64,000 nucleotides of DNA. Source: Lycium barbarum. Lineage: Eukaryota > Streptophyta > Magnoliopsida > Solanales > Solanaceae. Under the pieces are notes generated by a model, which saw only the letters and a program-made list of their open reading frames with translations, had not been told where the DNA came from and made no database searches. The DNA is taken from positions 91,848,321 through 91,912,320 of the forward strand of contig NC_083341.1 in assembly GCF_019175385.1 (NCBI RefSeq), written 5' to 3'. Position numbers and translations under genes: made by a program. Shown piece after piece: positions 1 through 64,000 of the stretch. How positions within the stretch are numbered: the stretch's first letter is position 1; each line of letters opens with the position of its first letter.

Positions 1-28
1 AACATATATTCGATTTTTACCGTATACA
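1..28 (-). repeat. End of 3' LTR of the Tat-like element
   Basis: These bases match 11,048-11,075 exactly. On the minus strand the LTR begins TGTATACGG, giving the canonical TG start. The rest of this LTR is outside the window. Confidence 0.85.
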
Positions 29-50
29 GATAGTCCCCACACTTTTCGGA
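29..50 (-). other. Polypurine tract of the Tat-like element
   Basis: The minus strand reads as a purine-rich run (AAAAGTGTGGGGACTATC) directly before the LTR start. This is the expected place of the plus-strand priming site. It is interrupted by pyrimidines, so the exact limits are uncertain. Confidence 0.6.
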
Positions 51-301
51 CCAAAGTTTTATCAGAGTAACGGGAAGCGGATGAATCAAGAAACCGGTAA
101 CTCCATTTGTCCGTTGTTATCTTTTCATTTTTGTGGGAACAGTTGCGTCATGACCCTCTGCCATCGGCCACATGTCTCATCCCGGATGGTCCGCTCTGAC
201 AACCGCCGCAACGCACGTCGCTTCAAGTCATTCCTCATTAATGATGGGACACGTGGCACTCCCCGATTGGCTGGGAACTGTAACCGCCTCAACCCCATGT
301 C

Positions 302-308
302 TATATAA
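302..308 (+). promoter_or_regulatory. TATA box of the antisense ORF
   Basis: TATATAA lies about 315 bp upstream of the first in-frame ATG (621) of the antisense gene and about 270 bp inside the element from its 3' LTR. A pyrimidine-rich leader rich in CTTC and TTTC follows, typical of plant 5' UTRs. Promoter activity is inferred. Confidence 0.55.
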
Positions 309-620
309 CGTCTTCCAACGCTCCATTTTTCCATTTTACGATTCCCTTAATCTCATCTTCAATCCTTCATTTCTTACAACTTCAGTTCTTCATTTCGTCT
401 TTATTTCTTCTCCTCACCATCTTCCAATTCACATCTCTCGTTGATTTGTTGCTCGTAGTACTTAAAAAAGGGAACGACTCTGCCAGCTTCTCCACTGGTC
501 GTTCTTGTGTGTTGCTGTTTCTTCCTCTCGTTCTTTATCATTTTTGAATTCTTTGACTGTCCCCTTCACCTTTCAACTTCCTTTTTGAAATCACCCAATA
601 TCTCTTTTCCATATTTTCAA

Positions 621-3357
621 ATGTTTGCCAACACCAAAATCACTTCCCATGATATTCCCTCAGTTTCGTCTTAAGGAACCGAGCCAACTTCACCACCTAA
701 GGCAAAAATCACCTTCGAGCCCACAGCCTCGGACATTATACCAGCCAAACCTAATTTCAACAAAGATTTTGAGGTTGAAAAACCTTTTTCGGTATTCAAT
801 AGAGGGTTTGATGTGAGACAATATCCCTCATCCATTACCGAGGGAAAACTCGACTTAGTCAGGGCTAATTACGGGTGGGACACCCGTTCAGTTCAAGTTT
901 TTGCCCCTGGGCCAAGCGAATCAGTCGCTGACCATCGGGAAGGTTTCTTATACGTTTATACTTACCCCTTCACTCTCAAGCTCGACCCCTCGGTCGATCC
1001 GGTCATCTTAGACATGTGCCGGACCTATAACGTAACCTTGGCTCAGATTGGTCCGATTGTTTGGAGGGTCGTGGCCTGCCTTCAGCTGCTGGCCAATAAT
1101 ACTGGGAAGGAGTTCACGCTGGCCCACTTGATATGCTTATATTCCTCTAGGTTGCTCCGGGGTGGCGTAATAAAACTCGCAAAGCGTAGCCGGAATCCAT
1201 TTTTCTCAAAAATGGACGAAGATAGAGACAGGGGCTGGTTGGAGCGATATGTCCGGGTGTGGACCTCGGATATTATCCCGGACAACTTCATGCCTTTTTC
1301 GGAAAGGTGGAATAATAATCGTAATTCTGAACTCCTTTAATAATTGCTTGTGCGTTTTCTCGAACTTCAGTTCATCCACCTTCTCACTACTCTTCTTATT
1401 TGTGTTAGCCGTGGGTTGGATTCCTCCGGTCGTCCGGAATCTCAATGAATGGGTTACTGCTCTCCTCAGCCAATATGCCCACGACGATCGGATGTGGGGA
1501 CACCTTTCACGTGGCCGATGGGTTGCCCAGAACCACGGTAATACTTCTCTTCTAACCATATTCATTGCATCTTCTACCTTTCTGTAACCTCTTCAATTTT
1601 CAGGTTTACCTAAGGGCTCGGTGGATCCAAGGCCGGAGTTAGCAGCTGAGCCCGCAACATCGGTACCCGAGTTTGATTCAGTGGGTGCATCTCGTATCCT
1701 TGATGCTGCCGCCAAGAGAAAAAGGCCCTCGGACAAAGGGCAGAAACCAAAGAAAAGGGCGAGGAGTGTCGTCAAGACTTTAAGGGATGAAGCAGAGCCC
1801 GATCTCCTCGTTTGGAGGATCAGTGTTGCCCCTTCCGTGGATTCTATTCCAGAGGGAGGCATTACCGTTTCACCACCTCCTTCAGCTGGGGAAGGACCTT
1901 CAGCTCCGGCATTATACACAGGTGACGAAGAAATTTATTACCCGACTCCTCTAAGGTCGATTGAATTCATTGATATTTCAGGCGATGTTTCTTCCGAAGA
2001 GACACCTCTGCAAAGGACAAGAAGTCCTGGGGAGGCACCTACTGCCGAAGCCGGTCAAAGGACTGAGCTGGTCCCGGAGACCGACGTCCCCATTGATGTT
2101 CATCCGATGCCCGACCATGAGGCTGCTGCAACTTCAGAGATCCCTGCCTTTGCCGAAGCTGCTGAAGTCCTTCCGAGTTCTCCAGCCCCGGCTTCAAGAT
2201 CGGATGAGTTTGACGATATGTTTTCGGACACCCCTCCTGCTACCAGCGAAGCTTCCGGTTTTGGACATCTCCTGATCCCTCTAGCCACGAGGGCGGCTAG
2301 TCGGACCATCGATTCCGGTGCTAGGGATAGCTTGGTCCGCACCTTTCCGGCCCCTAGTGTGTAACCGAGGAGGACAAGATCGGTTGTGATCAACGTTCCC
2401 GAGGATTGCAGTTTTCTTTCTCGCTCGGTGGGTGTGGTAAGCTACCTGAGGCCCCTTGTCTCGGACTCGAACAAACGAAAGATGAACGGAGTTCCCTGGC
2501 AGTGCCTCATTAACGAGGGTATGCACACGGGCAATCGAGTAAGTATATCAGCCATCTTCGCATAATTTCATTGAGAATTTTAGTCTCATATATTCAAGTT
2601 TTTTACTTTCATTTGTAGTGTTGTGCTTGTCAACGAAGCCTTTGTCCGTGCTCAGTAAGAGGTGGACGATCTTAAGGGCCAACTGGATGCCCAAGGCCGA
2701 GAGACGGAGAAATTTCAGCACCTTCTGCGGGTGAAGGAGGATGAGCTGAACCGAGCAGTTACTCTTTCCAACCTCCAACCCAAGATCGATGCAACAAAGG
2801 CTGAAAACCGTTGATTAAAGGGTGAGCTGGCCGAGATGGTCGAATATAACCAGAGTCTCGAAGTGGACAAGATCGGCCTTAGCCGAGATAACACTCTTCT
2901 TTCTTCAAAGCTTGGTGAGCTCGAAACCACCACCTCTCAACTCCGGGAGGAGCTGGACTCTGTCAAGTCCGAGGCCATGAGCATGGCCAAGCGGCATCGG
3001 CTGCTTGAATCTGAAAGTGCCCAGTATAAAGACCGTATGAGGGTGTTTGAGGAGAAGGCCAAGAAGAGGGCCCAGATATGTGCTGATCTAAAAACCGAGC
3101 TCGAAGAGACGGTTGATGCTAATGACACTCTCAAGGCCGAGCTCGAGTCGGCCACCCAAATGCAAAATGTCCTCGAAACGGTTCGGGATGTTTAGGCGGC
3201 AAAGCTGGCCCAGGCCAAGGCCGATTTGGAAGAAGCTCTAAAGAGTGTGGAGGCTGCCGAGGCTCATTCCACTATTGCTGCTGAGTATGAAAAGTGGAAG
3301 TCTCGGAGGATCACCCTTGAGCAAGACGAGCATGGCTTGCGGATCTTCCGGCCCTAA
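621..3357 (+). pseudogene. Antisense ORF (aORF) of the Tat-like element, intron-containing, decayed
   Basis: A gene on the strand opposite gag-pol, between integrase and 3' LTR. Exon 1 (621-1,320) encodes a globular domain with GFLYVYTYPFTL, similar to the plant 'putative gypsy-type transposon' domain. Intron 1 (1,321-1,408) and intron 2 (1,538-1,603) have GT..AG ends, and removing them keeps frame: exon 2 encodes the conserved-looking GRWVAQNHG and exon 3 starts with LPKGSVDP. Exon 3 (1,604-2,538) is Pro/Ser/Glu-rich. A GTAAGT donor at 2,539 starts a third likely intron ending near 2,618, whose acceptor frame I could not reconcile. The last part (about 2,640-3,357) is a long Glu/Lys/Leu coiled coil. 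Stops at 672, 2,362, about 2,656, about 2,812 and 3,193 make this copy a pseudogene. Such aORFs are known in Tat elements; function unknown. Confidence 0.75.
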
Positions 3358-4565
3358 TACTCGGGGCTAAAAGAGTCGAGGAAGAGGCTAAGGCTGCCCT
3401 CGGGGCTGACTCCGACAACTCCGAGTGGACAGTGTCCGAACACTCTGGATCCAGCCATACCGGATAGATTAGGGCCTGTACTTAGCCTTTTATTTTTTTC
3501 CTTTGTAGGGGTCTCCGATGTAACATCTTTTGTATAAATAGAACATGCATTTTTCTTTAATTTGTTTGAATGTTCGTTATGACTTCTGCCCGACTTGTCG
3601 GTCTGTTTTAAGGAGTCATTATTTCTAGCTGTGCCTGAATATCGGATTCTCTCTTCATCCGGTACATTTTGTCCGAGAATTGTTATGGAGTTTTTGCCTG
3701 TGGGACTTATCTTATGCTTTTGTGAATACGGACGTCTCCGAATCACGACGGGGATTTTTAGGGCCGGTATTTTTCGGACGCCTGAATCTCAGACTTAGCT
3801 AAATTTTGATGTAAGAGTCCCCGTTTCTGATATTAATTATTTTGGCTCGGTTCACTATGACCTCGTTGCCTTAGTCGAATTTCGACCGTAGTGCCCGGAA
3901 TAGGGTATATGAATGAAGTAATGTCGAAATACGGAGATAATGATCGGGGCAAAGTGTTTTAACAGGAAGACATCCGAGATATCGTTATCTAATCTTTCGA
4001 TAATTTTTGCATTGCAAGTATTTATATACATGAGAATGAATTTTTTCCTTCTGCCTTTGCCGTAGCAAATACTAAATGGACACGATTCATTCTGATCGTT
4101 TGGTCCTTACATCAGAACCTAATGCAGAAGGTCCGGTTCTTGGTTTTGCCGTAGCAAATATGTGGACACGATTCATTCTGATCGTTTGGTCCTTACATTG
4201 AAACCTAATATTATAGGTCAGGTTTTGTTTTGTTGAGATCCTCCGATTTCCGCTAACCGGGGTAAACTTCGAAGTGGGTATAATAGTCCTCCAGCACTTA
4301 TCCGAGCTGCAAGATCGAGTAAGCGCTATTAAGTCCCCATTCGTAGGGCGCGGCCCCGAGTTTTCGGGCGTTTACCCTTGTTTTCGTCAAGTAACACGTT
4401 GTACTTGTTGCCTCATTAAAAAACTTGTCGGAAAACCCATTTTGGGACAAAACCGTACTAAGGAAAAGAGTGCAACACGTGTTTTCAGACCTAGATTCCA
4501 ACATTATTCGGTACTTGACCTCCTGCAAAAGAGAAAGGTTAAAGGAAAAACACGGAGTCCATACC
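3358..4565. other. Non-coding spacer between aORF and integrase
   Basis: No coding signal on either strand fits a known element domain. It holds the likely 3' UTRs of two convergent units (the antisense gene from the left, pol from the right) and the tandem duplication at 4,056-4,209. Confidence 0.6.
4056..4209 (+). repeat. Tandem duplication, period 89 bp
   Basis: A segment beginning TTTGCCGTAGCAAATA at 4,056 recurs at 4,145. Both copies share GGACACGATTCATTCTGATC and TTTGGTCCTTACAT and end in AACCTAAT. They differ by a few substitutions and a short indel. Confidence 0.85.
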
Positions 4566-5930
4566 TTAGCAGTAGTATCTCTTCAGATGAGCCACATTCC
4601 AGTTATTGCGCAACCGTTGCCCGTCCATGGATTCTAACTGGTACGATCCTTTACCCGTTACCTCGGTTATCTTGTACGGTACTTCTCAGTTCAGACCCAG
4701 CTTTCCTTCATTGGGATTCTTGGTGTTCAAGGTAACGTTTCGAAGCACCAATTCCCCAACTTGGAAATGACGAAAATTGGCTCTCCGATTGTAGTACCTT
4801 TCCATTCTCTGTTTCTGGGCTGCAATACGAACAAACGCGTTTTCGCAAAGTTCATCCGTGAGGTCAAGTTTTACGGCCATGGCTCCTCGTTTGACTCCTT
4901 GGTCGTATATCTGAACCAGAGAGTCGGTTCACCAACTTCTACGGGAATAAGGGCTTCAGCCCCGTAGACCAACGAGAAAGGAGTTTCCCCCGTGCTTGAT
5001 TTCGATGTGGTTCTGTAAGCCCACAACACCTCCGGTAATATTTCCCTCCAGTGATGCTTTGATGCTTCAAGTCTTTTCCTCAGATTTTGGATTATTGTTT
5101 TGTTCGTGGATTTCGCCTGTCCGTTCGCACACGGATGATATGGAGTTGATACAATTTTCTTGATCTTCAACCCTTCGAGGAAATGGTTGACTTTTCCGCC
5201 CACGAACTGAGGACCATTATCACAAGTTATCTCGGCAGGGATGCCGAAACGACAGATGATGTGGTCCCATATGAAGTCAATGACTTACTTCTCTCTGATT
5301 TTTTCAAAGGCCTGCGCTTCAACCCATTTGGAGAAATAATCAGTCATAAAAAGAATAAAACGGGCTTTACCTGGTGCCCATAGTGATGGATCGACAATAT
5401 CCATTCCCCACTTCATGAAAGGCTAAGGTGAAACCACTGAATGCAGCAACTCCCCGGGCTGATGAATTATCGGAGCATGTCTCGGACACCCGTCACACTT
5501 CCGGACAAAATTTTTCGAATCCTCCTCCATCCGGTTCCAGTAGTAACCGGCTCTTATAATTTTTTGCACCAAGGCTTCTGAACCGGAATGATTGCTGCAA
5601 GTCCCCTCGTGGACTTCTCTTAAAACATACTCCATTTCTCCGGGACCCAAGCACTTGGCCAGGGGTCCGAAGAAAGATCGTCGATATAATTGGCCATCTA
5701 CCAGGCAGAAACGCGCAACTTTCGTCCTTAGCGATCTGGATTCTTTTGGGTCACTCAGGAGCTTTCCATCTCTTAAGTAATCGACGTACATGTTGCGCCA
5801 ATCCCAAGTTAAACCCATTGTGTTTATTTCGTCATACCCGTTCTCTATCGTCGTATTCATCAAGTGCACCGTAGTACCGGGGTTAATTTCTTTCCCTTTG
5901 ACCGAAGATCCCAAATTGGCCAATGCATCG
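4566..5930 (-). pseudogene. Integrase of the Tat-like element
   Basis: The zinc-binding HHCC domain is readable near 5,620-5,480 (HEGTCSNHSG ... CDGCPRH). The core shows TDYFSKWVEA with the first Asp and CDNGPQF with the second Asp. The third catalytic residue is changed: GQAKSTNK has Lys (AAA, minus codon at 5,111-5,113) where the DDE enzyme needs Glu. The C-terminal part runs to AHLKRYYC and a stop at 4,566-4,568. In-frame stops after SVVSP (about 5,422) and near 5,268 break it further. Integrase would insert the cDNA; this copy is inactive on at least two counts. Confidence 0.88.
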
Positions 5931-6290
5931 GCTTCGCTGTTCTGCTCCCTTGCTACATGTTGTATGGTCCATTCTTTAAATCGGTGTAGTATCACTTGGA
6001 TTTTTCCAAATACCTCTGCATCCGTTCGTCCTTGACCTCGAAGACGTCGTTCACCTAGTTTATGACCAAGAGCGAATCGCACTTCGCCTCGATTATTTCG
6101 GCCCCCATACTCCGGGCTAATTCCAAACCTGCAATCACAGCCTCATACTCGGCTTCATTGTTAGTCAATTTAACAGTTCTAATGGATTGTCGAATGGTAT
6201 CCCCGACCGGGGTTCTAAGGACGATTCCTAGCCCGGAACCTTTGAGGTTCGAGGATCCGTCCGTATGTAGCGACCAACTACCCGAGGCTT
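5930..6290 (-). pseudogene. Archaeal-type RNase H (second RNase H)
   Basis: Between the first RNase H and integrase the minus strand encodes LHTDGSSN, NNEAEYEAVIAGLELA and AKCDSLLV, the D-E-D pattern of RNase H, ending in ADALANLGS. A second RNase H here is diagnostic of the Tat lineage. A stop after LLVIN and a frame change near 6,040 interrupt it. Confidence 0.8.
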
Positions 6291-6299
6291 TCCTCGAGG

Positions 6300-6869
6300 T
6301 TAGCAGAATTTCTTCTCAACCTCGGAGACCATAGCCGGGGTGAAATCCGCCACAAAATCGGCCAAGATCTGGGACTTGATGGCCGTTCGAGGTTTGTATT
6401 CGATATCATATCCGCTAATTTCTACGGCCCATTTAGTTAGTCTACCCAATAATTCTGGTTTATGCATGATGTTTTTTAGGTGGTAAGTAGTCACTACACA
6501 TATCGGATGGCATTGAAAGTAGGGCTTGAGTTTTCGACAAGTACTTACCAATGCCAGTGCCAATTTTTCCAAGTGGGGATAACGAGTCTCTGCATCCCCC
6601 AAAGTTCTACTTATATAATAAATAGGGAATTGCGTACCTGATTCTTCTCGGACCAAAACGCCACTTACCGCTACCTTGGAGACAACCAGGTAGAGAAAAA
6701 GCTGCTCGTCCGCTTTTGGTGTGTGCAACAGCGGTGGGCTGGACAAGTATCGCTTTAATTCTTGTAAATCTCTTTGACATTCTGGTGTCCAAACGAAATC
6801 GTTCTTCTTCCTCAGTAAGGAGAAGAAACGATGACTCTTATCCGAGGACCTCGATATGAAGCTACCCAA
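6300..6869 (-). pseudogene. RNase H and RT connection domain
   Basis: A 189-residue open stretch starting near GSFISRSSDKSHRFF. It contains FVWTPECQRDLQELKRYL (RT thumb/connection) and the first RNase H region (FLYLVVSKVAVSGVLV, YYISRTL, RYPHLEKLALALV). In relatives the motif around VVS carries the first catalytic Asp; here it is not seen, so the first RNase H may be degenerate. Confidence 0.8.
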
Positions 6870-6893
6870 TGCCGCTATTCTTCCGGTGAGCCT

Positions 6894-7832
6894 CTACACT
6901 CCTTTGACGTTATTCACTACCTCAATGTCCTCGATGGCCTTGATCTTGTCCGGGTCGATTTCAATCCCCTGGTTTGACACCATGAAACCCAAAAATTTTC
7001 CAGACCGGACACCGATGGTACATTTTTTCGGGTTGAGCTTCATGTTATACTTGCGGAGTACATCGAAGGTTTCCTGCAAATGTTTCAAATGGTCCTCTGT
7101 TTCCAGGGACTTGACTACCATGTCGTCAATATAAATTTCTATTGTTTTCCCTATTTTTTCTTCGAACATCCCATTAACTAGGCATTGGTAAGTTGCACCG
7201 GCATTATTTAGTCCAAAAGGCATGACGTTATAACTGTAAGTCCCATATCGGGTAATAAAAGATGTTTTCTCTTGATCCTCTGGGTGCATCCGAATTTGGT
7301 TATACCCGGAGTAGGCATCGAGAAAACTTAACATCTCATGCCCGACCGTCGCATAGATCATTCTATCGATGTGAGGCAACGGAAACGAATCCTTCGGGCA
7401 TGCTTTGTTTAGATCCTTATAATCAACACACATTCAAAATTTATTACCTTTCTTCGGCACCACTACTACGTTAGCTAGCCAGTCCAAGTACTTTACCTCC
7501 CGGATAGAGCCTATGTTCAAAAGCTTTGTTACCTCGTCTTTTACGAAGGCGTGTTTTGCTTCTGCCATGGGCCTTCTCTTCTTCTTTACCGGGGGAAACC
7601 TCCCGTCCAAACTGAGCTTGTGAGTTGTTACTTCCGGTGGTATACCTGTCATATCTATGTGGGACCATGCAAAGCAATCGGTATTAGCTCGAAGAAATTT
7701 AATTAACTTGTACCTGAGCTCCGAGGTTAACCCCTTGCCCAGGTATACCTTTCTGTCCGGTAAATATTCGAACAAGATGATCTGCTCCAGCTCCTCCACT
7801 GTTGACTTGGTTGCATCCGAGTCATCTGGCAT
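6894..7832 (-). pseudogene. Reverse transcriptase of the Tat-like element
   Basis: Two segments in the same frame are separated by a TGA at 7,434-7,436, which replaces a residue between VVVPKKGNKF and MCVDYKDLNKACP. Downstream are LPHIDRMI, FLDAYSGYNQI, TYSYNVMPFGLNNAGATYQ and the active-site box YIDDMVVKS with both Asp present, then KLNPKKCTIGV and GKFLGFMVS. The RT fingers and palm are otherwise complete. It would copy element RNA into cDNA. Confidence 0.92.
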
Positions 7833-8156
7833 GACGAATGATCTGGGTACACCAAAATCATCCTCTTCATACCCCGGATCTGACCCCGACTGCTTTGATT
7901 GCTATTTGGTGTCCTTTTCTCCGGCTGAATCTTCTTCCTTTTGACCTTATTTTTTGGGTTGAGGTGTCGCTTCCTCGACCGCGAACATCTCCCTTGCAGC
8001 GGGTTGTTCACCTCGGATGGGTTTTATCCCCTACGGAGTCGGGAATTTCAGCAGCTGATGTAATGTCGACGGCACGGCCCTCATGCTATGTATCCAGGGT
8101 CTACCCAGTAATGCATTATACTTCATATCTCCTTCGATTACATAGAACACCGTTTT

Positions 8157-8420
8157 CTAGATAGTGCCATCGATGTTTACTGGCAATGAGATTTCCCCCT
8201 TTGTGGTTTCGCTCACCATGTTGAACCCGCTGAGTGCCCGGGCTACCGGTACAATCTGATCGAGTAGCCTCAGCTGTTCGACCGCTCTCCACCGGATGAT
8301 GTTGGCCGAGCTACCTGGGTCAATCAAAATTTGTTTAATTTGTGTTTTAAAGATAAGAATAGAGATTACCAATGCATCATTGTGCGGTTGAATGATGCCT
8401 TCTGCGTCCTCGTTGCTGAA
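8157..8420 (-). pseudogene. Aspartic protease of the Tat-like element
   Basis: The 3' part of the open frame 9,071-8,157 contains ILIDPGSSANII near 8,330-8,300, the DxGSS active site of retropepsins with its Asp intact, then VARALSGFNMVSETTKGEI. A stop at the 3' end separates it from RT. It would cleave the Gag-Pol polyprotein. Confidence 0.85.
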
Positions 8421-8672
8421 AGAAATGGAGCCCTCGGGTATGTAATCCCGGCCGCGTTTTTCACGCACAGCATAGACCTTGGTTCGTTTCATCACCGGCC
8501 CTCGTGGGGTATCGGTACCCCCAATTATCATGTTGATTATATGCTGGGGTTCTACTGGCTCGGCCCTTTTAGGGGTCTCCCTTTCCTTGTAGTGACCTTT
8601 GGCTCTTTCACTCAGCAATTCTCGAAGATGGCCATTCTTCACTAACCGGGCTACCTCCTCTCCTAACTGGCG

Positions 8673-10258
8673 ACAATACTCAGTTCTATGTCCATGGGTT
8701 CCATGATATTCACACATCATGTTAGGGTCCCGCTGGCCCGGATCCGACCTTAGTGGTCTCGGCCATCCTATATCCGGAATACGGCCAATGGCCGATACGA
8801 GGTCCGAGGTGTTGATGTTGAAGTTGTACTCCGATATCCTCGGTGAATCTTTGTTGCCGGCAGAGCTTCCGGTTTCATCCCGACCGGAGAAATGAGAGAC
8901 CTCGACTGTTCGACGGGCGCTCGACCCGTTTATCATCCCGACCGGAGAAATGGCTTGGGCCAACCCTGGATTTCTCCGACCTGAAGCTTGGTTTCTCCGA
9001 ATGAGAATATGGCCGATACCTTTCCCTCGATGACCTCGCCTGCAGTTTGTAATTTTTCCTTGGTCTCTCAAAACGTTTGTTCATGTTTACTGGCCCCGGG
9101 GGAAGCTCAAATTGGTCACCCTCCACCTGAATCTTCGACTCGTATCGGTAATGGACATTTGCCCATGTCACATCCTCGTATTCCAGTAAGCTTTCCTTTA
9201 ATTTGAACGAAGCCGCCGAGCTCCGAACATTGAGCCCCTTTGTGAAAGCTTGTGCAGCCCATTCCTCCGGAACCGGAGGGAGCTCCATTCGTTCCCTTTG
9301 GAACTAGTTGACAAATTCACGCAGTAACTCATCGTCTCTTTGGGCTATATGGGCAATATCCACCTTCCGAGCCTGCACCTTTTTGGCTCCGGCGTGAGCT
9401 TTTATGAACGCATCGGCGAGCATTTCGAAAGAAGTGATTGAATGCTCGGGCAGATGGTCGTACCAAGTTAATGCTCCTTTTGACAGAGTTTCCCCGAACT
9501 TTTTCAGCAACACGGATTCGATTTCATCCTCTTCCGTATCATAGCCTTTTATAGCACAGGCGTATGAGGTCATGTGTTCGTGAGGGTCCGTTGTGCCGTT
9601 ATATTTTTGGATATCCGACATTTTGAACCTCTTCGGGATCAATTTCGGAGCCGCACTCGGAGGAAAAGGCCTTTGGATGTACCTCTTTGAATCCGGCCCT
9701 TTCAAAATAGGCGGAGCCCCCGGGATTTGATCCACCCGAGAGTTGTATGTTTCCACCCTTTTTTAGGTCGAGTCTACTCGCTTCGCTAACGTTTCGAGCA
9801 TTCTCAGAACCTCGGTGGATGAACCAGCTCCGGACCTATTTCTTTCAACCATCCGTGCCTCATCTCTTCTGGGTTCAGCAACACCCTTCGCCTTCTCCGG
9901 GGTCGTTTTATCTCTTCCATTTTACAACTGGGCTATTGCGATTCCTTGTTCGACAATCGCTGCTCTCTGTTCCTGCAACATTTCAAAAATTAAACATAAG
10001 TCAATATTATCATTCGGGGTATCCGGTTATTTCCGGCCCTATGTCCGAGACAAAGTAATTGAATTGTGAGTATTTAAAGGGTCAGTGGCCGGCTGGGCGG
10101 CATTCTCCTAGACCATGGTGTTTTGTCGGTTGAGGCCCTCCCTCGAATTAACGGGGTTAGGGTCAGTGGGGTTTGGTAATCCTCGTGGCCCGCTGCCTTC
10201 ATTTTTTGCCACGATCTCGTTGTTGTTGGCGTGACTAGATTGCCCACTATTAGCCATT
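8673..10258 (-). pseudogene. Gag of the Tat-like element
   Basis: The likely start is MANSGQSSHANNNE at 10,258; an upstream in-frame Met at 10,335 also exists. A premature stop near 10,108 and a stop after ELLREFVN at 9,304-9,306 interrupt it. The retrotransposon-gag domain is readable as RFKMSDIQKYNGTTDPHEHM and TLSKGALTWYDHLP (about 9,640-9,440). A zinc-knuckle-like CEYHGTHGHRTEYC lies at 8,714-8,673. Gag forms the virus-like particle shell. Confidence 0.85.
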
Positions 10259-10344
10259 TGGTCCGTTTTTTCAGAGACAAAAAGAAGACGTTTTTGGTTT
10301 TGATGGGTAAGATAGAGATCAAGATCAAAGACCACTATTATCCT

Positions 10345-10364
10345 AGCCCTACGGTGGGTGCCAA
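10345..10364 (-). other. Primer binding site of the Tat-like element
   Basis: The minus strand reads TTTGGCACCCACCGTAGG immediately after the 5' LTR. It starts with the TGG expected opposite the CCA end of a tRNA and sits 2-3 bases from the LTR. I do not assign the tRNA. Confidence 0.65.
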
Positions 10365-10366
10365 AC

Positions 10367-11075
10367 TGTTTATCTCAAATTTGGATAATCAATTAAATTT
10401 GTGAGTAGGTATAGGATATGTGGTTAGGCCTCAATCTATTGGATGGAAAAAGGATATGTACGGATATGATATGAAGAGAGCAATAATGATCAGAGATTCG
10501 CTATGGATTTATGTGTCTACTAATATATGAGTATTACTTGATTGAACAAATTTAAGAGATGAACACAATGAATTCGGATCAAAACACGATATTGAGAGAG
10601 AGATTTGTATATATTTTCTAGTACAAAATGTTCTTGGTATGAGGAAGCCAACCCCCAAAAGTAGGGCAATGAGCCTTATTTATAGTATTGCCCCATGGGC
10701 GTCATACAACATGAGAAACTAAAAAATAAAGAAAAAACTCTGAAATGGATTAGGTTGGGTTAGGTTGGCTGTACGGTCTGACACCCATACGATTGGTGGT
10801 TGAACATGGCAGGACATTATCGACGCATAGCAATCGCGTAACGAATCTTCGGGTCCAACGGCCACGATCAAACGGACTAACGGCCACGATCAAACGGAGG
10901 AACGACCATGATCAACTCGGCTACGGGAAAATCGGACCAAACGATGTTCTTCCCTTTCCTCGGTTCAAGCACTCCTCCGATCCAAAAAGTAAATCTCCAT
11001 ACCCGTATTGATCTCTTTCTTCCCTCGGTCACCGGTCTCACCGGTCTAACATATATTCGATTTTTACCGTATACA
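10367..11075 (-). repeat. 5' LTR of the Tat-like element
   Basis: About 709 bp. On the minus strand it starts TGTATACGG (11,075) and ends ..AACA at 10,367 beside the PBS. Its start is shared with bases 1-28. A tandem run of AACGGCCACGATCAAACGGA-type units lies at about 10,856-10,915, near the U3 start. Confidence 0.85.
10676..10684 (-). promoter_or_regulatory. LTR TATA box (Tat-like element)
   Basis: The minus strand reads TATAAATAA about 390 bp into the LTR, the expected U3 promoter position. No other TATA candidate in this LTR looks better. Confidence 0.6.
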
Positions 11076-13200
11076 ACTACGTCTTTCAAATTCATTCTTG
11101 ACTCGGCTACGCATCCAAAAGGTAAACCTTTATCTTTTTCTTTCCATTTATCAGTGTTCTATTACTGTTTTCAATATATGTTTTGTATAAATGTTTATTT
11201 GATCATTAGTGTGGTATTTGTTGGAGTAGCAATGTGAAAATATTCAGTTTATGTCAAATATGGTGCTTGGCCAATCATTAACCTAGTGTATTATTAAAGT
11301 AATAACATAGAAATCTTCAATTGTTGCTTAGTATGATGTGTAACTAGTTATCAGTGGGGTGTTTGTTGGCATAATGGTATGAAATGCTTGTAACAATTAA
11401 ACAATAGACTAGTATAATAACATATTAGACTCTAAGATGAATTTGAGATCTTGATTAAACTTTGAGTTATGTAGAGACTCTTAAACACTTTAAAACACCA
11501 GCATGTGGTTCTTTGGTTAATAACTTGAATCTAGATTAGTGAATGATGGGTGGATTCATGTCTATTGGAGTGAACAGGTCACTAGGGGCTCTGTATTAGT
11601 CATTAACCAAGGTCAAATGCTGTAATAAAATGAACCTGAGAGGGGTCTGTACAGATGAGGGTTAATGATGAGTCATTGATTGTTTACAAAGGATCAGGGG
11701 GATCATTTGTTTTGTGTGGTTGATCTTTTCAATGATCAAGATAAAATAAGAAAGGGCAAGGAAGAAATGAGGTTGTTTAGACCTGTGTTAATTTGCTAGA
11801 TGAATTGTTTATTTGTATGAACTGCTTTAACTAAATGCCAAAGCTGAGCATTGTCCAGGTTACTTTAAAAGGGGCTGAGTCATTAGGCTTAAACGTGGAA
11901 ATCTGAATAGCTGTTGTGTAGTTTTGCTTAAAAACATGAACACAACTTGCTTTCCTTTATGCTATACACTTATATGGTATCTCTCAGGACTTGTTTAGGG
12001 ATAGTTCTTTGCTTCTGAGAACCTAATTATACTGTGAACCATGGTAATTTGTCCAGTTTGAATGTTCTGAGAGATCAGTGTTGGAAGCTAAGACTAGATT
12101 TCTTTTGTCTGATTACTTGTCTGCCTGTTTTCTCCTTTCATTTCTTGAATGACATTGGTTTCTATCCACATATGTGATTATTCCATGCTTAAGGTCTATG
12201 AAGGGGTTTAAGTTAACGCATCAAATCTGAATTCATATTCCTATTTAGTTTTGCCTACAACCAATTGGATCAAGGGAAACCTATTTGCAATGTCCATGCT
12301 TGTTTATAAACTTGATCTTGTTTGATCTTCAATTGCTTCCTATAAGATTACTATGTCTTGGAGTGATTGACTTGGAGTTAAGTAAGTTTGATTTACATAT
12401 TCACTCATGTTATGCTAGTTTAAACCTCAACTTGTTTGATGCATTATGCCTGATCTTGTATGTAATCCTCCTGAGAATTCATGAATTCCTTAATTCAGAA
12501 TATGCATATGCTTGTTTGGGGATACCTGAATCCTACATTTATTTCCTTTATTACTGGCCTTATGTAAACTATCTTGTGCTACTGGTGTATGCATCCATGA
12601 CTTGCAGTTCGTTTCCACCTTATGCCATGTCTGTATGTCCTTTCATTGTTGTTTCTAGTCATACTACACTAAACCTGCATTTTCCTTCTAGCTATGCCAT
12701 ATCCATGTGCTCCTTTCATTGCTGTGTTAGCAATATTGCATCCACAATTTATTGCTTGCTCCCAATCATATCACGACTGTGTGTTTTTTCTTTCATTACC
12801 ATTATTATGTGAACTACTTGGTACCATTTATGCAAATATGTGATTTACTGCTTGTTCCTTGACTTTCTACTTGTGCTATTCTGGAATTGTGTTCTATCTA
12901 GGCTCTGTTTATTTATTCCCAGTTATCCCTTAACTATATTGCACCTGTGCCCAGTAATCTGCTTGAAATCACCTCATGCCTACTTGTTCTTAGCCTTACT
13001 TATGTTGTACTATATCTGTACCTCAATATATCCTCTGTACATGCTTGTTTATTTAGGATTTGTCTTTAGCTATGTCATGCTCATGATGTCACTTGTTTCT
13101 TCCCATAGCTATGTCTATTTGTTGCAATCTTTGTTCTTGGATACACTAGACTTACCCGTGTTCATTCATCTTTATCATGTATCACTACTGATTCATAAGG

Positions 13201-13223
13201 ACGGGACAAGACCCCGTCGTTCC

Positions 13224-13271
<48 letters not shown>

Positions 13272-13428
13272 TCAAAAGAATATGATCATAAGTAGCACCT
13301 CCGGAATAATGGAGTGCTCCTATGAATCTGTTGATAAGCTCCTACGAATCCGCACCGTCTCCCTATCTACATGTGGGCGTGAACACAGTGTCCAAAAAGA
13401 AAGGACGTCACTACGAACATTATACTGA
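13201..13428 (-). other. Three-hairpin leader module, D1 3' LTR
   Basis: H3 arms ACGGG/CCCGT at 13,201-13,217. H2 arms GTCC/GGAC at 13,390-13,406. H1 at 13,408-13,428 is a 6-bp stem with one mismatch. The same order occurs in six other LTRs of this window. Function unknown. Confidence 0.55.
13229..13270. repeat. (TA)21 microsatellite in D1 3' LTR
   Basis: 42 bases of pure TA. The same site in the partner LTR (20,904-20,915) has only (TA)6. Confidence 0.97.
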
Positions 13429-14921
13429 GTATGTAAGGCATGAATAGTACTGGCATAATAAAGAAATCATGAAGCATGATATGAAGATATAACCTGATTA
13501 ACCTTTAAAAGTAAACACGTGTTATACATCTCACATATATAAACATATCACATGTACCATCGTCGTTAACCTGCGTCCGGGTAACCATTATCTGCCGCCC
13601 ACTAGTGGTGTCATGTCCGAACCTCTAGGCACGGTGTAATCATAAGCAGCCCGCATTAGCGGTGACATGTCCGACCATCTAGGCACGGTGGAATCGTATG
13701 CAGCCTGCCTTCGCGGTGACATGTCCAGCCATCTAGGCAAGGTGGAATCATATCATCATATACTCATCATAAAGCATGCACTAGAATCCAAAGATAATCT
13801 ATAACCATATCGGGGAGACATAAGGCCGAGAACCCCCATTTCCATTATGGAGTAATCATAATCATCATACCTCACCTCGAAGAGACTAACATTATAAGGT
13901 GGGTCTAGAAACAATGAATAACATCAAAGGAACGTATAAGAATCATTAGCTTCATAGGAATATCATGTCATGAGCTTTGGGATCTTTAGGCTTAGACTCA
14001 TCATCATTATTATCATATTCATTACGTATCTCTTATCTTTATCTCCTGAGTAGTTCTTAATAGTCATAGGCTCATAGTTTCCGAATGTATGAAAGTCATG
14101 GAAAAATAAAGTAAGTCATGTCATAGGAATCATGCCTTAGAAAGAAGGGACTAGCCTTGCATACATTTTCGTTTAGCTACTTTATGACTTGAACGTTTCC
14201 CTCCAATATTCACGTTTCTATCTTCAAGAGAGTTCGTACTAATATTAGATAATCGATAACGTAAGCATGCTTGAACTAAAGCTAGAGAAAATTGGGCAGC
14301 ATCTCCTTTGTTTAAACAACTTTCTCCATATCATATAACAACTCCCAAACGTCAATAATAATATTCATAATATCATACTCAACAATCTTCATCAACTATA
14401 CATTATTCAATTCCACTACTTTCATTTCAAGGGCATCCATAACCATGGTCACTATACTACATTACATTCATCCACCTATAACGTTTCTCCCATATTCTTA
14501 ATATCATTTAAAACATAACTATACTCGTAACATATCAATAATCATGATTCATTTTAAGCTACTACCCAAAAATGCCACTATTCTCATATTTGTGACCCAT
14601 CTTCTTCCTCCTTCCATAATCCAAGTCTTTCAACCCCTCAATAGTATAAATAACATGAATTTATCATAAAACTTTCCTTTGATTGTGTGGGAATGATCTT
14701 TGGGTGGAAACACTTCACTTGAGGAAAACCTTAGCTTCAATCCAAAGGGATTTCTTATCTTGCATGAACCCTAGTGAGCTTCTTGCACGTGATTCCCTTG
14801 GTTTGATGAAGTTGATCCTTAATTTATCTTGGATTATTGAAAATAAATGGTGTGGAAAGTTCTAGAGGTGTGGAGAGTGTTAGAGAGAAAATGGGAAATG
14901 AAATAATGAACTTGGGCCCTC

Positions 14922-14928
14922 TTTTATA
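14922..14928 (-). promoter_or_regulatory. TATA box, D1 3' LTR
   Basis: The minus strand reads TATAAAAGAGGG about 520 bp into the LTR, directly downstream (in element sense) of the palindrome cluster 14,966-15,101. The same arrangement occurs in the partner LTR. Confidence 0.6.
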
Positions 14929-14965
14929 AAACTTAAAATCTGTCCCGACCGAGATATACGGCATA

Positions 14966-15101
14966 TTATACGGACCGTATAATTTATACGGTCCGTATAA
15001 AGGACCGTACATTTCCTCCAGAATCTCATCTTCCATAGGAGAGTTCTACGGACAGATATACTGGCCGTATCTTTTATACGGTCCGTATAAAGGACGGTAC
15101 A
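14966..15101. repeat. TACGG/CCGTA palindrome cluster, D1 3' LTR
   Basis: A perfect inverted repeat with 16-bp arms (14,966-14,981 and 14,985-15,000; 3-bp spacer) is followed by a 19-base palindrome TTTATACGG-T-CCGTATAAA at 15,073-15,091. The arms are themselves near-palindromic around CGGACCG. Confidence 0.9.
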
Positions 15102-15446
15102 ATCCACAATTTCCCGAAACTTGTTCTCGTTGACCCGTTTGGCCTCCAATCCTTATGGAACCTTCTTAACACTTGTTTAACACTTCATTAAAAACTTAAG
15201 GAGCATTTTTTCTTCTCCTCAAGAAATTATTAGGTCAACACTAGTTCGGTACTTTACAATACTCTTCCGAAACACAACATATACTTCGCCTTTCTCAGCG
15301 AACTTTCTTCCCCTTGCCTCAAACGTCTTTGGAATCTCAATTAGGACCATTAAGTACGGCTTCTTACTTATAGAAACATCATGTACTTCTTACTCTACGT
15401 TAGTCTATTTAATATGTAACGACAGGTAATTTTCCGAGGGGTAACA

Positions 15447-15461
15447 TTTCTCCCCCCTTTT
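15447..15461 (-). other. Polypurine tract of D1
   Basis: The minus strand reads AAAAGGGGGGAGAAA immediately before the LTR start TGTTACCCC. This is a textbook chromovirus PPT. Confidence 0.9.
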
Positions 15462-15689
15462 AAAACATTCGTCCTCGAATGTCAAGTTCTCGGGAATTCT
15501 ATGAAAATTTCGCTAGAGTTTCCCCAGTAATATAGCTCTACCATCCTGTCACAACAGCCCACAATAATAATGCCTCATAGGGCTACAACATAATAGCAAT
15601 AAATTATGGCCACACACAACCAAAAGCATGAAAAGAAAGCATACATACCTCATAATGTTAAAGTCTCATCTTGAATCTCTTCCGGGGGT

Positions 15690-17000
15690 AGAAACAAGTG
15701 TGGGTATTTGGACTTCATATTTCTTCTACTTCCCAAGTCATTTCTTCTCGATTATTGTTTCTCTATAAAACCTTGACTAAAGCTACCTCTTTGTTTCCGA
15801 GTCTCCGTACTTGCCTATCTAGTATAGCAATAGGTACCTCCTCATAAGTCAACCTTTCCGTCACTTGAACATTATATGTCGGCATAATTCTAGTTGGATC
15901 TCCAACACACTTACGGAGCATTGATCCTTGAAAAACCAGATGGACTGATTCAAGGTCTGAGGGTAAGTCCAATTCATATGCTACTTGGCCTACCTTGCGT
16001 ATAATCTTATAAGGTCCAATGTATCGAGGACTTAACTTCCCTTTCTTACCAAATCTCATCACGCCCTTTATCGGTGATACCTTTAAGAATACCCAATTAT
16101 CAACTTGGAATTCTAAGTCTTGCCGACAGTTGTCCGCATAAGATTTCTGACGACTTTGGGCTATCATTAATCGATCTCGGATAGCCTTGACCTTTTCCAC
16201 CACTTTTTGAATCAACTTAGGGCCTAGTAACTGTACCTCTCCTACTTCGAACCACCTAATTGGGGGTCTACACTTTCTTCCGTATAGAGCTTCATACAGG
16301 GCCATCTGAATACTGGAATGGTAGCTATTGTTGTATGCAAACTCAATAAGAGGTAAGTTGTTGTCCCAATTACTACCAAAATCTAGCACACATGACCGTA
16401 ACATATCCTCCAAGGTCTGAATAGTGTTTTTGGCATGCCTATCGGTCTACGGGTGAAACGCTATGCTAAGCCTCACTCGAGTACCCAAACCTTCTTGGAA
16501 AGACCTCCAAAATTTATCTATAAATTGTACCCCTCTATCGGTAATAATATACACCGGGACACTATGAAGTCGCACAATCTCCTTAAGGTACAACCTTGCA
16601 TAATCTTCTGCCGAATATGTGGTTCTAACTGGAAGAAATGAGCTGATTTCGTGAGTCTGTCGACGACCACCCATATGGAGTCATACTTGCTTCGGGAACG
16701 AGGTAACCCTACAATGAAATCCATGTTGATCACTTCCCATTTCCAGGTTGGAATCTCCACAGCTTGCAATAATCCTCTGGGATTTTGATGCTCGATTTTC
16801 ACTTGTTGGCAAGTTGGACATTGAGCTACAAATTTCACTATGTCCTTCTTCATTCCATCCCACCAATACATTAGCTTAAGATCATGATACATCTTTGTCG
16901 CCCCTGGGTGAATAGAATACCGAGAGAAATGAGCTTCTTCTAGAATCCGATGGCATAGTCCCGCCACATTCGGAACGCATAGCCTGTCTTGGTACCTAAG
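15690..17000 (-). pseudogene. Integrase with chromodomain, D1
   Basis: The zinc-binding HHCC motif is seen as [10 protein letters not shown] ... CPTCQQVK (about 16,950-16,790). The core has [26 protein letters not shown] and IITDRGVQF. The third catalytic residue is lost: the minus-strand codon at 16,429-16,431 is AAA (Lys) where the related element at 61,048 has GAA (Glu). A stop lies six codons upstream of it. The C-terminal chromodomain (VPIAILDRQVRRL, EEMTWEVE) is cut by a TAG at about 15,763 replacing Trp. Chromodomains guide insertion to marked chromatin. Two frame changes also lie in the core. Confidence 0.9.
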
Positions 17001-17279
17001 AACTCTATCTGTAGAAACTTCAAACGACGACTTCTTTTTCTCATTAAGTGTATCTCTATAGTGACTCAACTGAGGATCTTCATATTGATGCTCCTTCACT
17101 TCCATATCTAAGGAGGAAACAGCTAGGTTGCGAATACCAATTCCTGCATTGCCTGAATCAATTAGGCGAACTCCGAGGCTGGCTAGCTGGTGGAGCTCAT
17201 GAATTAATTCTTTCTTCTCCGGAGGAACCTCACATAAGCTACCTATTGATTTGCGGCTAAGTGCATCAGCCACTACATT

Positions 17280-18735
17280 CGCCTTCCCAGGATGGTACAA
17301 AATACTCACATCATAATCTTTCAATAATTCCAACCACCGTCTCTGTCGAAGATTCAACTCCTTCTGTTTGAAAATATACTAGAGACTCTTCTGATCCGTA
17401 TAAATATCAACATGTACACCACACAAGTAGCGTCTCCATATCTTTAGTGCATGGATAACCGCAGCCAACTCAGGGTCATAGGTCGGATAATTCTTCTCAT
17501 GTTTCTGCAACTGCCTTGGAGCATAGGCAATGACTTTACCGTGCTGTATCAACACACATCCTAACCCAACACCAGAGGCATCAAAATATACAACATAACC
17601 ATCTGGCCCTTCTGGGAGTGTCAGGACTGGGGCTGAAGTTAATCTATCCTTCAATTCTTGGAAACTACTTTCACAAGCATAAGTCCATTGGAATCTTGCT
17701 GACTTCTGAGTTAGCTTTGTCAATGGTGCTGAAATGGAGGAAAACCCTTCCACAAATCTCCTATAGTAACCTGTCAATCCCAAAAAACTGCGAACTTCTG
17801 TAGGTGTTGTAGGTCTTGGCCAAGTCTTCACAGCTTCTATTTTCTGAGTATCAACTCGAATGCCATCAGCTGAAATAATGTGGCCTACAAAAGTTACAAA
17901 ATTCAGCCGAAATTCACATTTCGAAAACTTAGCATACAATTCACCAGTCCGAAGAATCCCCAAGGACAATACGTAAATGGTCTGCATGCTCGGATTTTAT
18001 CCGAGAGTATACCAGAATATTATCAATAAACACGATCACGAACATATCAAAGAGAGGCCTGAATACATTATTTATCAAATTCATAAACACCGCCGGAGCA
18101 TTAGTCAACCCAAATGACATTACCCGAAATTCATAGTGGTCATATCTCGTTTGGAAAGTTGTTTTAGGAATATCTTCTTCTCTAACTCTTAGTTGATGAT
18201 AACCTGACCTTAGATCTATTTTGGAAAACCACTTTGCACCCTATAATTGGTCAAACAAATCATCAATTCTAGGTAGCGGATATTTATTCTTTATCGTCAC
18301 CTTATTCAGCTGCCTATAATCAATGCACATTCATAAAGAACCATCTTTCTTTCACACAAATAGGACAGGTGCTCCCCATTGCGACGAACTGGGCCTAATA
18401 AACCCCTTCTCAATTAAATCTTTCAATTGTGCCTTTAGCTCTTTCAATTCTGCAGGAACCATTCGGTAAAGAGGAATAGAGATTGGTTTAGTATCCGGTA
18501 ATACATCAATAGCAAAATCAATCTCTCTTTCCGGAGGAAGACCTGGGAGTTCATCAGGAAATACATCTGAAAATTCATTCACTACGGGGACGGATTGAAA
18601 AGTCGGTGGCTTTGCTTCGGTTTCATGAACTCGGACTAAGTGATAAATATAGCCTTTTGGTATCATCTTCCTTGCCTTAAGGTAGGAAATAAACCTACCT
18701 CTGGGAGACGCTGTATTACCTTTCCATTCAAGCAC
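17280..18735 (-). pseudogene. Reverse transcriptase and RNase H, D1
   Basis: The RT runs from KPISIPLYRMVPAEL (about 18,480) through CIDYRQLNK, the palm and [15 protein letters not shown]. The active-site box reads FIDN, with the second Asp codon changed to AAT (18,019-18,021), so polymerase activity should be lost. RNase H keeps [13 protein letters not shown] (first Asp), [11 protein letters not shown] and YTDQKSL, ending in VVADALSR. Stops interrupt at about 18,350, 18,240 and 17,379. Confidence 0.92.
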
Positions 18736-18750
18736 GAGTTCTCCCGGAAA

Positions 18751-19428
18751 TTAGAATCGAACAACTTTCATTCTGCAATCGACATTAGCATAACATGAGG
18801 CCAACCAATCCATAACCATAATCATAACAAAATCTAACATTTCCAGCTCAACTAGATCAACTTTATTTCGACGATCACATACCATAAGTATACAATTTTT
18901 GTACACTTGTCTGGCTATTACGGGATCACCAATTGGAGTAGATACCTCAAAAGGTTTAATTGGCTCGAGTTTCACCCTAATACGGCCAGCAATATAAGGA
19001 GTAATATAAGACATCGTGGAACCCGGATCTATCAATGCATAAACCTCATGAGAAAACATACATAGTATACCTGTAAGCACATCCGATGAGGACTCAAGAT
19101 CCTGTCGCCCGGCTAGAGCATAGATACGGGGCTGGGTACCACCTGAACTTGACGCTCCCCCTCTGCCTCTACCTCGTCTTGCTGGAATCTGGGGAGTTTG
19201 CCCTATCGGGCGCACAGACGAAGAAGAACCAGCTGCTGATCCTATAGGTTGAACCCCACCTCTACCGTACCTCGAGGGATAATCATGCATCACGTGCCCA
19301 GTCTGTCCACAAACATAACAAGCATCGGAGCCTTGATGACACGGGCCCGAATGTAACTTTTTGCACTGACTACATTGTGGAACCGGTGGTCTCTTCTGGC
19401 TATAATCACCTCCAAACTGGGAACCCAA
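18751..19428 (-). pseudogene. Gag zinc knuckle and protease, D1
   Basis: An open 225-residue stretch. The knuckle reads CYVCGQTGHVMHDY: the final Cys of CCHC is Tyr. The protease active site [14 protein letters not shown] is intact at about 19,035-18,995. [18 protein letters not shown] ends the domain. It overlaps the upstream gag frame by ~140 bp in another frame, marking a frameshift near 19,400. Confidence 0.85.
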
Positions 19429-20474
19429 AGCTCTCGAGCTCTGACCCTGTCCTGAATAAATGGGGCGGTCAAATCTCCTGCCTGCAAATCGGGGAGGTGC
19501 GCCAGTCGCCGACTGGCCTGAGTATCTAGAATATGACTGCCTCGATCCCCCTCTATAGTCGCTACCGGCACCATAGATCTGGCCCTCTTACTCTGCCCTC
19601 TATCAATATCGCACTCACCCATTTGCGGATGTTGCTGCTCTTCCAAATTATGGGCATGGGCCTGAATACGAGAAATGTCCAACCCCTCCTGCAATGAAGC
19701 TGTCAAGAAATCTTTAAACAAATGTGGCCCTAAGCCACTCACAAACCTATGCACTCTATCTCCCATATCGGCCACCATGGTCGGAGCGTATCTAGCTAAT
19801 GAATTAAAGTGAAGGCTATAATCCCGGGCACTCATGTTCCCTTGTTTCAAATTCAAAAACCTATCTGCATGGGCCCTTCGAACCTCGGGTGGCAAATAAT
19901 GACGAAGGAAAGCATCCATAAATTCTTGCCAAACCAAGGGAGGTGCATTTTTCCTTCTTGAGGATATCCAATTATTATACCAAAGAACCGCCACATCCCG
20001 GAGTCTATAAGATGCCAACTCCACAGATTCAGTATCAGAGGCATGAATAATTTTCAAGGTTCTCAACATCTCATCAATTAAACCTTGCGAGTCTTCATCC
20101 GGATTTGACCCAAAAAACTCTGGAGGGTTTAAACTCATAAAATCCCGGGCTCGAGTACTAGTCGCCTTGTCACCTGATCCTGTACTCTGCCATTGTGCCT
20201 GAGCGGCAACTAACTGCGTCAATAATTGAATAGCTTCGGTCATTAGTTGACCCGAAGCACCCGGTGAAGGAACTGGAGGTATAGGAGCTGGAAATGAAGC
20301 CCCCTCTTGCTCGTCTAAAATAGGCAGAGTGTGAGAGGTATTGGATGGAGCCTCATTATGAGATTCACCTTCTTCTACATTAGTTAGTGGCTCCCTTTCT
20401 ATCCGCCTTTCTGTCGTAGCCTTGCCCTTCTGGGCGGCTGTAGCTTTTCTCTTTACTGGTATCGCTGAAATCAT
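19290..20474 (-). pseudogene. Gag of D1
   Basis: The frame opens with MISAIPVKRKATAAQKG at 20,474, about 170 bp from the PBS. The gag domain is readable (MSLNPPEFFGSNPDED, VELASYRLRDVAVLWY, LPPEVRRAHADRFLNLKQ, MSARDYSLHFNSLARY, GDRVHRFVSGLGPHL). The last ~90 residues are shifted relative to the partner at 57,121-58,290, which also encodes the arginine-rich tail. It forms the capsid shell. Confidence 0.9.
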
Positions 20475-20641
20475 AACACACCATTAGGGAGGAGATGGTT
20501 CTATCGCGCGATCTTGTAAGTAGAAGAATGGTAATTTTTCCTAAATGCCTCGCAGCCTCTTGTTTATAAGTGTGGCACGCTTCATACCTATAAATGAGAC
20601 TCTGCTGGACACAGCTCGTAAACACACCCTAGGACGGAAAT

Positions 20642-20653
20642 GCTCTGATACCA
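20642..20653 (-). other. Primer binding site of D1
   Basis: The minus strand reads TGGTATCAGAGC, complementary to the 3' end of initiator methionine tRNA, as used by most plant chromoviruses. Confidence 0.9.
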
Positions 20654-20875
20654 CTTTTCACGACCTGACTAGGGGCCAGACTACCGAGAACCTCTCATTA
20701 AGCTAATCATCATACTCAACCTGAAAATATATAATCTCCAAAGCAACCCATATCTATATACATAAGCCCTCACGGCTACAAAAATGATATACAAAAGTAC
20801 AATGTGATCATCGGGGGACATAAAAAACCTACACGTACATATCTACGAGCCTCTACTAGAGTACTAGACATAAGG

Positions 20876-21073
20876 ACGGGACAAGACCCCGTCATGCCCA
20901 AAATATATATATATACACAAAAGAATATGATCGTAAGTAGCACCTCCGAAATAATGGTCTGCTCCTGTGAATCTGCTGATAAGCTCATACGGATCCGCAC
21001 CGTCTCCCTGTCTACCTGTGGGCATGAACACAGCGTCCAAAAATAAATAAAGTCAGTACGAACATTGTACTGA
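20876..21073 (-). other. Three-hairpin leader module, D1 5' LTR
   Basis: H3 ACGGG/CCCGT at 20,876-20,892. H1 TCAGTAC-N7-GTACTGA at 21,053-21,073, perfect 7-bp stem. H2 is decayed here: the GTCC arm near 21,035 lacks its partner. Confidence 0.55.
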
Positions 21074-22567
21074 GTATGTAAGGCATGAATAGTACTGGCA
21101 TAATAAAGAAATCATGAAGCATGAAATGAAGATATAACCTGATTAACCTTTAAAAGTTAACACGTGCTATATATCTCACATATATAAACATATCACATGT
21201 ACCATCGTCGTTAACCCGAGTCCGGGTAACCATTATACGCCGCCCACTAGTGGTGTCACGTCCAGCCCTCTAGGCACGGTGTAATCATAAGCAGCCCGCA
21301 TTAGCGGTAACATGTCCAGCCATCTAGGCACGGTGGAATCGTATGAAGTCCGCCTTCGTGGTGACTTGTCCGGCCATCTAGGCACAGTGGAATCGTATCA
21401 TCATATACTCATCATAAAGCATGCACTAGAATCCAAAGATAATCTATAACCATATCGGGGTGACGTAAGGTCGAGAACCCCCATTTTCATTATGGAGTAA
21501 TCATAATCATCATACCTCACCTCAAAGGGACTAACATTATAAGGTGCGTCTAGAAACAATGAATAACATCAAAGTAATGTATAAGAATCATTAGCTTCAT
21601 AGGAATATCATGTCATGAGCTTTGGGATCTTTAGGCTTAGACTCATCATCATTATTATCATATTCATAATGTATCTCTTATCTTTCTCTCTTGAGTAGTT
21701 CTTAATAGTCATAGGCTCATAGTTTTTGGAATGTATGAAAGTCATGGAAAAATAGAGTAAGTCATGTCATAGGAATCATGCCTTAGAAAGAAGGGACTAG
21801 CCTTACATACCTTTTCGTTTAGCTACTTTATCACTTGAACGTTCCCCTCCAATATTCATGTTTCTACCTTCAAGAGAGTTCGTACTAATATTAGATAATT
21901 GATAACGTAAGCATGCTTGAACTAAAGCTAGAGAAAATTTGGCAGCATCTCCTTTGTTTATACAACTTTCTCCATATCATATAACAACTCCCAAATGTCA
22001 ATAACAATATTCATAATATTATACTCAACAATCTTCATCAACTATACATTCTTCAATTCCCGTACTTCCGTTTCAAGGGCATCCATAACCATGGTCACAA
22101 TACTACATTACATTCATCCACCTTTACCATTTCTCCAATATTCTTAATTTCATTTACAATATAACTATACTCGTAACATATCAGAAATCATGATTCATTT
22201 TAAACTACTACCAAAAAATGCCACTATTCTCATATTTGTGACCCATCTTCTATCTCCTTCCATAATCCAAGTCTTTCAACCCCTCAATAGTCTAAATAAC
22301 ATGAATTTATCATAAAACTTTCCTTTGATAGTGTGGGAATGATATTTTGGTGGAAACACTTCACTTGAGGAAAACCCTAGCTTCAATCCAAAGGGATTTC
22401 TTGTCTGGCATGAACTCTAGTGAGCTTCTTGCACTTCATTCCCTTGGTTTGATGAAGTTGATCCTTAATTTATCTTGGATTCTTGAAAATAAATGGTGTG
22501 GAAAGTTTTAGAGGTGTGGAGAGTGTTAGAGAGAAAATGGGAAATGAAATAATGAACTTGGGCCCTC

Positions 22568-22574
22568 TTTTATA
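22568..22574 (-). promoter_or_regulatory. TATA box, D1 5' LTR
   Basis: The minus strand reads TATAAAAGAGGG about 520 bp from the LTR start, just downstream of the palindrome cluster 22,612-22,746. Confidence 0.65.
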
Positions 22575-22611
22575 AAACTTAAAATCTATCCCGACCGAGA
22601 TCTACGGCCTA

Positions 22612-22746
22612 TTATACGGACCGTATAATTTATACGGTCCGTATAAAGGACCGTACATTTCCTTCAGAATCACATCTTCCCTAGGAGAGTTCTACGGATA
22701 GATATACTGACCATATCTTTTATACGGTTCGTATAAAGGACGGTAC
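22612..22746. repeat. TACGG/CCGTA palindrome cluster, D1 5' LTR
   Basis: The 16-bp arms of the inverted repeat (22,612-22,627; 22,631-22,646) are preserved exactly as in the partner LTR. The second palindrome (near 22,718-22,736) has one change in an arm (GGTTCG for GGTCCG). Confidence 0.88.
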
Positions 22747-24193
22747 AATCCACAATTTCCCGAAACTTGTTCTCGTCGACCCGTTTGGCCTCCAATCCTT
22801 ATGGAACCTTCTTAACACTTGTTTAACACTTCATTAACAACTTAAGGAGTATTGTAGATTTTCCTTAAGACATTGTTAGATCAACACTAGTTTGGTAGTT
22901 TACAAAACTCTTCCGAAACACAACTTATACTTCGCCTTTGTCAACGAACTTTCTTCCCCTTGCCTCAAACGTCTTTGGAATCTCAATTAGGACCATTAAG
23001 TGCAGCTTCTTACTTATAGAAACATCATATACTTCTTACCCTACGCTAGTCTATTTACTATGTAACGATAGGGAATTTTCCGAGGGATAACATCAACATC
23101 CAAACTTGATAATGATTTTTCTCTCAAAATGACTAAAGTAAAACAGACAGTTTTTTTTTCAGAAAAGTTAAAAATATAGAAAAAGGCAAATACTTATGAT
23201 GTTGTTGATATATTTTCTAGAAAAATACAAATTGAACGGAACCCATTTTTGGTATTAAGAAAACACATTTCATTTTGGCAAATTGAATCTAGACACTTTT
23301 ATGTTTTTCTTGAAAGCACCAAGTCACGTTTTTGGGCCAAGCCCAACATTATGAAAACAGGATTTTGATTTTAAGTGCAAAATAGAGTATATGTATATTT
23401 GATGTATTGAGCTTATTCAGAAAAGAGGTATTAACTCACAATTTTTTTGGGCTGAGCCCAATGGTTGAAACAGAAAGAGGATTTTTGTCGGATTTTTAAG
23501 CCCAATTCAACCACAGTGAACCAATTTTCTTTTGTACACACCTAATAACAAAAATGTATGATCTTTTACACTTATGAATTCTTAAAACCCATGCAGAGTT
23601 ATTCGTATAGATACAAAGTCTAAGTAAGGACCTTCTAAATGCACTAAACGGATTAACCCGAGACTGTGTATGATCGTGCATGAATTGAAAAAGGAACCTA
23701 TATATATATACAACCCAGAGAATTTTTTCAAACAATTCAAAATAAAATATACTATCCTTATACGTAAAAGGAGCCTATTCTTATCCGGACATAACTAATC
23801 CGAACTTAAAATACCCTATAAGTAAAGGGGATATATTCAAGTTGTTTCCAAAAATATGCAAAAAATGACAGACTTTATAATGCGGGAAGAAACACTAAAT
23901 AAACAATTCATGCAAATACTCATACATTGTAATTCGGAGGTCATCCGTATCGTACGGAACCTTAATACTAGGGTGCCTAATACCTTCCCTAGGGGATCAC
24001 CAGAACCCTTATCTAGAACATTAGATTACGAAGGTTTTTTCACTATATATAAATAAACGCTTCAAAACTATTTTTCCTAATTTCCTAAAAATTAGGTGGC
24101 GACTCTTTTAAAACAAAGTTCGAAAGAGCACCAACAAGTTCGAAGTACATTTCCGAGTGCTAACCCCGCTCGCGAAATGCGAACCGTAACAAA

Positions 24194-24211
24194 TGGCGAC
24201 TTTGCTGGACA
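24194..24211 (+). other. Primer binding site of the Ogre-like element
   Basis: TGGCGACTTTGCTGGACA starts two bases after the LTR end GTAACA. It begins with TGG as required for a tRNA 3' CCA. I do not name the tRNA with confidence. Confidence 0.75.
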
Positions 24212-24796
24212 CTTAAAGATTCTAACCATAAGGATTCCAATATAATATGAGTATATTTGCCTTAATTGTTTCTGTGTTTACTTTCCCGCAATTATTAACT
24301 ATCATTGCATGCATATCATAACTCTGCCACTCCTGGCATTTATTTTACACTTTGTTCCAAAAGATACTTCGCGGATCATACATTCATTCCTTCAGTATAA
24401 AACCAAATAATTTATTTTGGAACCATTATGAGGCGGGGTTGGTTCGCGGTCATCCAACAGCCCTAACGGTTCAACCCCAATTGTCTGCTCGGGTTCCCGG
24501 TCTTTTGTGAAAAGCCCACTCAAGTGAAAACTAGGATAGAGCTAAGCCAAATCCCTACTAAAATAGAGCATTAATATTTAGATGAGCTTTGGGTATCTCA
24601 TACCTACCTAAGGCTCATTAAGAGAGACTACCTTGTGTTCGGATAGTCTATGACCCGAAAAACACCGCATTTCATTTATGTGCTATATGGAAGCATGTTT
24701 GTGCCTATATGGTGATTCATTGATCCTATAGGGATAGGGTAATCTTACCCGTATGGGGATAGGGTAATCTTACCCGTGTTTTGTTTTGTAGATAGA

Positions 24797-26110
24797 ATGC
24801 AGAATCCGTTTCGACATAGTTACCGAGGCTCCAAAATTATTGAGAGCTTGTGGGAATGGTTGGGTGATGCTCATCAAAGGACAGTTAGCTGCCCTCTAGG
24901 TCATCTATCATCTATCATGACAATGAAGAGTCGCCCGGAGCTAATAAAGGTATTAGCCAGGTATTGGGATGAAAAGAAAATGTTGTTCCATTTTGGTAAT
25001 ATCGAGATGACTCCAACCCTAGAGGAAATTAGAGATTCCATAGACAACAATGGAACCTGTCTGAGAAGGCGACACGAGCCAGATCACAATCTGTTATTCC
25101 CACAATGGCCCACCGTCGGCCAAATCCTGAAGTTTCTTACCTTAACTGAGGCGTCCTGGGCACAAGGACCCACTGCAGCCTTTAGGGATATGTACTGGAG
25201 GTTCAGGGATGTCACCGAGTATAATCTATATCAGAGGGAGTTCAAGAGTAGAAAAGAATGGGAAGCTGTTAGACATTTGGCATTCGCCACAGCCCTACTA
25301 GGCATTATGGTATTCCCGAAGAATAAGTCACGGGCCATAAATACCCGAGTGATCTACAATGGCCCATGCTATCTTCTATGGTATAACCAAGGATCAGGAA
25401 ACAAGATACTTCGACCTGGCACCCATCATCCTGGCGGAGATTGTTTGGGCTTTAGACAGATGCCGGAGTCATTTTCAATACTTTCAAGGGTGTAACATGT
25501 TACTACGATGGTGGATTATCAAACACATTAACATGGCTGAAGGAGTCCAGTATCTGAGCAACAACAATAGGATAGACCGCCTCGTAAATTACTATCCGAA
25601 CCTTGGTTACATGTCTAAAGAGGAATGGGCCCGCTTCTTTACAGAGTTGACCGAAGATAGGATCCAGTGGATGTTCCTTGACTTCATTTCTGAGAGCATA
25701 GTGGTTCGAGGCAAAAATTGTCATTTGTGCCACTAGTCGAGGTTCGAGGAATTCGTCCTTATTATCCATCTTAGGTTTTAAGGTAATTTGGTAGAAGATA
25801 AGTAATACCCTAAATGGGGAACCCTAAACAATTCATCATTGAGCATACCCAATAGAAAATTAAGAATGCTGGTATGATCCTCAGGGAATGGAATGGCCGT
25901 GTGAGTTGGGGTCCAGATACTTTAGCTCCAGACAGGTTCGAAGCAGGGTGTGACCCAGGGTATTATAAGTGGTTACAGGGACACTTGGTTCGTGAATCCA
26001 TCCTAGGTCCCACACTTCATCACGATGCTCGAGAAGAGAAACATTTGAAAGAATGTTTGGAAAGCACAAATGAGCACTTGGCCAAGATTTTGAAAAAAAA
26101 AACCCGGTGA
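24797..26110 (+). pseudogene. Ogre ORF1 protein, frameshifted
   Basis: The first Met of the domain is MQNPFRHSYRGSK at 24,797, about 600 bp after the PBS. The first frame encodes LWEWLGDAHQ, ARYWDEKKMLFHFGNIEMTP and RKEWEAVRHLAFATALLG. It shifts near 25,358 into YFDLAPIILAEIVWALDRC and WWIIKHINMAEG, with a stop at 25,735 and a further readable piece at 25,874-26,110 (WNGRVSWGPDTLAPDRFEAGCD). The layout matches the ORF1 of Ogre elements, a plant-specific protein with mobile-domain-like character and unknown function. No catalytic motif is visible. Confidence 0.72.
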
Positions 26111-26639
26111 TAGTTAGAATGGAGCTGTATCAGGCACGCCTTCATATTCAGACGACCCTTCGGAGGTTCAAGAAGGCCAAGACAAGACAAGCCTCAACAT
26201 CAGCTGCTGGAGGAGGACCCCATTGATTTATTGCTTTATTACAAGCCCCATGTCGACTTCATCATCTTTGTAATCCCTTCGGGAAAGATATTTTTATTAT
26301 TTATTAACTACTGATGATTTTCGGGGCAATGGTTCATCTTCACAAATGGCACTTGCATGTTTCAAACGATTAAGAAAGCTTTATCTCAAAAAGGCCTTAG
26401 CAACACGAGTACTATAAATATTTGCAAATTGCATGATTGCTTGCTATGTGCTTCACATGCTTACTTACTATATGTGTTGTCATATATTAAAGCTTGAGTA
26501 TAATTGTCTGGTGATCTATACTACGTACCCAAAAGAAAAAAACATGAGACTTAAACTTACTCGAATTTATCTCCATAAAAGGTCTTACAATGGTGAATCA
26601 AGGAGAGTACGAAGCGCGGACTCTAGGGGAGACAACTAG

Positions 26640-27830
26640 ATGATGCAGGATAAGGTGCTACAAATGGAAAAACATCTCCAGGAAATTGGAAAGATAGGTT
26701 GTTGGATATGGTTGGGAATCCACCAGAAGGCGTACCCTAAGAGCAACACTATAGGAATGTCCAAAAAGAAGTGAGAGAATTGGTGCTAATTGTATACTCT
26801 TAAAGAGAAGGCCTGTAACGCCTAGAGAAGATTCCAGAAGGAGTGAATAAAGACCAAGGGGCTAGGTTAGACCCGTGGGTGATGGAATCAAACCCACAAA
26901 AAGAGTCAAAGCCTCAATAGGAAGCCTCCGAACCCATTGAGAAACAAGAACCCATAGAGGAGGAAGAGCCAGAAGAGGAAGAACAAAAGCCTCAGGATAT
27001 GGAGGAAGAAGAATTGGAGCCTATCGACTTAGAGGTCGAAGAAGAAGAGCAACCATGTGAAATGTTTCCCGAGTTTCAAAAGGAAAAGAATGATATGAAT
27101 GATGAATCTGACTATTATGCCCTAACCAACGAGGGATCTGACTTCGATGCACCCTCACCCGTGCTAGTACCTGGGGTCTCTACTATGGCATCAGAGAATA
27201 TTAGGATAACAGGCCTTGCCGAACCTGCTTGGTGGGGCATGGACTTCAAAGCCTATTGCTCCCCATTCAGAGTGGCCCTACAGCCCGTCACCTGTAAGGA
27301 GGTATTCGAAACGATGATCGCCATGGGAGTGTCTTGCACCAGTAGGGCAGATTGCCACCGCCTAAGTTGGTGTATGCCTACAAAAGGTGCCCATTTCACC
27401 GCAATCAGGCGGGTCATACCATGAATGAGTGCCTGGGATTAAGGAAGAAACTTTGCAGCTTGATCGATGATATGATCATCGGGACATTGTGAGGACCACA
27501 CACTCTACTAGTCCTTGACCCTATTATCCTTGGAAAAGGGGTCACCGCTGGAACCTAGATATGGTGATATGATTTCATGGTCTTCTAGGAATCATACGCC
27601 CGTATCTTCTCAACTCTATCTACTTTAATAAAGATCAGACCTGTGGAGCCTGTCCACGAACCCGCGCCATTAGGACCCAACAGGAAAAAATTTTGCTTGT
27701 ACTATACTGGAGCTATGGGACATGACATAAAAGAATGGTACGCGTTCAAGCTCGAGCTCGAGCACAAGTTCAGTACGGGAGAGATTTTGGTCACCCTCCC
27801 ACCACAGCACTAAGAAGAAAAGAAAGATGA
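26640..27830 (+). pseudogene. Acidic region with two degenerate zinc-knuckle-like motifs
   Basis: The first half (about 26,930-27,150) encodes a Glu-rich run. A different frame then gives C-P-F-H-x6-G-H-x4-C at 27,388-27,432 (C, H, H and C present) followed by LRKKLCSLIDD. A second unit at 27,694-27,738 reads CLYYTGAMGHDIKEW, with Tyr for the second ligand and Trp for the last Cys. Both resemble the nucleocapsid knuckle in gag proper (30,122-30,166). Whether this is the ORF1 3' part or a gag fragment is unclear. Confidence 0.5.
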
Positions 27831-27859
27831 GAGAGCAAGTTCGTAAGGACAGCAACTCG

Positions 27860-28413
27860 CAGAGTTATATTTTTGGGTAGATATTAGGTGTCGCCACTTT
27901 TGCATGTAAAAAGTTACCCCCTCCACCATAAATGTTGTAAGGAACTGCACCGACCTGATGTCCCTATGGAGGGATACGCAGGAAGCCCTAGTCGGGCCTG
28001 GTCTGGGAATGTCTTTAGTTAGGGTTAGCCCAGAAGATATTTAGAGAAAATGTATATCCTTCTTTTGTAAAACGAACTACGATAGGGCCTGATTTCCCCT
28101 GGTGGGAGATGTAGGCCATAAAACCCATTGAATCAAGATCCACCCAAACATAAAAGGTCGGTAACATCCGAACCTTTAGAACAAAGGATCAAAAAATATT
28201 CAAGCTTTAATATATGACTATATGTGTTGTGATTTAAATACCAATATGTGATATCTTGCTTTTATATTTATATCCAAGAAACTAACTTTATCTACAAGTT
28301 GAGTTATTCTTATCTTATAGAACGAGGCCGATTAGTGTAGTACCAAAAGCTGACATACTTCATAAGATCTAAAATCGTGTTAGCATCCCTCTCAGATAAA
28401 GGAAAAGAGAAAA
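27860..28413 (+). other. Non-coding stretch between ORF1 region and gag
   Basis: It holds AT-rich sequence and, near 27,945-28,010, a block with GGGATACGCAGGAAGCCCTA that resembles the 3' UTR block near 44,935 (GGATACGTAGGCGGGC). No coding signal. Confidence 0.5.
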
Positions 28414-30361
28414 TGACTGGTACACCTGATGATAGTAGAAATGACCTCGTTCTCCATGAAGGAGATAACTAAGACCCACAGGAAGTTTCATCTCAAGAAG
28501 ATGTGATCGCGACATTACTGACTGCTGTCACGACCCTCTAAGAAAAGATGGCTAGGAATGAGGCAGCCAATGCTAACAAGGGCGCCTCGACAGAAGAAAG
28601 AGGGCCTCCTCCTCCCTTTCCTTCACTAAACTCCCCAATACCTGATCACTTTCCGATATATCCACCAGGAACCATCCCACCTCCACTAAACTCTACCAAC
28701 CCAAACCACGCTGGTCCTTCCTACTACAGCCCATCACTAACTAAACATACCCAAATCCCAGGGACCACTCACTCGGTCCCTTTTTACCAGGTTCCCCAGT
28801 AGGTATTCATTAACCTGGCAAACCAAGTACGTGTTCCAACCCCACCAACTGGGCAAACCACTACTATCCCGCTCAACCATTCCACTCATCAAGTATCTTT
28901 CTTCACTCCCAACATCCCAAATGAGCCCTCCCCAGAGCATAAAGAGCTAGACCATTACAAGGAAATGGAGAAGGCCTGGAGGGCCAAACAAGATAAGCGT
29001 GAGATGGATATGGAAAAGAAGATGGAAAAGTTGCTGGAAAGATCCAACAGGTCCGCATAGAAGTATACGGTTCTAAGATATGATGACCTGTGCATGTATT
29101 CGGATTTGGACCTACCAGAAGGGTTCAAAATTCTGAAATTTGAAATGTTCAATAGGACAGGGAATCCCAAAGCGCATCTTCGGTCCTATTGTGACCAATT
29201 GGTCGAGGTTAACAAAAATGAACCTCTGATTATGTGACTATTCGGTCGTAGTCTAACTGGCGAAGCTGCTGAGTGGTTCGCAACTCAAGACATGCGCCAA
29301 TGACTCACTTGGGAGGATGAATCCTTCATGGAGAGATTTCGCTTTAATGTCAAAACGGTACCTGATCGCTACTACCTCAAAAAGGTCAAACAGAAGTCCA
29401 CAAAAAACTATAGAGAGTTTGCCAGTAGATAGAGGGCCGAAGCCGCCAATGTGTGAGAGAGAGCTCGTCTTCGTGTTCATTAGGTCCTAGGAGCCTGATT
29501 TCTACGACAGAATGTTATCCATGGCTGGGAGGCCATTCGCTGAGTTGGTCAAAATGGGAGAGGCCATAGAAGATAGCCTCAAATCTAGGAAAATAGTCAG
29601 TGTCTTCAACAAAGAAACTGGACAGGCTACTGCAGGAATCTTCCGCAAGAAGAAAGAGGACATGGCAAGCATATCCCACATTCCAAACCAAAGCCCAAAA
29701 GAACCATAAGCCTCCCACACAACTCCGCCTCTCATAAATTACTCCACGCCTACCTATAACCCAGCACTTGTATATTATGTACAGACAAGCTTACACGGCT
29801 CAGCCTAGTGTCCGCGTGTACGCTCCTACTTTTCAAAGACCACCATAACAAACATATCAACCACCACCTCAGCAAAACTACTACCCACCACAAAGCAACC
29901 TACCACAAGCTTATCCACTTCTGAACTACCAAAATCAAACAGTGACCCCAATATATAATGCTCCATGTCCTGCTTTCGAGAGAAAGCCAACGAGAGAATT
30001 CACGACACTTCTCAAGCCTGGGGCTTGGCTCTTCGAAAGGCTGATAGTCGTACGCCTAATCCAGAAGGTCCCTCCAAAACCAGCACAGCCGAGGAACAAA
30101 TTCTACAAGGCTGATCAGACTTGTACCTACCATTCGGGAGGAAATAGGCACAGCATAGAAGACTGTATAAATCTCAAGCATAAAATCCAGGATCTGATCG
30201 ACAAAAAAGAAATCACCTTGGAAATCGCAGCTCCTAATGTGAACACGAATCTGCTACCCAACCATGGAACCAATGGGGTCCATATGATTAAAAGGGATGA
30301 GGACTGGAAGGTTGCAGAGCATTGGTACCCAAAGCATTTGAATCCTTGGAAAAAACAGTAG
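28414..30361 (+). pseudogene. Gag of the Ogre-like element
   Basis: It starts MTGTPDDSRNDLVLHEGDN at 28,414 and is broken by many stops. A Pro-rich stretch (28,600-28,800) precedes the gag domain: LCMYSDLDLPEGFKILKFE, GNPKAHLRSYCDQLVE, LTGEAAEWFATQDMR, ESFMERFRFN (29,085-29,350). The tail encodes VSVFNKETGQATAGIF. The nucleocapsid motif CTYHSGGNRHSIEDC is at 30,122-30,166, followed by LKHKIQDLIDKKEI. It would form the particle. Confidence 0.82.
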
Positions 30362-30762
30362 CCTCCCTCACACTCCAAGAGCGCCCCAACTTCAAATTTT
30401 TGGTCCCGACGCCAGGAGCTCCAAAGGCTATACTAGGATTCAGGACATTGGTCCCAACTCCTATAGTAGCCTAGACGGCACAACAAATTGTATCTGCTCC
30501 AAAAGAGCTAATCATTGTGCAAGCAGCCATGGCTCAAGGCATTACCCGCTCGGGGAGATGTTATACTCCTGAAGAACTGGCTCAGAATGCCGCAAGGAAA
30601 GAAAACACCAAAAAGAGAGCAATAACTAAAGGAGAAACTGAAGATTTTTGGCGGCGTATGCAACCAAAAAACTACTCCATTGATAATCATTTGAAGAAGA
30701 CACCAGCATAAATATCGGTGCTATCATTACTGGCCAGCTCCCCATCACATAGGTAGGCCCTC

Positions 30763-31690
30763 ATGAGAGTGTTAGATGATGCACACGTCCCAACTGGTAT
30801 GAGCATGGAAGACTTGGCTGGTTTAGTAGCCCACATCATAGGAGAACATAAAATCTGCTTCTCCAAAGAAGAATTGCCAACGGAAGGACACAACATAGCT
30901 TTTAACATCACCATAGACTGTCGTGGCAAGGCAATAGGGAGCGTTCTTATATACAAGGGATCGGGCCTCAACAATTTCCCCATCAATACATTAACACAGC
31001 TCGGCTATGACATGGGCAAAATTAGCAGGGCAGGACAAACGTCAGGGGATTTGATGGATCCCAAATTGATTTCCTAGGAGAAGTAGACCTACAGATCCAA
31101 GCTGGGTCGGCCTCTTTCACAGCAGAATTCGAAGTCATGGCGATCACGGTCAACTACAACATGCTCTTAGGAAGACCCTGGATACATTCTGGGGGCGCAG
31201 TACTATCAACACTGCACCAAGCCTTAAAATTTGACTGGCAGGAACTGGAAATTATGGTCACAGCTGAGAAGGATACCCAAAAATTACCTTACAACATCAT
31301 ACTTGTGATTGAGGGGAGCTCCCACCAATCAAACTTCCATGTACTGGAATACGTTAGGGCCACCCACTCAGAAGGGGATGTGGACAAGACAATGCCAGTG
31401 ATCTACAGAATGATCGCCTCCACTATGCGGAGAAATGGTTTTGAAACAGGAAGAGGCCTAGGAAGACACCTCGAAGGAATAACATAGCCCATGCCAATCT
31501 GAAAGGAAAACTACCATTTTGGCCTCGGCTATATCCCTAGCAAGGACGAGCTCACGAAAGCCATCCAAAGGAAACAAAGGATGAGGAATTTACCTCAGCC
31601 TCTCCCAGAATTGTACCAATCATTCCCCAGGAAGATGCCGATGCAAAATGGAGAAGAAGTCGATGAGGGTCTCGAGTCCCTGTTTTAAGA
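30763..31690 (+). pseudogene. Protease and G-patch region of the Ogre-like element
   Basis: Readable as HNIAFNITIDCRGKAIGSVL then IYKGSGLNNFPINTL. The catalytic position is Tyr (TAC, 30,952-30,954) in place of the Asp of D-x-G-S, so the enzyme is dead. A frame change near 31,075 leads to [20 protein letters not shown] (31,150-31,210) and a glycine-rich G-patch-like RNGFETGRGLGRHLEG (31,430-31,480). Stops follow. Confidence 0.8.
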
Positions 31691-32083
31691 AGAGGGATGC
31701 ATCATTGAGGAAATCCAGGAGACACTCACCATAAGCAGTATGAGGCCAGGAGAGCACTTGAACAATTGGACATCTACTCTCCTCTTGGCTCCTCGGTAGA
31801 GAGATGGGTTTTTCTTAAAATCTTTTGCTAAAAAAGCGGTAACATCGGTCGAGGCCCGAATGATCACCTTTTCTAAATTACTTCTTGATGGTTAAAAATG
31901 GAAATGGTCCGACGTTGTTCCGAACCAGGACCACAGTTTGTAACCAATTACTCTTGAATTAATGAAAAGCCTCGATCTACATAAAACTGCTATCCTTATC
32001 AGATAATAACAACAAAAATTTTCTAACTAACCACGAATAACAAACGATAATAAACCTAACTCTACTTTGCCTCTCCTTTTCAG
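31690..32083 (+). other. Probable Ogre intron between protease and RT
   Basis: The stretch between the two coding regions has no recognisable protein. It ends in a strong plant 3' splice-site pattern (TTTGCCTCTCCTTTTCAG, AG at 32,082-32,083). An intron at exactly this place is a known Ogre feature. I cannot fix the donor. Confidence 0.5.
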
Positions 32084-32179
32084 TAGTAACCGTAATAAAA
32101 CAACCGAAAATGTCATGACGTGTCGTGAAACAAACGAGAAAAATAGTCAGTAGGAATAGAAGGAGTACGACGAAGCGAC

Positions 32180-33780
32180 AATGATGGCAAAGGGACTGGT
32201 AGAAGAGTTGAAAGAATTAGAAGATAAGAAGAAGAGAAATATGGATGAAACTGAGGTGATCAACCTTGGTGATGGAGAGGATGCCAAAGAGACACGAAAC
32301 AATACCTACTTGGGAGCACCACAGAAAGAAGAGCTCGTAGCTCTGTTAAAGGAATATGTGGATATCTTTGACTAGTTATACATAGATATGCCAAGGTTGA
32401 GCCCTAAAATAGTAGCCCACATATTATCTATCAAGGAGGATTTTTCCCCAGTCAAACAAAAGACGCGAACATTCAAGCCAAACATGAGTATCAGGATAAA
32501 AGACAAAGTAGAGAAACAGATCAAGTTTGGAATAGTGGAAGTAACATCCTACCCCACCTGGGTGGCCAACATAGTACCCGTACCCAAGAAGGATGGAAAG
32601 ATTCAAAACTGTGTGGACTACCAAGATCTCAACTGGGCCAGTCCAAAAGACAACTTTTCTCTCCTAAACATCGACATTCTAATAGACAACTGCGCCAAGC
32701 ACAAGCTGCAATCATTTGTGGATTGTTTCGCCGGGTACCATCAGATAATCATGAGCAAAGAAGATGCAGAAAAAATAGCTTCCATTACTCCTTGGGGAGT
32801 CTACCAGTATCGGGTAATGTCGTTCAGCCTCAAGAACGCCAGCGCTATATACATGAGTGCTATGACTACCCTATTCTATGATATCATGCATCGAGAGATC
32901 GAAGTCTATGCGGGCGATGTCATCACAAAGTCGAAAGAAAGTTCAGAGCATACCACACACTTGCACAAGTTTTTTGACAGACTTTGCAAGTTCAATCTAA
33001 AGCTAAACCCGGCAAAGTGTATGTTTGGAGTGCCAGCAAGTAAGTTACTAGGATTCATAGTCAGTCGTAGGGGCATCGAACTGGAAATTACCAAGATCAA
33101 GGCAGTCGACGAGCTACCACCTCCCAAGACTGAGATGGAAGTCATGAGCTTCGTGGAAGGCTGTACTACATTGGACGGTTCATAGCCCAGTCAATTGTGA
33201 TAGTGGTGTCGATCCTTAAATTGATCAAGAAAGACGCTTCCACAAATTGGACGGAAGACTGCCAAGAGGCATTCGACAAAATCAAGAAATATCTCTTTAA
33301 TCCTCCCATCCTAGTGCCACCTAGGCAAGAGAGTCCTTTGCTATTGTACCTATCAGTATCAGAAAACGCTTTCGGGTGTATGCTAGCCCAGCATGATAAG
33401 GAAAGAAAAAAGAAACATGCCATTTATTACCTGAGAAAAAATTTCACATCATGTGAGGCACGGAGCCCACTCGTGGAAAAGACCTGTTATGCCTGACTTG
33501 GATTGCCCAAAAGCTAAGACACTACTTGTCAGTGTTCACCACCCACCTCATATCCAGAATGGATCCTTTGAGATACATTTTCCAGGAACCAATGCCTGTA
33601 GGGAAATTGGCTAGATGGCAAATACTACTGAGTGAATTCGACATTGTATACGTAGCACAAAAGGCGATCAAAGGACAAGCCCTGGCCGACCGATTGGCAG
33701 AAAGCCTGGTTGATGATTAACTTGAACCATTGCAGACCTTCTTCCGGACAAAGAGGTAATGGCTACAAAATAAAAGGTAG
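32180..33780 (+). pseudogene. Reverse transcriptase and RNase H of the Ogre-like element
   Basis: An acidic linker (32,181-32,375) leads into RT: VEVTSYPTWVANIVPVPKKD, CVDYQDLNWASPKDNFSLL, SFVDCFAGYHQI, YQYRVMSFSLKNASAIY. The active-site box reads YAGD at 32,907-32,918: the first catalytic Asp is Gly. KLNPAKCMFGVPASKLLGFI follows, then a frameshift near 33,150. RNase H is in 33,197-33,720 (WTEDCQEAFDKIKKYL, LLYLSVSENAFGCMLAQHD, MDPLRYIFQEPMPVGKLARW, ALADRLAE). RT and RNase H would make cDNA. Confidence 0.88.
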
Positions 33781-34096
33781 CAAAATATCACGACCCAACC
33801 GGAGGGCCGCGACGGGCACCCGGTGCTAGCCCACCCGGGCACCTTTAATATACCTTTACATTTACATCTAGGTGAGCCACGTATTTAAAACATTCTTTCT
33901 TTCCATCAATCATACTATTTCCATTGGGCAACAATACATGTTTATATATCACCATTTATAGCAATATCCATAGCAATGTACATAAGCCGACGAGGCTAAC
34001 AAAATGAGAACTAAAATATAGGCCGACAAGGCCAAACACATCTAACCATATACACATGTCTACGAGCCTCTAAGGGGAGTATGTCATATCATATAG

Positions 34097-34293
34097 GCGG
34101 GACAGGACCCCGCTATACCCATATATATGTACATAAAAGAATCAATACCAAAAGTTATAGCTCCGAATGAAATGGAGCTCCGCTATGCAGTCCCTGAGAA
34201 ATATAGTTATGGATCAAGCCTGTCTCCCTGGCCACCTGCAGGCATGACGCATCATCCACAAACAAAAGGAAGTCAGTACGGAGAATGTACTGA
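34097..34293 (-). other. Three-hairpin leader module, solo LTR
   Basis: H3 GCGGG/CCCGC at 34,097-34,113, perfect, with G-C where D1 has A-T at the outer pair. H1 TCAGTAC-N7-GTACTGA at 34,273-34,293, perfect. H2 is weak, 3-4 bp (TCC/GGA). Confidence 0.55.
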
Positions 34294-34735
34294 GTTTGTA
34301 AAGCATGATCAATATCATTATAGAAGCATAATAAGTAACATAAGAAATAACATAAGATGGGAGATAGCAGTGTCATCGTCATAAGCACTTACTTGCTTTT
34401 CATAGGGACTTTCCATTTCTAATGCGAGATTGTGTACATACATCTGTATCCGTATCCGTACTCATATCCGTACTCATTTACATTTCGTATCCATAGTCGT
34501 ATTCAAATACATATTCATATTCGTACTCATATCTATATCATATACATATCCATATCATATACATAGCATTTACATAGCAAACCCGACAACGAAGGTTCGG
34601 TGTTTCACGTACCCGACCATGGCTAGGCTCGGTTATCATACATACCTGGCCAACCAAGGCTTAGAGTTACACATACCTGGCCCTACCAAGGCTCAGGGTT
34701 ATCCGTACCCAGCTGAAGTGGTGCGCGCGCATCAT

Positions 34736-34738
<3 letters not shown>

Positions 34739-34778
<40 letters not shown>

Positions 34779-34782
34779 CCGA

Positions 34783-34816
<34 letters not shown>
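34739..34816. repeat. Two TA microsatellites in the solo LTR
   Basis: Two (TA)n runs, about 34,741-34,775 and 34,786-34,816, are split by CCCCGAGAA. Both lie beside degenerate repeats of ACCTGGCC-ACCAAGGCT (34,600-34,700). Confidence 0.9.
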
Positions 34817-34818
<2 letters not shown>

Positions 34819-35920
34819 TTATATTCTACCCGGCCATATAAGCTCGGGGTTTCATAATAGCCACACATAGGCACATATACGTAAAAGCTCATAGGCATTC
34901 TTAGAATCATTACTATTATCATTGTAGTCATTATCGTTATCACTATTATCGTCGTTCATTACATCTACCCTTATAGGATTACTCGTCATATGAGGAATTT
35001 AGTACAATTGTAACATATCGAGAATCATGAGCTTAATAGCTTTTGGAGATAGCCTCATTTGGAGGACAACATAGGCTTATAGAGGATTAGATATTTGGCC
35101 AAAGAACCATGCCTTATGAAAGAAGGGTTAGCCTTAAATACCTTTCCGTTCAACTATTCTATCACTTGCACGTTCTCTTTCAATGCTCACGTTTCTACCT
35201 TCATTAGACTTATATACATTAGAAAATCGATAACTAGCATACACGACTAAAACTAGAGAAAATTGGACAGCATTCCTTTTATTTATACGACTTCGTCCAT
35301 ATCATATATCAACTCCCAAACTTCAATAATACATTCACAATATCATAACAATAGTCTTTATTCATCCACATTATCCATATTTCTCAATTCACTTCCAATC
35401 ATTCATATCCATGGTCATAACACACGATTACGTTCATTCATATACAATGCCTATCCCATGTTCTTAACATCATTTATAACATAACCATATCACAACACAT
35501 AAATAATCATGACTCAATTCAAGCTATTACTCACAATGATATTATTCCCACATTCATGACCCATTTTTCTATATCCTTCTACAATCCAAGTTTTTCAACT
35601 TTCAAATACCTTAAACAACATGGAAATACCATAAATCTTACCTTAAATGGTGTAGGGATTAACCTTGGGTGGATACACCTCACTTGAGAAAAACCCTAGT
35701 TTCACCTTCACTTGGATTCCTTACCTTGGATGAACTTTAATAGGTTTCTTACACTTGATTCACTTAGTTTGATGTTGTTGATCACTAATATCTCTTGAAT
35801 TCTTGTGGAAGAAGTGTAGAGAGATGTTTTAGAGAGAAGGGGTGTGAAAGGAAATGAAATGAAATAAGACTTGGATCCCTTATTAATAACACAAATCTGT
35901 CTCGACCAGTTTCTACGGAC

Positions 35921-36062
35921 CAACATACGGTCCGTATAAATTATACTGACTGTATGTCTGGCCGTAGATTTGGTCCAGAGAGGGGTGATAATCTGGGCTG
36001 ATTATACGGTGGGACATACGGCCCGCATGTTTTATACGGCCAGTATGTTTGGCCGTATAATG
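35921..36062. repeat. TACGG/CCGTA palindrome cluster, solo LTR
   Basis: Several copies of TACGGTCCGTATAA-, ATACGGCCCGCATG- and TATACGGCCAGTATG-like units stand in opposite orientations, at the same LTR position as in D1. More diverged than in D1. Confidence 0.7.
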
Positions 36063-36407
36063 CCCAATTTTCCGAAGTTCGTTTTCGTCGACTCGTTTGG
36101 TCTCCAATCCTTATGGAACCTTCTTAGCACTTGTCTATCACCTCATTAACAATCTAAGGGATGTTATAACTCTTCTCCAAAGCATTATTAAATCCACGTT
36201 AACCTGTTACTCGTAATTCCTTTTCGATACCTATCTATGCCTTGCCTTCTCTTGGCAAACTTTCTTCCCTTACCTCGAACGTCTTTGAAATCTCAATTAG
36301 GGTCATCAAATGTCATTCCTTAATTATTGAAATACCGTATACTCGTGCTCTTCTTTACTCTATTCGCGGTGCATCAACGGAAAAATTTTCCAAGGTGTAA
36401 CACAAAA

Positions 36408-36820
36408 CAATACTTCGGCTGGAGGCAGTTCTTCGATGGAGCGATCAATTACAAAAGATCAGGCATCGGCACAGTGATAATATCAAAAATAGGACAACAT
36501 TACCCGATGGTCGTAAAGCTTAACTTCAGATGTACCAACAACATGACAGAATATGAAGCATGTATTCTCGGCCTCAAGATAGCATTGGACATGAACATAC
36601 AAGAGTAATTGGTAATCGGGGACTCCGATTTGCTCATAAATCAAGTGAAAGGAATTTGGACAACCAAGAATGACAAGATACTCCCATATGTAAATCTAGT
36701 GCAAAAGTTGTGCGGGAGATTCAAGAGTATCGACTTCAGGCATATTCCAAGGGCTCAAAATGAGTTTTGCAGATACATTGACTGCGATAGTCTCCATGAT
36801 CCAGCACCCCGAGAGTACTC
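36408..36820 (+). pseudogene. Archaeal-type RNase H of the Ogre-like element
   Basis: Ogre pol resumes right after the solo LTR. FFDGAINY (first Asp), CTNNMTEYEACILGLKIAL (Glu) and VIGDSDLLINQVKG (Asp) form the RNase H core; FKSIDFRHIPRAQNEF follows. One stop lies at 36,606. The second RNase H is the Tat marker. Confidence 0.85.
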
Positions 36821-37271
36821 ACATTGATCCACTAGAGATCACACTGAGGGAAGAGCAGGCTCACTTCACCCACGTCGAGACCGAGCCAGATGGCCAACCA
36901 TGGTATGCCGACATTAAGGCATGCCTGGAGAAGGGAGAATACCCACCAGAAAGTTCAACAAATCAACAGAAGACCATCAAAAGGTTGGCCAATGGATTCA
37001 TCCTGAACAAGGAGGTGTTGTACAAAAGGACACCCGACCTAGGGTTACTCAGATGTGTGGACGCCAAAGAGGCCATAAAATTATTAAAAGAAGTGCATGC
37101 AGGGGCATGCAGACCCCACATGAAAGGATTCATCCTTGCTAAGAAAATCTTGAACACAGGATATTACTGGATGACTATGGAACATGACTCATGCAAATTC
37201 ATACAAAAGTGCCATCAGTGCCAGATACACGGAAACCTGATCAAGGTACCTCCCACAGAGTTGCATACAAT
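36820..37271 (+). pseudogene. Integrase N-terminal zinc finger, Ogre (truncated)
   Basis: YADIKACLEKGEYPPE and LANGFILNKEVLYKRTPDLG precede the HHCC finger (VHAGACRPHMKGFILAKKIL, CHQCQIHGNL), all four ligands present. The frame ends at LHTIV, where a foreign LTR begins at 37,272. The catalytic core and the C-terminus are absent from the window; Ogre sequence resumes only in the 3' UTR at 44,695. Confidence 0.85.
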
Positions 37272-38104
37272 TGTCACGACCCATTTTTGACCAAGTCGTG
37301 CGGGCACTTATCTTTCCCACCTCGATAAGCGAACCCTCAGCCCAACAAAAATAAAGGAATAAATAAGTAAATCAATTAAGCGGAAGAGAATAATCACGTA
37401 AGTCTTACGATAATAATATAGAAGAAAATACGAAATTAAGACCCAGGGCCTGGTCTAATTCATACAAGAGCATCTAAATGAAAATATACAAGTCTGGAAT
37501 TCAGTAATACATCAAATCGGTCTATGTCTCAGAATGGAAAAGTAAGCCATAATAAGAGGAGTCCCCAAGGCAGCAAACGTCTCGTACTCACCCTATAGAC
37601 TCGAAGCAATCTTGATAGCGACTATCAGCCAAGGGAGACGGAAGAAGACCCAACTGGAACTGTGCACTCATTAAAGAATGCAGTAAGTGTAGGTCAGTAA
37701 AAAACCATAGTACTGGTAGGTATCATAGGGTAAACTAAGTATAGCTAACATAATTCAGATAATAAAGCAAGATAAGCAGACAAACCGACAAGTATAAGTC
37801 AAACATATTCAGAACCAAGTACACGTCATCGCCTGAGAGGAGCATCTAAACCCAAATGTGCCAAGTCTCATTATGTCCAATTTGAAACCAATCATCACAA
37901 GTAAAGCACCAAATCATCACAACATAAGCCATGATGCCATGCAATGCAATAATGTATGAATGCAAATGCAATGCCATGCAATGTAGTGTACACATGTACT
38001 CCGGACGGAATACCTCCACGTCTCGGTAGCACAACCCAAAGTGACTCACAAAGTCTAAGTGCTACTCATCCGGATCTTTGCCCAACAGACAAACGAGACT
38101 CCGG
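37272..38104 (-). mobile_element. Partial reverse-oriented LTR of a divergent family
   Basis: It starts TGTCACGACCCATTTTTGACC, the reverse end shared by the LTRs here, and is cut after ~830 bp by the next element. Its body differs from the other LTRs. A degenerate CAGTA..TACTG hairpin occurs at 37,695-37,715. A degenerate repeat of AATGCAATGCCATGCAATG type lies at about 37,930-37,985. Confidence 0.7.
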
Positions 38105-38636
38105 TGTTACAGCTCGTAGTTTTGTACGTTGAGATTCGCTAGGTGTTAGTTGTTCAATTGTGGACACAAGAGTTATTGTCTAGGATATATGAGACTATGT
38201 GTGCTTATATTGTGGTTATTATGGTTTAAGAGCATGCAATAGGTCATGGAAGGATGGGAGAACAAGTGAATCAAGACGGTCAAGTTTTTGGACCTTTGGA
38301 GAAAAGTTGGGCAAACTTTCGCATGATAATTCTGGTCTAACTTTGGGAAAGAATATCTTTTAGCATATGAATAGTTGTGAGGTAAAGTAAAACCCTAAAA
38401 TGAAGTTCAAGAAGTCTAGTTTCCAATGCAACAAACCGCGCATCAATCCGACATCGGAATCAAACATTATGAGCATTTTAAGACAGAATGCCAGAGAAGA
38501 GATTAACTCTGCGAACGTGCCTGGAGGTGGCGCGAATGCGTAGAGGAGCCAGGGGCTAACTCAGTACGAATGCGCCCCAAAATGGTGCGAATGCGCTGAG
38601 CAAATCCTACGTCGGTGCAAACCGACTCTAGAATGT

Positions 38637-38643
38637 TATATAA
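38637..38643 (+). promoter_or_regulatory. TATA box, N1 5' LTR
   Basis: TATATAA followed by GGGGGCTTACCCCC, about 530 bp into the LTR. It is conserved in the 3' LTR at about 44,658 as TATATAG. Confidence 0.65.
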
Positions 38644-39956
38644 GGGGGCTTACCCCCTCATTTTTTATCCAAACACCCCTCCAAACTTCCCAAACTCTTT
38701 GGAACTTTCCTCCAACTCCTGTTTATAAAATTTTAGCACGAATTAAGTGGAATCTCTGGATTTAGGTTTAGACAGCGTATAGTTGCGATTATAATATCGT
38801 ATTGTGGCGAATCTAGGCTTGGATTCATGGTGAAAAGTGAATATATTGTGGTTCCGTCGGAAGAAAGGTATGAATCTTCTCTTATTAATATTGATTTAGG
38901 TTTATTTACAGAGGTAGAGTTATTAAGTGATCGTATAACAAATTTGTTGGTTCAGAAATTGGATAAACATCGTGTGGGATGTTTTATGGAATATTTTGGT
39001 ATTGATGATGATGTTATTGGTGTTGGTGTTGTTTTTGTTGTGTTGGTTTTTGGTATTGTGATTTCGGGCTAGGGATATAAATAGGGAAGATGTTGTCCAA
39101 ATCTTGGCAGATTCTAAAGAAGTTTAATTTGAAGACATAAGATAAGCTTATGACGATAGGCCTAACCATAGAATGAATGATCTTATATGTAGATTGCGAG
39201 ATCGGAAATACGTGGGAAAGTCATGAAATGAACTTCCAGGTATGTTAAGGCTAGCCCCTTTCTTTTCAAAGGCATGATTCCTTTCTTATGAACCTATACA
39301 TGTTTTCCATAATGTTCTTATTCCCAAAAGCTAGAGATTCATGATTCTTAGAGTTCTTATGATGCTAAAGATGAGTATGTTTTATGATAATAATGATGAT
39401 GATGATGATCCTATATCTAGAAGTTTCAAAGTTTATGGTTTTAATGCTATCATGAGATTATTGAGTATATTTCATGATGTCCTTGATTTTACTTATTGTT
39501 GTTGATCTCACCTCATGATAATTGTTCCTTCGGGGTGAGATATAGCGATGATGATTGCTCCATAATATAAATTGGAGGTTACCGACCTTACGTTACTCCG
39601 ATATAGTGTATCTTTTGATTGGGCTCTCATGCATGCTTATGTTTATATATGATTACACCGTGCCTATTGGCCGGGCAGACACCACTTCGGTGGGTGGCTT
39701 ATGGATATGATAATAACACCATGCCTATATGGATGGGCAGTCACTATTAGTAGGCGGCGTGATATTGTTACCCCGGATGCAGGAGGCCCGGACGCGGACT
39801 AATGATGATATTATGTTATGTATGTATGAAAAATTCTTTTCTTAAAAGTCTAAACATGCATGGTATCCGCCTTATGAGGCAATCAGATGTACAGATTATC
39901 TTTATCCCCTGTTATGCTCTATATCTCTTATTATGTTATTTTCATTCCTTACATAC

Positions 39957-40157
39957 TTAGTACACTACTCGTACTAACGTCCTTTCTTGTGGACGCTGTG
40001 TCATGCCCGCAGGTTCAGGTAGCCTGCCTAACGATCCAGCTCGAGAGGTCTTCCACTCAGCCGCAGTCAGTGCGCTCCAGTTGATCCGGTGCTGCGGTCC
40101 TCTTTGGTATGTTATTTTGATGTATGCGTATATGGGTATGACAGGGCCTTGTCCTGT
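39957..40157 (+). other. Three-hairpin leader module, N1 LTR
   Basis: H1 TTAGTAC-N7-GTACTAA at 39,957-39,977, a perfect 7-bp stem with T-A where the Del LTRs have C-G. H2 CGTCC-N8-GGACG at 39,978-39,995, perfect. H3 ACAGG-N7-CCTGT at 40,141-40,157, perfect, with A-T where D1 has G-C. Confidence 0.6.
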
Positions 40158-40496
40158 TCTTTCTATGGTCCGTATTCCATAGAGGTCTGTAGCCAGTTGT
40201 ATGATAGTTGGGATATTATGTAGCCTTGTCGACTCCTATTTTTGTTATACAGTATATGTAGTGTCCTAGTCGTCTTACACTGCTATTCTTAGCACTTATG
40301 TTTATATTTATGTGTTGGCTGTGAGTTCGTGATGCATAATTTATTGTGTTAATTGCCCAGCAGATAGCCTAACTCAGTTATAAGTTATTTATGGGCCACC
40401 AACTTATTCAAGGAGGTGTAAGTACGAGTCTAGAAGTGCTCGGTCGATAGTGGTCGGGCGCTCGTCGCGGCTCATCGGCTTGGGTCGTGACAAAAG

Positions 40497-40508
40497 TGGT
40501 ATTAGAGC
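40497..40508 (+). other. Primer binding site of N1
   Basis: TGGTATTAGAGC, one mismatch from the initiator-Met PBS seen at 56,931 and 20,642. It lies four bases after the LTR. Confidence 0.85.
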
Positions 40509-40703
40509 AGTTCTGTCCTAGGGTTATCTACAGACCATGTCCAGTAGAGTTTTGTTTATAGGTGTGAAGCGCGCCACACTTATAAATAAGTGGCTGCGGG
40601 GAATTTAGGAACCATTGACCTTTCTTTCTATCATATATCGTGCGATAGAGCCAGAGTCTAGGAAGATTGTTTCTGACCCACTTTTTCTATAGGTAAGCGC
40701 AGA

Positions 40704-41276
40704 TTGATAAAGATGAAGAGGCAGGCTTCTGATAGTGGGGGTGCAAGGAAGGCCCCTAAGGTGTACTTCGGACCACAGCTACCGGGACAGATTAGGAGGA
40801 GTCTTAGTTACTCCATTGAGACAGATCCTTCTGAGGATATTGAGACAATTCCCCCGGAGCCTGTGACTTCTATGGAGGAAGATCCATCAGAGGATAGTTA
40901 TGAGATAGACCTATCTGAGGGTTCGTATGAGACACCAGTGGAGCAGGAGACTCTTGAGGCTGCACCAGATTTGGCCCCTCCAGTTTCTCCTATGATTGAG
41001 CACTACGTCCGAGCAGCCACGAGTGTAAGTGTTACAGAGTATTCTAGGCCTCTATCTTGGCCTTCAGTTAATAAGGAGCTGCCAGAGTATTCATATCCTT
41101 CGGACTATGACGGGGAAGATGAGGATGGTCAGACTAGTAGATGGTGGGATGATGATGAAAGAGATACTTCAGTTTACAGTCCCCCAGACCAGGATCAGGA
41201 CAGGCCGACTACAGGTATATGGGTCTTTTATCGAAATTCCCTATGTTATGTTCGCTTATTACATGCTATTATTTAA
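40704..41276 (+). CDS. Acidic ORF of N1, function unknown
   Basis: An uninterrupted 190-codon frame about 200 bp after the PBS, where gag sits in the Del elements. The start is basic (MIKMKRQASDSGGARKAPK); a second Met lies at 40,713. The middle is Asp/Glu/Ser/Pro-rich and repeats TDPSEDIE / EDPSEDSYE / IDLSEGSYE. The end is Tyr-rich and acidic (YDGEDEDGQTSRWWDDDE). No gag domain, knuckle or catalytic motif is seen. A splice-donor-like CAG-GTATAT occurs at about 41,214, so the last ~20 residues may be intronic. I do not recognise the protein. Confidence 0.5.
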   Translation: MIKMKRQASDSGGARKAPKVYFGPQLPGQIRRSLSYSIETDPSEDIETIPPEPVTSMEEDPSEDSYEIDLSEGSYETPVEQETLEAAPDLAPPVSPMIEHYVRAATSVSVTEYSRPLSWPSVNKELPEYSYPSDYDGEDEDGQTSRWWDDDERDTSVYSPPDQDQDRPTTGIWVFYRNSLCYVRLLHAII

Positions 41277-44112
41277 TAGTTGATGAGTGAGAAGATTATG
41301 AAATCATGAAAAAAAAAAGTGTAAGTGAGGGAAATATATTGCTAGTAATGGCTAAATAAAGTTTTGAGAAAAGGTTTAAGACGACGGTAGAGGCGAAGAA
41401 TCACTCGAATGAACCTCTCAAGTAAGTGCGAGGAAAGGATAACGTATGGCAATGTGAAATAAAAGACGTATGCGAAGGTTCCGGAAACAGGCCTTGACAA
41501 ACAAAATTGCAATATAATAACGATGGGCGTGGATATAACCTGGGAAGGAATAATTAGACTTTATGAAAGGTGCTAAAGGATTTCTGATTCTTAAGGTATA
41601 TTCGAGGGAATAAATGTGAAGTCATATTGATACGTTCATTTAAAAAAATGGAAAATCTTCCCCCCCCCCCCCCCCCAAAAGACGACCTTAGAAATAGAAA
41701 GGATTTATATTTCTAACAAAATATTCTACGAAATTCCCGGGCCAGTGCTATAAAATGGCAAGTGAGAAAGAGCACGTTATGAGCGAGAGAAGTTAAGAAA
41801 GACGCTAAAAGAGAATGTAAGAAAAGTGGAATGATGAATTGGTTAAGGGAAGTTGTATAACCATTAAGGACAAGAAAGAGGTGAATAGGCTAACAAGCCT
41901 GGTCAAAAGGAAAAACATCGATAACAGGAGACAAGCAGCTTGACAAGGAGTACGGAACTTTGACCATAAAGGAAATAGGATGATTATGCGAAGGATATAC
42001 ATAAATAGAAACCAGTTATGGCATCGAAAGGGGAGATACGAAAAGGATGAAAAGAGTATGAGCGATTATGAGTAGGAGAAGGATCGACAAGATATCAGAA
42101 AAATTATGACACCTGACTATGATATAACTACCTAGTAAAGAAAGGCTACAAAACAGTGTGAGCTGGATGAATAGAAGGGCAGGTCATGAAAGGTAGATGC
42201 GATAATTTTAAAGGACGTAACAAAAGGATGATGCACCTAACAGGAACGAAGCTAGCAGCAATGAGATCTCATGAAACAAATAAAATAATGATTCTGCTAG
42301 ATATCTATGATTGAAAACTGCAGACAAAGGAAAGAGTAAGATTTTTTCATTTACGGCACGGTAAGAAGCTTGATCTACATTTTGTTAAATTTCCAAATTT
42401 ATTCTTAATTCATCATCCGGACTGAGGATTAACAAGTTCGAGGATAAACTGAGAGAAGAAGATCATTGAAGAAGGGATTCAGGATATACTTGGAGTCAAT
42501 ACAAGAATTACCAATAGCCAGACCGAGCATAAGAAGCCTTGAAGAGGAAAATCGATTAAAGTGTACGGGTAAAAGGGAATGTCGGTGTTATACTGGCTCG
42601 AAGATAAATACCGCAAGAATCAACCCAGTTGCTACAGGAAAACAAGGGATACTATAGTACCAGTTTCTGAGGTTATCCTTACAGGGAAAAGAATCAGTCA
42701 AACTCCAAGAAAATGAAGGTATGGAAGTTCGGTAACACATAAAACGGATACATAAAAGCCAAGGGAGTAAGAACTTCTAACATACAAAAGTGGATAATGG
42801 TATGTGGTAGGTACTAGGTAAATGAGCATATAAGGGTGTAAACGACATAGGGCAAAGAGACAACGAGAATGATAAAGTATGAAGAACTAGTAGACAGACT
42901 GGTGATAAGAAAAAGGGGATAGCCGTGAGTACGAGCATAGATCTAAGTCACAAGATAAGGATAATACACCCATTAGTGGTAAAACAACAGTAATCAAGGG
43001 ATGCCAAAGGAATTGTGAAGTTATGGATATAGAGTCTACATGTGCGTAGCACGAGAAAGGACTATACATGCTAAGAAGAAACCATGTTATTGCTCATATA
43101 AAGAAACCAAGGAATTCAAAGAAAACTGAACGTGAGGAATTGAGGCACTTCAGAGTAAGGGATTATCAAATGCTACTGCAGTAAGATTGGACATGCCACA
43201 GATTCAGCGTAAGAGAACCCAAAAGGGCTAAGGAAAATATTAACTAGTTGAGCGGAATCAATCACCACCAGCACAACCGAGTGGTATGCAGACACGAGAT
43301 GGAGTAACGTTTCAACAGAAGAGTTCCAGATACAACTGTTAACCAATTGAGATTTAGAAGGTAGAGCTCATAGGGGTAAAAAGGAAGGAAGAGCTAAATA
43401 TAAAGTGGATCTATATTCATATAAATAATGGGGTTAGTGGATAAGTTCTCTAAATCGCTGGCGAAATACGGAGAAAGATGGAATGGACCATAGATATAAA
43501 GGTCTAAACTACTCATCGATACGACGTCAAAGTAAAGAATTATGGACGTTACAAGTCTAGCTGGAAGGTCAGGGATTTGGCCTGCGTGAACACGCCACCA
43601 CTAGGCGCTAACGTGCAGAAGGGTGACAGCCAACACAGCGTAAATGCCCAGGGTTAATTCCTAGGTTGGTAAAACCGACCTTGGCAAAGATAAAATGACC
43701 CTTTGGATCATTTTTCTGGTCATCTCTCAAATCTATACCATCCTATAAAATACATGCATCTTCCTACAAAGTTCATATGCTAATTTGGTCGTAAAATGTT
43801 GAAGTTAGCCATCAACGAGGCTCGGGAAGCGTATAGGACGCTGTAGTTATTGTTCTAAACATCAAATCTTTGCAGGACGAAGGAATCTATTGAAGATAAA
43901 TAATATTTTCAGCCCTTCCAATCTTGAATAAGGTAATAATACCTTTTACTATTTATATTATGAATCTGATGGTGGAGATTTAGTTGATAAGCTTCATAAA
44001 GTCTATTGATTGGGTTGTTGTGACAGGAGGGTAGTGGTACAATTACAAGGGAAATTCTGGAAAAAATTTCATATAATTCTTAAGAGCTTAACATTCGAGG
44101 ACGAATGTTTCT
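41277..44112 (+). other. Non-coding internal region of N1
   Basis: Strongly purine-biased on the + strand, with stops in all frames and only trivial ORFs. It contains a C17 run at 41,660-41,676. A block at about 43,560-43,690 (GCGTGAACACGCCACC, AACGTGCAG) loosely echoes the GCGAA-motif region of the N1 LTR. No known domain found. Confidence 0.65.
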
Positions 44113-44124
44113 AAGGGGGAGGAA
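44113..44124 (+). other. Polypurine tract of N1
   Basis: AAGGGGGAGGAA directly precedes TGTTACACCTCG, the start of the 3' LTR. An AACATTCGAGGACGAATG block just upstream is shared with the Del element at about 61,994-62,011. Confidence 0.88.
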
Positions 44125-44694
44125 TGTTACACCTCGTAGTTCTGTACGTTGAGATTCGTTAGGTGTTAGTTGTTCAATGGTGGACACAGGAGTTATTGTC
44201 GAGGATATATGAGACTATATGTGCTTATCTTATGGTTATGATGATTTAAGCTCATGCAATAGGTCATGGAAGGATGGGAGAACAAGTGAATCAAGGAGGT
44301 CATGTTTTTGTAACTTTGGAGAAAATTTGGGCAAAATTTCGTATGATAATTCTGGTCTAACTTTGGGAAAGAATATATTTTAGCATATGAAGAGTTGTGA
44401 GGTAAGTAAAAGCCTAAAATGAAATTCAAGAAGTATAGTTTCCAATGCAACAAACCGCGCATCAATCTGACATCGAAATCAAACGTTATGAGCATTTTAA
44501 TACAGACTGCCAGAGCAGATATTAACTCTACACGAATGGACTTGGAGGTGGCGCGAACGTGCAGATGAGCCAGGGGTTAGCTCAGCGCGAACCCGCCCCA
44601 AGGTGGCATGAACGCACTGAGCAAATCCTAAGTCGGTGCAAACCCACTCTAGAATGTTATATAGAGGGCTTACCCCCTCATTTTTTATCCAAAC
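44125..44694 (+). repeat. 3' LTR of N1, truncated
   Basis: It matches the first ~570 bp of 38,105-40,492, stopping just after the TATA region at CCAAAC. Ogre 3' UTR sequence follows. The breakpoint shows no obvious repeat. Confidence 0.88.
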
Positions 44695-45251
44695 GTGGAA
44701 CTTTTTCTTGCGCAGCCAGTCAACATAGGGTGCCCATGAGAGTCAAGCTCTTCGGCCAGGATTTGGAATCCATCTGATCTCAAACTCAGCCACACTTTAT
44801 CTTGTTTTATTTTTTCTTTACTAAAAACCGCAACTGGTCAGATATACACCAGGAAATCTGAAGGTATTCCTACATAAGGGACATATTCTTCTCCATCAAG
44901 TCGAACTATATGTGACCTAATTCCCAGGACCATGGATACGTAGGCGGGCTCAAGACCAGAGAGTCGGTCACACTCTAACAGCTGTCCTGAGAAACCCTGT
45001 TCATTACACCAAAGAATCTCAGGACTTTTCTGCCGAATCACTCAAAGTCCTTAGTTGAGTCGAACTACAAGTGGCCTGAATTCTAGTATAGCTCAAGATA
45101 GTTAGGAAATCTAGAAGCCGGGTTCTGGCCACGTATGTGAAAATTGCATGAAATTGAAGGGTAAGACAAGTTAGGTCAGTCAAAAATTAGGGTTAGCCAA
45201 ATTTCGTTGCTCAGGAATGGTCCCGCCATCCCTGAACACCGAAGGGGCAGT
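44695..45251 (+). other. Ogre 3' UTR and PPT
   Basis: Non-coding. It contains a GGATACGTAGGCGGGC block (about 44,935) and repeated TCGAACTA-rich segments, common in 3' UTRs of related plant elements. It ends GAAGGGGCAGT (PPT, 45,241-45,251) directly before the LTR start TGTTGACACC. Confidence 0.75.
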
Positions 45252-46325
45252 TGTTGACACCTAATCTTTTACCTTCCATAATTTATTTTAATTAATCTAG
45301 ATCCTTGGATGATAAATAAAGTGAGCCATGCCTTTAAAGGGATTAAATAATTTTATAAAATTATTCAAGTCAATATTCTACCCCTCTAAATTTGATAAAG
45401 AGATTTTTATGACATCATGCATTATTTAGAAATTAAGTGGTGCATTTTATGACTTTTGTGAAATATTGTTGAAATTAATCAGGAGCAAAACAATTTCGAA
45501 CAATTGTTTACTTAATTGTTAAAATCGTCGAAAATCAAGTTAAATGATAAGTTGTTCTCTTAAGTCCAATGAACTTGAGTAATTGAAAGAATTGACCATT
45601 TTACCCTTCAATATTTAATTTTGTGTGTTTGCATGATTGTATGAAATTAATTAATTGTTTAAGTGTTTAAATTAGGTTAATTAGTAAATTAAAGGGTCTT
45701 TATTGTAAATTAGTTTAATTATTTACATTATGGACACAATTGAATTGACCAATTCATGGTTTAAGACAATTGAGGTCAATTTTGCAAAATCAGCCTTTAA
45801 AGGGCCTTAATTGAAATGACCAAATCCGTTGGCAAATCAGTTAAGGTCATTAGTGCAAATTCAGTCTTAATTGGTCAATTAGGATAAAGGGGCCATAATT
45901 AACATAATTAATTATATTAAGATTCACTAAGTGCATAATTACAATTAGTAAGCAAAAGGCTATAGTTGCAACACCCCATTTAGATTTGCAACAATTGAGG
46001 TTATATTTGCAAACTAAGGCTGTCTACATGATTAGTCGTGCTTTAAAATTAATATGAAATGCTAATCATGTCCTAATATTTATAATGTGATCAATTATCA
46101 GTGTTTAACATTTCTCTTATTTATTTAGTCTACCCATTTACCCCTAAGCACGTATATACGTCTAATATACATGTATAAGGGAACCTCCTTTTCTTCTTAA
46201 AATTAAAGGCCAAGCCCAGTCCACTAAAGGACCAGACCTGGCCCAATATAACATTAAGAAGGGGGGAAAACCCCTATACTCCTCATTTCCGTTTTTACTT
46301 CGTACCAAACACCCCTTATTCTTTA

Positions 46326-46380
46326 TCTCTCTCTCTCTCTCTCTCCTTCCTCTTTCTCGCAAAAAACCCAGTAGTCACTG

Positions 46381-46411
<31 letters not shown>

Positions 46412-46412
46412 A
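46326..46412. repeat. CT microsatellites upstream of the Ogre promoter
   Basis: Two (CT)n runs, at about 46,326-46,345 and 46,380-46,412. They lie 380-460 bp upstream of the TATA box at 46,791, a position seen in plant promoters. Confidence 0.85.
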
Positions 46413-46790
46413 TCTAGATATGGCAAAGTCAGAGAGAAGGCAAAAACCGCTCAGCTTTTGCATAGTTATACATGTGAAAGGATCAATTTCTAGCTTTGTT
46501 TTGCTCAAATCTATGCCAAATATGGTAATCATATTCATTTTGCTTTTCTTTTAAATACTCGGATAAAAGTTGATCCTTTTCTGTATGATTTGTTGTACTG
46601 CGTCTGTTTTCTAGACAAACTTCATTAGTTGAGAGCAAATGGGTCAGATCGAGCCAAACAAGGCTCAAATCTGACCATCCATTGTTGTTTGAATCGATTT
46701 TAGCCATAGATTTGTTTGTGCATGGTTAATTTCTGAAAAAACTTGTTGTCCCATATCGGTTGCTTGAAAATTTTCAATAGTTTTGGTTTC

Positions 46791-46798
46791 TATAAATA
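46791..46798 (+). promoter_or_regulatory. TATA box of the Ogre 3' LTR
   Basis: TATAAATA followed by GAACCCTAACCC, about 1.54 kb into the LTR. If used, U3 is ~1.5 kb and the transcribed R-U5 leader would be over 4 kb. Confidence 0.6.
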
Positions 46799-49700
46799 GA
46801 ACCCTAACCCTCACATTAAACAGGTCTTGAACTCTTAAGCAAAAGTACAGAGCTTAAAATTTAAGTCTTATTCGAATTTAAAGTCGTGTTCAATAAAAAT
46901 TTTATTCTTGACTTCAAAGTTAGGGTTTTCTGGTTCAAAAATTTGATCTCTTATCTTTTTTGTGTGGTTGAGTGGAGGAAAGGAAGCACTAAGGCTTTCA
47001 AATTCATTCTTGACTCGGCTGCGGATCAAAAAGCTAAACCTTTATCTTTTTCTTTCCATTTATTAGTGTTCTATTACTGTGTTCAATATATGTTTGGTAT
47101 AAATGTTTAGTTGATCATTGGTGTGGTATTTGTTGGAGTAGCAATGCAAAAATATCCAGTTTATGTCAAATATGGTGTTGGGAAAGTCATTAACCTAGTG
47201 TGTTATTGAAGTAATAGCATAGAAATCTCCCATTGTTGCTTATTATGATGTGTAACTAGTTATTAGTAGGGTGTTTGTTGGCATAATGGTATGAAATGCT
47301 TGTAACAATTAAACAATAGACTAGTATGATAACATGTTAGATGCTAAGATAAATTTGAGATCTAGATTAAACTTTGAGTGTTGTAGAGACTCTTAAACAC
47401 TTTAAAACACCAACATATAGTTGTTTGGTTGATAACTTAAATCTAGATTAGTGAATTATGGGTGGATTCATGTGTATTAGAGTGAACAAGTCACTCGGGG
47501 CTCTATATTAGTCACTAACCAAGGTCAAATGCTTTAATAAAATGAACCTGAGAGGGGTCTGAACTGATTAAGACGCCATTAAAACGACAGATAAGGGTTA
47601 ATGATGAGTCATTGATTTTTTTAAATGGATCAAGAGGATCATTTATTTTGTGTGGTTGATCTTTTCAATGTTCAAGATAAAATAAGAGTGGGCAACGAAG
47701 AAATGAGGCTGTTTAGACCTGTGTAACTTTACTAGGTGAATTCTTTATTGGTATGAATTGCTTTACCTAAATGAAAAAGTTGAGTATTGTCCAGGTTACT
47801 TTAAAAGGGGTTGAGTCATTAGGCTTAAAAGTGGGAATCTGAATGGTTGTTGTGTAGTTTTGCTTAAAAACATGAACACTCCTTGCTTTCCTTTACCCTG
47901 TGCATTTATATGGTATCTCTCAGGACTTGTTTAGGGATACTGCTTTGGTTCTTAGAACCTAACTATGTTGATAACCCTGGTAACTTGTCCAGTCTGAATG
48001 TTTTGAGAGATCAGTGTTATAAGCTAAGATAAGATTTTGTCTGTCTGATCACTTGTCTGCTTGTTTTCTCCTTTCATTTCCTGAATGACATTGGTTTCTG
48101 TCCATATATGTTATTATTCCATGCTTAAGGTCTATGAAGGGGTTTAAGTTAACGCATCAAATCTAAATTCATGTTCCTGTTTAGTTTTGCCTATAGCCAA
48201 TTGGATCTAGGGAACTTGTTTGCAATGTCCATACTTGTTTATAAACTTGATCTTGTTTGATCATCAATTGCTTCCTATAAGATTACTATGTATTAGAGTG
48301 ATTAACTTGGAGTTAAGTAAGTCCGATTTGCATATTCACTCCTGTTATGTTGGTCTAAACCTCAGCTTGTTTGATGCATTATGCCTAATCTTGTATGTAA
48401 TCCTCCTAGAATTCATGAATGCCTAAATTCAAAATATGCGCATGCTTGTTTGGGGATACCTAAATCCAACATTTTTTTCCTTTATTACTGGCCTTATGTG
48501 AACTATTTTGTGCTATTGTTGTACGCATCCATGACTTGTAGTTCGTTTCCACCTCATGCCATGTTTGTATGTCCTTCCATTGCTGTTTCTAGTCATACTG
48601 CACTAAACCTGCATTTTCCTTCTAGCTATGCCATATCCATGTGCTACTTTCGTTGTTGTGTTAGCTATATTGCATCCACAATTTATTGTCTGCTCCCAAT
48701 CATATCACGACTGTGTGTTTTTTCTTTCATTACCATTATTATGTGAACTACTTGGTGCCATTTTTACAAATATGTGATTTAGTGCTTGTTCCTTGACCTT
48801 CTTCTTGTGCTATTCTGGGCTTATGTTCTGTCTAGGCCTTGTTTATTTATTCCCAGTTATCCCTTGACTATATTGCACCTGTGCCTAATAATCTGCTTGA
48901 AATCACCTTATGCCTACTTGTTCATAGTCTTATTTTGGTTGTATTATATTTGTACCTCAATATATCCTTTATACATGCTTATTTATTTAGGATTGGTCTT
49001 TAGCTATGTCATGCTCATGTAGTCACCTGTTTCTTCCCATAGCTATGCCTGTCTGTTGTAATCTTTGCACTTGGATACACTAGACTTACCTGTATTTATT
49101 CATCTTTATCATTTATCACTACTGATTTAATTTGCCTCTGATCACCTCATGGTGATATACTTAACCTTGCAATTTTTTCCCATGACTCTAGGATTGTAAC
49201 TGCCTCTAATAATACACATGTAGATTCTGCATCTTGTTGGCTTCACCACTGGATGCTACAGCTTTATTTCTTGCTCACCCCATGTCTATGTGCCTAATCT
49301 GTATCTTGGCTATCCCCTATCTATGTCCTGCAGCTTACTCTTGATCTCTCTATGGCTATGTGTCTTTGCTTATTTTGTTTATACAATGCGTACTTGATTC
49401 AATACTGCTTTGAACTATGCTATCACTATGTACCTGCTTATGTTGTGATTGTTTGGTTCAATCTAGCTTTGATTACATTGTATCCATGTATGCTATTTCA
49501 TCCTTGTTTAAGTCATATTCAGTTGTCTTGGTTTTGATTTACTAGAATATTACATCTGCATATTATCCATTCATCTTTGCTCCTCATACTCTTTACTTGC
49601 TCCTATTAATTTGTGGCTATCCTATAACTATGTGCAATAGACTTGTTCTATCTGTTCCAAGCCTGTATATGGATATGTAAGTCTGTGTCTTCCATGGTTG

Positions 49701-49912
49701 TATTGGTTGGGAGAACAAAGTAGTTTGGGGGCCTGGTCTCAACCTTCCCTGATGTCCAGCCATGCCAGAGGTTCACCAAACCTCTTGGAACTTGTGCGGC
49801 ATCAGGAATACGGATGATGATGACTTTCCCTTCTCACTACCCAAGTCTTCCCCAATAAAGTCTAAGGGCATGGAGGTGCATATGCATACTACATGACTTG
49901 TGAATAGATGTG

Positions 49913-49916
<4 letters not shown>

Positions 49917-49997
<81 letters not shown>
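49917..49997. repeat. (TA)~40 microsatellite in Ogre 3' LTR
   Basis: About 80 bases of pure TA. The corresponding part of the 5' LTR is deleted, so lengths cannot be compared. Confidence 0.97.
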
Positions 49998-50001
<4 letters not shown>

Positions 50002-51103
50002 TGGTGTATAGCTATGTATGTGATAGGATCAGTAAAATATAAACTAATCGGGGTTTTTGTTTCTTTTCTTCTTCATTACATGGCCACTTGGGCCGAGTAT
50101 AAAACCAACCTGTTGGGCTGAGGCCCAACAGTCATTTCTTCACATTTAGGGCCAGTCCAGTATGAAAGGGAAGCTAATATATATGTTATACACGTATAAG
50201 GCCCAGCCATAGGTGAAAATGGCCAAACAGGGGCTTGGTACGCCCCTAGTCTTCCCATCTTTTATATTTATTTAATTAATTTGAAGTTGATTTTGATTAT
50301 ATTATTTGTGTAAAATTGTATAAAACTCATAAATTATATTGGAATCTTTATGTTTTGAACTAGCCGTCTTAGGACAACGGTACATATGCCGTTTAGTTTG
50401 ACATTAGGTCCCCAAATGATTTTCAAAATCATAACTTGATACAAATGTTTTTTCTCTAAAAACGACTAAAGTAAAATGGACAGTTTTTTTTCCCAAACAA
50501 GTTAAAAATATAGACCAATGCAAATACTTATGATGTTGTTGATATATTTTGCAGAAAAATACAAATTGAACGAAACCTGTTTTTTGTATTAAGAAAACAC
50601 ATTTCATTTTGGCAAATCGAAGCTAGACTGTATTAATATTTTCTTAAAAATAGCGAGTCACGTTTTTGGGCCAAGCCCAAAAATATGAAAACAGGATTTT
50701 GAGTTTAAATCCAAAATGGAGTATTTATATATATTTGATGTATTGAGCTTATTCAGAAAAGAGATATAAATTCACAATTGTTTGGGCTGAGCACAAGTCA
50801 CGACCCGACCGGAGGGTCATGACGGGCACCCGGTGCTAACCCACCCGGGCACCTCTTATCGTATATCCACATTTATCTCTAGGTGGGCCACATAGCTAAA
50901 TCATAATTTCTATCTGTTATTCATGCAAATCTTAGTGGCAACGGTACATTCATAACATCATTAACAACCATACCCCCATCAATGTACATAAGCCGACGAG
51001 GCTATCAAAATGATATACAAAATATAAGCCGACAAGGCTTCAAGACATCTAACCATATACAACTGTCTACGAGCCTCTAAGAAGAGTAGGTAACATCATA
51101 TAG

Positions 51104-51297
51104 GTGGGAAAGGACCCCGCCGTGCCCATGTATGTACACAAAAGAATAATATCAAAAGTTGTAGCTCCGAATGAAATGGAGCTCCTCCAAGTAGTCCCTG
51201 AATACGAAAGCTATGGATCAAGCCTGTCTCCCTGGCCACCTGCGGGCATAACGTAGTGTCCACAAACAAAAGGACGTTAGTACGAATATTATACTGA
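51104..51297 (-). other. Three-hairpin leader module, second solo LTR
   Basis: H3 GTGGG/CCCGC at 51,104-51,120, one mismatch. H2 GTCC/GGAC at 51,258-51,275. H1 at 51,277-51,297 has one mismatch and one wobble. The most decayed of the seven. Confidence 0.5.
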
Positions 51298-52682
51298 GTA
51301 TGTAAAGCATGATCAACATTATAATAGGAGCATAAGAGACAACATAAGAAACAACATAAGATGAGAGAATTCGGGAGATAGTAAAGCCATCATTATCATT
51401 ACTTACTTACTTGTCTTTCATAGGGACCTTCCATTTCTAAAGTGTGCTAGTGTACATACATACACATTCATGTTTGTATTCATATTCGTATCCATAGCAT
51501 ACCCGACCATGGAGGTTAGGTGGTTTCACATACCCGGCTATGATGAGACTCGGTGATTATACATACCTGGCCCTACCAAGGCTTAGTGTCATCCATACCC
51601 AACTACAGTGGTGTGCGCGCAATAGATATCATACCCGGCTATATAAGCTTGGTGTTACATAATAGTCATACATACTTAGACACGTATACATAAGAGTCCA
51701 TAAGTATCATCAACATCAGTACCATTATCATTTTCATTACGTCTATCCTTGGAGAATCAACTATCATACAAGGGATGCAATGGAATCATGAAAGTATCGA
51801 GGATCATGAGCTTTGGTAACTTTAGAGATTGAACCATTTGGAGGACATTATGGAACTCATGAAAGGATATATACATAGCCAAGGAACCATGCCTTATTGA
51901 AAGAAGGGTTAGCCTTACATACCTCTTTGTCTTCTCAACTATCTAGTGTTCACCGTTGAAGCTTGGATAATCTACATTCAGAAGGATTCATGTTGTGGTT
52001 AAGCCTTAATGATACTTTTAAATTAAAACTAGAATAATTCATAGTCTAATGAAAATTGGGCAGCACTTCCCCTATTTCGTCAACTTCCACCATATCACAA
52101 AACAACTCCCAACACCACAATAACATCCATAATACACTTATAATATCCAATTCAAGTAATCACATTACACTAAGCCTTTAATATTCACCCCCATGTTCAA
52201 CTCATACTAGCAACTTCATACCAATTTTAGCACATTTTCATATAACGCTTCTTCATCACCATTATTACCTTCCATAACATGGTTATATCCATATCATACT
52301 AAGAATCATGACTCCATATAGATTACTACTCATAAACATCATAAAAGCTACATTTAGACTTCATTTTCTACCTCCTTCTTCCACCCAAGTTTTGCTACAA
52401 CCAAACATTCTAAACAACATCAAATAAGCATGAAAACTAACCTTTTCATCCCATGGAAACAAGCTTTGGAGCAGCTATCAACTTTGTGCAAAACCCTAGC
52501 TACAATGCCCAAGTTTTGTTGTAGTCTACAAACACTAAGAAACCTTCTAACGTATGAACACTTTGATTCTTGCCTCTTGATCTTTGCTTTATCTAGGATT
52601 GGGGTGGAATAAGTTTAGAGGAGGTATTTGAGCTCTCAATGCTTGTAGAAGATGAAAAATGAAATAAAAGAACCAAGGGCAA

Positions 52683-52691
52683 CTATTTATA
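52683..52691 (-). promoter_or_regulatory. TATA box, second solo LTR
   Basis: The minus strand reads TATAAATAG next to the palindrome cluster 52,733-52,866, as in D1. Confidence 0.55.
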
Positions 52692-52732
52692 CAACAACTT
52701 AAAATCTGCCTGACGGATACTATACGGACACT

Positions 52733-52866
52733 TATACGGTCCATATAACATTGTACGGTCCGTATAAGTGGCCGTGGTTCACCACCATGAAAAACATCTT
52801 CCAGCAATACGGACCCCTTATACGGATCGTATAAAGTTATACGGACCGTATAAGTGGTCGTATAAC
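52733..52866. repeat. TACGG/CCGTA palindrome cluster, second solo LTR
   Basis: Two imperfect inverted repeats: CTTATACGGTCC..GGTCCGTATAAG (about 52,731-52,778) and CTTATACGGATCGTATAA with TTATACGGACCGTATAAG (52,817-52,854). Confidence 0.85.
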
Positions 52867-53407
52867 TCCACTTCCCTGAAATGGTTCCGTCATTTCGTTC
52901 GATCTCCAATTCTTATGGAACCTTCTTGACACTTGTTTAACACTTCATGACCAATCTAAGGAGAGTTACAGCTCTTCTTTAAGATATCATTAAGTCAACA
53001 TTAGCTCGGTACTTTACGGAGCTTTTCCAAAACACCACATATACTTTGCCCTTCTTAAGGAACTTTCTCCTCTTACATCCAACATCTTTGAAATCTTAAC
53101 TAGGATCGTTAAATAACCTTGATTACTTATAGAAACATCATATTCGTCTCACCCTGCATTAGTCTATCTATCATATGACAACATGAATTTTTTTCCGAGC
53201 TGTAATAGCACAATGCTTGAAATAGAAAGAGGATTTTCGTAGGGTTTTTAAGCCCAATTCAAAAACGTAATCTTTTACACTTATGAATTCTTAAAACCCG
53301 TGTAAAGTCATTCGTATAGTTACAAAGTCTAAGCAAGGACCTTCTAAATGCAATAAACGGATTAACCCAAGACCGTGTATGATTGTGCATGAACTGAAAA
53401 AGGAACC

Positions 53408-53408
<1 letters not shown>

Positions 53409-53459
<51 letters not shown>

Positions 53460-53465
53460 CACACA
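53409..53465. repeat. (AC)n(TA)n compound microsatellite
   Basis: An AC run of ~32 bases, then ~16 bases of TA, then ACACA. The same place in the 5' LTR (about 23,700) has only a short TATATATATA, so it expanded after insertion. Confidence 0.95.
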
Positions 53466-53950
53466 TACACAACCCATTTGCATTTTTTCAAACATTTCAA
53501 AACAAAATATATTATCCTTATATGTAAAAGGAGCCTATTCTTACCCGGATATAACAAATCCGATCTTAAAATACCCTATAAGTAAAGGAGATATATTCAA
53601 GTTGTTTCCAAAAATATGCAAAAAATTACAGACTTTATTATGCGGGAATAAACACTAAATAAACAGTTCATGGAAATACTCATACCTTGGAATTCGAAGG
53701 TCAACCGTATAGTATGGATCTTTAATACTAGGGTGCCTAACACCTTACCTAAGGGATCACCAGAATCCTTACGTAGAACTTTGGATTACGAAGGTTTTTT
53801 CACTGTATATGAATAAATCCTTCGAAACGGGTTTTCCTAATTTCCTAAAATTAGGTGGCTACTCTTTTAAAACAAAGTCTGAAAGAGCACCAACAAGTTC
53901 GAAGTAGATTTTCGAGCACTAACCCCGCCCGCGAAATGCAAACTGTAACA

Positions 53951-54486
53951 TATGTTATCTCATTTTGAATGTCATGAGCTCCCTATGTTTTCCTTAGATT
54001 TTTATTATATTCCTATTCCATGAGTTCTATTGGTTTCACCATAGTAATATGATAAAGGATGATATTATGGCTTACTCACTAGTGTTCCTATGTATTGACA
54101 AAAAAAGTATGACTTTCCTTAAAAATATTTTACACAACTGTTTTCATTTTTTCCCCTTATTTGTATAATGACTCACGAAATGATGATGAAAGGTATTATT
54201 AGCCAAAGATCCATATGTTTTAATGTCAATAAAGTAGGGGCCAATGAGCCAAATGTTAGGGAATTATTTTTGGATCACCACTTAGACAGCCAAGAGAGTA
54301 TTTTTGACATGATGATTGTCCGAACTACACATTCTGATGTAGGTTAAGACAATGGGTTCGAACCCCCTCACAACCAGATAATATGTGGGGTTAAAATCCG
54401 ACCGCACCATGATGATATGTCCCCTAGGTTGGCATTCATTGCCTTAGGCACTTGTTACATCAATCCACATGATATTGTGGTGTAGT
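53951..54486. other. Unassigned sequence between Ogre and element D2
   Basis: About 0.54 kb outside the Ogre 3' LTR, AT-rich, no ORF of note. It holds GGGTTCGAACCC at 54,354-54,365, which fits a Pol III B box, but no acceptable A box or cloverleaf was found. It may be the pre-insertion locus or a remnant of an older element. Confidence 0.5.
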
Positions 54487-54857
54487 TGTTACACCTTGGA
54501 AATTTCATGTCGTCGTGTAGTGAGTGAACCATTGTGAGCTTAAGGATAACAGGAAGTTCTTAATACTATAAGATGGAAAATTAGTGGTCTTAGAATGCGT
54601 ACGTTAAAGATCTTGAAGTTATATAAATTGGTAGAATAAGGATTGATAAGGATAAATGGAGTATAAGAGAGGTTTAGGAAAGACTCCGTAAATTATTGTG
54701 TTAAGGATTGTTTGGTAAGGTCATGAGGACGAGTTATAGGGATGTTAATATCATTAATGAAGTATTAAACAAGTGTTAATAAGGTTGTATAAGGATTGGA
54801 GATCAAACGAAACGACGAGAACAACTTCGGAAAAATTGTGAGTTACACGACCATGTT

Positions 54858-54990
54858 ATACGGCCTGTGGAATGTTATACGGACCGTATATTGGTCCGTA
54901 TAACCCAACACCAATGAAGTGTTCCATGGTGGTGAACCACGACCACTTGTACAGACCGTACAATGTTCCACGGACCGTACAAGTGTCTGT
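54858..54990. repeat. TACGG/CCGTA palindrome cluster, D2 5' LTR
   Basis: GTTATACGGACCGTATA..GGTCCGTATAAC is an inverted repeat at about 54,873-54,903. A second imperfect one, ACTTGTACAGACCGTAC..CGGACCGTACAAGTG, spans about 54,943-54,984. It ends ~30 bp upstream of the TATA box. Confidence 0.85.
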
Positions 54991-55020
54991 GAAAGTCTCG
55001 ACGGGCTGAATAAGTTCACT

Positions 55021-55029
55021 TATATAAAT
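55021..55029 (+). promoter_or_regulatory. TATA box, D2 5' LTR
   Basis: TATATAAAT about 535 bp into the LTR, at the same offset as in D1 and N1. Confidence 0.7.
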
Positions 55030-56454
55030 GTGATCCCACTTTAGTAATTTCATTTCCCACACAATTCTTCATCTCTCTCAAGACATCTAGAAGGTTCCAT
55101 ATACTTCATCTACAAGAATACAAAGAAAAACAAAGATCAATATCAAGAATTCAAGTGGGTCAAGTGCATAAAGCTTACTAGGGTCCATCTAAGTCAAGAA
55201 TTCTCTTGGGAGTGAAGTTAGGTTTTCGGTGCAAGAAGAGAGGTTACACTCAAGGGTTGTTCATCCATCATCTAAGGTGAGTTTTATGATCATTATTGGT
55301 TGTTTAAGGTGTTGAAAGTTAAGAACACGCGAATTGTAGAAAGATTTAGAAAGTGGGTCATAAATGTGGGAAGAGTGACATTGTTGGGTGAAGGTTTGGA
55401 TTGAATTATGGATATTGGTATGTTGTGATTGTAAATATATTGTGAATGACACTTAGACCATGGAATAAGTATTATATGTGAGAAAATGCAATAATGAACT
55501 ATGATCGTGATTATGGAGAAATTGGAGTGAAACTACGAAATGTGGGTAATGTAGATGAATGATGATTGTTGTTTGTGATATTGTGAATATGGTTATGAAC
55601 ATTTGGGAGTTGATATAGATTATGGGAAAAGTTGTATAAACAAAAGAAATGCTGCCCAATTTTCTTTAGCTTTAGAAGACACGTTTAAGTAATTGATTAG
55701 CTAATGTTCATGCGACTTCTCTTGAAGGCAGAAACGTGGGCATCGAAGGAGAACAAGAAAGCGATAGATTAGTTAAACGTAAAAGGTATGTGAGGCTAGT
55801 CCTTTCTTTCTATGGCATGAATCCTATAGCATGACTTTTCCTTCCTCTTCATGAATTTCCTACATTCCGGAAAACTAAAAGTCTATGTTCATGAGTAGCT
55901 ATATGAGATAAGAGATATGTTACGAGCCTATTGATATGATGTTCCTATAAAGTTAATGATGCCGTTTATTGCATACACTCACCTTATATACTATTTCTTT
56001 CAAGGTGAGGCAGAATACTTATAAATGTCCATAATTGGATTGGGGGTTCACGACCTTATGTCACCCCGATAAAGTATAGATATCTTGGGGTTATTATGCA
56101 TGCATTATGATGAGTATATGTTGATGATATTACACCGCGCCTATATGACCGGGCAGACACCGCTAAGGCGGGCAGCTATATGTATACACCATGTCTAGGT
56201 GACATGGGCAGACACCACTAGTGGGCGGCATGAGATGGTACCCCGAACGTGGGAGGCCCGGCCCAGGCTAATGATTATCACACCGTACCTATATGGACGG
56301 GCATCTTATACATTAATGCATACATGACATGATGATGATTATGAGTAAGCCAGCATGTGTTATTTCTTTTATAAGTGATAGTTATATACAGTTGCCCCTT
56401 ATTGATGCTTCCTCTATCTCATTGACGTATTTTCATTACTTATGCCTCTCATAC

Positions 56455-56650
56455 TCAGTACAATGTTCGTACTGACGTCCGTTTTCTTTGAACGTTGTGT
56501 TCATGCCCACAGGTAGATAGGGAGATGGTCTTGATCCTGACTCGTAGGAGCTAATAGCTGATTTGAGAGCACTCCATTGTTCCGGAGGTGCCTTTGATGA
56601 TTATTTTGTGTACATATGTATATACAAAGCATGACGGGGTCCTGTCCCGG
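56455..56650 (+). other. Three-hairpin leader module, D2 LTR
   Basis: H1 TCAGTAC-N7-GTACTGA at 56,455-56,475, perfect. H2 CGTCC/GAACG at 56,476-56,494, one mismatch. H3 ACGGG/CCCGG at 56,634-56,650, outer pair lost. It lies about 1.4 kb downstream of the TATA box and ~0.45 kb upstream of the PBS. Confidence 0.55.
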
Positions 56651-56930
56651 ACCTATGTCTAGCACTTTAGTAGAGGCTCGTAGATACGTAGTTGTGGGTT
56701 ATATGGTCTCACGAGGTTACTACTGTATATATACATATTGTCATTTTGATAGCCGAAAGGCTTATGTATATAAAAGTATTTATGTTCTCAAATAAAAAAT
56801 GATTTTCTTATGATTTGAGTATGAAATTGATAAAATAACGCTTAATAAGTATGATGAGTAGTAGAATGAGTGGTGCTCGGTGGTTAGCCCCGGGTACCAG
56901 TCACGGCCCCTAGCCGGGTCGTGACAAAAG

Positions 56931-56942
56931 TGGTATCAGAGC
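56931..56942 (+). other. Primer binding site of D2
   Basis: TGGTATCAGAGC, complementary to initiator-Met tRNA 3' end, four bases after the LTR. Confidence 0.92.
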
Positions 56943-57120
56943 AGTTCAGTCCTAGGAAGTGTCTACGAGCCATGTCTAGTAGAGTGTTATTTATGGTGTG
57001 TTGCGCGCCACACTAATAAACAACAGGCTACAAGGCATTTAGGAAAAATGACCTTCTTTCATCTTAATAGATTGTGCGATAGAGCTGTGTTGTAAGATTT
57101 TCCCCTCTTAATAGTGTGCT

Positions 57121-58452
57121 ATGATTTCAGAAATGCCGCCAAAGGGAAAAGCTACAGCCGCCCAGAAGGGCAAGACTACAACGAAAAAACGGGTAGAAAG
57201 AGAGCCGCCAATGAATGTAGAAGAGGGCGAGTCACATAATGAGGCTCCATCTAATACTTCCTCCACCCCGCCCAATGTAGAAGAAAAAGGACGAGCTTCA
57301 ACTCCAGTTCCTCCACCGGTTGCTTCGGGTCAACAAGTGACCGAAGTCATTCATCTATTGACAAAGTTAGTTACCGCCCAGGCACAGCGGTAGAATGTGA
57401 GTTCAAGTAATCGGGCAGCTAGTACCAGAGCCCATGACTTTATGAGTTTAAATCCTCAGGAGTTTTTCGGGTCAAAGCCGGATGAAGACCTGCAAGGTTT
57501 TATTGATGAGATGCTGAGAACATTGAGGATTATTTATGCCTCTGAAACTGAATCTGTGGAGTTGGCATCTTATAGACTCCGAGATGTGGCGGTATGGTGG
57601 TACAATAATTGGCTAGCATCAAGAAAAGAAAATGCGCCTCCTCCCGTGTGGCAAAAACTTTTAGATGCTTTCATCTGTCTCTATTTGCCAACCGAGGTCC
57701 GCCGAGCTAGAGCGGATAGGTTCTTAAATATAAAGCAAGGAAACATGAGTGCTCGGGAATATAGTCTTCAATTTAATTCATTGGTTAGATATGCCCCGAA
57801 TATGGTGGCCGACATGGGAGATAGAGTGCATCGCTCTGTGAGTGGCTTAGGGCCACATTTGTTCAAGGATTGTTTGACGGCTTCGTTACAAGATGGGATG
57901 GATATTTTTTGAATTCAAGCGCATGCCCAGAACTTAGAAGGACAACAATATCCACAAAAGGGTGATCGTGATATTGACAGGAGGCAAGGCAAGAGGGCCA
58001 GATCCATGGGGGTAGGTAGTGATTATGGATGGGGATCAAGGCAGACACATTCTAGGCACTCAGGCAAGTCGGTGACTAGTGCACCTCCTCGATTTACCGG
58101 TAGGAGATTTGATTGCTCCTTTCGTTCATGACCAGGTCAGAGTTCGAGGGCCTCAAATTTTTAGTTTGGGGGAGATTATAGCCAGAGGAGACCCCCAGTA
58201 CAGCGATGCATCCAGTGCTGTAGATTACATCCCGGACAGTGTCGCCAAGGCTCAGATGCTTGCTTTGCCTACGGCCAGGTTGGGCACATGATGCGAGATT
58301 GCCCGTCGATAAGTGGTAGAGTTGGGGTTCAGCCCACAGGATCAGTGGCTAGTTCATCTTCAGTGCGCCCGGTAGGTCAGACTCCCCAGATGTCAGCAGG
58401 TCGAGGTAGAGGCAGAGGGGGAGCATCTACTTCAGGTGCCACTCAGCCCTGA
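57121..58452 (+). pseudogene. Gag of D2
   Basis: It starts MISEMPPKGKATAAQKG at 57,121. A TAG at 57,391, a TGA at 57,910, further stops near 58,130-58,170 and a TGA at 58,450 break one otherwise continuous frame; the piece 58,079-58,291 is another frame. The gag domain is clear (MSLNPQEFFGSKPDEDLQGF, ELASYRLRDVAVWWYNNW, ADRFLNIKQGNMSAREYS). The zinc knuckle at about 58,255-58,300 reads CFAYGQVGHMMRDC, with Tyr for the second Cys. In D1 a different Cys of the same knuckle is lost. Confidence 0.9.
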
Positions 58453-60640
58453 GTGTATGCCTTAGCCGGACGACAAGATCTTGAGTCCTCCCCGGATGTG
58501 GTTACAGGTACATTTTGCATATTTTCTCATGATGTATATGCATTGATAGATCCAGGTTCTACACTCTCTTATATTACTCCGTATGTTGCTGGTTGTATTG
58601 GGGTGAAACCTAAGCCAATTAAACCTTTTGAAGTATCTACTCCGGTTGGTGATCCCATGATAGCTAGACAAGTGTATAAAAATTGTGTACTTGTGATATG
58701 CAATCGCCAAACCAAAGCTGATTTAATTGAGCTGGAAATGCTAGATTTTGATGTGATTATGGGTATGGATTGGTTGGCTTCATGTTATGCTAATGTTGAT
58801 TGTCGAATGAAAGTAGTTCGATTTCAGTTTTCGGGAAAACCCGTGCTTGAATGGAAGGGTAATATAGCCTCTCCAAAAGGTAGGTTTATTTCCTACCTTA
58901 AAGCAAGGAAGATGATAGCTAAAGGCTATATTTATCACCTAGTCCGAGTTCATGATACCGAAGCAAAGTCACCCACTTTTCAATCCGTTTCGGTAGTGAA
59001 TGAATTTTCGGATGTATTTCCAGATGAACTTCCAGGCCTTCCTCCAGAAAGAGAAATTGACTTCGCTATTGATGTGTTGCCGGACACCAAGCCTATTTCC
59101 ATTCCTCCTTACCGAATGGCTCCGGCAGAATTTAAAGAGCTAAAGGCACAGTTGAAAGATTTGCTTGAGAAGGGGTTTATTAGACCCAGTTCATCACCGT
59201 GGGGAGCACCAGTCTTGTTCGTGAGAAAGAAAGATGGTTCCCTCCGAATGTGCATCGATTATAGGCAGTTGAATAAGGTGACAATAAAGAACAAATATCC
59301 TCTCCCAAGGATTAATGATTTGTTTGATAAACTACAGGGTGCCAAATGGTTTTCTAAAATAGACTTGAGGTCGAGTTATCATCAAGTGAGAGTTAGTGAA
59401 AAAGATATTCCCAAAACAGCCTTTAGAACGAGATATGGCCATTCTGAATTCCGGGTGATGTCGTTTGGGTTGACTAATGCTCCGGCAGTGTTCATGAATT
59501 TGATGAATAATGTATTTAGGCCACTCTTGGATTTATTCGTGATAGTATTCATTGATGATATTCTGGTATACTCTAGCACAGAATCAGAATATGTAGATCA
59601 TTTACATGTTGTTCTTGGAATTCTTCGAGCCCGAGAGTTATATGCAAAATTTTCAAAGTGCGAGTTTTGGCTGAATTCGGTAGCATTTCTGGGCCATGTT
59701 ATTTCAGATGATGGCATTCGAGTCGACACTCAGAAAATTGAAGCTGTGAAGGCTTGGCCAAGGCCTACAACACCTATAGAAGTCCGTAGTTTTCTGGGAT
59801 TGGCAGGGTACTATAGAAGGTTCGTAGAAGGGTTTTCCTCTATTTCAGCCCCATTGATAAAGCTAACCCAGAAGTCAGCTAACTTTCAGTGGAATGATGC
59901 TTGTGAACGCAGCTTCGAAGAGTTAAAGAACAGATTAAATTCAGCTTCGGTTTTAACACTTCCAGAAGGGCCAGATGGTTATGTTCTTTTCATGCTACGG
60001 AAACATGAAAAGAACTATCCCACTCATGACCTCGAATTAGCTGCAGTTATTCATGCATTAAAAATGTGGAGACATTACTTGTATGGTGTGCATTTCGATA
60101 TTCATACAGATCACAAAAGTCTTTGGTACATCTTCAAACAAAAGGAACTGAATCTGCGACAGAGGCGGTGGTTAGAATTATTGAAAGATTATGATGTAGG
60201 CATTCTATACCACCCCGGAAAGGAAAATGTAGTAGCAGATGCGCTTAGCCGCCGATCAATGGGTAGCCTAAGTGAAGTTCCTTCGGAGAAGAAAGAGATG
60301 GTTCATGAGCTCCACCAATTAGCTAATCTTGGAGTGCGTATAATTGATTCGGGTAGTGCAGGGATTGGTATTAATGATCCCACAATTTCATCCCTGAATA
60401 TAGAAGTGAAGGAGCGTCAGTATGAAGATCCTCATTTGTGCCATTACAGAGACACATCTCATGGAAAAGAGAAGTCCCCATTTAAAGTTTCTATGGATGG
60501 AATTCTTAGATACCGAGGCAGGCTGTGTTTTCCGAATGTTGCAGAACTACGTCGTAGAATTCTAAAAGAAGCCCATTATTCTCGGTATTCTATTCACCCA
60601 GGAGCAACAAACATGTATCATGATCTCAAGTTGATATTGG
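58453..60640 (+). pseudogene. Protease, RT and RNase H of D2
   Basis: A long open frame. Protease: [14 protein letters not shown] at about 58,540-58,580, active Asp intact. [53 protein letters not shown], then [10 protein letters not shown] with both Asp (59,548-59,559). Thumb: [15 protein letters not shown]. RNase H has lost about 24 residues in frame near 59,985-60,000: [16 protein letters not shown] lacks the YFDAS strand with the first catalytic Asp that D1 keeps. It continues [22 protein letters not shown] and VVADALSR. The frame after ~60,637 is shifted. Confidence 0.93.
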
Positions 60641-61826
60641 TGGGATGGCATGCAGGGGGACATAGCATAATTTGTAGCTTAGTGTCCAAATTGCCAACAA
60701 GTGAAGATCGAACATCAGAAACCAGGAGGATTATTGCAAGCAATGGAAATCCCTACTTGGAAATGGGAAGCTATCAACATGGATTTCATTGTGGGACTAC
60801 CTCGTTCATGAGGAAAGTATGATTCTATTTGGGTGATTGTGGACAAATTAACAAAAGCAGCTCATTTTCTTCCAGTCAGAACCACATACTCAGCGGAGAA
60901 ATTGTGCGACTCCATGGTATTCCAATATCTATTATTACAGATAGAGGAGCGCAATTTATAGCCATGTTTTGGAAATCCTTCCAAGAAGGTCTAGGTACCC
61001 ACGTGAAGCTTAGCACGGCATTTCATCCGCAGACCGATGGACAAGCCGAACGTACTATTCAGATCTTGGAAGATATGCTACGGGCATACATATTAGATGT
61101 GGTAGTTGGGATGATCACCTACCCCTTATTGAGTTCACATATAACAATAGCTACCATTCCAGTATCCGAATGGCTCCGTACGAAGCTTTATATGGAAGGA
61201 AGTGCAGATCCCCAATTGGATGGTTTGAAATAGGAGAAGTACAGCTGATAGGCCCGGAATTGATTCAGCAAGTGGTAGAAAAAGTTAAGGTGATACGAGA
61301 TTGATTGTTGACAGCCCAAAGTCGCCAAAAATCTTATGCGGACAACTGCCGGCAAGACTTGGAATTTCAGGTTGATGATTGGGTATTTTTTAAGGTGTCG
61401 CCAATGAAAGGAGTGATGAGATTTGGCAAGAAAGGGAAGTTAAGTCCACGATACATTGGACCTTATAAAATTATCCGCAAGGTGGGTCATGTAGCCTATG
61501 AATTGGACTTGCCTTCAGAACATGAATCAGTTCATCCAGTCTTTCATGTCTCGATGCTCCGCAAGTGTGTTGGGAATCCTACAAGGATTGTTCCGATTGA
61601 CGATGTCCAAGTGACAGAAAAGCTAGCATATAAAGAAGTGCCTATTGTCATCTTAGACAGGCAAGTACGAAGACTTCGAAATAAGGAAGTAGCTTTAGTC
61701 AAAGTCTTGTGGCGAAATAACAACCGAGAAGAAATGACTTGGGAAGTGGAAAAGAAAATGAAATCCACATACCTGCACATATTTCAGCCTCCAGAAGAGA
61801 TCCACGACGAAACACCAAGATCATGA
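60540..61826 (+). pseudogene. Integrase and chromodomain of D2
   Basis: The zinc finger starts ([21 protein letters not shown]) then shifts frame near 60,637. Core parts in other frames include SIITDRGAQF (Asp at 60,940-60,942) and FHPQTDGQAERTIQ (Glu GAA at 61,048-61,050). The segment between D1-like TTYSAE and IVRLHGIP is shortened near 60,890, and another shift lies near 61,095. A clean 173-residue stretch from 61,305 carries the integrase C-terminus (GKLSPRYIGPYKIIRKVG, VFHVSMLRKC) and a complete chromodomain (VPIVILDRQVRRLRNKEV, EEMTWEVE) to the stop at 61,826. Confidence 0.92.
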
Positions 61827-62015
61827 GGTATGTACGTTTTGTTTTCATGCATATGGGTCGTGTGTGACCAATTTGTATTACTATTGTGTTGTGGCCGTGT
61901 GAGGCAATGATATTATGGGTTGTTGTGACAGAAGGGTAGTGTCCTATTACAAGAGAAACTCTGACGAAATTTTCGTAGAATTCCCAAGTGGTTAACATTC
62001 GAGGACGAATGTTTC

Positions 62016-62030
62016 AAAAGGGGGGAAGAG
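62016..62030 (+). other. Polypurine tract of D2
   Basis: AAAAGGGGGGAAGAG directly before TGTTACACC; same form as the D1 PPT. Confidence 0.92.
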
Positions 62031-62304
62031 TGTTACACCTTAGAAATTTCATGTCGTCGTGTAGTGGGTGAACCATTGCGAGCTTAAGGATAACAGGAAG
62101 TTCTTAAGACTATAAGACGGAAAATTAGTTGGCTTAGAATGCGTACGTTAAAGATCTTGAAGTTATATGAATTGGTGGAATAAGGATTGATAAGGATAAG
62201 TGGAGTATAAGTGAGGTTAAGGAAAGATTCCGTAAATTAATGTGTTAAGGATTGTTTGGTAAGGTCTTGAGGACGAGTTATAGGGATGTTTAGATCATTA
62301 ATGA
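62031..62304 (+). repeat. 3' LTR of D2, interrupted
   Basis: The first ~274 bp of the LTR, matching 54,487-54,760. It is cut at CATTAATGA by the next LTR. Its remainder would lie right of the window. Confidence 0.9.
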
Positions 62305-62585
62305 TGTCACGACACAGCCCCGTAGGCCGTGACTAGTGCCCGAGACGGACACTCGTACATATTCTCTAGCCAAAATCTACTTATGTTTAGCATGTTAGGG
62401 ACTTCAACACATACCAGTCAATATATCATTTAAATCTTTACTTATAAAATCGCATATATAAACCGACCGGGTTATCATAGAATAGGGAAATGCCAGACGT
62501 AAACCATATTAACATAACTGGACAAAACGACCCATGACCCACATACATGTCTACAGGCCTCTAACAAAGACAGCAGAATCATATG

Positions 62586-62802
62586 ACGGGACAGGGCCCC
62601 GCCGTACCCCTGAATAGTCACACATACATGAATATACACAACAGATGGAACTGTACCAAAAGTATGGGCTCCGGATCAAGGGAGCACTTCAAAACGGCAG
62701 AACGGATATCCTAGGCTGACGGATCACCGTAACGAACGTCTGTACCTACGGGCATGAAACGCAGCCCCCGAAGAAAGGGGGTCAGTACGGAATATGTACT
62801 GA
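62586..62802 (-). other. Three-hairpin leader module, rightmost LTR
   Basis: H3 at 62,586-62,602: 4 bp plus a G-U pair in element sense. H2 CCCCC-N7-GGGGG at 62,765-62,781, perfect, replacing the CGTCC/GGACG pairs of N1. H1 TCAGTAC-N7-GTACTGA at 62,782-62,802, perfect. Confidence 0.6.
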
Positions 62803-63034
62803 GTATGTAAGGCATGAAATACAGAAAACAGAAACATAACTGGAACAATGGTACAAAAAGTAAGTACATTAGCCAGAATACCAAGGTGCTTATTCTCCGA
62901 ACGTAGATCACGCATACCGATGTCATATGTCAGAAAAGTACAGAAAATGAGTAAATCATCCAGAGTATCAAAATACTTACTTTCCAAACACAGATCATGT
63001 GTGCCGACATCAATTGTCATCATATACATATACA

Positions 63035-63395
63035 TATAGCAGATCCCGGCCCTCTAGTGAGGGACGCGGTGGACGGACTCATCAAGTATGTTGACATCAT
63101 ATATCATATACACATATAACAGATCCCGGCCCTGTAGTAAGGGACGCGGTGAACAGAATCATCAATGCATGTCAAAATCATATAGCATATGTGCATATAA
63201 CAGATCCCGGCCCTCTATTGTGGGACGCGGTGAACAGAATCATCATATGCCATCCTGGCCGCCAACCCCATATCATCATATCATCATATACATATGTACA
63301 TATAATTGAACCCGGCCCGCAAGGGAGAGAGACGCGGTGAACAATGCAAAGGAAGACGCACGATAACAGAACCTGGCCCGGGGCGCAGTGAAGGA
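63035..63395. repeat. Tandem repeat, ~80 bp units
   Basis: CAGATCCCGGCCCT at 63,040, 63,120 and 63,201, each followed by GGGACGCGGTG and a CATATA-rich tail. Two more diverged units start at about 63,308 and 63,369. Confidence 0.9.
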
Positions 63396-64000
63396 CATAC
63401 TGAGGCTTGCTCGAACAGAGTAGTGCGAAACCACATGCACATAAATCAAGACTCGATAGATACGTACACTTACCGACATCTGAAGGCTCTGAAACAAGTT
63501 TCGGGTCAATCCGACTTAGTATAAGAAAGTTATGAGCGTTTGAAGTACAGAACCTTCTACGAACGTTTCAGAAGCCATTTTGGAAATCAAAGCAACAATC
63601 ATGTTAGGTACCTTCCGAATATCATTATGGATCAACTCAGATAGAGCTTCTGGAACCATATGTACGTATCAAAATGTATCAAAGACTCGACGGAATAAGA
63701 AAAACGTGCTATCATTTGAAAATCAAAACTTTAGTCATATCAATGATCTTTCGAATGCCATTCGGAAACATACAGAAATGTTACGAACGTTTCAAAGCAA
63801 ATCCGAGATCTTTTTCGAAAGTTAGGGACATTAAAACTTACAGAACTATTTTAAGAACAAAACTCTTTATGCTCGTCTCGTTATTCAACCATACAATAAG
63901 TTCAACTATATCGAACGTGCTCATGTCAGAAGTGAATAAGAAACATAGACAGACTCGGAAACATATCAAATAGAGCTTCGAAAATCATAGATACATATCA

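Follow-up and report, generated by a model that had tools for sequence, protein, structure and literature searches.

A hairpin array in chromovirus-like LTRs of Lycium barbarum as the probable structured 3′ end of a leader intron

We analysed a 64,000-nucleotide stretch of Lycium barbarum DNA (contig NC_083341.1; hereafter the window) in which seven long terminal repeats (LTRs) share a set of hairpins. The hairpins are real, as judged from the pairing of their aligned copies, and we consider with moderate confidence that they make up the folded 3′ end of a leader intron lying in the LTR, whose two ends would clamp to each other and thereby restrict splicing. We take this to be the most economical reading. 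The clamp is a finding at the level of sequence; splicing is a prediction. Packaging, dimerisation and translation control, the roles suggested in the initial annotation, are guesses. The letters point first to splicing, because a branch-point motif, an AG-free stretch and a YAG/GT stand at the end of the array, a donor lies upstream, and 11 nt at this donor are complementary to the array (a slash marks a predicted splice junction throughout).

Host elements, copies and alignment

The LTRs belong to a chromovirus-like group of Ty3/gypsy elements. Open frames of two elements contain RT, RVP_2, RNase H, H2C2 and SH3_Tf2-1 domains that exceed the cut-off, and the Chromo domain scored below it (18.4 of 25.1 bits). 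Their lineage is probably Tekay/Del.

The 1.67-Gb assembly (164 contigs) was searched with the LTRs, and matches were seen on 12 large contigs. Each query returned 6193 to 8747 first-look candidates, of which about 40 were scored. The resulting alignment of 102 copies combines the seven of the window with 95 genomic ones and spans six families: F (30), D (27), G (21), C (11), E (11) and B, which has two copies only. The genome copies comprise 29 of the 40 listed for family F, 26 of 41 for D, 20 of 40 for G, 10 of 40 for C and 10 of 41 for E. Thirty copies were fetched for family D, one being the window copy and three having no alignable module. Rows L051, L065 and L068 were left out for the lack of an alignable module, L001 and L041 as the window's own copies, and L071–L090 were left out of the pair counts. 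The positions of the parts are given in Table 1. The donor of G62 lies 122 bases beyond the end of the window (row L040).

Table 1. Positions in the window of the hairpins, long-range arms and predicted leader introns
Feature	Position	Strand	Remarks
D40 ("N1") H1, 7-bp hairpin	39957–39977	+	3′ arm bears branch-point motif CTAAC (CTGAC in most copies)
D40 H2, 5-bp hairpin (CGTCC with GGACG)	39978–39995	+	pyrimidine-rich loop
D40 H2b, hairpin (CTGTG with CGCAG)	39996–40012	+	last three bases are the CAG of predicted 3′ splice site CAG/GT
D40 H3, hairpin (ACAGG with CCTGT)	40141–40157	+	within predicted third exon
D40 long-range 3′ arm	39946–39956	+	adjoins H1; 10/11 complementary to the predicted intron's first bases
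D40 predicted 5′ splice site CAG/GTATGTTAAGGC and long-range 5′ arm	39240–39251	+	one bulged T in family D
D40 LTR leader, predicted intron 2	39240–40012	+	773 nt
D40 LTR TATA box	38636–38647	+	first predicted donor 38868
F56 predicted intron 2	55786–56512	+	arms 55786–55796, 56444–56454; H1 56455–56475; H2 56476–56494; H2b 56495–56512
F56 predicted intron 1	55277–55731	+	donor AAG/GTGAGT; exon 2 55732–55785; TATA 55021
B21 predicted intron 2	21016–21810	-	arms 21800–21810, 21074–21084 pair 11/11
B21 hairpins	H1 21053–21073; H2 (broken) 21034–21052; H2b 21016–21033	-	
A13 module core, decayed	13371–13428	-	H1 mismatch; CAG changed to CAT; donor position ~14164 reads AAAAT/GTATGC
C34 (solo LTR) predicted intron 2	34236–35141	-	arms 35131–35141, 34294–34304 pair 9/11; H1 34273–34293
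E51 predicted intron 2	51240–51922	-	arms 51912–51922, 51298–51308 pair 11 with one G.U; H1 51277–51297
G62 predicted intron 2, 3′ end	62746–62813	-	long-range arm 62803–62813; H1 62782–62802
G62 hairpins	H2 62765–62781 (CCCCC with GGGGG); H2b 62746–62764	-	

Pairing and covariation in the hairpin core

The seven LTR segments lie where the initial annotation had placed them, and H1, H2 and H3 are present in element sense in each. The ordered set that it described is common to at least six LTR families, but its layout needed correction. The core consists of H1 (7 bp), H2 (5 bp) and an additional hairpin that had been missed, H2b (5 bp, CTGYG pairing with CRCAG), which adjoins H2. The three abut without gaps in element sense, and H3 stands apart, some 120–150 nt further on. 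The spacing of about 1.4 kb from the TATA box to H1 agrees with the 1.3–1.6 kb measured in F56, D40, B21, C34 and E51, and the distance from H1 to the primer site, put at about 0.4–0.5 kb, measured 0.48–0.54 kb in F56 and D40. The surrounding sequence differs, as had been said, between distant families; B and F, and likewise C and E, remain 38–85% identical, varying by leader region. The initial annotation was right in seeing here a conserved structure at the RNA level, located between the TATA box and the primer site.

Across the 102 copies, 1623 of the 1734 core pair cells form (93.6%), compared with 465–706 (27–41%) in six control versions in which the partner was slid by 1–3 columns; chance pairing is therefore excluded for the core. 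The majority bases of families F, D, C, E and G make every one of the 17 pairs, and those of the two B copies make 14. Several single copies have one or more broken stems: H1 of A13 contains a G.G mismatch, H2 of B21 is broken, E51 has a C.A mismatch in each of H1, H2 and H3, and C34 and F56 have one H2 mismatch apiece.

Covariation, for which the initial annotation had proposed a test, was assessed against a null in which the substitutions were randomly re-placed on the branches of a FastTree tree in 3000 runs; all p values are uncorrected for the number of helices and pairs tested. H2 gave p = 0.0003, the floor of 3000 runs, and the core as a whole 0.0003; H2b (0.012) and H3 (0.022) were weakly positive, and H1 showed no covariation over the null (p = 0.15). 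The support for H2 is one family-level event in which two pairs are swapped. Family G has C-G at pair 2 in 20 of 21 copies and at pair 3 in 21 of 21, and the other families have mostly G-C and T-A at these positions, indicating that the swap noticed in the rightmost LTR (G62) is real covariation. The support for H2b is one T-A/C-G difference between families, and that for H3 a few changes; the variation reported in H3 is real between families and partly of CpG type.

The reported compensatory change in H1, from C-G to T-A in D40, did not hold up. It occurs in one of 27 family copies, the others having C-G (21) or T.G (5), and both of its changes are of C-to-T type in a CHG context; for these reasons the T-A pair is not evidence for H1. 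Families F, D, C, E and G share one majority sequence of H1, and variation in this hairpin was dropped as covariation evidence. More generally, 137 of the 232 inferred changes were C>T or G>A (in that run the H3 3′ arm was placed one base off), and this excess is what methylation decay yields. Since decay at CG steps often keeps a pair, apparent compensation within single copies, such as that in H1 of D40, should not be counted. CpG and CHG decay can mimic compensatory changes wherever hairpins are read from LTR copies.

Fold-energy z scores in 13 representative copies were mixed for the core (+1.0 to -4.0) and ranged from +0.1 to -2.2 for the whole module, except in A13 (-5.6), where an AT run is responsible. 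Rfam gave no match at gathering score in the window, and the segment 39230–40200 gave one chance-level match (E 0.7). Among viral contigs, nine matches to the H1/H2 pattern were obtained, and the H1 5′ arm occurred in none of the printed sequences. A further small hairpin, AGCC-NNNN(N)-GGCT followed by TTATGTA, lies downstream of H3 in several families (56751–56763 in F56).

Splice signals and conservation in the LTR leader

The leader follows one order: TATA box, a first donor AAG/GT, an exon of 47–54 nt, a second donor AG/GTATGT and, 0.68–1.38 kb on, the module. The TATA box was seen in five of the six families, the G copy having been read less far upstream. The first donor is AAG/GAAAGT, with GA for GT, in both B copies (22322 in B21, 14676 in A13). 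The second donor is present in all six families, C34 having GTATTT, and the AG/GT of each of the six LTR leaders matches the U2-type consensus. Scored with approximate weights, it ranked first among the GTs in F56 (1/132), D40 (1/134), B21 (1/114) and G62 (1/243), second in E51 (2/141) and fifth in C34 (5/144). The module would be the branch point-to-AG end of a spliceosomal intron of about 0.7–1.4 kb lying wholly within the LTR. Two introns are predicted from the TATA box to the primer site, and this is the second. Intron 2 differs in length between copies, and tandem repeats of 54 nt (13603–13753 and 21260–21398) and 81 nt (63019–63250) lie inside its predicted span.

The array bears the signals expected of such an end. 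H1 contains a CTRAY branch motif in 92 of 102 copies, and the 33–36 nt that follow are free of AG in 96 of 102; 200 letter shuffles averaged 50 and reached at most 64, a contrast that is not a probability, the copies being related. The core ends exactly at CAG/GT; a YAG stands at its end in 93 of 102 copies and GT directly after it in 98. The predicted intron ends in an 11-nt arm, H1, H2, H2b and the junction with GT, without gaps. In most copies the branch motif precedes the YAG at a spacing that suits U2-type introns (some 20–60 nt), with no AG between. There is no strong pyrimidine tract directly before the AG, and judged as an ordinary acceptor the site scores poorly, ranking 10–38 among 97–127 AGs. 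Weak, pyrimidine-poor acceptors are common in retroelements that need unspliced RNA. A recursive splice site at CAG/GT was considered and dropped, the bases after the GT being mostly not donor-like by eye; in F56 this CAG/GT is the third-scoring donor.

Conservation shifts abruptly at AG/GTATGT and at CAG/GT. At the second donor, mean pairwise identity among the six families rises from 0.32 in the exon to 0.87 in the intron; at the acceptor it falls from 0.87 before the AG to 0.47 at positions +3 to +12 (0.33 in the four most diverged). The splice positions were first chosen by eye, so that the identities of the site bases themselves are biased and the drops in the flanks are less affected. 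In four of the most diverged pairs (G62–D40, G62–C34, D40–C34 and D40–F56), the first 60 nt of intron 2 were 53–65% identical and the last 75 nt 71–75%, with shuffles at 31–39%; exon 2 and intron 1 were near shuffle level, as was the middle of intron 2 except in D40–F56 (45% versus 30% shuffled). The first 200 nt past the acceptor were 48–52% identical, with shuffles at 27–37%.

For family F, a query of joined exons 2 and 3 found no spliced genomic copy among the 40 candidates scored out of 2769. Exon 2 was found in 14 of 20 fetched loci of the same family and runs on into the donor in all 14.

The predicted introns contain 11–58 ATGs each, compared with 0–3 in exons 1 and 2 together (six LTRs). 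Spliced RNA would lose 0.3–0.8 kb (intron 1) and 0.7–1.4 kb (intron 2) of ATG-rich leader. However, 14–18 ATGs remain between the module acceptor and gag in the three LTRs checked, and removal of the two introns alone would therefore not clear the route to gag. An acceptor-like site lies just before gag at 57130 in F56, 40692 in D40 and 20465 in B21. Its sequence is TTATGATTTCAG or CTATGATTTCAG in B and F and CTGAC..TTTTTCTATAG in D, and it ranks fifth (F56), third (D40) and sixth (B21) among 80–89 AGs. Either this candidate or the module acceptor may be the main 3′ splice site of the gag mRNA.

These sites give rise to the strongest competing explanation, in which the array is intronic without being an acceptor: the donor would join a later acceptor, such as that before gag, and the fold would be a signal of unspliced RNA for packaging or export. 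Use of the pre-gag site, a candidate in each of the three LTRs checked, would remove the ATG-rich part of the leader that contains the primer site, and the module acceptor has the lower score. Against this, conservation falls exactly at the YAG/GT of the module, and a branch motif and an AG-free stretch precede it at a fitting distance. We regard this explanation as unlikely and prefer an acceptor at the end of the array.

A long-range helix between the ends of the second intron

The 11 nt that immediately precede H1 are complementary to the first 11 nt of intron 2, which read GTATGTAAGGC in most families. A scan of the two conserved ends found this complementarity to be perfect over 11 nt in two LTRs, B21 (shuffle P 0.003) and G62 (below 1/300). 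The donor was found by motif search in 64 of 72 copies, eight being without one, and because the search motif contains the donor itself, the sample favours consensus-like copies. Over these 64 copies, 624 of 704 long-range pair cells form. With G.U counted, all 11 pairs form in one of two B, four of four G, three of four E and nine of 22 D copies, the last with one bulged base; 10 of 11 form in 17 of 30 F copies, and the two C copies have 10 and nine. In family F, pair 7 has changed from A-U to G-C in 29 of 30 copies, and pair 6 is T.T and broken in all 30. The tree null gave p = 0.008 for the sum and 0.001 for pair 7 alone (both uncorrected).

The duplex has an energy of -12.0 to -15.8 kcal/mol, compared with -7.6 to -8.6 kcal/mol for the same donor with U1. 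When whole introns were folded, the helix had a probability of 1.00 in B21 and G62 and of 0.86–0.95 in four of six further D copies; it was near zero in F56, D40, C34, E51 and three of four further F copies, the remaining F copy having 0.49. A second complementarity joins GGCATG, 28–31 nt into intron 2 in six of six LTRs, with CATGCC in the H2b loop of five of six (TATGCC in E51). In F56 the segments at 55814–55819 and 56500–56507 are complementary over 8 nt, and these sequences are near-invariant among the LTRs.

Alternative explanations

The view of the initial annotation, namely a packaging, dimerisation or nuclear-export structure unrelated to splicing, is somewhat less probable still than a downstream acceptor. 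The core pairing and the covariation in H2, H2b and H3 are real, and the array sits between the TATA box and the primer site. Such a structure leaves unexplained why conservation drops at AG/GTATGT and at CAG/GT and why 11 nt of the donor match the arm before H1. Moreover, dimerisation would be better served by a hairpin with a palindromic loop located beyond the primer site; by eye, the only palindrome in the loops of the array is a 4-base CATG in that of H2b. This other hairpin, GTGTG-NNGCGCGC-CACAC, begins 65 nt after the start of the primer site (40562–40579 in D40, 56996–57013 in F56) and may be a candidate for kissing-loop dimerisation in families D and F. Its GCGCGC loop is kept in 12 of the 19 copies located in families B, D and F, and the other seven differ by C-to-T or G-to-A.

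An origin at the level of DNA is much less probable. The inverted repeats would stem from an old DNA transposon (introner-like) or serve as protein-binding dyads, and the RNA structure would be incidental. At the DNA level the long-range arms and H1 are indeed inverted repeats, and in the most diverged pairs little is conserved between the arms, but no target-site duplication was seen by eye in the flanks, the changes in H2 preserve pairing rather than sequence, and the donor and the AG stand at the ends of conserved blocks. Accidental pairing in homologous LTRs that are still alike by descent is the least credible account: H1 is invariant between family majorities and many double changes are of C-to-T type, but in the pairs where the array remains 71–75% alike, exon 2 and intron 1 are hardly more similar than shuffles, and both the slid controls and the tree null (p 0.0003) speak against it.

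Proposed function and comparison with known systems

In the splice-site reading that we prefer, formation of the long-range helix and the hairpins would leave the 5′ splice site, the branch point and the AG all base-paired. Splicing would then be limited, and a share of the RNA would stay full length for packaging and reverse transcription. When the structure opens, the intron and its many upstream ATGs would be removed, giving RNA for translation. The hairpin core may mark unspliced genomic RNA, since splicing would remove it. As a tentative extension, which we hold to be less than evenly probable, the LTR may contain a self-regulating splice switch: an 11-bp helix from a U1-like sequence before the branch point would capture the 5′ splice site, three abutting hairpins would hold the branch point and the AG, and the structure, perhaps opened or stabilised by Gag, would set the division between spliced mRNA and genomic RNA across several families.

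Some viruses and retro-elements hide splice sites in RNA structure and thereby keep unspliced RNA. The HIV-1 leader hairpin bears the major splice donor, and HIV-1 and influenza have folded 3′ splice sites. Whereas those are local hairpins, the structure described here would consist of a long-range helix from donor to branch point followed by three abutting hairpins. The long spliceosomal introns of Giardia, Spironucleus and Trichomonas have internal pairing that brings their splice sites together (PMC6679479), and in both cases the ends are joined by pairing within the intron. In the account compared here, the stem-loops of those introns shorten the distance between the sites, whereas the 5′ arm in our LTRs is the 5′ splice site itself, suggesting blocking rather than only bridging.

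BARE1, a Ty1/copia element of barley, is described as producing a spliced Gag-only RNA beside an unspliced replication RNA, and its authors, while showing splicing in RNA, could not amplify any genomic copy of the spliced form (PMC3735527). The abstract on BARE calls the division of transcripts between translation and reverse transcription a major question for retroelements. As in that description, our plant LTR elements are predicted to split their RNA between translation and replication by splicing, and spliced genomic copies were not found, here in family F only. In contrast to BARE1, in which splicing has been shown and whose intron is reported as 104 nt with a junction just past the end of gag, the introns here are predicted, lie in the LTR leader, measure 0.3–1.4 kb and include a second one with structured ends. 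Plant LTR elements are generally without introns according to a 2025 review, which names Ogre and EVADE as exceptions and states that splicing removes the protease domain in the EVADE element of Arabidopsis (PMC12786077). Our elements would likewise be intron-bearing; neither exception is described in that review as having its intron in the LTR, and the comparison follows the review's description. MIKKI, a rice element with a spliced transcript, was compared through the account in PMC5599236 and is not alike.

Among the open-licence PMC papers listed on LTR covariation, packaging, stem-loops, introns, leader splicing and donor pairing, none describes this structure in its title or the opening part of its abstract. 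Length variation is said to have prevented models of plant Metaviridae LTRs in a 2013 study of LTR structure (PMC3601003). If confirmed, the structure would provide a testable structural answer to the division of transcripts in a plant Ty3/gypsy group of high abundance. The intron would, in addition, be one located within an LTR, which may help to explain the great length of these LTRs.

A13, a 3′ LTR, departs from B21 just after H3 (13193–13201). The adjoining 2.1 kb (11076–13193) match 46988–49127 at 89%, and another repeat seems to be inserted there.
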